Assembly: GCF_030704535.1 (NCBI RefSeq)
Contig: NC_081810.1
Location: 6,171,501-6,235,500 of the forward strand
DNA: 64,000 nt
Reading direction: 5' to 3'
Origin: Vitis vinifera
Taxonomy: Eukaryota; Streptophyta; Magnoliopsida; Vitales; Vitaceae
Below are positions 1 to 64,000 of the stretch, one piece after another. How positions within the stretch are numbered: the stretch's first letter is position 1; each line of letters starts with the position of its first letter. Made by a program: the position numbers and the translations under genes. The notes beneath the pieces are model-generated. The model searched no databases. It was not told the DNA's origin and saw only the letters and a program-made list of their open reading frames with translations.

Positions 1-3000
1 CCCAAGTCAATTGAAGAATTTACCAACTTGGATCATCCTTCCCACGATAACCTAATCTAACTACATGACCAAGTTAAATTGAAGCAACATCAATACTAAT
101 TATTTGAGCATTAAATGTAGGAGTTGATCTCGTCAACTTTGATGTAACCATACGAGGCAAAGTTTTGTTTGTTCCAAGAATACTGAACCTAGTTATAGGA
201 ATAGGTCTCAATAATTGTGGTTGTCTGCATGTCAATAACCTAACCTAAATAAAAAAAGTTAAGATACTCGTTCAAAAATCAAAACTAATCATCCAAGCAT
301 TAATTGCATGAACAAGTCTTATTAACTTTGATTTACTATACACCAGGAACTTAATATGACTATATAATAAAGTTACACTTATCGAAACAACAATAAAACC
401 TATAGTCAACAAAGTGAAAGGATCAAGGAGGAAAAAAAGTAACAATTAACATCACCTTTTTTTTTTTCCCAAAGTCATGAAAGAAAATATATCTTATGAT
501 CTATATATGTATGATGGCTTGAGGAAGCTCACAAGGAAGAAGTAAAGTGATAAAAATGTGGAAATATCCTTGATTTGTATGGACATTTGTGTGATTCCAT
601 TAGATTAAGACATATTAGCTAAGGTTTAATTTGCAGTTGATTTCAACCCATCGATACCATACTTGTTTTGCAATTGGACAAGTTTAGCAACAGATTGAGT
701 TGACAGATTTTGTGAGCGTTCATGCACATATTAATAATCATCTATATATGTTTAGCTTCGATGTTTTGATAAAGTGTTTCATTGAAAAATATGTAACTTG
801 AAATTCAAAAAGTGATTCAACTGTTGTATCACGAAATTAACGTTCTAAAGCCTACTTATTATCATTATAAAACTTGATAATTTCATAATAATTAAGATCA
901 ATCTTCACTAGACTAAAAAAATATTAACTTTTCATAACAATTATCAGAAAAATGTCACCACAAAATTATTTTGCAATATAAAATAAATGTAATCTACATG
1001 GACCGCATAAATGTCTTTAAGATTATTATCCATGTTATCCTAAATACGAAAAGGTACTAAAAACGAAAATGTAAAGAAGAAATCAAGACAAACACCTTAT
1101 AATGACAAACTAAGAGTACATTCTATAGTTATTTTAAGAAGTATTTTTATTTTTTTTAATACTTAAATTTTTTTATCTTTTAAACATAAAAAAGATTAGA
1201 AATGCTTTTTAAAATCACCATTAAATGCACTTTTATTTTAATTTTTCCCACATGATTCACACATGCTATGATTTCAAATAATGATACCAGGGAAGAAGAC
1301 ATCTTTTTCGACTAATTTCTTGAATTGATGAGTGACAAGCGTTTCCAATTTTCATTTCTAAAAGAATTACATCCATGCCACTCTTTTCATTAAATAGTCA
1401 TTAGAAAAAGTCAATGCTCTCTCGTTAATTTCTGCGTATAAAGTAGAGGATGAGCGGCCAATGATTCCAATATTCCAATTCCTGCCACAAAACCGCGGCT
1501 GATCAAAGAAACCACATACTACCTTTGAGACCTAATGAGGCCACTTAGTCAATATTCTTTGCAAAAGGTGGCAATGGTAGAAAAGATCAAACAAAAGTAA
1601 TTTAAGTTTTCTATGGGCCTCTTCTGTGTATTATTATTATTATTATTATTATTTTAAAGTACCGACAAAGGAAAGAATATCAAATTTAATTTATCATAAA
1701 AATATGAAAAAAATAAAATATATTTAAAATTAGTTAAATGTAGAAATGAAAAAAACTAAACTATGATGAAATGAGTTTGAAGAAATGAGTATATATAATT
1801 AATTTATTAATTTTAATTTTACTTTCTAATTTTCCTTTTTTTTTATTATTATTTTTTTTAAAATTTTTCAAAAACCAAACTTAATATTATTTTTTATTTG
1901 TTATAATTTTTTGTATATAAAGATTTAGATAGTATAAAATAACAATTTGAATATCTATATTTAAAGTATAGGAAAATACACAACCTTTCACATTTTTCAA
2001 TCTAAGATCTTGTGCTCTTTTGTAGTCAATTTTATGTTGAGACTTATGAATATAATATTTTTTTTTCATTTAGAATTATTTTAAAATTGTACTCTTAAAA
2101 GTTTGAGTGATTGAAAACAAAGGTTATGAGAACAACTATGTTCTTGTGCATCACTTCCAACTTGACATGATAATTTATTTATACCAAAAATCTTATAAAC
2201 CTTTTTGGAGAACAATTCTAAATATAAATTTATGACAATGCCTTTAAATACTAAAAAAAATAAAAAATCAAAATTAGGAAGATAGAGGATTAAAGTGTGA
2301 ACGTTGGAATATATTTTTAAAAGGTTCACTTGAAACACTTTGACCTAAGGCACCTCACTTGCTAAGGCAATACCTTTTTGGAAAGGTTCACCACAACTAC
2401 TTTACTTTTTCTATTTAAACATTTTTGTTTTTGAAATTCCTAGTTATATATTGACATTTATATAATTTTCTTATTTTTTTTATTGAATACCTTTTTTAAA
2501 TGTTTGAAATTTTAATTTTTTTTATTCATTGTATTAGATTTTGAATAATATTTTATAAAATTAATATATATTCTAAATCGGTTTCACTTTGTTTAGATAT
2601 GTGTCTTATGTTCCTTGTAAACTAATTAATTAATATAATATAATCATTCTTTAGACTTTAATTACTTTAAATGTATCTCCAAGATTAATTAATACTGAAT
2701 TAGCTTGAAGTCAACTACATTATTTGAAATAATCCCTTTGATAATTCAGATACCCAAAATTAAACACATAATAGATAGAAATCCACTATAATAAAATATC
2801 AACACTTAATTTAGAACATTCATATACACACACGTATGTATATATATACCTATTCTTTCCTTATATAATTATTGATAGTACCCTTGAAGGTAAGATTAAT
2901 AAATCAACAACCACTTTATTGGAAGAACCTTAGTCATTATGTCATTTTCAAACTCAAATTACCTCAACATTTGAAAGAATCAAATTTATTATTAGGATAT

Positions 3001-3379
3001 ATCCAAATTTACTATTAACAATCCTATATTATAACTCTGAAGTGATAGCAAAATATTTTTATTTTTTTACTTGAAAATTCATAATGATGATTTTGGGGAA
3101 TATAACTACTCTTTTAAATTTCTATGAATTTGTCCTACCCTATTATTCAAAGGAACCAACTATACCAAAATTTACCATTATCAGTCTTTTAGGGTAGTAT
3201 AACCTAGTTTTGACATGGTAGTAAATTGAGCTTTATTTATTAAAAAATTCGTTAGGATTATTTTAAGTAATGTAATTAGTTTTATTTTAATTTTCTTTGC
3301 AATCAAACTTGTACTACACTATAAACCAAATTTATTATTAGGTTATATCAAAATTGTTCATTAATAGTCGTTTAATGTA
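1..3379. other. Gene-poor AT-rich intergenic DNA
   Basis: No reading frame here looks like a real protein. The stretch is AT-rich with poly-A/T runs and an (ATT)n microsatellite at about 1630-1653. Short frames at 1887-2338 (minus) are low-complexity and show no domain. I see no RNA gene or intact element. Confidence 0.6.
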
Positions 3380-3384
3380 GTATA

Positions 3385-3883
3385 TGTAGTGCCAGCGAAA
3401 GCTTTGATGCCAACAATGTTAGTTCAAGAACACAAAGATAAAACAATCACACATACGGTACACGAGGTTTTAACGTGGTTCGGCCAACCATGCCTACGTC
3501 CACGGATGAGAGAGAATAATTCCACTATACAATAGAGAATATTACAGAGGATAAAACCAGATACAACTATTGGGTTCCCGAAACATCTCATGTTTCCCCA
3601 CTCCTTGTATCCATACCTTACTACGAGCCCTCTCGCTCCACCAGGTACCTCCCGTTCTTCCTCACATCTCTATCCACCTCGTATAGTCTCTATAGGCCCA
3701 TCTCCATCTCATAACTTTTTCTCCTCATGACCTAGAATATTTATAGAGATATTTCCAACAACCTTCCTTGTACTATAAGAAAATCTAATATTACAATAAC
3801 ATATCAACCTAGAAATATTCTATATAATATTCTTTACAAAAAATGAATCTATACTAATTAGGAATTTGGGACACTTCCTAACA
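3385..3883 (-). repeat. LTR (3' LTR in element orientation) of the miniature element
   Basis: A 499-bp direct repeat nearly identical to 4072-4570. The polypurine tract lies at about 3884-3900 on the minus strand, directly upstream of this LTR in element orientation. Confidence 0.9.
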
Positions 3884-4057
3884 ATCTCCACCTTGGACCA
3901 AATTACATGAAGTTAATCTTCAATCTCTCCATGACACAAACCTTTTTGTATCATATCACCACGAAAGAGCAATCGACTCCACCTTCAGTGAAAATTCCTT
4001 TTGTTTTCATCTTGTGTGTTTTGTGATCTTTTACTCTTCCAGAAATCTTCAACCCAA

Positions 4058-4069
4058 GCTCTGATACCA
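4058..4069 (-). other. Primer-binding site matching initiator tRNA-Met
   Basis: The minus strand reads TGGTATCAGAGC two bases inside the 5' LTR end. This is the usual Copia-type primer site and it sets the element's orientation. Confidence 0.9.
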
Positions 4070-4071
4070 AT

Positions 4072-4570
4072 TGTAGTGCCAACGAAAGCTTTGATGCCAA
4101 CAATGTTAGTTCAAGAACACAAAGATAAAACAATCACACATACGGTACACGAGGTTTTAACGTGGTTCGGCCAACCATGCCTACGTCCACGGATGAGAGA
4201 GAATAATTCCACTATACAATAGAGAATATTACAGAGGATAAAACCAGATATAACTATTGGGTTCCCGAAACATCCCATGTTTCCCCACTCCTTGTATCCA
4301 TACCTTACTACGAGCCCTCTCGCTCCACCAGGTACCTCCCGTTCTTCCTCACATCTCTATCCACCTCGTATAGTCTCTATAGGCCCATCTCCATCTCATA
4401 ACTTTTTCCCCTCATGACCTAGAATATTTATAGAGATATTTCCAACAACCTTCCTTGTACTATAAGGAAATCTAATATTACAATAATATATCAACCTAGA
4501 AATATTCTATATAATATTCTTTACAAAAAAGGAATCTATACTAATTAGGAATTTGGGACACTTCCTAACA
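4072..4570 (-). repeat. LTR (5' LTR in element orientation) of the miniature element
   Basis: A 499-bp direct repeat of 3385-3883, followed by the second GTATA target duplication at 4571-4575. Confidence 0.9.
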
Positions 4571-4575
4571 GTATA

Positions 4576-5985
4576 ATCTAGTTCCTAGAGAGCAACAAAT
4601 TGTCAAGACTAATACATCAACAATTACTTTATTGAAAAATTTTAGCCACTATTGTGTTATTTTCAATCTATATTCTTATAATATATGTGACATGTGAATT
4701 ATTGAATAAATACTTTATAAAATCATTATTTTAATTTACAATTGTAGAAATATAACAATCATCTATCTACATGTTTAGTAAAGATTCTAGAAAATATTTT
4801 TAGCATTTTTAATACTCGAAAAATAAAATTTTTCAAGTGTTATAAAAGTTAAAAATATTTTTTAAAATCACTACTAAACATCCTCTAAGCAGATGCACAA
4901 TGCTCAGTGTTTATGGAAAAAGAGAGAATAGGTTTTAGATGGTTTAATTGATGATCAAACAAGGAAACAATTTTGTCTAATTACAAGAATAGGAAGAGGT
5001 TGCCATCGAATACACCTTTATGAAAAGACGAATGAGAAGTTATAAAGATATTTCAAAAAAAGTTCATTAAAATTAGTATTTAATATATGAAATAGTAAAG
5101 AATATTATATTATAATTCTTCATGAAATTAAAGATAATAATTATTATTACATGATTGCATCTAATAATTAGCTTAATAATAATATTTTAAAATTCAAAAT
5201 TTTGCATATTTATTATTATTATTGTTAATTAGATTACATAATTATATATACAATTATTAGCTACCGTAGCCATTGAATTTTGATTAGTCATGACAATATT
5301 TAGGGTAATCAATAAATTTACATGTGTCACTTTTCAATCCAAATAGGCTTAATTAATATAAATTATTAATTTATTCTTTGAAAATTTTGAGTTCTTACAT
5401 CAACTGATTTAATTTTCAGAACAACCAAACCTATCATGCTTGTAAATATAGGAATCTATGACGCTTGCTTTAAGGGGTTCTTTTTCAAGGACCAGAATCA
5501 CATGTAAGCTTCCTTATTTTGTTGGACTCAACTGAATAAAATTGGCAAAATTTTTCAGTGACCTTGATATGGTTGGTCAAGATAAAGCAAGCTCCATGTG
5601 AATCGACACAAGTGCAGTGATTGCCCTCATTTTCTTCACAAGAATAGGCATATCTCAGCATGATAAGTTGAGTGTTCATGGTCTTCTTGATCAGAACTTT
5701 ATGGCGTTGGCCTCCAAGGATAGCCCATGAAAGAGCAAGCTTAGAACTTCACTTGAAGGTTAATGGAAGTGAAGTTACATCCGTTAAAGCCAATTTCAAT
5801 GGCATGTAAAATGCAATCCACTTGATTGATTAGCAGCAAAAAACCAAGTTAAAAAAGCATGTACACATCACATGAATCAGCAACTCATTGTGAAAAACCT
5901 GTCTGTAGTACCTTTTTTAAGCTTTTAAGTACTTTCTAGGTGGGAGAAAATTCCCATAGGGGGGTGCTGATTGCTTCATTTCAAG
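4576..5985. other. Intergenic DNA upstream of the DUF604 gene
   Basis: AT-rich. A 64-codon minus-strand frame at 5485-5679 is cysteine-rich but matches nothing I recognise and has no supporting context. The 5' UTR and promoter of the gene at 5986 must lie in the last few hundred bases, but no clear TATA box could be assigned. Confidence 0.5.
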
Positions 5986-7701
5986 ATGCTTTCATTCCCC
6001 TATCCTTGGTTCCAATCTGTGCAATTGTTCTTCAAGAGAATTTCATCTGGAATTGCTGCTAAGTTCAGTGCCATCGGACAAGACGTTACATTTTTATCAG
6101 ATAAATTAGTTGGCAAACTATGCAAATCACTGGCCATTTCCGGACTAATTGTGTATGTGTTGTACATTTTGTTGTCTAACCATCCCTGCTGCCAGTCCTC
6201 CAATTTCTTAGCTAACTTGAGACACAAGTGGGGCTCAGATCCCATTACTACTGATTCTCCTACTAATCTTAGCGACCTTGTGTTTGGAATAGCAGCTTCC
6301 GTCAATACATGGAGGACTAAAAGAATATACATCGATGCATGGTGGCGACCAAATATTACCCGGGGGTATCTTTTCTTAGAAAGAACTCCCACAAATTTCC
6401 TTCCATGGCCTTCATCTTTTCCCCCTTTTCGAGTTTCTGAAGATATCTCTAGATACCAACCATATAACAAGCATAGGATGCCACATGCAATAAGAATGGT
6501 ACGCGTGATTGCAGAGACATATAGGGAGGAGAATAAAGGAGTGAGGTGGTATGTTATGGCGGATGATGATACCGTGCTTTTCATCGATAATCTAGTGGAG
6601 GTCCTGGCAAGGTATGACCATAGGAAGTACTTCTACATTGGGATGAATTCAGAGTGTGTTACGTCGAATATAGATCACTCATTTGAAATGGCATTTGGGG
6701 GAGCTGGGTATGCTTTGAGTTACCCTCTAGCTGAGGCCTTAGCCAGGAATTTAGACGTGTGTATCAAGAGATATCCAACATTGTATGGAAGTGACCATAT
6801 TTTGCAGTCATGTGTTGCTGATTTAGGAGTCTCCCTTACTCATGAAAAGGGGTTTCATCAGGTAAGTACTGACCAAATGTTGTCTGAGTTCCTCTTCTTA
6901 TGATTTGTATTAATGATCGAGGTAATTGTTGTTGCAGATTGATCTACATGGTGACCTATCAGGTCTTTTATCAGCTCACCCGCAGTCTCCTTTCCTCTCC
7001 CTCCACCACCTCGATGTCACAGATCCCCTCTTCCCCTCCATGGACCGAAATGAATCAGTAGTCCGCCTTATGAAAGCTGCAAAAGTCGATCAATCTCGAC
7101 TTTTGCAACAGACCATCTGCTATCACAAGCCATACAACTGGTCTTTCTCCATATCATGGGGCTACTCTACCCAAATTTATGAGAATATATACCCTCCAAG
7201 TGTTTTAGAGAGACCACTCCAAACATTTGTTCCATGGAAGAGGATAAGGATGCCGCCCTACATGTTCAACACCCGGTTTCCCTCCAGAACTCCATGCGAG
7301 GCACCTCATGTTTTCTTCTTCGAATCCGCAGAAAAAATCAAAGGGGAACAAATTGTTACAACTTATATTCGAAAATTTCCACGTTTGTTACCACCTTGTC
7401 CTTCAAGTGGCAATCACTCTGCTGATTACATCTCAAAAGTTAAGGTTTTCTCACCATTGAGGAGACTCCATGGGGTGAGTGTATTATTCCTTTTCTCTCT
7501 CTTAATTTCGATTCTTCTCAACTACATAACAATCTTATTTGATTCTTATATTTATTTCTATTGACTTATTGATAGAGAAGCTAATTTTTCCTTTTTCAGA
7601 CTGGAAATAGAAGAGAATGCTGTGACATAGTGCGTGTGGCTAAAATGAATTTTTCGGAGGTCAAGTATAGGGCTTGCATGCAAGACGAAATAGTGGGTTG
7701 A
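5986..7701 (+). CDS. DUF604 / Fringe-like glycosyltransferase (GT31-type), three exons
   Basis: The exons are 5986-6861, 6938-7474 and 7600-7701, all joined in phase 0 with GT-AG introns (CAG|GTAAGT, GGG|GTGAGT), giving 504 aa. A single membrane segment at about residues 48-63 (rich in L, I, V, Y) follows a short basic tail, so a type II Golgi membrane protein is inferred. The DDD metal/nucleotide-sugar motif lies at 193-195 in WYVMADDDTVLF, followed by FGGAGYALSYPLAEAL and YGSDHILQSC, hallmarks of plant Fringe-related DUF604 proteins. Length fits the family (~500 aa). The first in-frame ATG is at 5986; the frame opens a few codons earlier with no ATG. A third exon of 33 codons supplies the C-terminal cysteines. 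The acceptor sugar is unknown. Confidence 0.9.
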
Positions 7702-9269
7702 CTGTACTGTCAAATACCATACTACTGAAGAGTTCAAAACATATGGGCATATCTTCTGGTGATTTAAAAAAAATTCTATCTGCAATTATCACAACTAGAA
7801 GGATGTGACTGGGAACCCAACAAGCTATACCACTGTGTTTTGTATTGGGAAATATGCGAAAGTGCAGCTAACTGCTAATGAATGGAACAGTTCTACGTAT
7901 AAATGGTGTTCGATCATGTTGAATCATTGTTGTGTTTGGGAAACAATTAGTTGGGAAGCTAGAGGCTGAAATGGTTTAGTTTTGTTTAATATTAATATTA
8001 ATTCCTAGTATAAAAGCTTGGGTTCTCTTTGTGTTTTAAAAAACAGTTCTTAAAAATAATTTTTATAAAAATTATTCTATAATATTTTATAAAATTTAAT
8101 TTCTATGCTTTTAAATATATTTTAAAAATAACTTTTATATGTTGTTTTTTATTTTTAATTATTTCTCATTTTTGTATAATTATTTTTTAAAATAGATTTT
8201 AAAAAACAAGTGAAAACAACTAAAAATTTAAAAATATTATATGAAAACACCTTATTTTTTTATTTTTAAGAATAAAAAACTATTTTATTCCTTTTTATTG
8301 TCAAATTTAAAATTGTTTTTTTTTTTTTTTTTTTACTTTTTCATTGTCAAATTTGTTTTCCGATTTGTTTGAGAAAATTATTTTAAAAAACAATGATCAC
8401 AAGGGATCTTAATTTCTAGAATAGAGTTGAAAAAGCAGCAAGGTTCTCAAATGGGAAACTAGCTAATGAATGGTAATTTGTTTTGATTAGATAATATAAA
8501 TCTCACAAGCGTTAGTACTGACTTATATAAGTGGGAAAAAACAACTTAGAAACCTCGATTTAGGAAGGGCTGGATAATCACCAGTTTGCATCCTGGCTCA
8601 CAGTCACAGATGACATTTGCAAAAAAATTTGTATATGGTTTCCTCACAACACTGCTACCCTGGTACCCTTTGTATATATACAGAAAAACCCAATACTTAT
8701 ACATGTACGACTTGTAAATCCAAAAATAATGGATGTTGTTAAAAGTTAATATATAGAAGCTTAAGAAACTTTAAGAAAAAAGAAATAATTATTAATTATA
8801 GAAGATAAAAAGACTCTTAAAAGGAAAAAATATGGTATCAACAAAAGATGCTTGTTGACATATATTTTTTTGCAGATAGTAAACTATTCATCCACTACCT
8901 ACACCATGCATAGAAATTCAGAAAGAGCAATCTTCTTGCCTAGTGCTATAATTAATATATGTAGCTTTTCAGGAAGCATTTCAGGAAGCTATAGCTAATA
9001 GACTGCTACTCGTAAAGGCTTTCTTTAGTGTTAGAATATTGAATACATGTAGCTTTTTATTTTATTTTTATTTTATTTTTATTTTATAATTATTATTTAT
9101 TATTATTATTAATTTCACCTAATTATATTTGTCATGATCTAGTCTTCTAGAGTCCATTGGGATACATCTTGTTTGAGTTTTGCTTAATTTATAAAGTTCT
9201 GGTGATTAATATAATGTTAGCTCACTTTGTCTTCTCACTGTTTGTTGAAATTCTATTGAACCATATTAA
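7702..9269. other. Intergenic DNA 3' of the DUF604 gene
   Basis: Contains the 3' UTR of the preceding gene. About 8020-8420 is a poly-A/T-rich segment whose ends are loosely complementary (possible old MITE, not firm). No coding region was found. Confidence 0.5.
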
Positions 9270-9565
9270 TGATTTGAAGCAATGATATACGTATCGAACC
9301 CAAATCCAATAAGCTTAAACTTTTAAGAAAATTTAATAGTTCAACATGATATTAAAACTTAGTCTGGAAGATCACAATTTTGAGTCACCTCTCCATAATT
9401 TGTATTTTCCTCATTTTTGTTTATTGGATATAAATTCAAATTCTATATGTCTCTTCATGTGTGGGTACGAGACCCACGTGAGGGAGGGTGTTAAGAAGTA
9501 TAGTATGTATATTAAACCCAAATCCTACAAATTTAAACTTTTAGGAAAATTTGGTAGTTCAAGCA
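9270..9565 (+). mobile_element. Tiny decayed LTR element with 77-bp LTRs
   Basis: Two 77-bp direct repeats, 9270-9346 and 9489-9565, share AACCCAAATCC, TTAAACTTTT and the end TAGTTCAA(G)CA at about 74% identity. Both start TG and end CA. Directly after the first, TGATATTAAAAC is a degenerate form of the tRNA-Met primer site TGGTATCAGAGC. A purine-rich GTGAGGGAGGG precedes the second. The internal part is only 142 bp. No target duplication is preserved (ATTAA against ACGTG), in line with the age suggested by LTR divergence. Confidence 0.55.
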
Positions 9566-10820
9566 ACGTGCAACCTATATGAAAACAGTACGGAAAAAAA
9601 CTCCATTTGGATGAACAGTGATACCATTTGAAATATACGCTTACATACTACCTGTTGGATTCAAGATTGCCTCATCAGAAAAAATTACATAAGCATTATT
9701 GAAAAAAGAATCTAGATCAAAATCTGGCCAATAGTTAATGCATGACCTCTCCCAAATGGGCAGGGAATTTAAGAAAAAGTGAATAGACAGAGCTGAAAAG
9801 GAAATGGAATGACTTGAGATTTCCAGATAAGAACTCAAACAATTGCTTTTCCATGTCATCTAGAAATGAAAGAAGATGAAGAATTTGTGTGTCTTTGACA
9901 TATGGCAGCAGCAATATTACCCAAAAAGGCAAGTGATGAAGTAAAACTAGCAATGCAAGAAAATTAATATATGGAGAGATAAGATCCATGATCAGTAAGC
10001 ACATTTAGACGACATGACTGAAGTTTTTTCCTTATGATGCTGTAAGAAGCATGCATGCATGCATGTATGTATATGATCATCTCTCTCTCCATAAATTACC
10101 ACTTCCCAACTTGAGATCATAAAGAAGAAGACAACGTTTATACTCCCAGTCCTGGCAAAGGAGATATAGCAAACTCATAGCCGAGAGAAACCAGGTATCT
10201 CATTCATGTCTACACCAATAGGTTAGTCACTTGAAATATACAGATGCCTTGTTCCTGTTGAGAGAGAAGCTCTCAATCTTTACATAGGCAACTATGTTAT
10301 GAACCCTAATTTGTTAGCAAGCCTTTATGATTTCCTTAACCCCTATCTCTTTATTCTAAAGTTTTATATATACCCCAAGAGGTTTCCCCTTTACTTAGTC
10401 GCATGCATGTTTACGATTCCCTGGCTAATTAACCAATAAGTGATTAATTCAGGTCGAGGATGAAGTGAAAAAAAGAAAAAGAAAAAAGAAGCAGCTCTGC
10501 AGACAGTTTAAATTGCTTATCTTCCATTATATAAAGCAAATTCACAGGAAAACTTCAAAAAACACCACGATATATATCATTGAATTCTCACAGGACAACA
10601 TCTGTAAAAGAAAGGGAAATGCATGCAAATGATCCATTGAACAAAACAAGACACAGTTTGGCTAGGATTTAGGAAGTAGTTTTCTTAATTTATAAGAGTT
10701 GAATTCAAATTGCTAAGAACAAGACTTCCCAAATCCTAACCAACCAGTATCCAAGTGACACCTTCCTGCTGTTACACAATAGATACACATAATGAAATAA
10801 ATTGCTTAATTAATCCAAAT
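9566..10820. other. Intergenic DNA 3' of the first zinc-finger gene
   Basis: Holds the likely 3' UTR of the minus-strand gene at 10821. A GCAT-repeat tract lies at about 10051-10066. Minus-strand frames at 9641-10004 are unsupported. Confidence 0.5.
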
Positions 10821-11399
10821 TTAGAAGAACTTTTTGGTACCCGTTGCCTTTGATGGTCCATGTGGCTCAGGCCCCAGTCTGAGCTCAAGATCTAACTCAG
10901 CACCTGATGATCCTTGGCCAGATGACAAACCCTTTCCAGCGTTAACAGTACTGATCATATCTTGACTGGTCAGCATACGATCCCTAGTATTTGATGGCGT
11001 TTCCCCCAAAAAGGTTAGTTTCTGGGGTTCCCCTACACGGGTTTGAGCCCTGATAGTGGTATCTTCTCCAGAAACTATCCAATTGGGCCACGCAATTTTG
11101 CTTCTTTCTTCACTGTACATAGCTTGCAATGGGTCTTTTGCGTTTGTAGGAATTGGAGAAAACAAGGATGCCGGCTTTGTGATGTCCAAAGAGTACTGTT
11201 GAGCTTCATTGGAAGCTTTCTTGAGCTTGGCTTTGTCTTTTCTGTGGATATTCATATGGCCACCTAGTGCTTGTGCAGTGGAGAAACCTCTCTTGCAAAA
11301 GGTGCACTCATAGGACCTAGCTTGGCTTGGACCTTGGTCATCTGATGTGCAGACCACCTGGTCTGAAGTAGTTTCTAGGGTTTGGTGATCAGTCTCCAT
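10821..11399 (-). CDS. Single C2H2 (QALGGH) zinc-finger transcription repressor, TAC1-like
   Basis: An intronless frame of 192 aa. A single plant-type C2H2 finger lies at residues 30-52 (C32, C35, H48, H52) with the invariant QALGGH core and the sequence [20 protein letters not shown]. The C-terminus carries an EAR repression motif, LDLELRL at 169-175. One finger plus a C-terminal EAR is the plan of the SUPERMAN clade of plant C2H2 factors. The finger and flank resemble TELOMERASE ACTIVATOR 1-like members most, but I cannot separate close relatives by eye. It should bind DNA in the nucleus and recruit TOPLESS-type corepressors (family knowledge). It is on the same strand as a second gene of the same class 3.3 kb upstream (14739-15557). 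Confidence 0.88.
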
Positions 11400-14300
11400 T
11401 ACAGAGACAGAGAGAGATGGTCAACTGGGTTGGTGGTGAAGACTCTTCTAATATTGATCTGGAAAATATGTGGAACTGTACAAGGCCTGCCCTCTTTCTA
11501 GACACAAATGGTCTGTGATCTCAAGGGATTATAAATTTAAATACTTCTTAGTGACCAAAGTGGTCTTAAGAAATTGATAAGAACATGAGTCAATAGGGGG
11601 GTGTTTTGGTCATGTTAAGGGAAAGGGCAAAGTGCAACAATTGAATCAAAGCTGGCAATGCAAAAGCTTCCATGATATGCTAGATGACACCATTCAGTTC
11701 CTATGATTCTGCCACATGGAAGCCCCACAGAATGATAGGAATTTTATCCAGTCATATATGAGCTACTCATATATGTATACAATACAGTGTTCATTTTCTA
11801 TAAAATATGTGGTTTCCCCGTGGTTTCCCCGTGTGCAGCATTCGGCCATGCGCCTATAATTTACTACACAAAGTAGTAAAATTATATCCAGCCTCATGTA
11901 TGACAAATTAATTTAATGACAAAATTTGCAAATTAATCTCAAAATGGGGCTTGGGATCAACTGCTTTGTTTCAACCCAGCTTAGGGGTTCAAGCAGGGAG
12001 AAGTACTATTGGGTAGCCTTAATTTGTGGCTCTAATGGCAGCTAGCCCACACACCTTTCTAAATTGTTGTTCACAAATGTTCATTTTGTAGGATATAACA
12101 TTTCGGATATTTATGGGAATTAAATGCATGGAATTAGAAGATGCATCACATTGACCGTGTCCATGATCAAGGGTCGATATCATTAATGTGAAATGGGAAT
12201 CCCTGTTGTCAAAGGATTCCTGTAATTATTTTTCTATTATGGAACAAGTCACTTTAATATCTTGTTAAGCAAAAATGGTGATATCATTTCTACATAGATT
12301 AAAAAGTTCAACTTTTGGGAAGTGTATCATGAGCATCCAATATGAAGAGCTAATTTCAAAATTTTCAATCGAACGACTTAGAGAGGAGGGTTGATAACTA
12401 AAAATATATGGTTGATTCAATTACGAGAGGATCGAAATACAGCCAAGCTAGGCCAAAATTTCAAAATTAAAATACGATTTTCTTTTTGGATTGTTGTAGG
12501 GATTGGATTAATTTATTACGACCAAGTTGAGCTAGCTCTGTAAATTGGGTAGCTACCAAGGATCAGAGCATTCACACAGGATGTCATGGTGAGATGTGGC
12601 GGAATGACTCGTATATATGCTTGAGATTAATTTATGCCGGCACATATTCGGCTTCTACATCATGTTAGACAGTATAATCAAACTTCTCTTCTGAGAATTT
12701 ATACACATATATATACCTAGTTGGTGCAAAAATGGGTACTAGGTTGAACTAAGTTGGTCCTGACTCATGGGACTCTAAAGAGTCACCTCTTGGGAACACT
12801 GGGTCTCTTCTAATAAGCTTGGACCATGAAGTCTGTCAAACTATTGACCCCCCGGTCTGGGCCTGGATTGAGCCATTGGTTCTGCCATGTTAGGTTGATT
12901 AATGAGCATATAAGTGAACGACAATAGCACATGAAAGAGTAGAATATTAAAATTCTCGTTAGGAGTAAGGTTGAATTTTTATAAATAAACTTTTGATTTT
13001 TATTTATTCAAAAAAATAATTTAATATTCTCAATTATGATTAGAGAATAAGCTAAGTGTTCCGGTGGCCACAACTAAAAAGGACTTCGCTCACACAATTT
13101 GAAAATCGATCAAACCTGTATATTCAGTACCCTCTTCAACCACGCTACATTACGAATTAAATATTTGTGGGGCACAATATCTCAAAGCAAATGCTAAACA
13201 GAACATTGATGATTGCCTTATATCCTGCACTAATTTAAGCACTGAAATTTTGAATCAAACATTTTGCCAAAAGCATAACTAGGGTTAGGTTCCTTGTGTC
13301 TCTTTCTTGGGTTTCAAAAGCTTACATAAGATATATATATTTGCCTTGGCTTCTAGGGCTTGTCCTTGTGACTGCATAATACGAACTGAAGAACGGACAA
13401 ATGAAGCCTAGATAGCGCCTGAGAGTGCTGATGCAACAATATTCTCTTCTCATATTTAAAATGGTTTTCAGTGTAATCCTTATATGGAATAATTCACGGA
13501 GTTGGTGGCCTTCTTGGATGTTTTCTGAAGGAAACTACTATTAGGAGAGAACACAAGCATAGGGCTTCAAGTGTGATAATTATTAATTACGATAATAATA
13601 CAAAGAATAAAACGGGAATCCATGTTGGGATATATTTAAAATCCATGTGATGTTCTGGTATATATGTTGTGGGGTTTGTGTAGCCAAGTACTGATTGAAT
13701 TCCAGAAATTTATGTAGAAAAATGAGCTGAACGTGGTTCATGATCGGTGCATTTGTCGGTCGGCTTTGTGGAATCATCAACTTCTACCTTACACGTTCTT
13801 GTTTAATTTCATTGGATATAGACTCCTCTACAATTTCTTTCCACGTATCTCTATTGGGGTGAGGCTCCTTGGTAATAACTATTAATTTTGTCCTTGCAAT
13901 CATCGGCCTATTGATAATAATAAGGTGCCTTATGTCGTAGTACATAAGGCAGTACTGTTGTCGTTTTGGAGGAAAAACAAAGGGGTTATTCAGATAGAGA
14001 AATACCATTTCTTTCTATCATGCTTTTCCTTCATTTATTTTCCATTACATAATGCATACAATATTTCTTGTTTGTTTTTTTCTCCTTTTCCTTTTTCTGT
14101 TTGATGAAGCTAATTTGATGGCACACACATAAATCTGCAAAGGGGAAATGCAACAGCAGATGTGCTGCTAGCTCTTAAACTTGATCATGGGTTTCAGAAG
14201 TAAATAAGTAGTTTTAATCAAAATACATGAGATACAAAACAGTACATCTGATATTAAGCTATGGTAATTAGGATTGGACTTTCTATAGGAGCTGCTAATT

Positions 14301-14738
14301 ACTATAAAACATTGCTCATGCAAAGATTAATATTCTAGACGAGCATTTAAGAAACATTGCAGAGTACTTGCAGGATATCTCTCTCATAAGGCAGTACAGA
14401 AATTGCTAGCTGCACAAAATTGGTAGAAGCCCTTTAAAGAGCATCATCAGGATGACTTTAGTATGGACAAAGACAAGCTTCTGATGTATTAATAATAACA
14501 TGAAAAATATCCTATAGTTCAAGAGCAGATCAAACAAGCAATTGTGATTTCCTATATATTTTTAATAAGTTGCACACTTCAGATGAGTAAATGTAGTTAA
14601 ATTCCAAGAGATGAGTCTCATGGATAATAAGAGGCTTTATATTAGCCATAAGACTGAAGATATTTAACAAAGAAAACAGGAGAAGAGAGAAGTACAGTGC
14701 TTGTTGTCATTAAGGGAAAACTCATAGTAATTACTAGC
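11400..14738. other. Intergenic DNA between the two zinc-finger genes
   Basis: About 3.3 kb, less AT-rich near the ends. It should contain the promoter of the minus-strand gene ending at 11399 and the 3' UTR of the gene at 14739. An AGAGAGA-type purine tract sits just upstream of the 11399 start. Small minus-strand frames at 13583-14008 have no recognisable domain. Confidence 0.5.
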
Positions 14739-15557
14739 CTACTTCACCTTTGGTGGGTCACCAAGCCGGAGCTCAAGGTCTAAACCCTCTGCACTGTCCA
14801 GGTTAAGTGCAGTGATTTGCGATTTGAGATCATGCCTAGTAGCTGAACTTCCTTTAAGGAAGAAAGGTAGCGGTATTTGATCGGTTCTTCTTCTCTTGCA
14901 GCTAACAGTCTGCTCATTGCCAGGACCAATAACCAAATTCAAGCTCATGGATAGGTCAGATTTGCTGGAATTAGCCTCATCATGGACTCTTGATTTTCGC
15001 TTCTTCATTGGGTTTTCCTCTCTTCTCTTAGAATCAGGGATGCTGAAAACCCTAATGGGAACAGAATTAGACCAAGATTGAGGGAAGCAGGAAAAGGTAC
15101 CTTTATGATGTTCTTGAACAGTGGAAGAAATCATGGACAGCTCTTCACAGTTCTCTTGAATGGATAGCACTGAAACCCTTGAAGGTGAGAGCGGTGATGC
15201 AACAACTCCATGGATTGAATTAGGGTTAGGATTGCAAACCAAGGTGCAAATTTGATCTGGATCTTCATCACCCATCGATTTACCGGATATCTCTTTATGG
15301 GGACTAGGAGGCTGCAGCTTAAGCCTTGCTCTATCCCGTCTGTGGACATTCATGTGACCCCCCAAGGCTTGAGCTGTCCTGAATTCTCTTCTGCAGAAAC
15401 TGCAAGAATAAGATCTTGGAGGCCATATAAAAGCACCAAAAGGCTGGGATGCATCCTTGGCAAAAGCTTCCTCTTCCCATGAATTGGATGATGCATCCAA
15501 ATGAGATTTCCAACGGCCTTTGCCTTTATTCCACATCCAATACCGTGCTTGCTCCAT
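14739..15557 (-). CDS. Single C2H2 (QALGGH) zinc-finger protein, ZFP10/SUPERMAN-like repressor
   Basis: An intronless frame of 272 aa. The finger lies at residues 50-72 (C52, C55, H68, H72) with [18 protein letters not shown], the extended form typical of SUPERMAN/ZFP10/ZFP11-type proteins. Two basic clusters (KKRKSR and CKRRRT) are likely nuclear-localisation signals. LSMSLNL in the middle and LDLELRL at 259-265 near the C-terminus fit EAR repression motifs. The N-terminus [13 protein letters not shown] is the start I associate with ZFP10-like proteins, moderate confidence. The length is normal for the group. The role is inferred to be transcriptional repression in organ or cell development. 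Confidence 0.88.
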
Positions 15558-17969
15558 TGCGTTAATGCCTGAGATTGACTGACTGATTACCTCAAGCTGC
15601 TATTTCAAGCTTGAAAAGAGGGAAGGATGAGTTTACAGATGGACAAGAAGGAATCATCATCACTTTATATCCAAGTTGGAAATATGAAAGTCACACAAGA
15701 AATCTGTGGAGTAGAGAAAGAACTTGGTTGAAAAGGCCTGACTTTCTGCTAATTTTGCGGTTTGTTTCCTAGGGTTGGGGGACCCTGGTGTGGCTCGTAA
15801 TTTATATCAGGTTTGCAAGTGAAGCAGTAGTCAGTCCTTGATTGAGGAAGCGTTATTTCGCAGCAATTTCTCATGGCAAGATATTCATCTCGCGAGTCAG
15901 AGATGAAGAACCCTAGTTGAATAGAAATATAGTTAGTGCTGTTTCTAATGCCAACATAGCATATTTTGTTTCTGGTAGTTACATTCTTGCCATCATACAT
16001 TTCTCTTTAGAATATTGCTCTTATGGGTCTACGTAGGACCAATTTAGGGCCGTGTTTGAATTAATTTCTGAACAATACATGCTTCCAAGTTTCAAGGAAT
16101 ATTACAATATATCCATCATCTATAAACTGATCATTGCATATATACTAATAAGATTTTCCAGGTCTCTCATGTGCATCTCTGTAAAATATTTCTACAATTG
16201 TTTGTTCTTATTAATAAAGATGAACTTGGTTACAAAAATACAGTATCGACAGATGGAAAGCTTTTGATGATCTCGTAAGTAACTGAGACCATTCTAATTT
16301 GTTCTATCTCAACTTAGACGGGTGTGGTTGAACACCCATGTTATGATCCAAAGATTTCATAACAAATTATCAGCTTTCCAACATTCTTATTTCAGTGAAA
16401 ACATATAATCATATACAATAAGATGCCGTAGAACAACTTGATTAAAGTAGTAACCTCTATACGAGATCATGTAATTGATTATCTCATTTTCTGTTACCTA
16501 TAATCAATATATCAGTCAATTTAAGCAGTCAAGTATTCTCTTTATTCTACAAGTATTCTCTTTATTCTAACAGTATTCAGACTATAAAAACAAATGGAGT
16601 ACACTTTAATTGATTCTTCATTCAGATGTTTCTTCTTGTCTATGGCTAGTGTTTTTTTTCTCTTTGAATTCCTAAGTCTTCTCTTCAACACCAAGTCAAT
16701 TTAGCGAGTCAATTAAGGCATTTACATGCTTCCTTAGAAAAGATATCGAATGCGGATTGGGTGCATAGACCCTGGTATCCCAATAACAATTATTGATGTA
16801 CTTTTCGTGTCCTTGTTTGGGATTGGAAAAAGAAGGTTTTGAAATATTATTATCTGGTATATGAATTATCATATTCAATGATAATTACAATTCGTCACTG
16901 CAAATTGTGTTGCCTTCACACCTTTCTTCACGAGAGAGGAAGAAGAAACCAAAGTCATGGCAACCGGTCATTTGTTTAAACAAATAAAGACAGAAACAAG
17001 AAGGGTCCATGCAGCTGCAGTATGTACAACTAGGACTCATTATTTGTTAGACTACTCGTCTTTGGTTTCAAACTTTTTGTCTGGTGATAAGAATTCCAGG
17101 TAGTGATTAAAATATTAAATAGAAAATCATACTTGCATGGCAAGATTGAGAGACACAACAGGTATTAATTGTTGAATATTCTTTGCAAGGCCCGGAAAAA
17201 CCATTTCATACGTAGTGGGAATTTAAATATAGGATGCCAGGTGTGGAGTCTTCTCATCATCTGATCATACGATAGACTTGAACCCAATGACCTTGACCTT
17301 TTATACAAATCCATCCATAGCGAATTGGGTTGTGACATTATTTCTTTTGGGTTGCAATTACCATGATTTTGGTTGCTATATGATGTTAAGACGAGTCAAT
17401 GAACCAGAAACAAAGGACACTACAAATATCTTTGCATCTCTGATCCATCTTTTCTGGCAATCTTTGAATTAAGTTATTGTATGGTGGCAATCATTTGAAA
17501 TAACTTACTTGATATGAAAGGTTCACCAATTCAAGGTGCAAGGACCACGGAAGATTCTTCTAAAATGAAATTTTAATCAGGGGGAAAGAAAGATGAAGAA
17601 GAAGCTATATTAATCTATGATATTTGACTCCAGCATTTTAATAAAACTGAAAACGACCAAATTTAATTCTCAATCTATCATAATCCAACCCCATGCCATC
17701 ACATGATGGTGTAACTTGTTGGACATGAAATTTAAAATCAGGACAAAGATTTAGAACAATTCAGAGAAGTTGGGCTAAATCTGTCCACTGAACTGGTATG
17801 TACGTATCTTCGGAGAAAAAGAGAATGTATTTAATTAATATAGATTCATATTATTTATCTGAGCTTTTCGATATAGAGATTTCTTTATATTTATGTACAA
17901 ACTGAAAGCAGGAATTACACTTGTGGCACTGTGGGGAGTAGCAAGAGTTTGGGAAATGGGAGGTTTGAG
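15558..17969. other. Intergenic DNA upstream of the ZFP10-like gene
   Basis: Contains the promoter of the gene whose ATG is at 15557. An ACAAGTATTCTCTTTATTCTA-like segment is directly duplicated around 16529-16570. Frames at 15749-16000 (minus) and 17278-17472 (plus) are unsupported. No other feature was seen. Confidence 0.5.
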
Positions 17970-17977
17970 GGGGCAAT

Positions 17978-18481
17978 TAGGGATGACAATGGGGCGGGTC
18001 TTTTTGGTACCCAGCTTCCTCTGCCCTTAATGGGATAGAGTTTAACTTTAATAAATAAGTTTGTGAATTTTTTTAAAAACCTGGGGCAGGTTCAGGTATT
18101 GCCCCGCTTCGATTATATATAAAAATAATTTTTAATTTTAATTTAATTTAAAATTTAAAATTTAAAATTAATTTAATTTAATTTTTATTTTACTATTCTT
18201 AATATATAGATAATAATAGAATAAGTTATAAAAAATATAATAATTTAATTATTTATAAAATATATTTATTTTAATATAATTAAAAATTTTAAAAATAATT
18301 TTTTTTAAAAAAAAAAATTCAAAAAAAAGTTAAACAGGGCGGGTATGAGAATTTATCATACCCGTCCTGTCCTGCCCCGTTTAATTTTTTAAATGGGACG
18401 AGGATGAGAATTGTTTCAAATAAAGGGGACGGGGTTGGGATAGGGGCGACTCGTTCCGAACCCGCTCCGTCGCCATCCCTA
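17978..18481. mobile_element. Non-autonomous hAT-like element (MITE) with 8-bp target duplication
   Basis: A 504-bp segment begins TAGGGATG and ends CATCCCTA, a perfect 8-bp terminal inversion. The inversion extends imperfectly to about 22 bp (left TAGGGATGACAATGGGGCGG, right complement TAGGGATGGCGACGGAGCGG). It is flanked by an exact 8-bp duplication GGGGCAAT (17970-17977 and 18482-18489), the target-site length of hAT transposons. The interior is AT-rich with a second inward GGGCGGGTATGAGAA-type segment and no coding capacity. A minus-strand frame over 18319-18507 is just the GC-rich terminus read through. Confidence 0.85.
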
Positions 18482-18601
18482 GGGGCAATAGGGGCCGGAT
18501 TTATCATTCTTGCGTCCCAAGTCCTTTTTAAGGTTATGTCATTTGCTATATTGCTCCTTTTTAAGTTTCAGTTCAAAGAATGAAGGAATAGAGATGGAGG
18601 C

Positions 18602-18980
18602 ATGGCTCAGACTTAGGGCAGCAATGGAGATAATATGTCATGATCTCTCAAGGGAATTGGGTTTGTGTTTATTAATTATCCGTTGTTCTATTTTAAGATT
18701 TTTGGCTTGAATTCCAAATTCCAAACTACTGATTTTTGAACTGTTCTTTCTCTTCTCATTTCCTTGCTTTTATGTTATAAATTCTTCGGGCATGCTATTG
18801 TAGAGGAACTGGCTGGATTAGGTGCAACCACGCATTCATTTTCTCGAGAAAAAACTGAACTTAATCAATCCTAAAAGAGTGGGAGGATTTAAGGTTGTCA
18901 GTGGTTCAGTGTGTGATTCATATCCTCTTCAGCCCAAAAAAGAAAGCTAATTAATGAGACATCTCCTCTGCGTCTTCCTC
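18602..18980 (+). pseudogene. Tropinone-reductase-like SDR, 5' fragment (exon 1-exon 2)
   Basis: The leader and exon 1 resemble those of the intact genes at 56.7 and 59.7 kb (GTTCAAAGA, ATGGCTCAGAC, GATCTCTCAAGGGAA), but the frame meets TAG after four codons. Exon 2 homology resumes near 18797 with GCATGCTATTGTAGAGGAAC and runs to about 18980. It encodes a decayed [11 protein letters not shown] segment with an internal stop and frameshifts. Nothing of exons 3-5 follows. It is the most upstream remnant of the SDR cluster. Confidence 0.8.
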
Positions 18981-20739
18981 TTGTTTGTAAAATGATACCA
19001 AAAAATTTTGGAGTCATATTCATGTTCAACATAAGGGAATGGTTTCATTGTACCCATAAGTATTCATGGCCTCATGTTATGTAAGCTACTTCTTCAATTT
19101 CTCTGCGTTGTACTCATAGGGGCATGCTTAAGTAAGGGCTAAGCATATCTGTAATTTGGCTTCGGAGTGGACATAAGACGATATCAGGACTTATTATATT
19201 CCTCCTTGGTTCAACAGAACTTCTCAAATGGAGCATGTTTTCACAACACATGCTTATCCAGCGACAATTGGATATCAACATCACAATATTTGATCATATT
19301 GGAAGATGGAGAAACATAATTGGAAGTTTGTAGATTTTACTTATGGAATACTTATCTAGGAGGCATATGTGTTGAAAAACCTAATATTCAGTAGGGTAAT
19401 GCCTAAAGGGAGTAAATGAGTGTTTTTCGAAGATTTTAATATATAAAAGTTGAAATTTTCAATTCAATTAATCATTTGAAAATAAGAATAATTAAAAACA
19501 ATCAACTACAAAAAAGATAAAGGATTTTTATGTGGAAAGCCATCCACATAACATGCGAATGTAAAAACCATAGGGTTAGAGATCTTGAATTAATAATCCA
19601 CTATAATAGAAAATAGTTTATAAAATTATTTGACAGATACTACTCTTATACTTACTTTAAAAAACTTATTATCGTAACACGTGCAACATATCGTGTGCCC
19701 AGTAGATCTTGTCTCTACTCTTGGATGAGTCTCTTCATAATTCAATGAATGAAAAAGCAAATGTATTTGAAAGTTTTGAGTTAAATGGAAATAATAATAA
19801 ATTGAAAATTTAGGCATTTCCCACCTTGGGAGAACTCTCCCAATAGGTGTATATAAGAAAAAACCTAATGAGTTTGAAATCAATTTAGGAATCATATCTT
19901 TTACTAAAATTATAATTTAGAAACTTAAGAATTTTAGGAAGATTTGGAAATATTCCATATTTTAAATTAAAATTACTAAGAAATATTTTCCTTTTAAAAT
20001 TTATATATTTTTTTAAATCTCTTTTTCAAATTTCTTAATTGGAAATATAATCTTTTTTAAATTCTCAACTTATTTTTTTTCCAAATTAATTTTATTATTT
20101 GAAAAAAAAATTCTTTTTAAATTTTCAATTGTAAATCCTTAATTTAAAATTTCTTTCCAAATTATTTTTATGATTTGAAAAAAAATTTTCTTTTTAAAAT
20201 TATTTTAAAATTAATTTTATTTCTAATTTCTATTGGTCTACTCTATGTTTTTTTATACCATTATTATCAAATAACTCAACCATACTTACCTGTTTAATCT
20301 CTACTTGATTCAGAACCAACCTTAAATTTTCAAAGGAATGTAAATCACAGGAAAACACATATATAGAGTTCTAAATTAGGATGGATGGAATAAAATTGTC
20401 AACTTAATTTAACTAGCTTAATGTACTAACAACAATGAATCTTAGGCCTTGAAAAAAACCCATTTCTATTAAAAATCTCAAACCATTCCTATTGGAATAT
20501 ATTTTTGTAAGGCATTTTCCCATTATACTAAAGAATATTTTATTTTTAATTTTTCTTATAGGAATATAAGTATCTTTAACAATTAGGTAATTAGTTTTTT
20601 ATATTGAATATTCCTCTATACCCAGGAAAAAAAAAGGGAAAGAGATTTAGAATTGAAGAGATTATATATATATATATATATATGTAATTAGGGCTTTGGA
20701 ATTTGAGTGATCTCTTTCAACTATAGTGAAAATTTTTCT
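18981..20739. other. Intergenic DNA between SDR fragment and Copia relic
   Basis: Very AT-rich. A (TA)n microsatellite lies at about 20662-20683. No coding region; the 89-codon minus frame at 19626-19895 has no recognisable domain. Confidence 0.45.
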
Positions 20740-22690
20740 TAGTTTTCACCTATGGATATAAGTTTTAGCTGAACCACATAAATCATTATGTACATATTTT
20801 ATGTGTTTACTTTTATTTTTTATTTTTTGTCATAGTTTTTTGTGACGAACTTACGTCGAAGTTAAGATTGTTAGACTTTCAATGAGATGAAGTTTAAGGT
20901 TAAAATGTTTGATGGAAGAAACAATTTCAATATATAGTGCATCAAGATGTATGCAATGTTGGTTCAATAGGGGATGTCTAAAGTATTGAGAGGTAGAGAG
21001 ACTTTAAAAACAATGATGTTTGATAAAAAGAGATGAACTCATGGAAAAAGTGCGCACGCAATACTATTAATTCCATTGTGCCTGGGTAATGGGGTACTTC
21101 ATATAAGGTTCTAAAAAATGATACCACTACTAAGTTATGTTATAGTTGAAGGAGCAAAATTTGCATATAATAGAGTCTCTTATAAATCAATTGTGTATGA
21201 AGAAGCAATTGTTTACTATCCAGATGATGAAAGACAATGGATCAATTAACGATCACTTCGATAAGTTTAATAAAACTATTTTGAATTTGAGGAATGTTGA
21301 TATCAAAATTGATGATGAAAGTCAAATCATAAATTTTGATATGTTTCCTATCAATTTTTTTATAATGATAAACACTTTGTAGATATCATAACATATGATA
21401 AAGATACTCTCTCCATAGAGGATGTTAAAATAGGCCTGAACTAAAAAAAAGTTGAAGAAAAGTGTATTTGAGAGTAGAGAAGAAAGCTTAGGTGAAAGTT
21501 TAGTGGTTAAAGGAATAACATGAAGAAAAATAATGGTAGTAAAAGTCAATCCAAATCTAAATCAAAGTTCAAAGGAAATAAATATTCAACTACAACAAGG
21601 AGAGACACCATGTGAAAAATTGTCCAAAATATAAAGAAAAGGAAAAAAAAAAAAAAGCTTCTATGTACTTTCAGTGACGGGATAGTTGTGAGTAGATGAA
21701 AGTTCAAATACTATAGATATCTTTTGGTTTTTGTTAGTAACTCTGCAAGCAAATGGATCCTTAATTGATGATGATGCTTTTTTCATATTCTCTCAACAGG
21801 GATTGGTTTAGTGTCTACCAATTTTTAGATGGCGAGAAGGTTCTTATGGTAGTATAGCTCATAAGGCTGTTAAGATAGACACCATTTGAATTATGATGTG
21901 TAAGTACAATTGTAAGGACATTGATTGATATAAAACATTCTCTAGAATTAAAGAAAAATTTGATTTCTTGAGTACACTTGACTCACATGTACGTATATGT
22001 AAAGCTGAAGGTGGGGTTATGAGAAGCTCAGAGAGTCCCCTTATTGTGATGAAGAGATAGAAAATTAATTATTTTTATATATTATATGGTACATAGTACA
22101 TTTACCGTGTAGCTAAAATTTCAACCTCAGATCAATTTCAAAAACTACAAGATTATTCCATAGGGCTTATGGATATGACTGAAAGAGTGATGACAAACTT
22201 CAGCAAGTGAAGCTTGCTTAGTGGATGGAAGATGAGAGAGCTGAATTTTTGTGAGCAATTTGTGTTTAGCAAATAATGCACAACTAAATTTAATACAACT
22301 ATTCATAACTAAAAGAACTTTGATTGTATTTATTAAGATTTTTGAGGTTTTTATTAGGTTGTGTCACATAGTGGTGGACTTTCATTGATGACTATTTTAG
22401 AAAGATCTGAGTATATATTTTAAAGTATAAGAGTGATATCTTTGGAAAGTTAAAATAATGGAAAACTATGATTAAAAATTATACAAGGAAAATATATCAA
22501 ACATTTGAGAATTGATAATGACATATTTAGGACTAAAAAAGTATGCTTTAGTTCCTTTGCTAGTTCTACAAATTTAAGAATTTTTTGTTATACTATTTAT
22601 ATTTAAATAAAAGTAAGTTGGAACTAAGGATAAGAAAATATATATTTTTAGAGTATGCAGATGATGTAGAAGTTCGATAGAACTTAAATT
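20740..22690 (+). mobile_element. Decayed Ty1/Copia retrotransposon (gag to integrase remnants)
   Basis: From the ATG at 20887 a Copia gag start (MKFKVKMFDGRNNFNI) is quickly stopped. A longer gag piece at 21146-21382 (LHIIESLINQLCMKKQLF and NGSINDHFDKFNKTILNL) fits the UBN2/gag domain. Downstream are scattered remnants of the zinc-knuckle region (~21600), protease (~21740), the pre-integrase segment (KHSLELKKNLIS-like, ~21950) and integrase (~22420), all with many stops and shifts. AT-rich DNA before 20880 may be remains of the 5' LTR (the GCTGAACCACATAAATC segment at 20769-20785 is LTR-like), but no LTR pair or target duplication was found. Confidence 0.7.
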
Positions 22691-23073
22691 CAAAATCTTT
22701 TGAATTTCTTATTAATATATTTTTAGGGTATTTAATTGCATATTGATATTCCATTATAATTGTCCATTTCTAGTATTAAGTATATTTTTTTGTACGTTAC
22801 ATATTATTAACGAAAATTAAAATATTGTAGATTAAATGTTTATAATGACAATTTGAATTTTGTAAACTAGTTTGGATAAATATTTGAACATTGGTTCTAA
22901 AAATAAGGTAAGATTTAGTGTGACATTGAATGCTATAAAGGATTTTAAGATGAATCCATTACCAAACAATAAAGGCCTAATCCAATCCAATTGACCAAAA
23001 AGCTTCACCTATGAAATGGCAATCATAAATTTAAATCAAACTAAGAAAAGGGTGATTCCCCTCTAGTATATCC
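22691..23073. other. Promoter/5' region of the divergent SDR gene
   Basis: AT-rich spacer between the Copia relic and the ATG at 23074. It presumably contains the promoter; no clear TATA box was assigned. Confidence 0.4.
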
Positions 23074-25794
<2,721 letters not shown>

Positions 25795-27179
25795 AAGCAG
25801 CAATCTATAGCCCACCCCTCCTTTTTTTGCTTGTTGGGGAATGGTTATCTGTCAGTCAGGGGATGATTTTTGAGTTCAAGACTAGAACAAGACCAAGTCT
25901 GCAGTTCAAGCTCTATGAGACTCTTATCAAGTGAGGCATGAGTATCTTCCTTCCACATTGTGGTACTGCCAGATTTCTGAAATGTGCTGAAATGTGTTAG
26001 AGAATCAGAGATTCATATGTTTTTGTTATTCATATGGATTCTGATCCTCAAAAGTTTTCTTAAACCTTACAATGGCTGAGAAGCTGGATTATAATTCCTT
26101 CTCTACCTTTGTCCAACCCCAGTTGTATTATTATCCAGTGTTTTGCAATTGTGAAGCTATTTTTTCCTACCTTCCTTCAATTCCAACTCTCCACTTGGGC
26201 ATGCTTGGTTTCCAAGAAAATGATTAAGCAAGTTCCTCTCCTTACCTTATTTTGGTGGTACGTGTAGTGGTTGTGAGAGGTTTGGTTTAAACATTGGGTT
26301 ATGGAGTTTTTTTGTCTATCCTTTTATTTTTTAATTTTTAATTTTTTTTTAAATGTAAATAAATGAAGAGGAAACAAGAAGGGTGCATAAAGGGCAGTGG
26401 GACCAATACCTCAAGGCTCTTGTTTGAAATGTTTGTCTAATGAAAACTACTTTTGGCCAATGATGAGGGTTTGATAGGCAAGGTTTAAAATTTGTTACTT
26501 TTCTTTTTCATGATGTGACATCATTTTGGTTTTATGTGCTGTCATTGCTTCTACTCTTATTGATAGCCAAAGAATACTCCACAAACCATATTTAATTCAT
26601 GTTTATCTTAAATTACATATTCAATTGGGATATTCAAACAGAGCTTGAAAGTGGTTTTATTGGAAGTATTTTTAATTATTATTTTTAAAAAAAATCATCT
26701 ATCAAAGATTCAAATATGTTTTTAAAAAATATTATAAATAATTTTTAATTTTTTAATAATATTTTAAAATTTTTATCAAATGCCTTATTTTTCTCCAAAA
26801 ATACATTTTAATGTTAAAAATGTTTTGAAAAAGTAATATCAAATAGAATTTAAGTTATTTATTTTAATTTCCTTTACATCCCATCACCATTAAATATAAT
26901 ACAAATTATTAAGAGAAAACGTCACCACAGGCGTTTCTTCACAAGTGAAACAGGAACCAGAGTACAGGAACCTGTCTCTTGCTGTGAGTATTAATTAGCT
27001 ATTAACTCCACAACCAAACTTGGATGTTTGAAATGACAACTGGAATTTATCAGTTTTGTCTCTTTCTTTTCAGCTTCCTAGAATCCTTTTTCTTTTTTCA
27101 AGGTAAACGTCATTTGCTATGTGGCTTCTGTTTGATTTTCAGTTCAAAGAGTGGCAGAGTAGAGAAGAACCTAGGAGGC
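25795..27179. other. Spacer between the divergent SDR gene and the broken SDR copy
   Basis: The 3' UTR of the preceding gene, then AT-rich DNA. At about 27100-27180 the leader shared by the other copies appears (GTCATTTGCTATGTGGCTTC, then TTTTCAGTTCAAAGAG), which looks like a 5'-UTR intron acceptor. Confidence 0.5.
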
Positions 27180-28315
27180 ATGGCATAGACTGGCTGCAGC
27201 AATGGAGATGGTAGATGGTCTCTCAAGGGAATGACAGCCCTTGTAACGGGAGGAACTACTAACTAGAGGAATCGGGTCTGTACACATTCCCTGTTTTTCT
27301 GTTCTAGAATGAACTTTGATCTGTCTCTGCCAATTATCACCTTGTTTTTATATTAATTCTGCAGGCATGCTATTGTGGAAGAACTGGCTGGGTTAGGTGC
27401 AAGAATACACACATGTTTTCGAACAGAAACTGAGCTTAATGAATACTTGAGGGATTGGGAGGGTAAAGGTTTTGAAGTCACTGGCTCAGTCTGTGATGTA
27501 TCCTCTAGGGCCCAAAGAGAGAAGCTAATAGAGACAGTACCTTCTAAGTTTAATGGGAAGCTGAATATCCTTGTTAGTTCCTCTAGTTTGTTAAATGTGA
27601 CACATCCATTTTAGAATCATTTTCACTAAATATAATTGATGAGTTACCCTAACTGAATCTTTGAATTTGGATCAACAACGCTGGAACTGGCAAACCGGGA
27701 CGGTCAGTGGAGTTCACAGCTGAAGAGTTCTCAACGGTCATGGCTGTAAATTTTGAATCTGTGTACCATCTATGCCAACTTGCGCATCCCCTTCTGAAGA
27801 CCTCAGGAGCAGGAAGTATTGTGCTCATGTCTTCTGTTTCAGGTGTAGTATCACTCAAGTATCTGTCTGCCTATGGAGCAACCAAAGGTACTTCATGCCA
27901 CCATCAGGTTTATGTTGCAGGTCCTGTGTTGTTGGACAAGATGATGGATATTTACCTTTATAATTTTTCTTTCAGGGCACTGAATCAGCTTGCAAAGAAC
28001 TTGGCATGCGAGTGGGCGCAAGACAACATCAGGACTAATTCTGTTGCCCCTTGGTACATCAAAACTTCTCTGGTAGAACCTGTGAGTTTAATTCCCTTCA
28101 CCTCATTTAAAAGTTGCTGTTGTTTTCATTGGGAAAACTGATTAATAAACTAATCTTCTGTTTTACTTTCTTTTATTTTTTTGGTTGTATCATTTGGTTT
28201 CGGTTTCTTAGTGAGAAAAGCTTTACGGAAGAGGTAATAAGAACAACTTCGCTTGGTCGAGTGGGGGATCCAAAGGAGGTGTCATCCTTGGTAGCATTCC
28301 TCTGCCTACCAGCAT
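27180..28315 (+). pseudogene. Tropinone-reductase-like SDR, broken copy, part upstream of the retrotransposon
   Basis: Homologous to the intact 270-aa genes downstream. Exon 1 starts at 27180 but reads ATG-GCA-TAG, and extra bases before the glycine motif introduce another stop. Exon 2 (27365-27572, 208 bp) is open and encodes [18 protein letters not shown]. Exon 3 (about 27673-27887) keeps NNAGTG and the SAYGATK active site but has lost its AG acceptor. Exon 4 (~27976-28081) carries a 2-base deletion at its start. The exon 5 acceptor is altered, and the exon is interrupted at 28315 by a 10.4-kb LTR element. Several lesions are independent of the insertion, so order of events is unclear. Confidence 0.9.
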
Positions 28316-29139
28316 TGTTGTTACCTCGCGTCTTTGGCGATCCACGTAGTAGCCAGATGGATGGACGCGTGATCTCAACTCATAAAGGTCCTTGATCCAG
28401 TCTTCATTCCTGCAAGAAGGCATCCGGACAGGGTATCCGGACGCACCCTTCGATGGTTTTGTTAGCCATGGTCAGAGAGAGGAATATAAATCAGTTGGCC
28501 TTTTACTAGGTATTAAGAAGTTACCAGGAGGATCCGCTTCTTCTTCGTGCGAAGGCATATATATACAGCTTCAGGGGTACTGTTCCTCTCATTAATGGCG
28601 AAGAGATATTTTATGTTTGTCATGATGACATTTGGAGGCAGCATGGTCATCGCCACCCTACTGGCGGCTGTCAGAAACCGTGGTAGGTGATGCTGCTGTC
28701 TAGATATCGTGGGAAATGATCATGTAGAATGATCGTGGGAAGTGACTTGTTGTCACCTCGACCCGTCCTTTCACTCTGCAGATGATGGGACGTGGGCCAT
28801 GGCTGGTTGTCGTGATAGCGTGTAAGACTTGCTTTACTTTAATTGATGATCCGGACGATTAAATCCGGATGGTCACATGCTGATTATCCGGATTGTATAG
28901 TGGAGCGGATACATTATGAAGGTTGTCCGGATGTCTATGCTCTGTCAGCGTCGTTTGCTCTTCCTTGGACAGAAGAAGCTGAAACGTCATGTGCTTTTCC
29001 TTGAGGCGGTCCGGATAGGAGAACCATCATCATGCGTATCCTTAGGGGAATCCGGATGATGATGGTCCGACTGATAACACGTGCTGCGTGTCACTGTGAG
29101 GTGCGTGCCACGTGTTTCCCAGAGGGAGGGGTCCCTACA
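28316..29139 (-). repeat. 3' LTR of the Gret1-like element
   Basis: 824 bp, beginning TGTTGTTACC and ending GTCCCTACA on the plus strand. It contains eight TCCGGA hexamers. It matches 37920-38743 apart from about 8 substitutions. Confidence 0.95.
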
Positions 29140-29156
29140 TTGCCCCCCTTTTTAAC
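29140..29156 (-). other. Polypurine tract
   Basis: The minus strand reads GTTAAAAAGGGGGGCAA immediately before the 3' LTR, the expected plus-strand DNA priming site. Confidence 0.85.
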
Positions 29157-29371
29157 TTGCCTATTTTGCCAAAAAATGGGCGGGTTAAAAAATAACTGGC
29201 TTTTTGAAAATTGAAGAGGTCTCTTCGTCTGACTGGGCCACGTGGCGAGTGGGGGTGCGGAAGCCATAAAAGGCATTTATGATGAGCCGCCGACTTTGGG
29301 AATTCCCAGGCAGCATGTTGTTTCAATGATAGCGCTGTTTGGACGTTTGGCTTTCCGAGGGCTGGTCCCCC

Positions 29372-29379
29372 TATAAATA
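29372..29379 (+). promoter_or_regulatory. TATA box of the plus-strand gene inside the retrotransposon
   Basis: TATAAATA lies 233 bp inside the element, in a GC-richer context (CCCCTATAAATAGCG), about 370 bp upstream of the ATG at 29746. A likely 5'-UTR intron follows (29582-29719, GTACGT...TGTAG). This suggests the antisense gene has its own promoter outside the LTR. Confidence 0.65.
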
Positions 29380-29745
29380 GCGTACTGTACCTTCTTTTTC
29401 ATTTTTTCTACTGCATTTATCTGAGAGCCTTTCTTCTTCTTGCTTTTGTTGCGTCCTTTGCTTTTTCTGAGTAAAGAAACTCGAAAACACTTTTGTACCG
29501 GTGATTTTGTGTCGCGACACTTGTTTGCTGCTGGTGTTCTTGTATCGAAACGACGATCTTTCTTCTTCAGAGCTTCATTTGGTACGTGTACTTTTGCTAT
29601 TGCTGTTCCTTTTGTTGCGTTTTGTTGGTTTTTTGGTTTTGGTTTCTGATTTGTTTGGGTTAGGGTTTGTGTATTTTCTGGGTTACTTGTGTTTTACCCA
29701 TTGCACTTCTTGTGTGTAGTTTTGGGCTTGTGTTTGTGGTAAGAA

Positions 29746-32181
29746 ATGGCTGCAAAAAAGACTGTTTCATCTTCCCGGGGTACCGAGGTTCGTGGAAAAG
29801 CGATAGATAAGTTGGACGTGAAGGAATTCAGGGAACGGTTCTGTATCCCAAATGACGTGGCTATCGAATTGCTGAATGGGAGGGTGCTTGTGCCTTCTGA
29901 GAAAGCAGAAGAAAAAACTATCATCTTCTCGAAGGAACAATTCAACGCGGGGCTCTGGTTCCCTCTGCCGGCGTTGTTCAAGGAGTTCCTTCACTTCACC
30001 CAGATTCCACCCGTCTTTATTCATCCCAACATCGTCTGGGTGCTGATGGGATGCAACATCATAAACATGCTGTACAACCTCGATCTCACGCTGCTGAAGG
30101 TGTTTTTTGTGTATTCTTTGAAGAAGGTAAAAAATGACATCTTCAGCATGTCCGTACACCTGCCCTCCCTCCAACTGGTGACGGAGCTGCCAGATTCGAC
30201 AAAGGGAGGGGCGACGGGACACGTGGTGGTCCGGGGTGCATGGGCGGGGTTTTTGGAGCATTCGGCGAGGCCTTTCTCTCCAAACTACTCCTTGGTGGTT
30301 CCGGGTAGGTTTGCTTTGTGACTATTGTCCGGCTTTTACTTTGTTGATTTTTTTGTTGACTCTTCCGGATGGCATTCTCATCTTTTGTTGCTATTAATGT
30401 AGGTCCGGAATTAAGGGGCCACCTTGTGGACTGGGTGGAAAAGGCGTCCTTTGGCTGTCTCAGCAAATTGTTCGAGATAGACGCCAAGGAGAGGCAATGC
30501 AAGACGCTGCTGACCGTGCGGAACCTGACGGCGGTCGTCCGGGAGCCCCGAGAATATGTCATCAACATTCTCCCCAGGAAGATGCTAAAGGAAGTTGTTC
30601 CTGGGGAGCATTATACTGTGAAGGATTTCCCGATTTACGAGGCGTTAAAAGAGGCTGACGCTAAAAAACGCCGACTTCTCCTGGAGGATCGGGAGAAGAA
30701 GAAGAACGAAGGGACCCTTCGGAAGGCTCCCGAACAGAAACGTGACGCAGACTCTCCTCCAGAGAAAATTCCAGCGAAAAGGAGGAAGCTGGTGAAGAAA
30801 AATGGGAAGGACTTGAAGGAGCCCAGTCCTCCCATGGAATTTGCTCCTCCGCCCATTATTCACGAGGCGGAGGTAATGATAGAGGAGCCAGTGAACACTG
30901 CCCCTCATTCTATCTCAAGCGGGTACGGACACCTTGCGGGGCTGAACCACTCAAGCACCTCCTTGGCAGCGGTTGCGCGTCTAGCGAATTTGGTTGAGGA
31001 AGCTGCGTCTGTCAACCATCCGGACTCCCGCAATCCGGATGCCGATGCAGCTGAGGCCGTTTGCGCGACCCCCATGGAGGAAGTGGGAGCAGAAAGCCAG
31101 AGTCAGCCCTCTAACGATCCGGACCTGCTGGCTCTTGTTCTGGTGACGAGGCCATCCTCAAAGAAGCCTCGCTCGGTGCGCGATCTGAAGTCCGGACTCC
31201 ACGGGCGGCTTCAAGAGCGGCAACAAGAGATTGAAGTCAGTTGCTCATCTACCCACGACGCTCATCCGGAGGGGGGCGAAGTGGAGATGGTAACTGAGGC
31301 TCCATCCGTCCCGGTGGTGGTCCCGGCTGAGGTTGCACCTGGGGAGGCCCATCGGGCCGGAAATGTTGAGGTCCCTCACCCGGAACGAAAATTGCCTTCT
31401 GCTGCTTCATCCGGGGGTGGACCTGTTAATGACGCATCTTGCTCATCCGATAACTCTTTTAGTTATGCGGAGTTGGAAGATAAGCTGAAAGAGATTCCAC
31501 CCGGCTCCCCTGATATCATGCCCTCAGCCCAGATGTTCGAAAATGTGGAAATGGTAAAACTGTTTTTCGTGCTTTTTGATTGTTTTATCATTTTGTTGTG
31601 TTGTTGTGGAATGATTTGTAACTTTGCATTGCTTGTTTGTGTGTCAGCTGGTGAGTGGTCTCCGCGGCATGGCCCAACACCACGATCTCTTTTCTGATTT
31701 GCTGCGGACCACTGATTATATGAGGATCTTTGCCTCTCGGCATAAAGAAAGCGAAAACCAGCTGCGCCTGAAACTGGAAGAGGCTGAAGCTGGCTTATCC
31801 ACCATTCGAAAAGAAAATGAAGCCCTCCGGGTGGATTTGGCCGAGGCAAAGAGTCGGGAGGAATCAGCGGTCGACCGCCTGCATGAGGCAGCAGATGAGA
31901 TAACCCAGCTGAGGGGGGAGGTGAGGCAACTCCGGACAGAAGTTTCTATTGAAAAGAAACAGAGGGAAGATTTAAAGGTGCGCTTGGTTGCACAAAAAGA
32001 GGAGCTAGAACGGGAGTTTGCTGTAGAGAGGGAGGAAATTGAAGCAGAATATCAAAAACAAGAGGATGATACGTTCATCTTTGGGTATCGGTGTTGCATG
32101 AAGAAGAACGGTATCAAGCGGGACGTGCCTTCAATTCCTCCGGGTGAAGAAAAGAAATTTTATGACAAGCCTGCTCCCTGA
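29746..32181 (+). CDS. Antisense-orientation three-exon gene of the Gret1-like element (Transposase_28-like N-terminus, coiled-coil C-terminus)
   Basis: The exons are 29746-30304, 30403-31553 and 31648-32181 (747 codons, no stops, GT-AG introns, phases 1 and 0). Exon 1 (FRERFCIPNDVAIELLNG, WFPLPALFKEFLHF, HPNIVWVLMGCNI) resembles the plant Transposase_28/'putative gypsy-type transposon' domain. Exon 2 is hydrophilic with KKRRLLLEDREKKK and AKRRKLVKKNGK basic clusters (possible nuclear localisation) and a long acidic Ser/Pro/Glu-rich middle. Exon 3 is a heptad-rich coiled coil of ~110 residues (LRLKLEEAEAGL to YQKQEDD). It lies opposite to gag-pol, between pol and the 3' LTR, as described for Tat-lineage elements. 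TATA at 29372 and AATAAA at 32271 frame it. Function is unknown. Confidence 0.8.
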
Positions 32182-32270
32182 CAGTTTCTCTTTTTGCAAT
32201 TTCTCCTGTAATCTTCCTTTTGTATTTTTGTGGTCCGAAGACCTCCTTTGTACATATTTTTAGCTATATC

Positions 32271-32276
32271 AATAAA
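32271..32276 (+). terminator. Polyadenylation signal of the antisense-orientation gene
   Basis: AATAAA lies 90 bp after the stop at 32181, in a T-rich 3' UTR, and about 40 bp short of the converging end of pol at 32314. Confidence 0.6.
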
Positions 32277-32313
32277 AATACTTCTTTTCTCATTTGAACT
32301 TGTCTTGGCTTTC

Positions 32314-35300
32314 TTATTGATAATACTGCTTTAAATTAGACACATTCCATGGTCTAAGTAATGGAGTTCCGTCTAGCTTTTGTAAATGATAGGCTCCATT
32401 GTCACTTGCTTTAGACACTATATAAGGTCCTTCCCAGTTGGCTTGGAACTTCCCTACACCCACTTCAGTAGTATTTTCAAAAACTTTTCTAAGGACTAGT
32501 GTACCATTTTTGAAGCTTCTTGGTCTCACTTTGCGATTGTAATGTGCTGATGCCCTTTGTTGATAATCTGCCATCCGGATGGCCGCGCTTTCCCTCACTT
32601 CATCCGTCCAATCCAAATTTCTTCCTAATTGCATGTTTGCATCACTTTGTTTTGCTGCGTCGGTCCGGATAGTAGGGAGACCTATTTCGGTAGGAATAAC
32701 GGCATCCATTCCATATGCAAGAGCGAAAGGAGTATTTCCTGTTGGCCGTCCGGGTGTAGTTCGGTAGGCCCATAGGACGTCGGGCAGCTCCTCGACCCAT
32801 TTTCCTTTGGCTTGCTCAAGCCTTTTCTTTAAGGCAGTGATTAGGGTCTTGTTTGTGGCTTCTGCTTGCCCATTGCTTTGAGAATATTGTGGTGTGGAGT
32901 ATGAGTTCCGGATGTTTAGCTCTGAACATAAATTTCTGAATGCAATGCTATCAAATTGTGGACCATTGTCGGCTATGATGGTTTGGGGAATTCCAAAACG
33001 GCAGATAATATTTTTCCATACAAACTTGGTGACATCCTTGTCTTTGATGCTAGCATATGCTTCAGCTTCCACCCACTTACTGAAATAATCTGTGGCAACA
33101 AGCAAAAATTTCTTTTGGGCAGGCGCAGCTGGGAGAGGTCCCACTATGTCCATGCCCCACTGTGCGAAGGGCCATGGACCTGAGATTGATTTTAACGTTG
33201 TTGATGGCATATGTGGAATGAGAGCATACCTTTGACATTTATCACATCTTTTGACATATGCTGCCGCGTCTTTCTTCATTGTTGGCCAATAGTATCCTTG
33301 TGAATGGGCTCTATGTGCCAGAGATCGTCCTCCCGAATGATTTCCGCATATTCCCTCATGTAACTCAGCTAACACATATTGAGCTTCTGAATGCCCTAGG
33401 CACCGAAGATATGGCCCTATGAAGGATCGCTTGTACAGGTGCCCCCCAATTAAGGTAAAACAGGCAGCTTGCACCCGGACTTTGTGTGCCTGTTTGGGAT
33501 CTCCGGGTAGAGTTCTTGTCCGGATATATTCTGTGATATCATTCATCCATTCTTGGTCGTCCGCTTGGGGTGCCTCAATGGTATTGCAGATTGAAATTTC
33601 TGAGACAGAGGGGTTGGTTTGCACATGTATGGGCAGTAGAATGGCTTCCTTGATAGGGAGAGAGGCAACTATGCCGGCCAAAGCGTCAGCGCGCCTATTG
33701 TCAGCTCGCTTGATTTTTTCGATTGTCCATTCAGTGAATTGCTGCAAGGTGTTTCTTACTTTAGCTAAGTATCGCGCCATGCATGCGTTCTTAGCCTCAT
33801 ATTCCTCCTGGACATGTTTTACCACGAGTTGTGAGTCGCTGAAGATCCGGAGTTTGGAGACGGATAGCGCAAGGGCGAGGTCCAATCCGGACAAGATAGC
33901 CTCATATTCTGCTTCATTGTTAGAGGCAGAGAATCCCAGCCGGATGGCCTGTTCCAAATGTTCTCCAGTTGGGGACTGCAATAAGAGCCCGACTCCAGAG
34001 CCTGATGAACGTGAGGCTCCGTCAACTCACAGAGTCCACCATTCTTTTTTACTTGATCCTTCATGTTGGCCGGGTTTTCGGGAATATTCTAGCACGAAGT
34101 CAGCTATTACCTGGCCTTTCATGGACAACCTTGGTTGGAATTCAATTCCAAACTCGCTTAATTCGATGGCCCATTGTAGCATTCTCCCGATTAAATCTGG
34201 CTTGTGCAGAATGTTGCGAAGGGGTTGATCAATCAACACGATCACCGGGTGGGCTTGAAAATAGGGCCAGAGCTTTTGGGCAGCGCTTCGAAGGGCTAAG
34301 GCTGTTAGCTCCATTTTTGAATATCTGGTTTCTACGTCTGCCAATGCCCTGCTGACATAGTAGATGGGCTTCTGCTCCTTGGGTGATGGGCAGCGGAATA
34401 GAACGACACTGATTGCCCATTCTGACACTGCCAGATACATGTATAATTTCTCCTTTGGGATGAGGCTGCTCAAGATGGGTGGTTGCATAAGATAATGTTT
34501 AATTCTTTCCAAAGCGTTTTGGCAATTGTCCGTCCACCCGTGCATTCCAGCTTTTCGTATCGCCAAGAAGAAGGGTCGCAACTCATCAATGAAGCGGGCT
34601 ATGAAACGCCCTAATGCAACGAGTTTGCCTGTGAGGCGCTGTAACTCTTTCTTGTTCCTGGGAGGGGGTGTTTCCATGACTGCTTCGACTTGATCCGGGC
34701 TGACTTCTATGCCCCTTTGGCTGACCATAAATCCTAGAAATTTGCCGGCACTTACGCCAAAGGCGCATTTAGAAGGATTTAGCTTCATGCCATACCTTCG
34801 TAAGAGGTAAAAAACCTTTTGCAAATGAAGGATATGCTGCTCTCGAGTTTTACTTTTAACCACGATATCATCAATATATACTTCTACTGAGTGACCTATC
34901 AGAGGTTTGAAGATTTTAGTCATCAATCTTTGATAAGTGGCGCCAACATTTTTGAGTCAAAATGGCATGACTTTATAACAATAGAGGCCGTGTGGTGTTA
35001 TGAATGCTGTTTTTTCTTCGTCATCCGGGGACATGGGGATTTGATGATATCTGGAGAAGGCATCCAAGAAAGAGAGCATCCCTTGGCCGGAAGTGGAATC
35101 CACAATCTGATCTATTCGCGGCAAGGGAAAACTGTCTTTTGGACACGCATTGTTGAGATTGGTGTAATCTACACAAACTCGCCATTTTCCTTCTTTTTTG
35201 GGTACCACGACTACGTTTGCCAACCAATCCGGATAAGAAACTTCTTTGATGAATCCGGCTTCGAGCAATTTGTCAATCTCGTTCCGGATGACTCTTTGTC

Positions 35301-35571
35301 TATCCGGGTGGAAGCGCCTAATCCTTTGTCGGACGAGTCTGGCAGTTGAAAAGACGTTAAGCCTGTGAGACGTAATGGAGGGATGAATTCCCTTCATGTC
35401 AGAATGTGCCCATGCGAAGATGTCATGGTTCTGTCTGAGGATATTTTGCATGCCCTGAGTTTCTTCTTGTGTCATGAGGGAACTGATGTTCGTGAGGTGA
35501 TCGCTTTCCTCCGAAATTTGGATTTTTTGTAAGGGATCTGCTGCCGGGAGATCTTTGTCCGCCGGACCCAA
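32314..35571 (-). pseudogene. Gypsy pol: reverse transcriptase, RNase H, second RNase H, integrase (broken)
   Basis: One long frame cut by stops at 34957-34959 (TGA, directly after YKVMPF) and 34027-34029 (TGA, after WWTL). RT motifs are VVVPKKEGKWRVCVDYTNLN, SFLDAFSRYHQI and YIDDIVVKS. RNase H follows (ISVVLFRC, ETRYSKMELTALAL), then the archaeal-type RNase H (SASNNEAEYEAILSGL and FSDSQLVVKHV). Integrase has an intact HHCC finger (LHEGICGNHSGG, CDKCQRY) and DDE positions (MDIVGPLP, IIADNGPQFDS, NGQAEATNKT). The C-terminus ends at the stop at 32314. The rest is well preserved, so the stops are recent or the element moved with help from others. Confidence 0.9.
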
Positions 35572-35577
35572 TAATTG

Positions 35578-37888
35578 CTATTGGTCGTGTGCAATGCTGG
35601 GTTCAGGGGGAGATGCATCCTCCTGGTTGGCCCCTGCTTCACATGCTATCTGATAGCACTGGCGAGCGGCTAATTGGCTGCCATATAGGTCGATTTGACC
35701 ATCGTAGGTAAGAAAACTCACCATTTGATGGTATGTAGAGGGGATAGCTTTCATGTAGTGGAGCCATGTGCGCCCCAAAATGACATTGAAGGGTGATAGC
35801 TCCTGTACTACTGAAAACTGTACATTGAGAGTGACTAGGCCAGCTTGAACCGGCAGTATGATATCTCCCAAGGATGTGGTTGATGATCCGTTGAATCCGG
35901 ATAAGATTCGTCCGGGGTTTTCAAGGCCCACGAGACTATGTCCCATGTGGCCAACGACTGATGCTTGCACCAGGTCGGTCGAACTGCCTGGGTCAACTAA
36001 GATACGCCGCACATCGAAGTCCCCAATTTCCAGGGACAAGATGAGGGCGTCGCGATGTGGTTGTAGTGTCCGGGTGGGATCTACTGGTGGAAAAATTATT
36101 GTTCCATCTATGGGGCGAGGGCCCTCTCCAGTTAGACCCGACCGGATGGAATTAATGCGTTCGCGTATTGATGCAGCCCGCAACAATTTTTGCCTTTTCC
36201 GCCTGGAGTCATACTCCTCGTCAGATGGTCCTCCGCTAATATAGTTGATAACGGCCTTGGTGGCAACTGGGGCCCTAGGGGCTCCAGGGTTGTTGTGCTG
36301 GGAAACGTCCCTACCCCCAGTATCCGTGCGGAGGTATTGCTTCAAATGCCCAGCTTTTATGAGTCTTTCGACCAAATACTAGAAAGATCGACACGTCTCT
36401 GTTGTATGGCCATGATCTTTGTGGAAGGCACATCTCTTGCTACGATCCCTTGTAGATGGGTTCGTTGCAATGGGTCTAGGCCACTTGAAGTCGGACAAGC
36501 CTTGGATCATTGGGAGAAGTTTCTCATATGATATAGAAAGAGGTGAGAGGCGGCATTTTCGGGCGACTTGGCCCTTCCTGCCTTCGGTCAGACGGCTTTG
36601 GCTGATCCGGAGGTTTGGTATTTCTCTCCGTATTACTTCCGGATGGCCGTCCGGCAACCAAAACTTGTTGGGTGGCTGCACGTATGTCATCTTCGAGCAT
36701 TGAATATTTGTTGGCTCGTCTGAATAAGTCGTCCATCGTAGTAGGAGGCTTTTTAGCCAGTGATTCGAAAAATGGAGTGCCTGGACAGATGCTTCGTTTG
36801 AAGATCTGTAGGACAACATCCATACTGCAAGCTTCCACTTGAAGTACGGCTTGGCCAAACCACTTCACAAATTCCCTTAAGGATTCGTTATCTTGCATTT
36901 TTATGTTCTGCAAGGTGCTGATATTTTGCTTGTGTCAGGCGAAGCACAGGTATTGTCCCACGAAAGCTTCGGACAAGTCCCTGAAATTGCCAACAGAGTT
37001 GGGAGGTAGGTGATGAAACCATGAGAGGGCCTGTCCTTGTAGGCTGGCGGGAAATACTTTGCATAGCAGCGCATCGTTGCCAATATCGAGCGTCATGAGC
37101 TGTCGATAATGCATGATGTGATCGAAGGGATCGTTGGTTCCATCGTATATGGAAAATTTTGGTACGAGGAATCCCCTTGGGGGCTCATAGTTAATGATAT
37201 GAGAGCAGAAAGGCGTGGAGAGCATGTCATCCAGCCTTTTGCTGATGGAGCCAACGGGTGGCCCGTTTGGGATGTTTCTCCCAGTTGGCTGTTCCGCTGG
37301 GTGTAGATGAACGTTCCGCATCACAGGGGTGACTATGGGGTCACGATGCGGGTGATCGTTTTGCACCATGGGGGTTGCCATGGGGTCAGGGCGTGGTGCC
37401 CAGGTTGTGGCCATAGGTGGCCTTGATCTTCTAGGTTCTTGCGGGCCTAGTTTTGCGCGCATCGAATTTGACAACCGCGACTTTTTATCACGTTGCCTTT
37501 TTGCTGAAAAGTGAGTAGAGTCTGAGCTTTCCTCACGGGGAGCTCGAGGCATAGGCGTGCGTGGCTCATGAGGCCTCACGTTGCATGCCCCTGGGATTGC
37601 CCCTGTTGTCCCAGGGTATATTGACTCCGGTTTTTGCTGAGGCCTTGAGTTTGCTACTTGGCCCCTCGAATGTTGACGTCGAGGAGGCTTTGATGTTGAA
37701 GCCTGGATGCGTAACACAGCGTTTTCTTCTCTCAATCTTTCTGTCTCCTGGAGAAGAGCTTTTAGCTGTCTTTCGCTTGCCAACTGTCTCCTTTCAATGG
37801 CTAGGCGCCATTCAAAATTATCATCCTCTCCCCTACCAGATGAACGACTTTGGGATGGTGTGACCATATTTTTTAGTGACTGAATCAA
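35578..37888 (-). pseudogene. Gypsy gag and aspartic protease (broken)
   Basis: Starts at 37888 (MIQSLKNMVTPS). A coiled, charged N-terminus (ERLREENAVLRIQ) and a Pro/Arg-rich linker lead into the capsid-like region (FLVPKFSIYDGTNDPFDHI, GQALSWFHHLPP, SFRDL-type). Lesions: TGA at 36935-36937, a frameshift near 36530-36550, TAG at 36379-36381 after the knuckle-like CAFHKDHGHTTETC, and TAG at 35578-35580 ahead of pol. The protease has VDPGSSTDLV where D-T/S-G is expected, then VILGRTWLH. Three stops fit C-to-T change of CGA or CAG codons, as expected from deamination of methylated cytosine. Confidence 0.88.
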
Positions 37889-37900
37889 AGTAAAGAAAAG

Positions 37901-37918
37901 TTCCCACAGACGGCGCCA
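37901..37918 (-). other. Primer-binding site of the Gret1-like element
   Basis: The minus strand reads TGGCGCCGTCTGTGGGAA one base after the 5' LTR end. TGGCGCC starts are common in plant gypsy primer sites; I did not assign the tRNA. Confidence 0.8.
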
Positions 37919-37919
37919 A

Positions 37920-38743
37920 TGTTGTTACCTCGCGTCTTTGGCGATCCACGTAGTAGCCAGATGGATGGACGCGTGATCTCAACTCATAAAGGTCCTTGAT
38001 CCAGTCTTCATTCCTGCAAGAAGGCATTCGGACAGGGTATCCGGACGCACCCTCCGATGGTTTTGTTAGCCATGGTCAGAGAGAGGAATATAAATCAGTT
38101 GGCCTTTTACTAGGTATTAAGAAGTTACCAGGAGGATCCGCTTCTTCTTCGTGCGAAGGCATATATATACAGCTTCAGGGGTACTGTTCCTCTCATTAAT
38201 GGTGAGGAGATATTTTATGTTTGTCATGATGACATTTGGAGGCAGCATGGTCATCGCCACCCTACTGGCGGCTGTCAGAAACCGTGGTAGGTGATGCTGC
38301 TGTCTAGATATCGTGGGAAATGATCATGTAGAATGATCGTGGGAAGTGACTTGTTGTCACCTCAACCCGTCCTTTCACTCTGCAGATGATGGGACGTGGG
38401 CCATGGCTGGTTGTCGTGATAGCGTGTAAGACTTGCTTTACTTTAATTGATGATCCGGACGATTAAATCCGGATGGTCACATGCTGATTATCCGGATTGT
38501 ATAGTGGAGCGGATACATTATGAAGGTTGTCTGGATGTCTATGCTCTGTCAGCGTCGTTTGCTCTTCCTTGGACAGAAGAAGCTGAAACGTCATGTGCTT
38601 TTCCTTGAGGCGGTCCGGATAGGAGAACCATCATCATGCGTATCCTTAGGGGAATCCGGATGATGATGGTCCGGCTGATAACACGTGATGCGTGTCACTG
38701 TGAGGTGCGTGCCACGTGTTTCCCAGAGGGAGGGGTCCCTACA
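37920..38743 (-). repeat. 5' LTR of the Gret1-like element
   Basis: 824 bp, same length as 28316-29139, with about 8 substitutions. It is followed by AGCAT, the second target duplication. Confidence 0.95.
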
Positions 38744-38825
38744 AGCATCATCTTACATTACTGGCCAGACCATTTGTGCTGATGGTGGGATGAGTGTTAA
38801 TGGTTTCGATCCGAGTCAATGCTAG
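38744..38825 (+). pseudogene. Remaining 3' part of exon 5 of the interrupted SDR copy
   Basis: After the 5-bp duplication AGCAT, exon 5 resumes with [20 protein letters not shown]-like coding, ending FDPSQC and TAG at 38823-38825. It belongs to the copy at 27180-28315. CADGG replaces the usual CVDGG. Confidence 0.92.
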
Positions 38826-40103
38826 AAACAACTAGCATTTATATATGTTGTTTTCTCAAACCTGGTTTTATGTTCCTTCACCGCTTCTGTTTTGAGGTTA
38901 TTTGCTTGTGATAGTGACCTTGCGCTCCTAGGGGTTAATACATGGTTACCAAATAATAATAAGTCTATGCTTCCAATAAATATTGAAAATTTTCTTATTA
39001 TTCAATCACAGATTTCTACTTTCTCCACCAATCATAGATGCAGTTTATGTCTCCGGTGCTATCCCCAGTCACCCGCCTACATCTCCAGTCAATTGCAACC
39101 CTTCTCTACCAACTTTAATGGTTCAATGGCAGTATCCAAATTCATATACAAGCTGTTGGATTGGGAAGCCTGAATCAATTTTATTACGTTTCTCTCTTCG
39201 ATTAGTTTTGTTGGATTGGAATGACTAGGCCTTGTTTAGTTGGGTAGCCTCTGTTCATTTGTTTATGTGTCACCTGTGATTCTATTTTGGCCTTGGTTTG
39301 AGCATCTATGGCCGCTGTTAGTTTCCATTTTTGTTGTTATTTTTCTGTTCTGATGAAATCCTTGAAAACATTTGACAATTTACATTCAAGGTAGCATACT
39401 AGCATGGGACACATCTGTATCATTAGTCAGAAGAACAAATGATGCTTGGTTGCAATTAATCTTGGAGAATGAGCTACCGCTAACTACACAAACTGATATG
39501 ATAATTAACCAGTATTTCATGAAGGTAAGACCTTTAGCTGTAAAAAATGAAGCTGAGCCACCATGCTATGAAGCTTCGTCATTGAAATCAATGAAATGTG
39601 TCACAAATTAAAATTATAATATTTAATTTCACATTTATTTCTATAATAATTATATAATGATAATTATAAAATTAATATAATTAATTACTATAATAATTTC
39701 AAAATAATAAAATACAAAGACATACAAATAAAATTAAATACTATAATTTTTTAATTTTAAATATATCTTTATACTTAAATATTATATATGTTATATTTAA
39801 TAAAATTTAAAATATTAATACATTTATATTTATCTTCATCATTTTATTTTATATATCAAATATAAAAACGAAAGATTATTAAGATTTTTAATTACACATT
39901 TTTAATTTTTTATATTTATAACATTACTAATTTGACCGTTGTTCAACCACCGGTTCAACTAATGAACCAATAACTTTTTTGGTTTAATCATCGACCCGAT
40001 TCTGAAAACATTACACAAAACTACTTATTTAGATCCAAAAACTAATATAAATGAGCAGACTCGAGAGTCATCATCCATGGTTTAAAATATAAATACAGTG
40101 GTT
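38826..40103. other. Intergenic DNA 3' of the interrupted SDR copy
   Basis: The SDR 3' UTR, then AT-rich DNA. Frames at 38892-39611 (plus) of 79-93 codons show no domain I recognise. From 39620 on it is very AT-rich. Confidence 0.45.
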
Positions 40104-40210
40104 AATTGTTGCAATTAGAAGATTGTCAACTAAAACATTACTCTTAGAGTTAGAAATTTTAATGACTAATAAAAAAGATTAATCAAGAAAATGGCCAACT
40201 AAACCTTTTT
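40104..40210 (+). repeat. First unit of a ~131-bp tandem duplication, split by the Copia element
   Basis: AATTGTTGCAATTAGAAGAT through AACCTTTTT is repeated at 47372 onward at high identity. Its missing end (CACATTTTTTGTACTCACTC) lies at 47348-47371, just beyond the Copia element. The intact unit is 47372-47503. Confidence 0.8.
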
Positions 40211-40400
40211 TGTTATAAAATATGAGATTTTATACCACTATGGTAACTTGTGGATGATCATCCATAAATATCTCTTGTAACTCCCTATAAAAGGGAGAGA
40301 CTCCTAATGAATTTGAATAAAGTTTTCCCATACATTCTATTCTCTTCCTACATTATGATTCTCTTGTTTTCTTCCTCTTTCACTTTATAATTTTACAACA
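40211..40400 (+). repeat. 5' LTR of the Copia element
   Basis: 190 bp. It contains a likely TATA box (CTATAAAAGGGAG, about 40293) and ends TTTTACAACA before the primer region. Confidence 0.88.
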
Positions 40401-40429
40401 CGTTATCAGCACGAATAGTCTCTACAAAA

Positions 40430-40590
40430 GAAATAGAAAGATTTTTCTCTATTAAGAGAAATAGAAAAATGTTCTTCTCTTTAGAGAAATAAGAAAGATG
40501 TTCTTCTCTTTAGAGAAATAGAAAAATGTTCTCCCTTTTAGAGAAATAGAAAGATGTTCTCCCCTTTAGAGAAATAGAAATATTTTCTCT
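40430..40590 (+). repeat. Leader tandem repeats, AGAGAAATAGAAA-type, about five units of ~29-35 bp
   Basis: Repeated AGAGAAATAGAAARATGTTC units separated by TTCTCTTT or TCCCCTTT. The purine half and pyrimidine half are mutually complementary, so each unit can fold. It lies directly after the primer site, in the untranslated leader. Confidence 0.75.
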
Positions 40591-40704
40591 CTTCTTTCTC
40601 ATAAAAAGGTATGTGATAAACTTATATCATGATTTTCTATTTTATTACCTTTTGATCTCTATTTTCATATATTTTATTTGAATACATAAATATATATAAT
40701 CCCT

Positions 40705-41561
40705 ATAACCAGAAGTTATGGGCTAAATTATAAATTATAAGGTATATTCATAACCAGAAGTTATGAAAAATATGTACAATCCCTATAATCATAAATTATA
40801 AATTATAGGGTAAATTCATAATCAGAAGTTATGAAAAAGATGTACAATCCCTATAATAATAAATCATAAATTATGGGGTAAATTCATAACCAGAAGTTAT
40901 AAAAAATATGTACAATTCCTATAACCAGAAGTTATGAGGAAAAATGATAAAATTACAAATACATGACCAGAAGTTATGTATATGATCCTTAATGATTTAT
41001 TTTTAATTATACGGTATAACTAGAAGTTATACCAAACAATATTATAACCAGAAGCTATAAAATAAATAAATAAATAAATGTTCATAGCCTGAAGTTATGT
41101 ACAAATCTACATAATGAAAGTTCATAGCTCGAAGCTATGTACAAATCTACCCAATGAATAGTTCATAACCTGAAGTTATATATAAATTTATATAAAAAAC
41201 AGTTCATAGCCTAAAGTTATGTACAAATTTAAATATTTTCTTGTTCTAACAAAAATAATCATGACCCGAAGCTATGAAAAATATTAACTTTTAATTTCTT
41301 TGATTAATTTTAATTATATCGTGTAACTAGATGTTATACATAAATAGTTCATAGCCTGAAGCTGTGTACAAATTTGAATATTTTTTTGTTTTGACAAAAT
41401 AATCATAATTCAAAGTTATGAAAAATATTGGATTTAATTTTTATTTCGTACTCATTTATTTTTCACAACAGGAATTATGGAAAACAATTTTTATTAACAA
41501 TAGTTTCATAGCCAGAAGCTATGCATACAATTTATAATTCTCTTGTATAACCAGAAGTTAT
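40705..41561 (+). repeat. Array of ~18 short hairpin units in the Copia leader
   Basis: A 15-19 nt imperfect palindrome CATAAC-CAGAA-GTTATG recurs at irregular 25-60 nt spacing, e.g. 40705, 40750, 40818, 40886, 40921, 40962, 41014, 41042, 41083, 41123, 41508 and 41546. The stem is 5-7 bp and the loop 5 nt (CAGAA, CTGAA, CCGAA, TCGAA). The inner stem pair changes from A-T to G-C (CATAGC..GCTATG at 41123 and 41508) or G-T (CATAGC..GTTATG at 41083) while pairing is kept. See findings. Confidence 0.85.
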
Positions 41562-41579
41562 TCAAAACAAAATTGTCAA

Positions 41580-42165
41580 TGAATCTTGGAGCTATGATCA
41601 AAGAAGGAAATCAAGCATTCTTGTAGGATCGCACAAAAACAATGATTTTCCTTCGTCATCATTTCCATGAAGGTTTAACAAAAATGAGCTTTTGATGAGA
41701 AATTGCCAGTTTCGTCCAACTGAATTTGAATCATTCCCTGAAGTGAATGCAATATTGTCCCAAACTCGTGGACGTGGTCGTGGAAGAAATCCACTATACC
41801 ATGGTTCTTTTAGTAATAATTCACCAAATTCTCAGAAAAGGAAAGCCTCATTGCACCACCAGAAGTGAAATAATACGGAGGTAAAACAAGAAAATGAGAA
41901 GTGTTTACAAGATAAACCTCCTAAGAACCATGAGAATAATTGTTATATATGTGGTATGAAGGGGTATTGGTCGTGTACCTATTGTACGTCCAAACATTTG
42001 GTCGACCTTTACCAAGCATAAATAAAAGGAAAGGAAGTTGAAATGAACTTCATTGATAGTGATGGCCAAGTGGTTCTAACCCATTTAGATGTTTCAGATT
42101 TCTTTGAGAATCTTAATGGAAAAATTGACCATCTAATTGGTGATGGAAATGTTTGTTATGATTAG
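41580..42165 (+). pseudogene. Copia gag C-terminal part (broken)
   Basis: Remnants read LLMRNCQFRPTEFESFPEVN, then QTRGRGRGRNP (RG-rich RNA-binding tract), then a zinc knuckle NCYICGMKGYWSCTYC in which the normal CX2CX4HX4C histidine is altered. Stops lie near 41868 and 42019. The region ends VCYD-stop at about 42165. The N-terminal gag half is missing. Confidence 0.8.
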
Positions 42166-42473
42166 ACGTTATGTTTTTATTTAGTTCTTTGCAAATAGGT
42201 TTATTTTGTTATCATCTTTGAACACATTGTTCATATTTTATAGTTTATTTCACATTTTATTATTTATCATTTAAATTCTTTTCTTAATTTATACTTGAAG
42301 ATACATGGATCTCTATCATACCTTGATCCATCATTACAATTAGTTTGATTATTGAAATACTTTCTAGTTATTTCATGTATAAATTATTTCACACTTACAA
42401 AATCAAATGTGTGAGATATTTACGAAATATATAAATTTAAATTATCTTTTCATATTTGTTTTATTGTGTTATT

Positions 42474-44150
42474 GATTACTACTCAAAAAGTGCTATTTCA
42501 TAGCTTGTAATTAACTCTTTTAAACACTTTTGAGTAGTAGTTATTACCTTTTAACTCAATTGGCATGTTAAGGACCCTTGCAATCATTTTAAATCAAATT
42601 GTGTTAAGTTTTGGTGTTTTTGATAGCTTTTTGATCACCAAAGCAATCCAAGAATGAGGGAGATCTTTGTATAGTTCATGGCAAAGCAAGTTGAAGCTCA
42701 AATTCATGAAGAAACTAAGCTATAAAGCTTCATAACCCTTTGCAAAAGCCAAACGAGGATGCAAAGAAGAAAATCATAGAAGAAATCAACCATCTAGCAA
42801 TTTTGCAACTTGTGGAATCCAACTTGCGAAATAGGAAGAAGAAAGGAATCGCTGTAGGACAGACAACCGATAAGTTGTAGGATAATTTCGCAACTTGCAA
42901 AATGGACAATTTCAACTTGCGAAATTTTCGCAAGTTGCATTTGAACTTGCGAAATCCACCTATAATCTGAGATATTTGTGCACCGACTCCGTTTGATATT
43001 TATCTTCAGATATTTGTGTGTAAATCCCTATTTTCTCCTTGTAACCCACCAATGACAAGCTTTCTTGATTGGAAAGTTAGTAGGAGGGGTGAATAGCCTC
43101 TCTATATAATATCTATTGTAATTTTCTTAAAATATCTCGGGAGTTTTTCTCAGAGAAAAACCTTTGTATAGTTTTTTAGAAAATAATACATAGAGGTCTA
43201 CTCTGCCTTACCTTCGCATTTTGTTTTCTCTTTTATTTTTACTTCTAGCAAATCAAACTCTGAGGATGTTTTCCTAGAGGATGAGTGGCTAGGCTTTTTG
43301 TGTCTTGGAGTGAAGGAAGCTAGGTAAGGTTCCAGATACAAAAGTGGAAGTTTCGTTGTTTCAGTTTTTAATGAAGAGAAAGTGTGACCCGTTAATGGTT
43401 TTTATCTTTTTAGTTAACTTAAAATATCTTAAAATCACTTGGGCCAACACTTGGTAAGGCAAGTGGGCTCCGTTCATTGAGATCTACTAATTTATCTTTT
43501 GCGAGCCTCTGGAAAGTGGTTTAAAGGTAGGATTATCTAGAATAGCCAACACTTGGTAAGCTTTTGGACTCCCAGGAGACATCAATTAGTTATCTCTTGT
43601 TAGCTTTTGATGGGTAATCCAAGGTTAAGGATCACCCTGAATGACCCATACTAGGTGAGAGGTATGAGCCATTGCAAGATGATTCAGTGACAAGGATTTA
43701 GTGTTTGAAACCATTAAGGAGAAACATCTATACCACATTGGTTCGGGAAATAACTATATGTTAAATCCTCAATGCGAGGAAAAGATCCAAGTGACCGAAA
43801 TCTCCTTTTTTGTATAAGGAACCTGAGCCTAGTGATCTAAAACTCCAAGAAGTGCTTTTCTTTGTAAGTAATTTCAGTTACTTTATTCTCGGTTTCACTT
43901 AAAGCCAACCTTTTCACACATACTTATGTTTTCTTCTAAAGCTAACCTTGAAAAGAAAAAACACCAATTTAGTTTTTGAACTAATATCAGTTGAAATTTG
44001 AAAATCCATCCCTGTGGACGATCTTAGAGCCACTATGCTATGCTAGCTAATGTTACCCTAGTAGATGGTGAAATAGGTTTATAAATTTTGTTGATTACTC
44101 CCATTTGAGGATTGAAATCAGAGTACACCAGTTGATTGAACACCAATCAG
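42474..44150. mobile_element. Nested gypsy-LTR-like insertion inside the Copia element (ends approximate)
   Basis: About 1.6 kb without coding frames interrupts the Copia between gag and protease. It starts with a near-perfect inverted repeat ACTACTCAAAAAGTG (42478) / CACTTTTGAGTAGT (42525). The interior has repeated AACTTGCGAAAT-type phrases (42.87-42.95 kb), a duplicated 'CCAACACTTGGTAAG' segment (43.44 and 43.55 kb) and an end like gypsy LTRs (ATCCCTGTGGACGATCTTAG). It is probably a solo LTR or fragment. TG/CA ends and target duplication were not settled; GGCA near 42564 and 44154 is too short to be convincing. Confidence 0.55.
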
Positions 44151-44299
44151 CAAGGCATACACCAACTAGGCATGAATAAGTTATATATGCTCTCATTGCT
44201 TTTACACAACTTATTAAGTTAAGTTATCATCGATGACTAATATTTTTCCATTGATTTTAACTTTTTCTCTATAATAATATTTATTCAACTCTATAAAGA

Positions 44300-46928
44300 C
44301 GAAGTCTTTATGATAATGTTTTATGACTTGTTACTTTGATGAAACTCTTGTCTCATTAATTATACAACATTGATGACAAACAATGTTAATACTATATCAG
44401 GTGATAGAAACCTAATAAAAGGCTCCAAAAAGAGCTTATATTATGTCACTAGTAGTATTTGATTCCATGTGGATGACACTTTATATGATAGATCCAAAAG
44501 AATCTTGTAAGACCAACTTGGTCCCTCGGGGTAAAAGATCATATGGATGTACATTATAAAACCATAAGTTTTTATTTAGTGACTAGTCTACCTATACACT
44601 TAAAAGGTAGAATGACTTGTTGTGCAAATTATCATTTTAATGAGACAATTATCTTGCCGTTAGGGGAAGAAGAGCTAGTTCCAAAAGAACGACGTGAAAT
44701 TATTTGGAATGCATTGACTTTGACTCATCTTGATCCCCATACAAATCAATGTGAACTAGAAGTTCAAAGGACCACTCATTTGCAAAATCTTGTAAATTAA
44801 TTACAAGACGCATTCATTGATACAAAGAAAGTGACAAAGTCATATATTCCAACTGCAAATACTCCAGCACGGATTGATGTCCATGTAGGACAGTTAACAA
44901 ATTAATCTAAGATACGCCTGAAACGTGGTAAACCTGTCGGCTCAAAGGATGTAACTCTCCGAAAGAAGAGTACCCAAGAAAAACTTGGCACTCTAAAAGA
45001 AGCCATAAAAAATAACTGATCAATGAAAAATTGATAAATCTATAGTCCCAGAAGAGGCACAAATAATGTAGAAAGCCCTTGAAGAGGCACATATTAAACA
45101 AGAAGCCCCTAAAGAGGCACATATATTTAACAAGAAGCCCTTAAAGAGGCATAAGTACCTGAAAATTGTGAATCTCAATAAGATATGTATACACGGGAGA
45201 AAAATGAGGTTAAAATAATATTATTATTAACAATATTTTCACTTTCCAAGTGGCCTCCAATATCATAAGAAATGATGAAGATCCTAAACCACGAAATGTG
45301 GAAGAATGCCAACATAGAAATGATTGGACAAAAATGGAAAGAAGTTATATAAGTAAAGTTAAACTCATTAACAAAATGAGAAGTTTTTGGACTTGTAGTC
45401 CAAACACTTGAAGATGTAAAGCCTGTTGGGTAGAAATTGGTATTTATACGAAAAACGCAATGAGAATAATGAGATCATAAGATATAAAGTACGATTAGTA
45501 GCACAAGGTTTCTCGTAAAAACCTAGTATTGACTATGAGGAAACATTCTCTCCCGTCATGGATGCAATCACATTTCGTTTCTTAATTAATTGGGTAGTCC
45601 TAGAAGGACTAGATATGCATCTCATGAATGTTATTACAACATATTTATATGAATCCATGGATAATGATATATACATGAAAATCCCTGAAGGATTTAAATT
45701 GCCTGAAGCAAATTGTACAAAGCCTCGTAGCATGTACTCAATCAAGTTACAACGATCCTTGTATGGATTAAAGCGATCTGGATGCATGTGGTACAATCGC
45801 CTTAGCGAATACTTGCTAAAAGAAGGGTATGTGAATAATCTTATATGCCCATGCATTTTCATTAAGAAATCAGAAACCGGATTTGCAATTATTGTAGTGT
45901 ATGTTGATAACTTAAATCTCATTGGAACTCCTGAAGAGCTCACAAGAACAACAAATTACTTGAAAATGAATTTGAGATAAAAGATCTTGGAAAAATAAAA
46001 TTTTGTCTCGCCTTGTAGATCGAGCATTTTCCAAATGGAGTTTTAGTACATCAATCAACATACATTAAGAAAGTTTTGAAGCGTTTTTATGGATAAAGCG
46101 CATCTTTTAAGTTCTCCAATGGTTGTTTGATCACTTGAAGTGAAAAAAGACCCATTTTGTCCTTGCGAAAAAGATGAAGAATTACTTGGTCCTGAAGTAT
46201 CATATCTTAGTGCTATTGGTGCACTTATGTATCTTGCCAATTGTACACGTTCAGACACTGTTTTTTTTTTTTTTTATGTCAATTTATTAGCAAGATATAG
46301 TTCGACTCCAACTCGAAGACATTGGAATGACATCAAACATATATTATGTTATCTTCGCGGAACTACTAATAAGGGTCTATTTTACTCAAGGGAATCAAAA
46401 CAACAATTGTTTGGATATGTAGATGCAAAATATCTTTCAGATCCATATAAAGGTAAGTCACAAACATGGTATGCGTTTAATTACAATGGTACTGCTATCT
46501 CATAGAGATCTATCAAACAAACAATGGTGGCTACATCATAAAATCATTTAGAAATTCTTGCAACTCATGAAGCAAGTCATGAATGTGTATGGCTAAGGTC
46601 AATGATCCAACATATTCAAGAAACATGTGGACTACCTTCCATCAGAGGCAATGCAACCAAGTTACATGAAGATAATGCTGCTTGTATTGTACAAATTAAA
46701 AGAGGATTCATAAAAGGTGACAGAACTAAGCATATCTCCCCTAAATTCTTCTATACTCATGAGCTCCAAAAGAAAGGTGAGATCGATGTTCAACAGATTC
46801 GATCATGCAATGATCTAGCAGATCTATTCACAAAGGCATTACCTTCGGCTGCATTGAAAAAGTTAAGGTATGACTTTGGAATGCGAAGATTGAGAGATCT
46901 ACCATTTGAAATATTGAAGAAATCATAA
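44300..46928 (+). pseudogene. Copia pol: protease remnant, integrase C-terminus, reverse transcriptase, RNase H (broken)
   Basis: NNVNTISGDRNLIKGS (44380-44425) is the protease end. About 50 bp later the frame is already integrase C-terminus (44543-44800, LPLGEEELVPKERREIIWN, DPHTNQCELEVQR), so the integrase core is deleted. A degenerate GAGGCAC repeat stretch (45050-45150) encodes a repeated EEAH-type linker. RT runs from about 45240 to 46110 (FRFLINWVVLEGLDMHLM, RSLYGLKRSGCMWYNRL, FAIIVVYVDNLNLIGT with VDN in place of VDD). RNase H follows, 46140-46928 (YLANCTRSDTVF, LHEDNAACIVQIKRG, KHISPKFFYTHELQK). Several stops and a T-run frameshift (46260) break it. Confidence 0.88.
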
Positions 46929-47151
46929 TCATGTTTACATGAGGGGGAGAATGATAATATGGATATACTGCACTCTTTTTTCCTTAGTCCAAGTTTTGCC
47001 CCATTCGGTTTTACTGGCAAGGTTTTTAACGAGGCAGTTATAGTAATCCAAAAGAATATTGTACTCTTTTTCCTTCACTAAGGTTTTTCTCATAGGGTTT
47101 TTCCTAGTAAGGTTTTAATGAGGCATATTCTTATGATCATCTAAGGGGGAA

Positions 47152-47342
47152 TGTTATAAAATATAAGATTTTATACCACTATGGTAACTTGTGGATGATC
47201 ATCCATATAAATATCTCTTGTAACTCTCTAAAAGGGAGAGACCCCTAATGAATTTGAATAGAGTTTTTCCATGCATTCTATTCTCTTTCTACATTATGAT
47301 TTCTATTGTTTTCTTCCCCTTTCACTTTATAATTTTACAACA
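47152..47342 (+). repeat. 3' LTR of the Copia element
   Basis: 191 bp, ~95% identical to 40211-40400, preceded by the purine tract AAGGGGGAA. Confidence 0.88.
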
Positions 47343-47371
47343 TTTTTCACATTTTTTGTACTCACTCTAAT

Positions 47372-47503
47372 AATTGTTGCAATTTGAAGGTTGTCAACTA
47401 AAGCATTACTCTTAGAGTTAGAAATTTTAATGACTAAAAAAAAAGATTAATCAAGAAAATAACCAACTAAACCTTTCTCATAATTTTTCATACTCACTCT
47501 AAT
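47372..47503 (+). repeat. Second, intact unit of the ~131-bp tandem duplication
   Basis: Matches 40104-40210 joined to 47348-47371. It shows that the Copia element landed in the first unit of a pre-existing tandem duplication. Confidence 0.8.
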
Positions 47504-48074
47504 ATTCTTCGTTCTCATATTTTTCTTATGTATATATATATTTAGGTGTATGCGCACACACACACACGCGTGTGTTCATGTCCGAATTATGGACATTCTT
47601 TTGTATTTTGTCATATTCTTCTTACACTCTCAAAATATTCATATATTTTTTACAATCTTCATACTTTTTTTTTTTTTTTCAAATTCTTGATATTCTCTCA
47701 TATTCTTTCCATAATTTATATTGGAAAAATGAATAAAAAAATGGTTTAAAATTGATAAAATAAGGATAAAAGATGTAAAAATAAAATAAAATAAAATGAT
47801 AGAAAAATATCAATATTAGAGGAAGATATACTTGGATAATTAGGCGCTAAAACCCTGATTATGCAAACATAGCATATGGCTACTTAATGAGGAACTTAAG
47901 GAATTTGTTCAATAATAGTAGCTACCATGGGATTAAAGGATAGTGTGGTCCAAATCCAAACGAGTGGGGGGGAGAAACAATTTTAATAAAAAATTAAATA
48001 TAATTATAATTAATTAAAAATTTATATATTTATAATAAAAAATTGAAATAAGTTAAATTAATTTAAAATTATAC
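47504..48074. other. Intergenic DNA
   Basis: AT-rich, with a short (CA)n/(GT) tract at about 47556-47574. No genes were seen. Confidence 0.5.
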
Positions 48075-48216
48075 ATAAAAATGATTTACTACTTTAAATA
48101 TATATTTTTTTTCCATTTGTTTTTCCATTTCTTTTTTACCTTTTCTTTATATATAATATATAATGGAAAAACAAATGGAAAAAAAATATATATTTAAAGT
48201 AGTAAATCATTTTTAT
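48075..48216. repeat. Perfect 55-bp inverted repeat with 32-bp spacer
   Basis: 48075-48129 is the exact reverse complement of 48162-48216, checked base by base. Transcription across it would give a 55-bp perfectly paired hairpin with a 32-nt loop. Confidence 0.92.
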
Positions 48217-48614
48217 ATATATTATATTTTTTTTTTGAGAACCAGACAGCTTTGGTTTCAAAGACCCTACATTTACCCCTCATCCTTGTCAAATAATTAT
48301 GAGGAAGTCATACTTACACGTGGAGATTGAAAAAAATAATGATTGAATTCCACCAAATGAATTAATTTTGTTTGGCAATTTCATTTGAAAATCAACAAAG
48401 AATGATGTGAGGTGTGAATCTTTTTCCATATATCAGCGCACATATTCAAATTCAGCCATTTCCATTAATCTGATAGCGATTATGAGGTTGCGTAGATGCT
48501 ACGACGACGACCAAATGTGATGAAGATTTCAGGAAGTGTTAGAGTGCGCATGCTTGAGGACCAAAACTGTGAACTTGAAATGACTATTGAATGCTACCAT
48601 ATGAAATTCGGCCT

Positions 48615-49860
48615 AAAAGTCATAGGAACATGATAAACATTTCACAATTTAATGTTGACAAGATTCATACAAAGTGAGGTTTCCCCTAAATTTATTATTA
48701 TTATTACATATATTTGTTTCCACTAAAATCTTATCTTTAATACTGTAAGGTTATGTTTGGTTCCCGAAAAATACTAAGGAAAGAAAAAAAATGCAAAGAA
48801 AAATGATTTTTTCATGTTTGGTTGTCATATGAAAAATATAAAAGAAAATTAAATATAATTAAAACTAATTAAAAGTTTATGTATTTTTAAATTATTTAAT
48901 CTTTATATTAATGAGTTAAAATAAATAAAATGAGTTTGAAGTAACAAAAAAAATAATTTATCAACTTTTAATCAATTTTTTTATTTTCCTTCACTTTTTC
49001 TTTCATTGTACTTTTCCTTTGTATTTTCTTTCCCTTATATTTTCCTTCAAATTTTCTGGGAACCAAACATAGCCTAAAAGTCAATATTAGGAACATGAGA
49101 AACATTTCACAATTTAATGTTGACAAGACTAATACAAAGTGAGGTTTCCCTCTAAATTTATTATTATTATTACATATCTTTGTTTCCACTAAAATCTTAT
49201 CTTTAGTACTTTAAAAGTCAATATTAGAAACATGAGAAACGTTTCACAATTTAATGTCGACAAGACTAATACAAAGTGAGGTTTCCCCCTAAATTTATTA
49301 TTATTATTATTACATATATTTGTTTCCACTAAAATCTTATCTTTAATACTCTAAAAGTCAATATTAGGAACATGAGAAACATTTCACAATTTAATATTAA
49401 CAAGACTAATACAAAGTGAGGTTTCCCCTAAATTTATTATTATTATTACATATCTTTGTTTCCACTAAAATCTTATCTTTAATACCCTAAAAGTCAATAT
49501 TAGGAACATGAAAAATATATCACACTTCAATGTTGACAAGGCATTATACAAAGTGAGGTATTATTTCCATAATATCTTTGCTTACACTAAAATCTTATCT
49601 TTAATACCTTTGAAGTTAAGATTATGAGCATGAAAAATATGTCATACTTCAATGTTGATAAGATTAATACAAAATGAGGTTTCTTCGTCAATTTATTATT
49701 ATTACTACAATATCTTTCTTACACTAAAATCTCATCTTTAATAGCTCAAAGTTAATATCACAAGCATGAAAGTTCAACATGCCATCCTCCAATCTTAACA
49801 AGGCTAATACAAATTGTGATTTCCCTAATTTTTTTTCCATTGTCTTTCTTTTTCTTGTAC
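48615..49860. repeat. Tandem array of ~7 units of about 125-140 bp
   Basis: Each unit reads AAGTCAATATTAGGAACATG, then TTCACAATTTAATGTTGACAAG, CAAAGTGAGGTTTCC, a (TTA)n run and TCCACTAAAATCTTATC. Unit starts are near 48617, 49077, 49213, 49353, 49489, 49610 and 49745. The first units are close to identical; the last three diverge progressively. A MITE splits units 1 and 2. Confidence 0.85.
48749..49074. mobile_element. Tourist/PIF-Harbinger-type MITE
   Basis: 326 bp with terminal inverted repeats GGTTATGTTTGGTTCCC / GGGAACCAAACATAGCC and a 3-bp TAA target duplication (48746-48748, 49075-49077). GG-N-TGTTTGGTT ends and a TWA target are typical of Harbinger-derived MITEs. The interior is AT-rich and non-coding. 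Confidence 0.88.
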
Positions 49861-50684
49861 CTGTTGTGATTTAGGTCACAAGCCAAATAATTGCAAGAAA
49901 ATGAACTCACACGTGAAAATTGAGAAGGATGAAATATTCTCTAACATTGCTCACTCTTAGAAGAAAAATCATTTGGTTGACAATTTTATTTGAGACTAAC
50001 AAATTGACGGAAGGACATGATGTGAGGCCAGCTTGTATATGCTTTTATTCAAATCTAGCCACATGATGAATCCTACAAACTCCTTTCCCATTTTTTATTG
50101 CAATGTTTTAAATGATGCCACGTACCTAAATTCTTGAAATTTTGAGTCAGTTAAAGACATGTCTGGATGGCATGGAGGAGAGTTAGGGGGCTATTCGGCT
50201 TGTACTCCTTCAAATTCAGCCTGCTCCACTAATTTGATAGCTATCGTGAGGTTGCCTATGATGATAAGATGACCAAATGTGATGAGGATTTCAAAAAGTA
50301 TTCGAGTGTACTTCAGTACCAAATCTGTGAAATGATTATTGAATGCTACCTAATTTTGTTTGAAATTTTCATTTGAAATTAAATAAATAAATATGTGAGG
50401 CCTAAATCTTTTTCCATCATATTGTACTCATGTTAAAAGTCTGCTACTTCCATTCATTTGACAGCTATAATGAGGTTGTCTATGATGCTAAAAATGATCA
50501 AACGTGATGATGATTTTAAGAAGTATTCCAGTGTATTTTAATTGGCAATGTTTTAAAGATAAGGTATCATTCATCCTAAAAATTCATCCATTCATGTTCA
50601 TTGCTTGGTCGAAATGTTATTAAACAACTAACATTATACATATATAATTTATATTTTATTAAAATTAAAAATTATTTTTAAAAA

Positions 50685-50723
<39 letters not shown>

Positions 50724-51048
50724 ACCAATTATATTTATTTTTTCATATTTTATATAAATGTATTAATAATTAAAATTTTATATAAATGAGAAAAACTAAT
50801 ATGTCATCTCAGTCGTCATGACTGATTCGTTTAATGGGCCTGGTGTTAGCCAAAAGCTAGCCACCAATTTTCTTTGCTTTATCCTATTACATTAGAATAA
50901 AAAGAAAATGGAGGTTTGAGAGGGCCATTGGGACCATTATCAGTTGTCTTTTGTTTTCAAGTTGTAAGAAGTCCCTTCAAGGTTTATGTCATTTGCTATG
51001 TTGTTTCTGTTCCATTTTCAGTTCAAAGAGTGGTAGAGTAGAGGAGGC
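49861..51048. other. Intergenic DNA and promoter of the truncated SDR copy
   Basis: AT-rich; degenerate repeats of a GATAGCTAT(A/C)(G/A)TGAGGTTG(C/T)CTATGATG segment at about 50237-50485. A (TA)n tract lies at 50688-50716. The SDR leader (GTCATTTGCTATGTTG, TTTTCAGTTCAAAGAG) is at 50987-51028. Confidence 0.5.
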
Positions 51049-51635
51049 ATGGCTCAGACATTTGGGTGCAGCTCTGGAGATAGTAGATGGTCTCTCAAGG
51101 GAATGACTGCTCTTGTAACTGGTGGAACTAAAGGAATTGGGTTGGTGTTACCTGTTTTTATGTCTTTGGGTTTGGACTATACCTTCCTATATATAAACGT
51201 ATGTATCAATTCTGCAGGCATGCAATTGTGGAGGAACTGGCTGGATTAGGAGCAACCATACACACGTGTTCTCGAAAAGAAACCGAGCTCAATGAATGCT
51301 TGAAGGATTGGAAAGCTAAAGGTTTTGGAGTGAGTGGTTCAGTGTGTGATGTATCCTCTCCGGCCCAAAGGGAGAAGCTAATGGAGACTGTGTCTTCTGT
51401 GTTCAAAGGGAAGCTGAATATACTTGTAAGTTCCTCTAGTCTCTAAGGTTCCTATCCATGATATTCCACATACTTTGTCGAACTTCCTACAATTTGAGTT
51501 CCCTACTTGATATATTTTATTTATTTATTTTTTGGTTCCGGATTCAGGTCAACAACGCTGCTATTGTTATTCAGAAACCAACAGTAGAGGTCACGGCAGA
51601 AGAGTTCTCAACAATCATGGCCATAAATTTTGAAT
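51049..51635 (+). pseudogene. Tropinone-reductase-like SDR truncated in exon 3
   Basis: Exon 1 (51049-51140) and exon 2 (51218-51425) are intact and nearly identical to those of the gene at 59.7 kb ([26 protein letters not shown]). Exon 3 opens normally at 51548 ([11 protein letters not shown]) but homology stops at about 51635, within AINFE. The sequence then passes directly into the intergenic block that is also found at 58.9 and 62 kb. The frame ends at a TAA at 51641-51643. Active-site Ser, Tyr and Lys and exons 4-5 are absent, so no working reductase can result. Confidence 0.92.
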
Positions 51636-51643
51636 TATATTAA

Positions 51644-51752
51644 ATTTGATATTATAAATTCCTAATTAAATTTTAAAATATATTAAATTTATTTGATATA
51701 AATATATATAAAAATAAAGAAAAAATTAATATTTTCATATAATAAATTATAT

Positions 51753-51850
<98 letters not shown>

Positions 51851-52455
51851 TATCAAAATTGTTTTCAACAATATTTCAAATATATATATATAAATTTAGG
51901 AAACTTGTGTTTTGCAGTTGCTATTTAAGAATTATATGGTTTTCGGAACCCTACAATGGGAAATATGAGAACCAGTTTTTAACATGAAAAGTGTTATCGT
52001 TTTTGTGCACTCTGAATCGGCTCCATCTTCTATGCCCAAATTGTCCCTTCATGTCTCCAGCTCACCATCCCCAACATCATCCCAGCCTCTATGTCAGTAC
52101 GTAGGACCACTAAAATCTAAATTTAGAACTTCTACAAAAAAAAAAAAAAAAAAAAACACCTCATATGCAAGTTTTCAATTTGCTCATTTGGAAGCTTTCT
52201 TTCATCTTTCTTTGCTCCCGACAACCCAAAATTACTCTCATTTTAGTTCAGAAACCCAAATCCAAAACCCCAAATGTGATACATTGTGGAATTGATTTCA
52301 TGGTCCTTATCAAGATGAATGCAGCATGTACTAAACTTTAACCTAATTCCTTTTGCCAATTTTTCTGCCCCTAAGTTACTAGGGACTATGGTTCCAGTTG
52401 GGTGGATTTTGAGTAGTCAAAAACCATTTTTAAAGCTCAATAAAAATTTTTATGC
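51644..52455. repeat. Shared intergenic block, copy 1 (with (TA)n expansion)
   Basis: Matches 61976 onward (ATTTGATATTATAAATTCC, AAACTTGT(G/A)TTTTG(C/G)AG, TTTGTGCACTCTGA, GGACTATGGTTCC). A (TA)n tract of about 90 bp (51756-51847) replaces the short one in the other copies. Confidence 0.85.
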
Positions 52456-52860
52456 TGGTCTGTGGACCTCGTATTTCTGTCCATGAGCTTTCACTCGATG
52501 GTGAACTCGTTTTTTATTGGAAAAAATATTTATTTTTTTTTAGAAAATGACTTGGAGTCGTCACTTATTTTAAAGGGAAAACAAAATAAGAAAAAAAAAA
52601 AACTCTAAGTGTAACTCCTTATTTGGAAAAGATGGTTTGCGAAAAAAAAAAAACACCAAATCTGGGCTTAAGGGTCAGGGATTAGGTTACTTATTGGAAA
52701 GGTACGATAAAGACCGTAACACCCCTCTAAGCCCTTAAAATGAGTCTCTACTAAATATGATGAAGTAGACGTGACAATTAACTAATAGGTTAAAAGATAC
52801 CTAAATGATATTACACGAAAAACCAAACATGCAGACGTGACAATTATTTTATTTTATTTT
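52456..52860. mobile_element. Fragment resembling a plant gypsy LTR
   Basis: TAGAAAATGACTTGGAGTCG, CTAAGTGTAACTCCTTATTT, GGTACGATAAAGACCGTAAC and CACCCCTCTAAGCCC are phrases I recall from plant gypsy LTRs. There is no second LTR, target duplication or coding region. It starts where block copy 1 stops matching copy 3. Confidence 0.4.
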
Positions 52861-52967
52861 ATAAGACTAGATTTTGAAACCGTTCAAATTTTACCGTGTG
52901 TTATTTTTAAAATTGTATGTCACATGTTCAATGTGTAGAATTCATGACTTATGAAATCCAAATTTTA

Positions 52968-53344
52968 TTGAACTACAGAGTTATAACTTTAGTGACAAAT
53001 TTTATAGTAATTTAATCCTTCATTTATTTTTAAGCCCACATAGCTCAACAAGTTGAATATATTTTTATCGTGTTAATGGGTTATCAATCTTGATTTAATT
53101 TAATTTATCAAATAGGTTAAATGAATGATTCCTAATTTGCCACCACAATAACAAGAGACAACAGACAGAAGGGAAGGGAAACTAAAATACGTAATGTGAC
53201 TTTTCCTTTCATGTTGCTTACTATACTTGGTGTCTCTTAATTTGTTTTTATTCTAAGATGTTAATAATATGATTTGATTGATTTATACCCCATATTTGTC
53301 ATTTGAGGGATTGAAAATATTGCAAATTCATAATTAAATTTAAA

Positions 53345-53395
<51 letters not shown>

Positions 53396-54559
53396 CATAT
53401 GTGTATAAAATAATAATTAGTATATTATTATCATTTTTATGTTAGAAATTAATAAGAAAATATATTTTTTATTTTTCAATAATTTATACAGACTTATAAT
53501 AAAAATTGTATGCTAGATAAAATTATATTTTATAATTTGTAATAATTTAATTATATCAATTTAATATTTGATATTCGTCATAAATTGAACTACAGAGTTA
53601 TAACATTAGTGACAAATTTTATAGTAATTTAATCCTTCATTTATTTTTAAGCCCACATAGCTCAACAAATTGAATATATTTTTATCGTGTTAATGGGTTA
53701 TCAATCTTGATTTAATTTAATTTATCAAATAGGTTAAATGAATGATTCCTAATTTGCCACCACAATTAACAAGAGACAACAGACAAAAGGGAAGGGAAAC
53801 TAAAATACGTAATGTGACTTTTCCTTTCATGTTGCTTACTATACTTGGTGTCTCTTAATTTGTTTTTATTCTAAGATGTTAATAATATGATTTGATTGAT
53901 TTATACCCCATATTTGTCATTTGAGGGATTGAAAATATTGCAAATTCATAATTAAATTTAAAAGATATATATATATATATATATATATATAATCATCTGT
54001 GTATAAAATAATAATTAGTATATTTTTATCATTTTTATGTTAGAAGTTAATAAGAAAATATATTTTTTATTTTTCAATAATTTATACAGAATTATAATAA
54101 AAATTGTATGCTAGATAAAATTATATTTTATAATTTGTAATAATTTAATTATATCAATTTAATATTTGATATTCGTCATAAATTGAACTACAGAGTTATA
54201 ACTTTAGTGACAAATTTTATAGTAATTTAATCCTTCATTTAATTTTAAGCCCACATAGCTCAACAAGTTGAATATATTTTTATCGTGTTAATGGGTTATC
54301 AATCTTGATTTAATTTAATTTATCAAATAGGTTAAATGAATGATTCCTAATTTGCCACCACAATAACAAGAGACAACAGACAGAAGGGAAGAGAAACTAA
54401 AATACGTAATGTGACTTTTCCTTTCATGTTGCTTACTATACTTGGTGTCTCTTAATTTGTTTTTATTCTAAGATGTTAATAATATGATTTGATTGATTTA
54501 TACCCCATATTTGTCATTTGAGGGATTGCAAATATTGCAAATTCATAATTAAATTTAAA

Positions 54560-54624
<65 letters not shown>

Positions 54625-55191
54625 CATCTGTGTATAAAATAATAATTAGTATATTTTTATCATTTTTATGTTAGAAGTTAATAAGAAAATATATTTTTTA
54701 TTTTTCAATAATTTATATAGAATTATAATAAAAATTGTATGCTAGATAAAATTATATTTTATAATTTGTAATAATTTAATTATATCAATTTAATATTTTG
54801 ATATTCGTCATAAATTGAACTACAGAGTTATAACTTTAGTGACAAATTTTATAGTAATTTAATCCTTCATTTATTTTTAAGCCCACATAGCTCAACAAGT
54901 TGAATATATTTTTATCGTGTTAATGGGTTATCAATCTTGATTTAATTTAATTTATCAAATAGGTTAAATGAATGATTCCTAATTTGCCACCACAATAACA
55001 AGAGACAACAGACAGAAGGGAAGGGAAACTAAAATACGTAATGTGACTTTTCCTTTCATGTTGCTTACTATACTTGGTGTCTCTTAATTTGTTTTTATTC
55101 TAAGATGTTAATAATATGATTTGATTGATTTATACCCCATATTTGTCATTTGATGGATTGAAAATATTGCAAATTCATAATTAAATTTAAA

Positions 55192-55226
<35 letters not shown>

Positions 55227-55790
55227 CATCTGTGTATAAAATAATAATTAATATATTTTTATCATTTTTATGTTAGAAGTTAATAAGAAAATATATTTTT
55301 TATTTTTCAATAATTTATATAGAATTATAATAAAAATTGTATGCTAGATAAAATTATATTTTATAATTTGTAATAATTTAATTATATCAATTTAATATTT
55401 TGATATTCGTCATAAATTGAACTACAGAGTTATAACTTTAGTGACAAATTTTATAGTAATTTAATCCTTCATTTATTTTTAAGCCCACATAGCTCAACAA
55501 GTTGAATATATTTTTATCGTGTTAATGGGTTATCAATCTTGATTTAATTTAATTTATCAAATAGGTTAAATGAATGATTCCTAATTTGCCACCACAATAA
55601 CAAGAGACAACAGACAGAAGGGAAGGGAAACTAAAATACGTAATGTGACTTTTCCTTTCATGTTGCTTACTACTTGGTGTCTCTTAATTTGTTTTTATTC
55701 TAAGATGTTAATAATATGATTTGATTGATTTATACCCATATTTGTCATTTGAGGAATTGAAAATATTGCAAATTCATAATTAAATTTAAA

Positions 55791-55828
<38 letters not shown>

Positions 55829-56017
55829 TCTGTGTATAAAATAATAATTAGTATATTTTTATCATTTTTATGTTAGAAGTTAATAAGAAAATATATATTT
55901 TATTTTTCAATAATTTATACAGAATTATAATAAAAATTGTATGCTAGATAAAATTATATTTTATAATTTGTAATAATTTAATTATATCAATTTAATATTT
56001 TGATATTCGTCATAAAT
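52968..56017. repeat. Five tandem ~600-bp units, each with a variable (TA)n tract
   Basis: Units begin TTGAACTACAGAGTTATAAC at 52968, 53585, 54183, 54815 and 55417 (periods 617, 598, 632, 602; last ends ~56017). Units are near-identical; length variation is mostly in the (TA)n tract (roughly 25 to 65 bp). Constant landmarks are AAGCCCACATAGCTCAACAA, TTGCCACCACAATAACAAG and CATCTGTGTATAAAATAAT. No coding frame persists. Lies between the truncated SDR copy and the first intact gene. Confidence 0.95.
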
Positions 56018-56668
56018 TATATAGAAATATTGGAGTGCAAATACTAAACTACATAATAACAACAGGACACCTTATTCATCCAAAATTTCAAATTTCAAAT
56101 AAAAAATATTAAAAAAATAATTTTTAAATTTATTAAATATTTATTTTTGTAAAAAAGTAATTAATAAAAATTATAAAATTTTAAATATTATTAATGAGAT
56201 TATTATGTGGGTATTTATTACTAATATTTAATATTAAAAAAATAAAATAACAATATGATATTAAGATTATATTTTTATAAATATAGCAAAATGAGATTAT
56301 TCTAAATTCAGTGATGATAACATTATAGTAAAAATAAGGAGTGATATAATTATAAATATTTCACTAAGCGCATAAAAAATAAAAAAAATATGGTAAATAT
56401 AGCGAGTAATATTGTTACTATAAATATCTGGTGACACGAGGACAGATATATGAGTAAAGAAAAACCTCGGTATTCTACATATAGAGATTCAGATACCATT
56501 GCCTATGTCATGAAATCAGAGTCCACAAGAAGACAACATAAAATGCTATCGATCCATCGCTGTTTCTCGCTTCTGTTATAAATTATGGATACAAACATAG
56601 ATGAAGATGAGAAGTAGAAGGAGAAGAAACATTTAGCTTTCAAGGAGTCGTAGAGGAGAGGAGGAGAC
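56018..56668. other. Promoter region of the first intact SDR gene
   Basis: AT-rich, then GC-richer from about 56430. The last ~85 bp (GATGAAGATGAGAAG...GTCGTAGAGGAGAGGAGGAG) differ from the leader used by the other copies, so this gene has its own upstream sequence. Confidence 0.5.
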
Positions 56669-57884
56669 ATGGCTCAGACATGTGGGTTCAGCTCTGGAGA
56701 TAGTAGATGGTCTCTCAAGGGAATGACTGCTCTTGTAACCGGTGGAACTAAAGGAATTGGGTTGGTGTTACCTGTTTTTATGTCTTTGGGTTTGGACTAT
56801 ACCTCCCTATATATAAACGTATGTATCAATTCTGCAGGCATGCAATTGTGGAGGAACTGGCTGGATTAGTAGCAACCATACACACGTGTTCTCGAAAAGA
56901 AACCGAGCTCGATGAATGCTTAAAGGATTGGAAAGCTAAAGGTTTTGGAGTGAGTGGTTCAGTGTGTGATGTATCCTCTCGGGCCCAAAGGGAGAAGCTA
57001 ATGGAGACTGTGTCTTCTGTGTTCAATGGGAAGCTGAATATCCTTGTAAGTTCCTCTAGTCTCTAAGGTTCCTATCCATGATATTAATTCCACATACTTC
57101 GTCGAACTTCCTACAATTTGAGTTCCCCTACTTGATATATTTTATTTATTTATTTTTTGGTTCCGGATTCAGGTCAACAACGCTGCTATTGTTATTCAGA
57201 AACCAACAGTAGAGGTCACGGCAGAAGAGTTCTCAACAATCATGGCCATAAATTTTGAATCTGTGTATCATCTGTCCCAACTCGCACACCCCCTTTTAAA
57301 GGCATCAGGAGCGGGAAGCATTGTGTTCATCTCCTCTGTTGCAGGCGTAGTGTCACTCAAGTATCTGTCTGCTTATTCAGCGACCAAAGGTATTTCATTA
57401 CATGATCCACATTATATATATATATATTGCAAGTTCTTGGGTTGTGGCCCTTGTGGCCTTCTCGGCGTGTCATTATCATTATCATTTTGTGATTTTTCAG
57501 GAGCAATGAATCAACTTACAAAGAATTTGGCATGCGAGTGGGCGGAAGATAATATTAGAAGTAATGCAGTTGCTCCTTGGTACATCAAAACTCCGATGGT
57601 GGATCAGGTAATTCAGTTGCTCTTCTGTTTTGTCTGGGAAAATTCAATAATCAATTCCTCTCTCTTTTCTGTCTTTTGCATAATCTGGGTTGCAGATGCT
57701 CAGCAACAAAACCTTTCTGGAAGGGGTGATAAATCGAGCTCCACTTCGCCGTGTGGGAGATCCGAAGGAGGTGTCATCTTTGGTGGCATTCCTCTGTCTA
57801 CCAGCATCATCTTACATTACTGGACAGACTATTTGTGTCGATGGTGGCGTGACTGTTAATGGTTTTGAGCCAAACCTGTTATAG
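56669..57884 (+). CDS. Tropinone-reductase-like short-chain dehydrogenase, intact (270 aa)
   Basis: Exons 56669-56760, 56838-57045, 57173-57389, 57501-57607 and 57696-57884 (92, 208, 217, 107 and 189 bp; all GT-AG) give 270 aa, normal for the family. The Rossmann motif TGGTKGIG is at 24-31, catalytic Asn at 127 (AINFESV), Ser155 (FISSVAG), Tyr168 and Lys172 (SAYSATKG). NNAG is replaced by NNAA (102-105). The C-terminal CVDGG motif is kept. Tropinone-reductase-like proteins are NADP(H)-dependent cytosolic carbonyl reductases with varied, often unknown substrates; the name does not imply tropane alkaloids in this plant. Val at position 42 (AGLVATIH) replaces Gly found in the paralogs. Confidence 0.92.
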
Positions 57885-58935
57885 GAACATCATTAAGACT
57901 CAAAAATCTTAGCTTCCTCTACCGCTTTCCTGTTTGGATCCTGTCTTTTTCCTGAATAATCTGTTTGTGATGGTAAGTACTCTTCTGTTTTTTCGGTGTG
58001 GGGTTCATCTGAAAACATTGTTGCATGATGCTTATAATAATCGTTGGAAAGTTTGTAAGAAGTTACTTATCATTGGATGAGATTCTTGTGATGAGTGTTT
58101 CCTATAATCAGATTTATCTTGTTATAAGGTTGTTGTTGTAGTAGTAACTGCAATTCAAAGGAAATTAATTTAGTATAATACTGTAGGTTGTTGTCTAGTG
58201 TCTACTACCTCAGCTTCTCATCCCACCCAACTCTCCCTCTTTAACTACCTAATATGAAATTAAAATATGAATTTAACAACCTGTCCGTCTTGTCCACCGT
58301 TTCTTTGGCTCTTCAGTCTTCAGACTTCGGCCTTTTAAAGCAGGACCTAAAAGGTTTGGGCCCAAATGTTGGAAAAACTTAACACAGGCTGCAATTTTGG
58401 GCCCCAAAACTCTTTCCAACTGGGCCTGAACACTTTTAGGCCCAAGATGCTTTAGATTTTGGACTCGCAGACCATGTATATGCCCTCAACACCACCATGC
58501 TTTACTTCATCCCTTCCTTTCAAATTAAAAGGAAATTCAAATTTCATGATGTTACAACTTGCTCATTGATGTACATTCCCATTCACAAAAAATAAAATAT
58601 TAAATGCACTTATCCAAAATATCTTCATACCTACCTATTTTTATTTTTAAAATAAAATTTAAACGTTGAATAACAAAAATACCATTTTTGTCATCCTTAC
58701 CCTTCACCCTTCCGAAACCCTAATCTAATCTTCCCTTTCTCTCTTCTTTCATTTTCCATCTTCTTAAATGGGAAAATAACGATCATCAGAGCCCACCGTG
58801 ACTTGTGACAGGTTCGATCCCTTAACAATGACGAGGCCATTATGGATAATATAAGGATAAGCATTACAATATTTCACTCCTTCACGTGCATCTCCCTTCA
58901 CACAAAGATGCTTCCTTCACTCATTTTATATTAAT
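57885..58935. other. 3' UTR and spacer between the two intact SDR genes
   Basis: The first ~250 bp (57885-58133) are nearly identical to 60897-61137, so the duplication includes the 3' UTR. The rest is unique, with a short imperfect inverted segment (CCTAAAAGGTTTGGGCCC near 58347; GGGCCTGAACACTTTTAGG near 58422). Confidence 0.6.
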
Positions 58936-59000
58936 AATATGATAAATTATACAAAAAAAAAACAATTTTTTTTTTATCAAAATTGTTTTCAACAATATTT

Positions 59001-59035
<35 letters not shown>

Positions 59036-59618
59036 TTGGAAAACTTGTATTTTGGAGCTGCTATTTAGAAATTATATAGTTTTCGGAACCCAAAAATGAG
59101 AAATATGATAATCAAATTTTAATATGAAAAGTATTATCGTTTTTGTGCACTTTGAGTAGACTTCATCTTTTGTGCCCAAATGGCCCCTCCATGTCTCCAG
59201 CTCAGCATTCTTAGCATCATCCCAACCTTTGTGTCAGTAGAACCATTGAAATTAAGAAAAAAAAAAACACAAAAATCTAAATTTGTAACTTCTCAAAAAA
59301 AAAAAAAAAAAAACCCAATCTGCAAGTTTTCAATTTGCTCATTTGGAAAACATTTTTTTTTATAAATATCAATATTATTTTTAAAAAATGGTGACTTTTA
59401 GCTTTTAATTAAAACTAAGAACAAGAAGTTATTCCAAATATGACTTATGTATTTATTCAGTGAAAGTAATTTTTTCATTTAAAAAAAGTAATTTCTTGGT
59501 GATAAAAAGAAATATTTTTTTAGTAGCTTTTCGATGCTATAAAAAAAGTGTTGGCTAAGTTTGTATGATAAAATTGGTGTTATTTATATACCAGCACTTT
59601 CGCTAGGGTCTTATTTAT
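58936..59618. repeat. Shared intergenic block, copy 2 (internally deleted)
   Basis: Matches copy 3 (61976-63096) but lacks about 360 bp (corresponding to roughly 62461-62828). It ends GCTAGGGTCTTATTTATTGG, immediately before a stretch matching an SDR intron (see findings). Confidence 0.85.
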
Positions 59619-59691
59619 TGGGAAAACTGATTAATAAACTAATCTTCTGTTTTGTTTTCAGTTCAAAGAGTGGTAGAGTAGAGGAGGAGGC

Positions 59692-60896
59692 ATGGCTCAG
59701 ACATTTGGGTGCAGCTCTGGAGATAGTAGATGGTCTCTCAAGGGAATGACTGCTCTTGTAACTGGTGGAACTAAAGGAATTGGGTTGGTGTTACCTGTTT
59801 TTATGTCTTTGGGTTTGGACTATACCTTCCTATATATAAACGTATGTATCAATTCTGCAGGCATGCAATTGTGGAGGAACTGGCTGGATTAGGAGCAACC
59901 ATACACACGTGTTCTCGAAAAGAAACCGAGCTCAATGAATGCTTGAAGGATTGGAAAGCTAAAGGTTTTGGAGTGAGTGGTTCAGTGTGTGATGTATCCT
60001 CTCGGGCCCAAAGGGAGAAGCTAATGGAGACTGTCTCTTCTGTGTTCAAAGGGAAGCTGAATATCCTTGTAAGTTCCTCTAGTCTCTAAGGTTCCGATCC
60101 ATGATATTCCACATACTTTGTCGAACTTCCAACAATTTGAGTTCCCCTACTTGATATATATATTTTGGTTCCGGATTCAGGTCAACAACGCTGCTATTGT
60201 TATTCAGAAACCAACAGTAGAGGTCACGGCAGAAGAGTTCTCAACAATCATGGCCATAAATTTTGAATCTGTGTATCATCTGTCCCAACTCGCACACCCC
60301 CTTTTAAAGGCATCAGGAGCGGGAAGCATTGTATTCATCTCCTCTGTTGCCGGCGTAGTGTCAATCAAGTATCTGTCTGCTTATTCAGTAACCAAAGGTA
60401 TTTCATTACATGATCCACATTATATATATATATATATATTGCAAGTTCTTGGGTTGTGGCCCTTGTGGCCTTCTCGGCGTGTCATTATCATTATCATATT
60501 GTGATTTTTCAGGAGCAATGAATCAGCTTACAAAGAATTTGGCATGCGAGTGGGCGGAAGACAATATTAGAAGTAATGCAGTTGCTCCTTGGTACATCAA
60601 AACTCCGATGGTGGATCAGGTAATTCAGTTGCTCTTCTGTTTTGTCTGGGAAAATTCAATAATCAATTCCTCTCTCTTTTCTGTCTTTTGCATAATCTGG
60701 GTTGCAGATGTTCAGTAACAAAACCTTTCTGGAAGAGGTGATAAATCGAGCTCCACTTCGCCGTGTGGGAGATCCGAAGGAGGTGTCATCTTTGGTGGCA
60801 TTCCTCTGTCTACCAGCATCGTCTTACATTACTGGACAGACTATTTGTGTCGATGGTGGCGTGACTGTTAATGGTTTTGAGCCAAACCTGTTCTAG
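59692..60896 (+). CDS. Tropinone-reductase-like short-chain dehydrogenase, intact (270 aa), second copy
   Basis: Exons 59692-59783, 59861-60068, 60181-60397, 60513-60619 and 60708-60896 have the same lengths and phases as the gene at 56669. Motifs: TGGTKGIG 24-31, NNAA 102-105, Asn127, Ser155, Tyr168 and Lys172 (SAYSVTKG, Val for Ala next to the active site), CVDGG near the C-terminus. About a dozen residues differ from the first copy (e.g. F5/C7 against C5/F7, N for D in TELNECL, K for N in FKGK, I162 for L162, MFSNK for MLSNK). Exon 1-2 match the truncated copy at 51049 even better, so those two share a more recent origin. The start is the first ATG after the GTTCAAAGAG leader. Confidence 0.93.
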
Positions 60897-61975
60897 GAAC
60901 ATCATTAAGACTCTCAAAAATCTTAGCTTCCTCTACCGCTTTCCTGTTTGGATCCTGTCTTTTTCCTGAATAATCTGTTTGTGGTGGTAAGTACTCTTCT
61001 GTTTTTTCGGTGTGGGGTTCATTTGAAAACATTGTTGCATGATGCTTATAATAATCGTTGGAAAGTTTGTAAGAAGTTACTTATCATTGGATGAGATTCT
61101 TGTGATGGGTGTTTCCTATAATCAGATTTATCTTGTTATTGTAGTAATAGGATTGAAAGAAAAATGCAAATAATCATAAAAGGATGATGAAAATCGGGAA
61201 GAGTTCATCATTTTTACTTATTCAAATATTACACCATCTCTTATTTACAATAAATTTCAAAGAGTGTAAGTGAAACCAACCTTAAATTAATTTTGTTTGA
61301 TAAATTTAGATGAAATTCAACAAGTGTGAATCTTTAATTTTTTTTCATTTCAATTAATTTGGTATCTATTATGAGGTTGCCCATCAAGCTAAAAATGACC
61401 AAATATGATATAAGCATGAAGTCTTTGTTATATCTCGGAGATTAAGAATTGATTCCAATACTTTATAACTTCCTCTTTTTACTTTATATATCCATGAATT
61501 TAAGATAGGTCCCTCACATGTTTAGCTTCTCCCCTTGACGTACGTAGTGTCATATGGACAATAATTAATGCTTGTTCAGCTAAGGTCAAATATATGAAAA
61601 CAAATAAGATTCATTCACGTAAAACATACATGTAGCAAAGAGACGAAGGAAAGTGGGTTCTGTGATCTATCACACATCATGGAAAAAGCTGTGGTACCAT
61701 GGCTTTTCCAGGACTTTTCCTTGCATAATGGTACTGACAACAGTATGCTATTCTGTTGTTACTCTTAAGATATTTTAATATAAAGTAGCGCGTATGTACT
61801 ATATACAATTCAGTGACGCCATCTAACACGTTAGCCAATAAGGTTACAAATTTTAATTTTATATTAATAATATGATTTGGGTATGCTCCATATTTTAAAA
61901 TATAATTGAATCATAAATATCTAGAACTAGAAATCCTTTTGAGGGACCAATAACATAAATCATTAAAATTTTATA
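60897..61975. other. 3' UTR and spacer after the last SDR gene
   Basis: To about 61137 it matches the 3' flank of the other intact gene. The rest is AT-rich without genes. Confidence 0.55.
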
Positions 61976-63096
61976 ATTTGATATTATAAATTCCTAATTA
62001 AATTTTAAAATATATTAAATTTATTTGATATAAATATATATAAAAATAAAGAAAAAAATTAATATTTTCATATGATAAATTATACAAAAAAAAACAAATA
62101 TATTTTTTTTTATCAAAGTTGTTTTCAACAATATTTCAAAAATATATATATAAATTTGGGAAACTTGTATTTTGGAGCTGCTATTTAGAAATGATATGGT
62201 TTTCAGAACCCAAAAATGGGAAATATGATAATCAATTTTTAATATGAAAAGTATTATCGTTTTTGTGCATTCTGAGTCGGCTTCATCTTTTGTGCCCAAA
62301 TTGCCCCTCCATGTCTCCAGCTCAGCATTCTCAACATCATCCCAACCTCCATGTCAGTAGGACCATTGAAATTAAGAAAAAAAAAAACACTAAAATCTAA
62401 ATTTGTAACTTCTCAAAAAAAAAAAAACCCAATATGCAAGTTTTCAATTTGCTCATTTGGAAGCTTTTTCTCATCTTTTTCTCTCATTTTAGTTTAGAAA
62501 CTCAAATCCAAAACTCTAAATGTGATATGTTGTGGAATTGTTTTCATAGTCCTTAACAAGATGCATGCGGCATGTACTGAACTTTAACCTAATTCCTTCT
62601 ACCAATTTTTCTGGCCCCAAGTTACTAGGGACTATGGCTCCGATTGGGTGGTTTTTGAGTAGTCAAAAACCATTTTTAAAGCTTAGTAAAAAATTTTATG
62701 CCCCTCATTTTATTTAAACAATTTATAACTTAAAAAAATAAGAAAATAAAAAAAAATGTTTTTTTAAGCTTTATTTTGACTTATTCAAAAAGTTTTTTTA
62801 TTTTTTTTATTTTTATGTTTAATACATTTTTTATAATTTCAATATTATTTTTAAAAAATAGTGACTTTTAGCTTTTAATTAAAACTAAGAACAAGAAGTT
62901 ATTCCAAATATGACTTATGTATTCATTCAATGAAAGTAACTTTTTCATTTAAAAAAAGTAATTTCTTGGTGATAAAAAGAAATATTTTTTTAGTAGCTTT
63001 TTGATGCTATAAAAAAAGTGTTGGCTAAGTTTGTATGATAAAATTGGTGTTATTTATATACCTGCACTTTTGCTAGGGTCTTATTTATAGGGAAAC
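61976..63096. repeat. Shared intergenic block, copy 3 (longest)
   Basis: From ATTTGATATTATAAATTCC to GCTAGGGTCTTATTTATAGG. It shares its first ~700 bp with copy 1 and both ends with copy 2. No coding frame. It is not followed by an SDR gene within the window. Confidence 0.8.
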
Positions 63097-63292
63097 TTGT
63101 GTTTAATATGCTCAATTCTATTTCTTTGTATGGCTATGCAATTGTTCAGATTTGGCAACACTAATCAATAAATGTACGTTATATTTGAAACATTGGAATA
63201 AAAAAAAGAATAAGAGTTAATTTTATTTTCAATTTATTACTATATTTGAATTATTTTTTACAATGATAATAGAATTAAAAAGAAAATCACTT

Positions 63293-63830
63293 AGTAACCC
63301 TTAGGTACTACCTTAATATACCTTAAATAACCTTAATCGATCTTAGATATTATCTTAGTTACACTTGGGTACTACCTATGTGAAGCCTCAAAACTTCATT
63401 TGTAGACATTACTTCATGTGTGAACATTAGAGATGACATTATGTGCACCTTTAATAAGTGTTACTAAGGTAGTACCTAAGGTACAATCAACACTATATCA
63501 AAGGTGCACATAATGTCATGCTCTAATGTTCACAAATAAAGTAAGTAATGTTTACAAATGAAGTTTCCAGGCTTCACACAGGTAGTATCCAAGTCTAATT
63601 AAGTAGTACCTAAGGTCGGTAAGGTAGATTAAGGTAATACCTAAGGGTTACTAAGGTAGTACCTAAGGTACAATCACCACTATATCAAAGGGGCACATAA
63701 TGTCATGCTCTAATGTTCACAAATAAAGTAAGTAATGTCCATAAATAAAGTTTCGAGGCTTCACACAGGTGGTACCCAAGTTTAACTGAGATAATACCTA
63801 CAATTAGTTAAAATTAGTACCTACAATCAG
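63293..63830. repeat. Fold-back repeat with GGTAGTACCTAAGG motifs, plus a direct copy of one arm
   Basis: 63293-63452 and 63499-63651 are imperfect inverted arms (e.g. ATGACATTATGTGCACCTTT against AAAGGTGCACATAATGTCAT). 63652-63785 then repeats the right arm in direct orientation (ACAATCACCACTATATCAAA, GGCTTCACACAGGT). The palindromic core GGTAGTACC recurs to about 63910. No terminal duplication was identified. Confidence 0.8.
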
Positions 63831-64000
63831 TTAAGATAGTACTTAAGATAAATTAATGTAGTACCTAAAGGTTACTAAGGTAGTACCTAAAGGTTACTAA
63901 GGTAGTACCTAAGGTACAGTAAATACTAAAGAACAATAAATAAAAATTAATTACCTTCGTATTTCGAGTAGGGGTTAGGGAAAAATGTGACAGAATGACA

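Follow-up and report, generated by a model that had tools for sequence, protein, structure and literature searches.

The leader of a grape Copia element in the window, the whole 64-kb stretch of Vitis vinifera DNA that was analysed, repeats one short palindrome many times. The locus raises the question of whether the stem of this palindrome has been kept as sequence or as pairing, and what the repeated unit may have done for the element. An earlier description, made from the letters alone (the sequence-only reading), reported about 18 copies of the palindrome, compensatory changes in its 6-bp stem, and RNA-level selection as their cause.

A hairpin array in the leader of a dead Copia element

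The window element is a Ty1/copia LTR retrotransposon, as evidenced by paired LTRs, a primer-binding site, a purine tract, an RVT_2 remnant, and gag remnants. Its parts are as follows.

40211..40400, + strand: 5' LTR of 190 bp with TG..CA ends and TTTTT on the outer side
40401..40414, + strand: primer-binding site CGTTATCAGCACGA, the 12-base core of which is the same in relatives
40429..40593, + strand: second, smaller hairpin series of five short TTCTC..GAGAA hairpins in 28-bp repeats
40704..41562, + strand: main hairpin array of 16-20 units with a 6-bp stem and a 5-nt YNRAA loop
41577..41583, + strand: junction 1, the point where the leader passes into gag (around residue 35 of the gag fragment of locus L073)
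41576..41677, + strand: gag remnant A, containing a stop and corresponding to residues 35-68 of the L073 fragment (tblastn)
41640..41760, + strand: stretch containing junction 2, where gag has an internal deletion; the 13 loci that are unbroken across junction 1 are also unbroken here
41839..42164, + strand: gag remnant B, the zinc-knuckle part, with stops and an approximate end (tblastn)
45558..45980, + strand: reverse transcriptase remnant (RVT_2, E 5.9e-17)
47152..47342, + strand: 3' LTR, with a purine-rich tract upstream (about 47143-47151) and TTTTT downstream

The 5' and 3' LTRs are 92.7% identical, and the TTTTT on both outer sides is a putative target duplication composed of low-complexity sequence. 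The gag homologue from L073 matches Retrotran_gag_2 at E 1.4e-4, below Pfam's cut-off, and the L073 fragment homologous to remnant B has a zf-CCHC_2 match that falls short of the curated cut-off. The window element itself is dead and belongs to one gag-deleted subfamily.

The array is located in the leader, between the primer-binding site and gag. The motif ATARCNNGAAGYTAT, allowed up to one mismatch, has 18 matches across the whole window, where 0.57 are expected, and none of 100 dinucleotide shuffles reaches this number. Sixteen of the matches lie inside 40705-41561, all on the plus strand, and the remaining two are at 59418 and 62888. Weaker copies bring the array to the 20 unit positions used here. 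The hairpin array is thus real as an observation and the count of about 18 copies is borne out, as is the Copia leader setting, with a 5' LTR and primer-binding site upstream and gag remnants and a copia-type reverse transcriptase downstream. At gathering score, Rfam has no match in the array; one sub-threshold match lies outside it, at 42470-42548.

The inner pair of the stem, pair 5, is G-C at units 41123, 41507, and 41350, the last of which also has T-G at pair 3. G-T occurs at unit 41083 and at pair 4 of unit 40962. Mispairs are A.C at 41043 and 41260, C.A at 40885 and 41164, and T.T at 41546. The pair states named by the sequence-only reading are present, as is its mispaired unit, with two of the positions differing by one base (41508 and 41042 there, 41507 and 41043 here). 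Tandem periods of 68 and 41 bp indicate that the array has partly grown by duplication.

The stretch from the primer-binding site to the array was excised from 17 loci, in which it is 133-300 nt long. Hairpins of the TTCTC..GAGAA type are found there in six of the 17 loci, 13 in total against 0.14 expected. In the window copy, this series is enlarged to five 28-bp repeats (40429-40593).

Hairpin units across the grape genome

The genome searched comprises 495.6 Mb in 21 contigs. The strict unit CATARCCNGAAGYTATG occurs 425 times genome-wide and its reversed control 0 times; the wider unit YATARCYNRAAGYTATR occurs 2,320 times and its reversed control 22 times. We sampled 40 loci, the earliest in contig order among the matches listed (contigs 1-5), which together with the window yield 503 units at up to three mismatches, 444 of them distinct when the flanks are included. 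The window LTR is matched in 31 of the 40 sampled loci, and a locus stretch contains about 6-26 hairpin units. The upstream flanks of 29 loci are unrelated save for two pairs that match over short stretches, and therefore these loci represent separate insertions.

Two of the loci, L047 and L048, each carry arrays in opposite orientations, an arrangement suggestive of two facing elements. On contigs 13 (7.897-7.975 Mb) and 16 (21.20-21.30 Mb), repeats of the same hairpin units are evenly spaced, which indicates that segments carrying array elements have been tandemly duplicated. Matches in viral contigs, eight loci with one exact 17-mer each, are about at chance level by a rough count and were set aside.

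Pairing of the stem is better kept than its sequence

In the 425 strict units, pair 5 is A-T in 193 (by subtraction), G-C in 140, G.T in 59, and A.C in 33, counts that partly reflect tandem copies of one segment, such as the five G.T units that recur on contig 16 at intervals of about 24.6 kb. Pair 5 is Watson-Crick in 333 of the 425 units, whereas 215 are expected with independent sides. Flanking sequence defines 17 unit types, to which 568 of 584 units were assigned. The 14 types with at least ten units have 84 majority pairs, 81 of which are Watson-Crick and three G-U, with no A.C or other combination; when the three small types are added, A.C occupies two of 102 majority cells. Among the 14 types, pair 1 varies between C-G and T-A, and pair 5 between A-T and G-C. 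Both covary across types in shuffle tests (12 and 16 of 5000 shuffles reach the observed value for pairs 1 and 5, respectively), which overstate covariation because the unit types are related. In the same tests flank position -2 covaries less strongly (89 of 5000), and positions -1 and -3 show no covariation.

Shared descent was taken into account with a tree built from the flanks, without the unit and without three bases on each side of it. On this tree, pair 5 (z 6.3, 0/300) and pair 1 (z 2.2, 10/300) are the top two of 136 unit column pairs, and the third-ranked column pair joins non-partners and has one third of the score of pair 1. The flank pairs -3 and -2 reach z of 3.3 and 2.4. When the flank columns are counted too, several unpaired pairs rank equally high in mutual information, a sign of shared descent. 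Pairs 5 and 1 thus covary beyond shared descent on the flank tree. When the tree is built from the 33-nt units instead, pair 5 still leads all 528 column pairs by z (4.1, 1 of 200 simulations). Taken across all of these pairs, however, its E-value is 9, and no other stem pair is prominent. The covariation test among relatives, which the sequence-only reading had called for, therefore favours compensatory change at pairs 5 and 1 on the flank tree and singles out pair 5 alone, at this high E-value, on the unit tree.

Changes were counted on the full-data flank tree and seven bootstrap trees, eight in all, with ties resolved at random. Terminal branches serve as a neutral control because they mostly record decay after insertion. 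On the full-data tree, changes from Watson-Crick pairs on branches ancestral to at least five loci kept pairing in 29 cases and lost it in five, in comparison with 123 kept and 142 lost on terminal branches (p 1.4e-5; 3.7e-6 to 0.017 over the seven bootstrap trees). Forms of the 17-mer were also divided into recurrent and private ones: 30 of the 36 that occur in at least three loci pair fully, with 16 GU and five AC, and the 177 private 17-mers have 104 GU and 77 AC. One-step links between recurrent forms comprise 19 GU, six AC, two mismatch, and one GU-mismatch; private steps from Watson-Crick, with 87 of the 177 private forms left out for want of a neighbour, comprise 15 GU, 17 AC, and 19 mismatch. 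Pairing is better kept than sequence in the stem, as had been claimed. The copying of one unit onto another, or an error in the tree, could mimic double changes. We conclude that the pairing of the stem was probably under selection while the lineage was active.

G-U and A.C pairs and the strand of the hairpins

The array folds with z of -6.9 on the minus strand and -5.9 on the plus strand. Since the minus strand folds equally well or better, folding z-scores were dropped as proof of RNA function. On the full-data flank tree, the ratio of G-U to A.C is 12:2 on deep branches and 102:88 on terminal branches. The deep ratio is above the terminal one in all eight flank trees, with p<0.05 in three of them, and for branches ancestral to at least eight loci the G-U excess has p<0.05 in five of the eight. 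When both directions of change are counted, the ratios are 24:9 and 133:97 (p 0.13). The unit tree is without a deep excess, at 26:28 on internal and 61:46 on terminal branches. The claim of RNA-level selection is supported by the direction of the deep excess in every flank tree and weakened by its significance in three, by the unit tree, and by the folding of both strands. The prevalence of G-U over A.C provides moderate support for plus-strand RNA, and we lean towards the hairpins acting in this form.

Loop, spacers, and two explanations without RNA selection

Loops of 3 to 8 nt were allowed in counting hairpins whose arms are intact, and the loop is 5 nt long in 299 of these 305 hairpins; L047 and L048 were omitted from this count because each contains two facing elements. 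The 299 loops have Y at the first position in 287, any base at the second, R at the third in 286, and A at the fourth and fifth in 292 and 289, and the loop is inverted in a single hairpin. Such an asymmetric loop of fixed sense is more readily reconciled with recognition of single-stranded RNA than with a symmetric DNA site.

Conservation was compared in the 32 of 40 other loci that aligned. Whole stems are 86.1% identical and spacers 86.4%, a lack of difference that led us to reject whole-stem conservation as support; loops are 80.4% identical. Stem A/T positions (89.6%) resemble spacer A/T positions (89.4%), and C/G positions are at 78.4% in stems versus 73.3% in spacers. The A/T positions of pairs 2-4 together with loop position 4, a set picked post hoc, are 94.8% identical versus 89.3% in spacers, and higher in 31 of the 32 loci. 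C/G unit positions are 76.6% identical versus 72.4% in spacers, and higher in 23 of the 32. Gaps open 20.8 times per kb in units and 33.1 times per kb in spacers.

These data bear on the possibility that mutation alone produced the array, with palindromes spread by tandem duplication and arms held concordant by template switching or copying between units, in the absence of RNA selection. Template switching is able to create and maintain hairpin stems, according to the accessible part of PMC8794818. The units are indeed tandemly duplicated, whole stems are conserved no better than spacers, and private G.T and A.C changes are about equally frequent, but private changes freely break pairs (142 of 265), which indicates that there is no strong correction of such changes within the genome. 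The loop keeps Y, R, A, and A around one free base, and the base-matched core positions, albeit picked post hoc, exceed spacers in nearly all loci. The single inversion among 299 loops also speaks against mutation alone, although the same portion of PMC8794818 finds loop inversion to be rare anyway. We regard mutation alone as an unlikely origin of the pattern.

It is quite unlikely that the palindromes are DNA-level sites, which would bind a dimeric regulatory protein and form an enhancer in leader DNA. The palindrome is symmetric and folds on both strands, and its half-sites are 11 bp apart. The leader of Drosophila copia is reported to contain an enhancer. The palindromic repeats of Sireviruses have been interpreted as transcription signals (PMC2829016, accessible part). 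If both variants of a half-site were bound, however, mixed half-sites should equal matched ones, and matched ones prevail; the conserved spacer is asymmetric and keeps one fixed sense; and the spacing of array units shows nothing special with respect to the 10.5-bp helical phase.

Loss of gag and size of the array

The 41 array loci and L079-L083, 46 stretches in total, were searched by tblastn with two L073 gag fragments, and 21 of them gave a gag match. Both gag-deletion junctions of the window are common to 13 of the 41 array loci, and DNA alignments run across both junctions in all 13. In this group, the leader enters gag around residue 35, and gag lacks an internal part; L043 belongs to it, yet is without a tblastn gag match. 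In 14 other array loci, the leader alignment ends at 41583-41584, motif-like sequence continues beyond it, and gag was not found. Six of these 14 (L039, L045, L046, L072, L076, and L078) have a pol junction equivalent to window positions 42472 and 44180, and constitute a second derived subfamily with a longer leader. A similar but less exact pol junction is present in L063. In L058, L064, L073, L082, and L083, the extrapolated gag start lies 184-277 nt after the array. Array loci beyond these groups of 13, 14, and five were left unclassed.

Gag was thus lost by deletion common to separately inserted copies, as in a subfamily of the BARE2 kind, and array-carrying derivatives without gag multiplied. 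The array tends to be longer in gag-less relatives: the median number of units per locus stretch is 14 in the 13 junction loci, 16.5 in the 14 gag-less loci, and 9 in the five gag-bearing loci (p 0.0035), medians that derive from few founding events and from stretches of unequal length (L082 and L083 are shorter), some of which contain two arrays.

A screen for relatives with an open gag returned 767 candidates, of which 150 were scored; among these, 15 have a stop-free open frame of at least 340 aa. In the leaders of eight of the 15, the array was looked for and is absent in all eight, with the primer-binding site the same. Three of the open-gag leaders were measured and extend 13 to 211 nt from the primer-binding site to the gag match. 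A single motif-like site in seven of the eight leaders was rejected, as its stem is mismatched, it folds poorly, and 28 of 2000 shuffled leaders equal it. Packaging in the open-gag group therefore does not need the array, which is a feature of one lineage and not a basic need of the group. The sequence-only reading had taken absence of the array from intact family members as evidence against its case. Such absence is what the eight open-gag relatives display; five sampled array members keep the gag start, and the stretches viewed contain no complete open gag.

Possible function of the array

We tentatively propose, at somewhat less than an even chance, that the array is a cis-acting RNA structure of one Copia lineage, used in packaging or dimerisation and multiplied in gag-less derivatives. 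In the cell, this structure would form by folding of the untranslated leader, in which a single stem-loop, C(YNRAA)G on a 6-bp stem, is present many times. Each unit would have been kept competent for pairing during the transposition of the lineage, which the branch counts demonstrate in part. The likeliest role of the array would be to recruit genomic RNA to particles, either because the nucleic-acid-binding region of Gag binds it repeatedly or, alternatively, through pairing between two RNAs. Gag-less members would have used Gag made by relatives, and the multiplication of gag-less array carriers fits such use. Taken by itself, the assignment of the role to packaging or dimerisation is possible but doubtful.

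One may also speculate that the array was a device for the capture of Gag, with gag-less elements competing for foreign Gag by means of more Gag-binding hairpins, a scenario that we consider rather unlikely. The number of hairpins would then have grown as the elements turned parasitic, and the tandem packaging signal would have been tuned by unequal exchange.

Control of translation, by which the structured leader and its many upstream AUGs would lower or reroute translation and spare RNA for reverse transcription, is distinctly improbable: the window leader (40404-41561, from the primer-binding site to the array end) does contain 31 ATGs, most with open frames of <16 codons, the 3' arms of many hairpin units end in ATG, and BARE keeps translated and packaged RNA apart (PMC3735527, accessible part), but the ATGs would follow from the arm sequence and A+T-rich DNA, and gag-less members carry the array yet have no gag to regulate.

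Comparison with known elements

To our knowledge, the selection of plant retrotransposon RNA for packaging is poorly understood. The proposed packaging structure has its closest parallels in four systems. BARE2 is unable to produce Gag, and BARE1 particles package its RNA; like the window element, it represents a multiplied Copia subfamily with a common deletion at the gag start (PMC3735527). The accessible part of that paper mentions no tandem hairpin array, and packaging by a relative is shown there, whereas it is inferred for grape. The packaging and dimerisation domain of Ty1, of the same Ty1/copia class, also consists of hairpins at the 5' end of the RNA, the pairing of which matters for packaging. 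As described in the available text of PMC5454406, it is built from a pseudoknot and two hairpins with complementary loops, whereas the grape element repeats one stem-loop.

Sireviruses, which are plant Copia elements, likewise have short palindromes in many copies outside their coding regions (PMC2829016). In the portion of that source at hand, their motifs occupy LTRs and the neighbourhood of the env-like gene, with a CGG-CCG core in nearly every case; the grape array differs in its leader position, A+T-rich composition, ATA core, and conserved asymmetric loop, and falls outside the Sirevirus criteria. The grape Copia families Noble and Tvv1 resemble the window element in the variable leader length among copies (PMC2576258). 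Noble has a different primer-binding site, TGGTATCAGAGCC, and its length variation is attributed to large insertions and deletions, with no hairpins named in the accessible part of the paper.

A literature search for the 17-mer and 15-mer motif strings found neither in papers among the matches listed. Judged by title and the start of the abstract, none of the matches listed, which cover few subscription papers, reports a leader hairpin array in a plant Copia element. With 2,320 copies of the leader stem-loop in one genome, past selection can be read from the shared changes, and the private ones serve as a neutral control. Through its association with gag-less groups, the array also offers a testable case of genomic parasites exploiting helpers.

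Surroundings of the element

A 106-bp sequence is present on both sides of the element, at 40103-40208 and 47371-47476, with 94.3% identity, and the element therefore seems to lie inside a short tandem duplication of host sequence. Downstream, about five tandem copies of a repeat of about 140 bp lie at positions 49074-49831. On the minus strand at 35578-37888, open reading frames resemble, by eye, a Gypsy-type gag and protease region.
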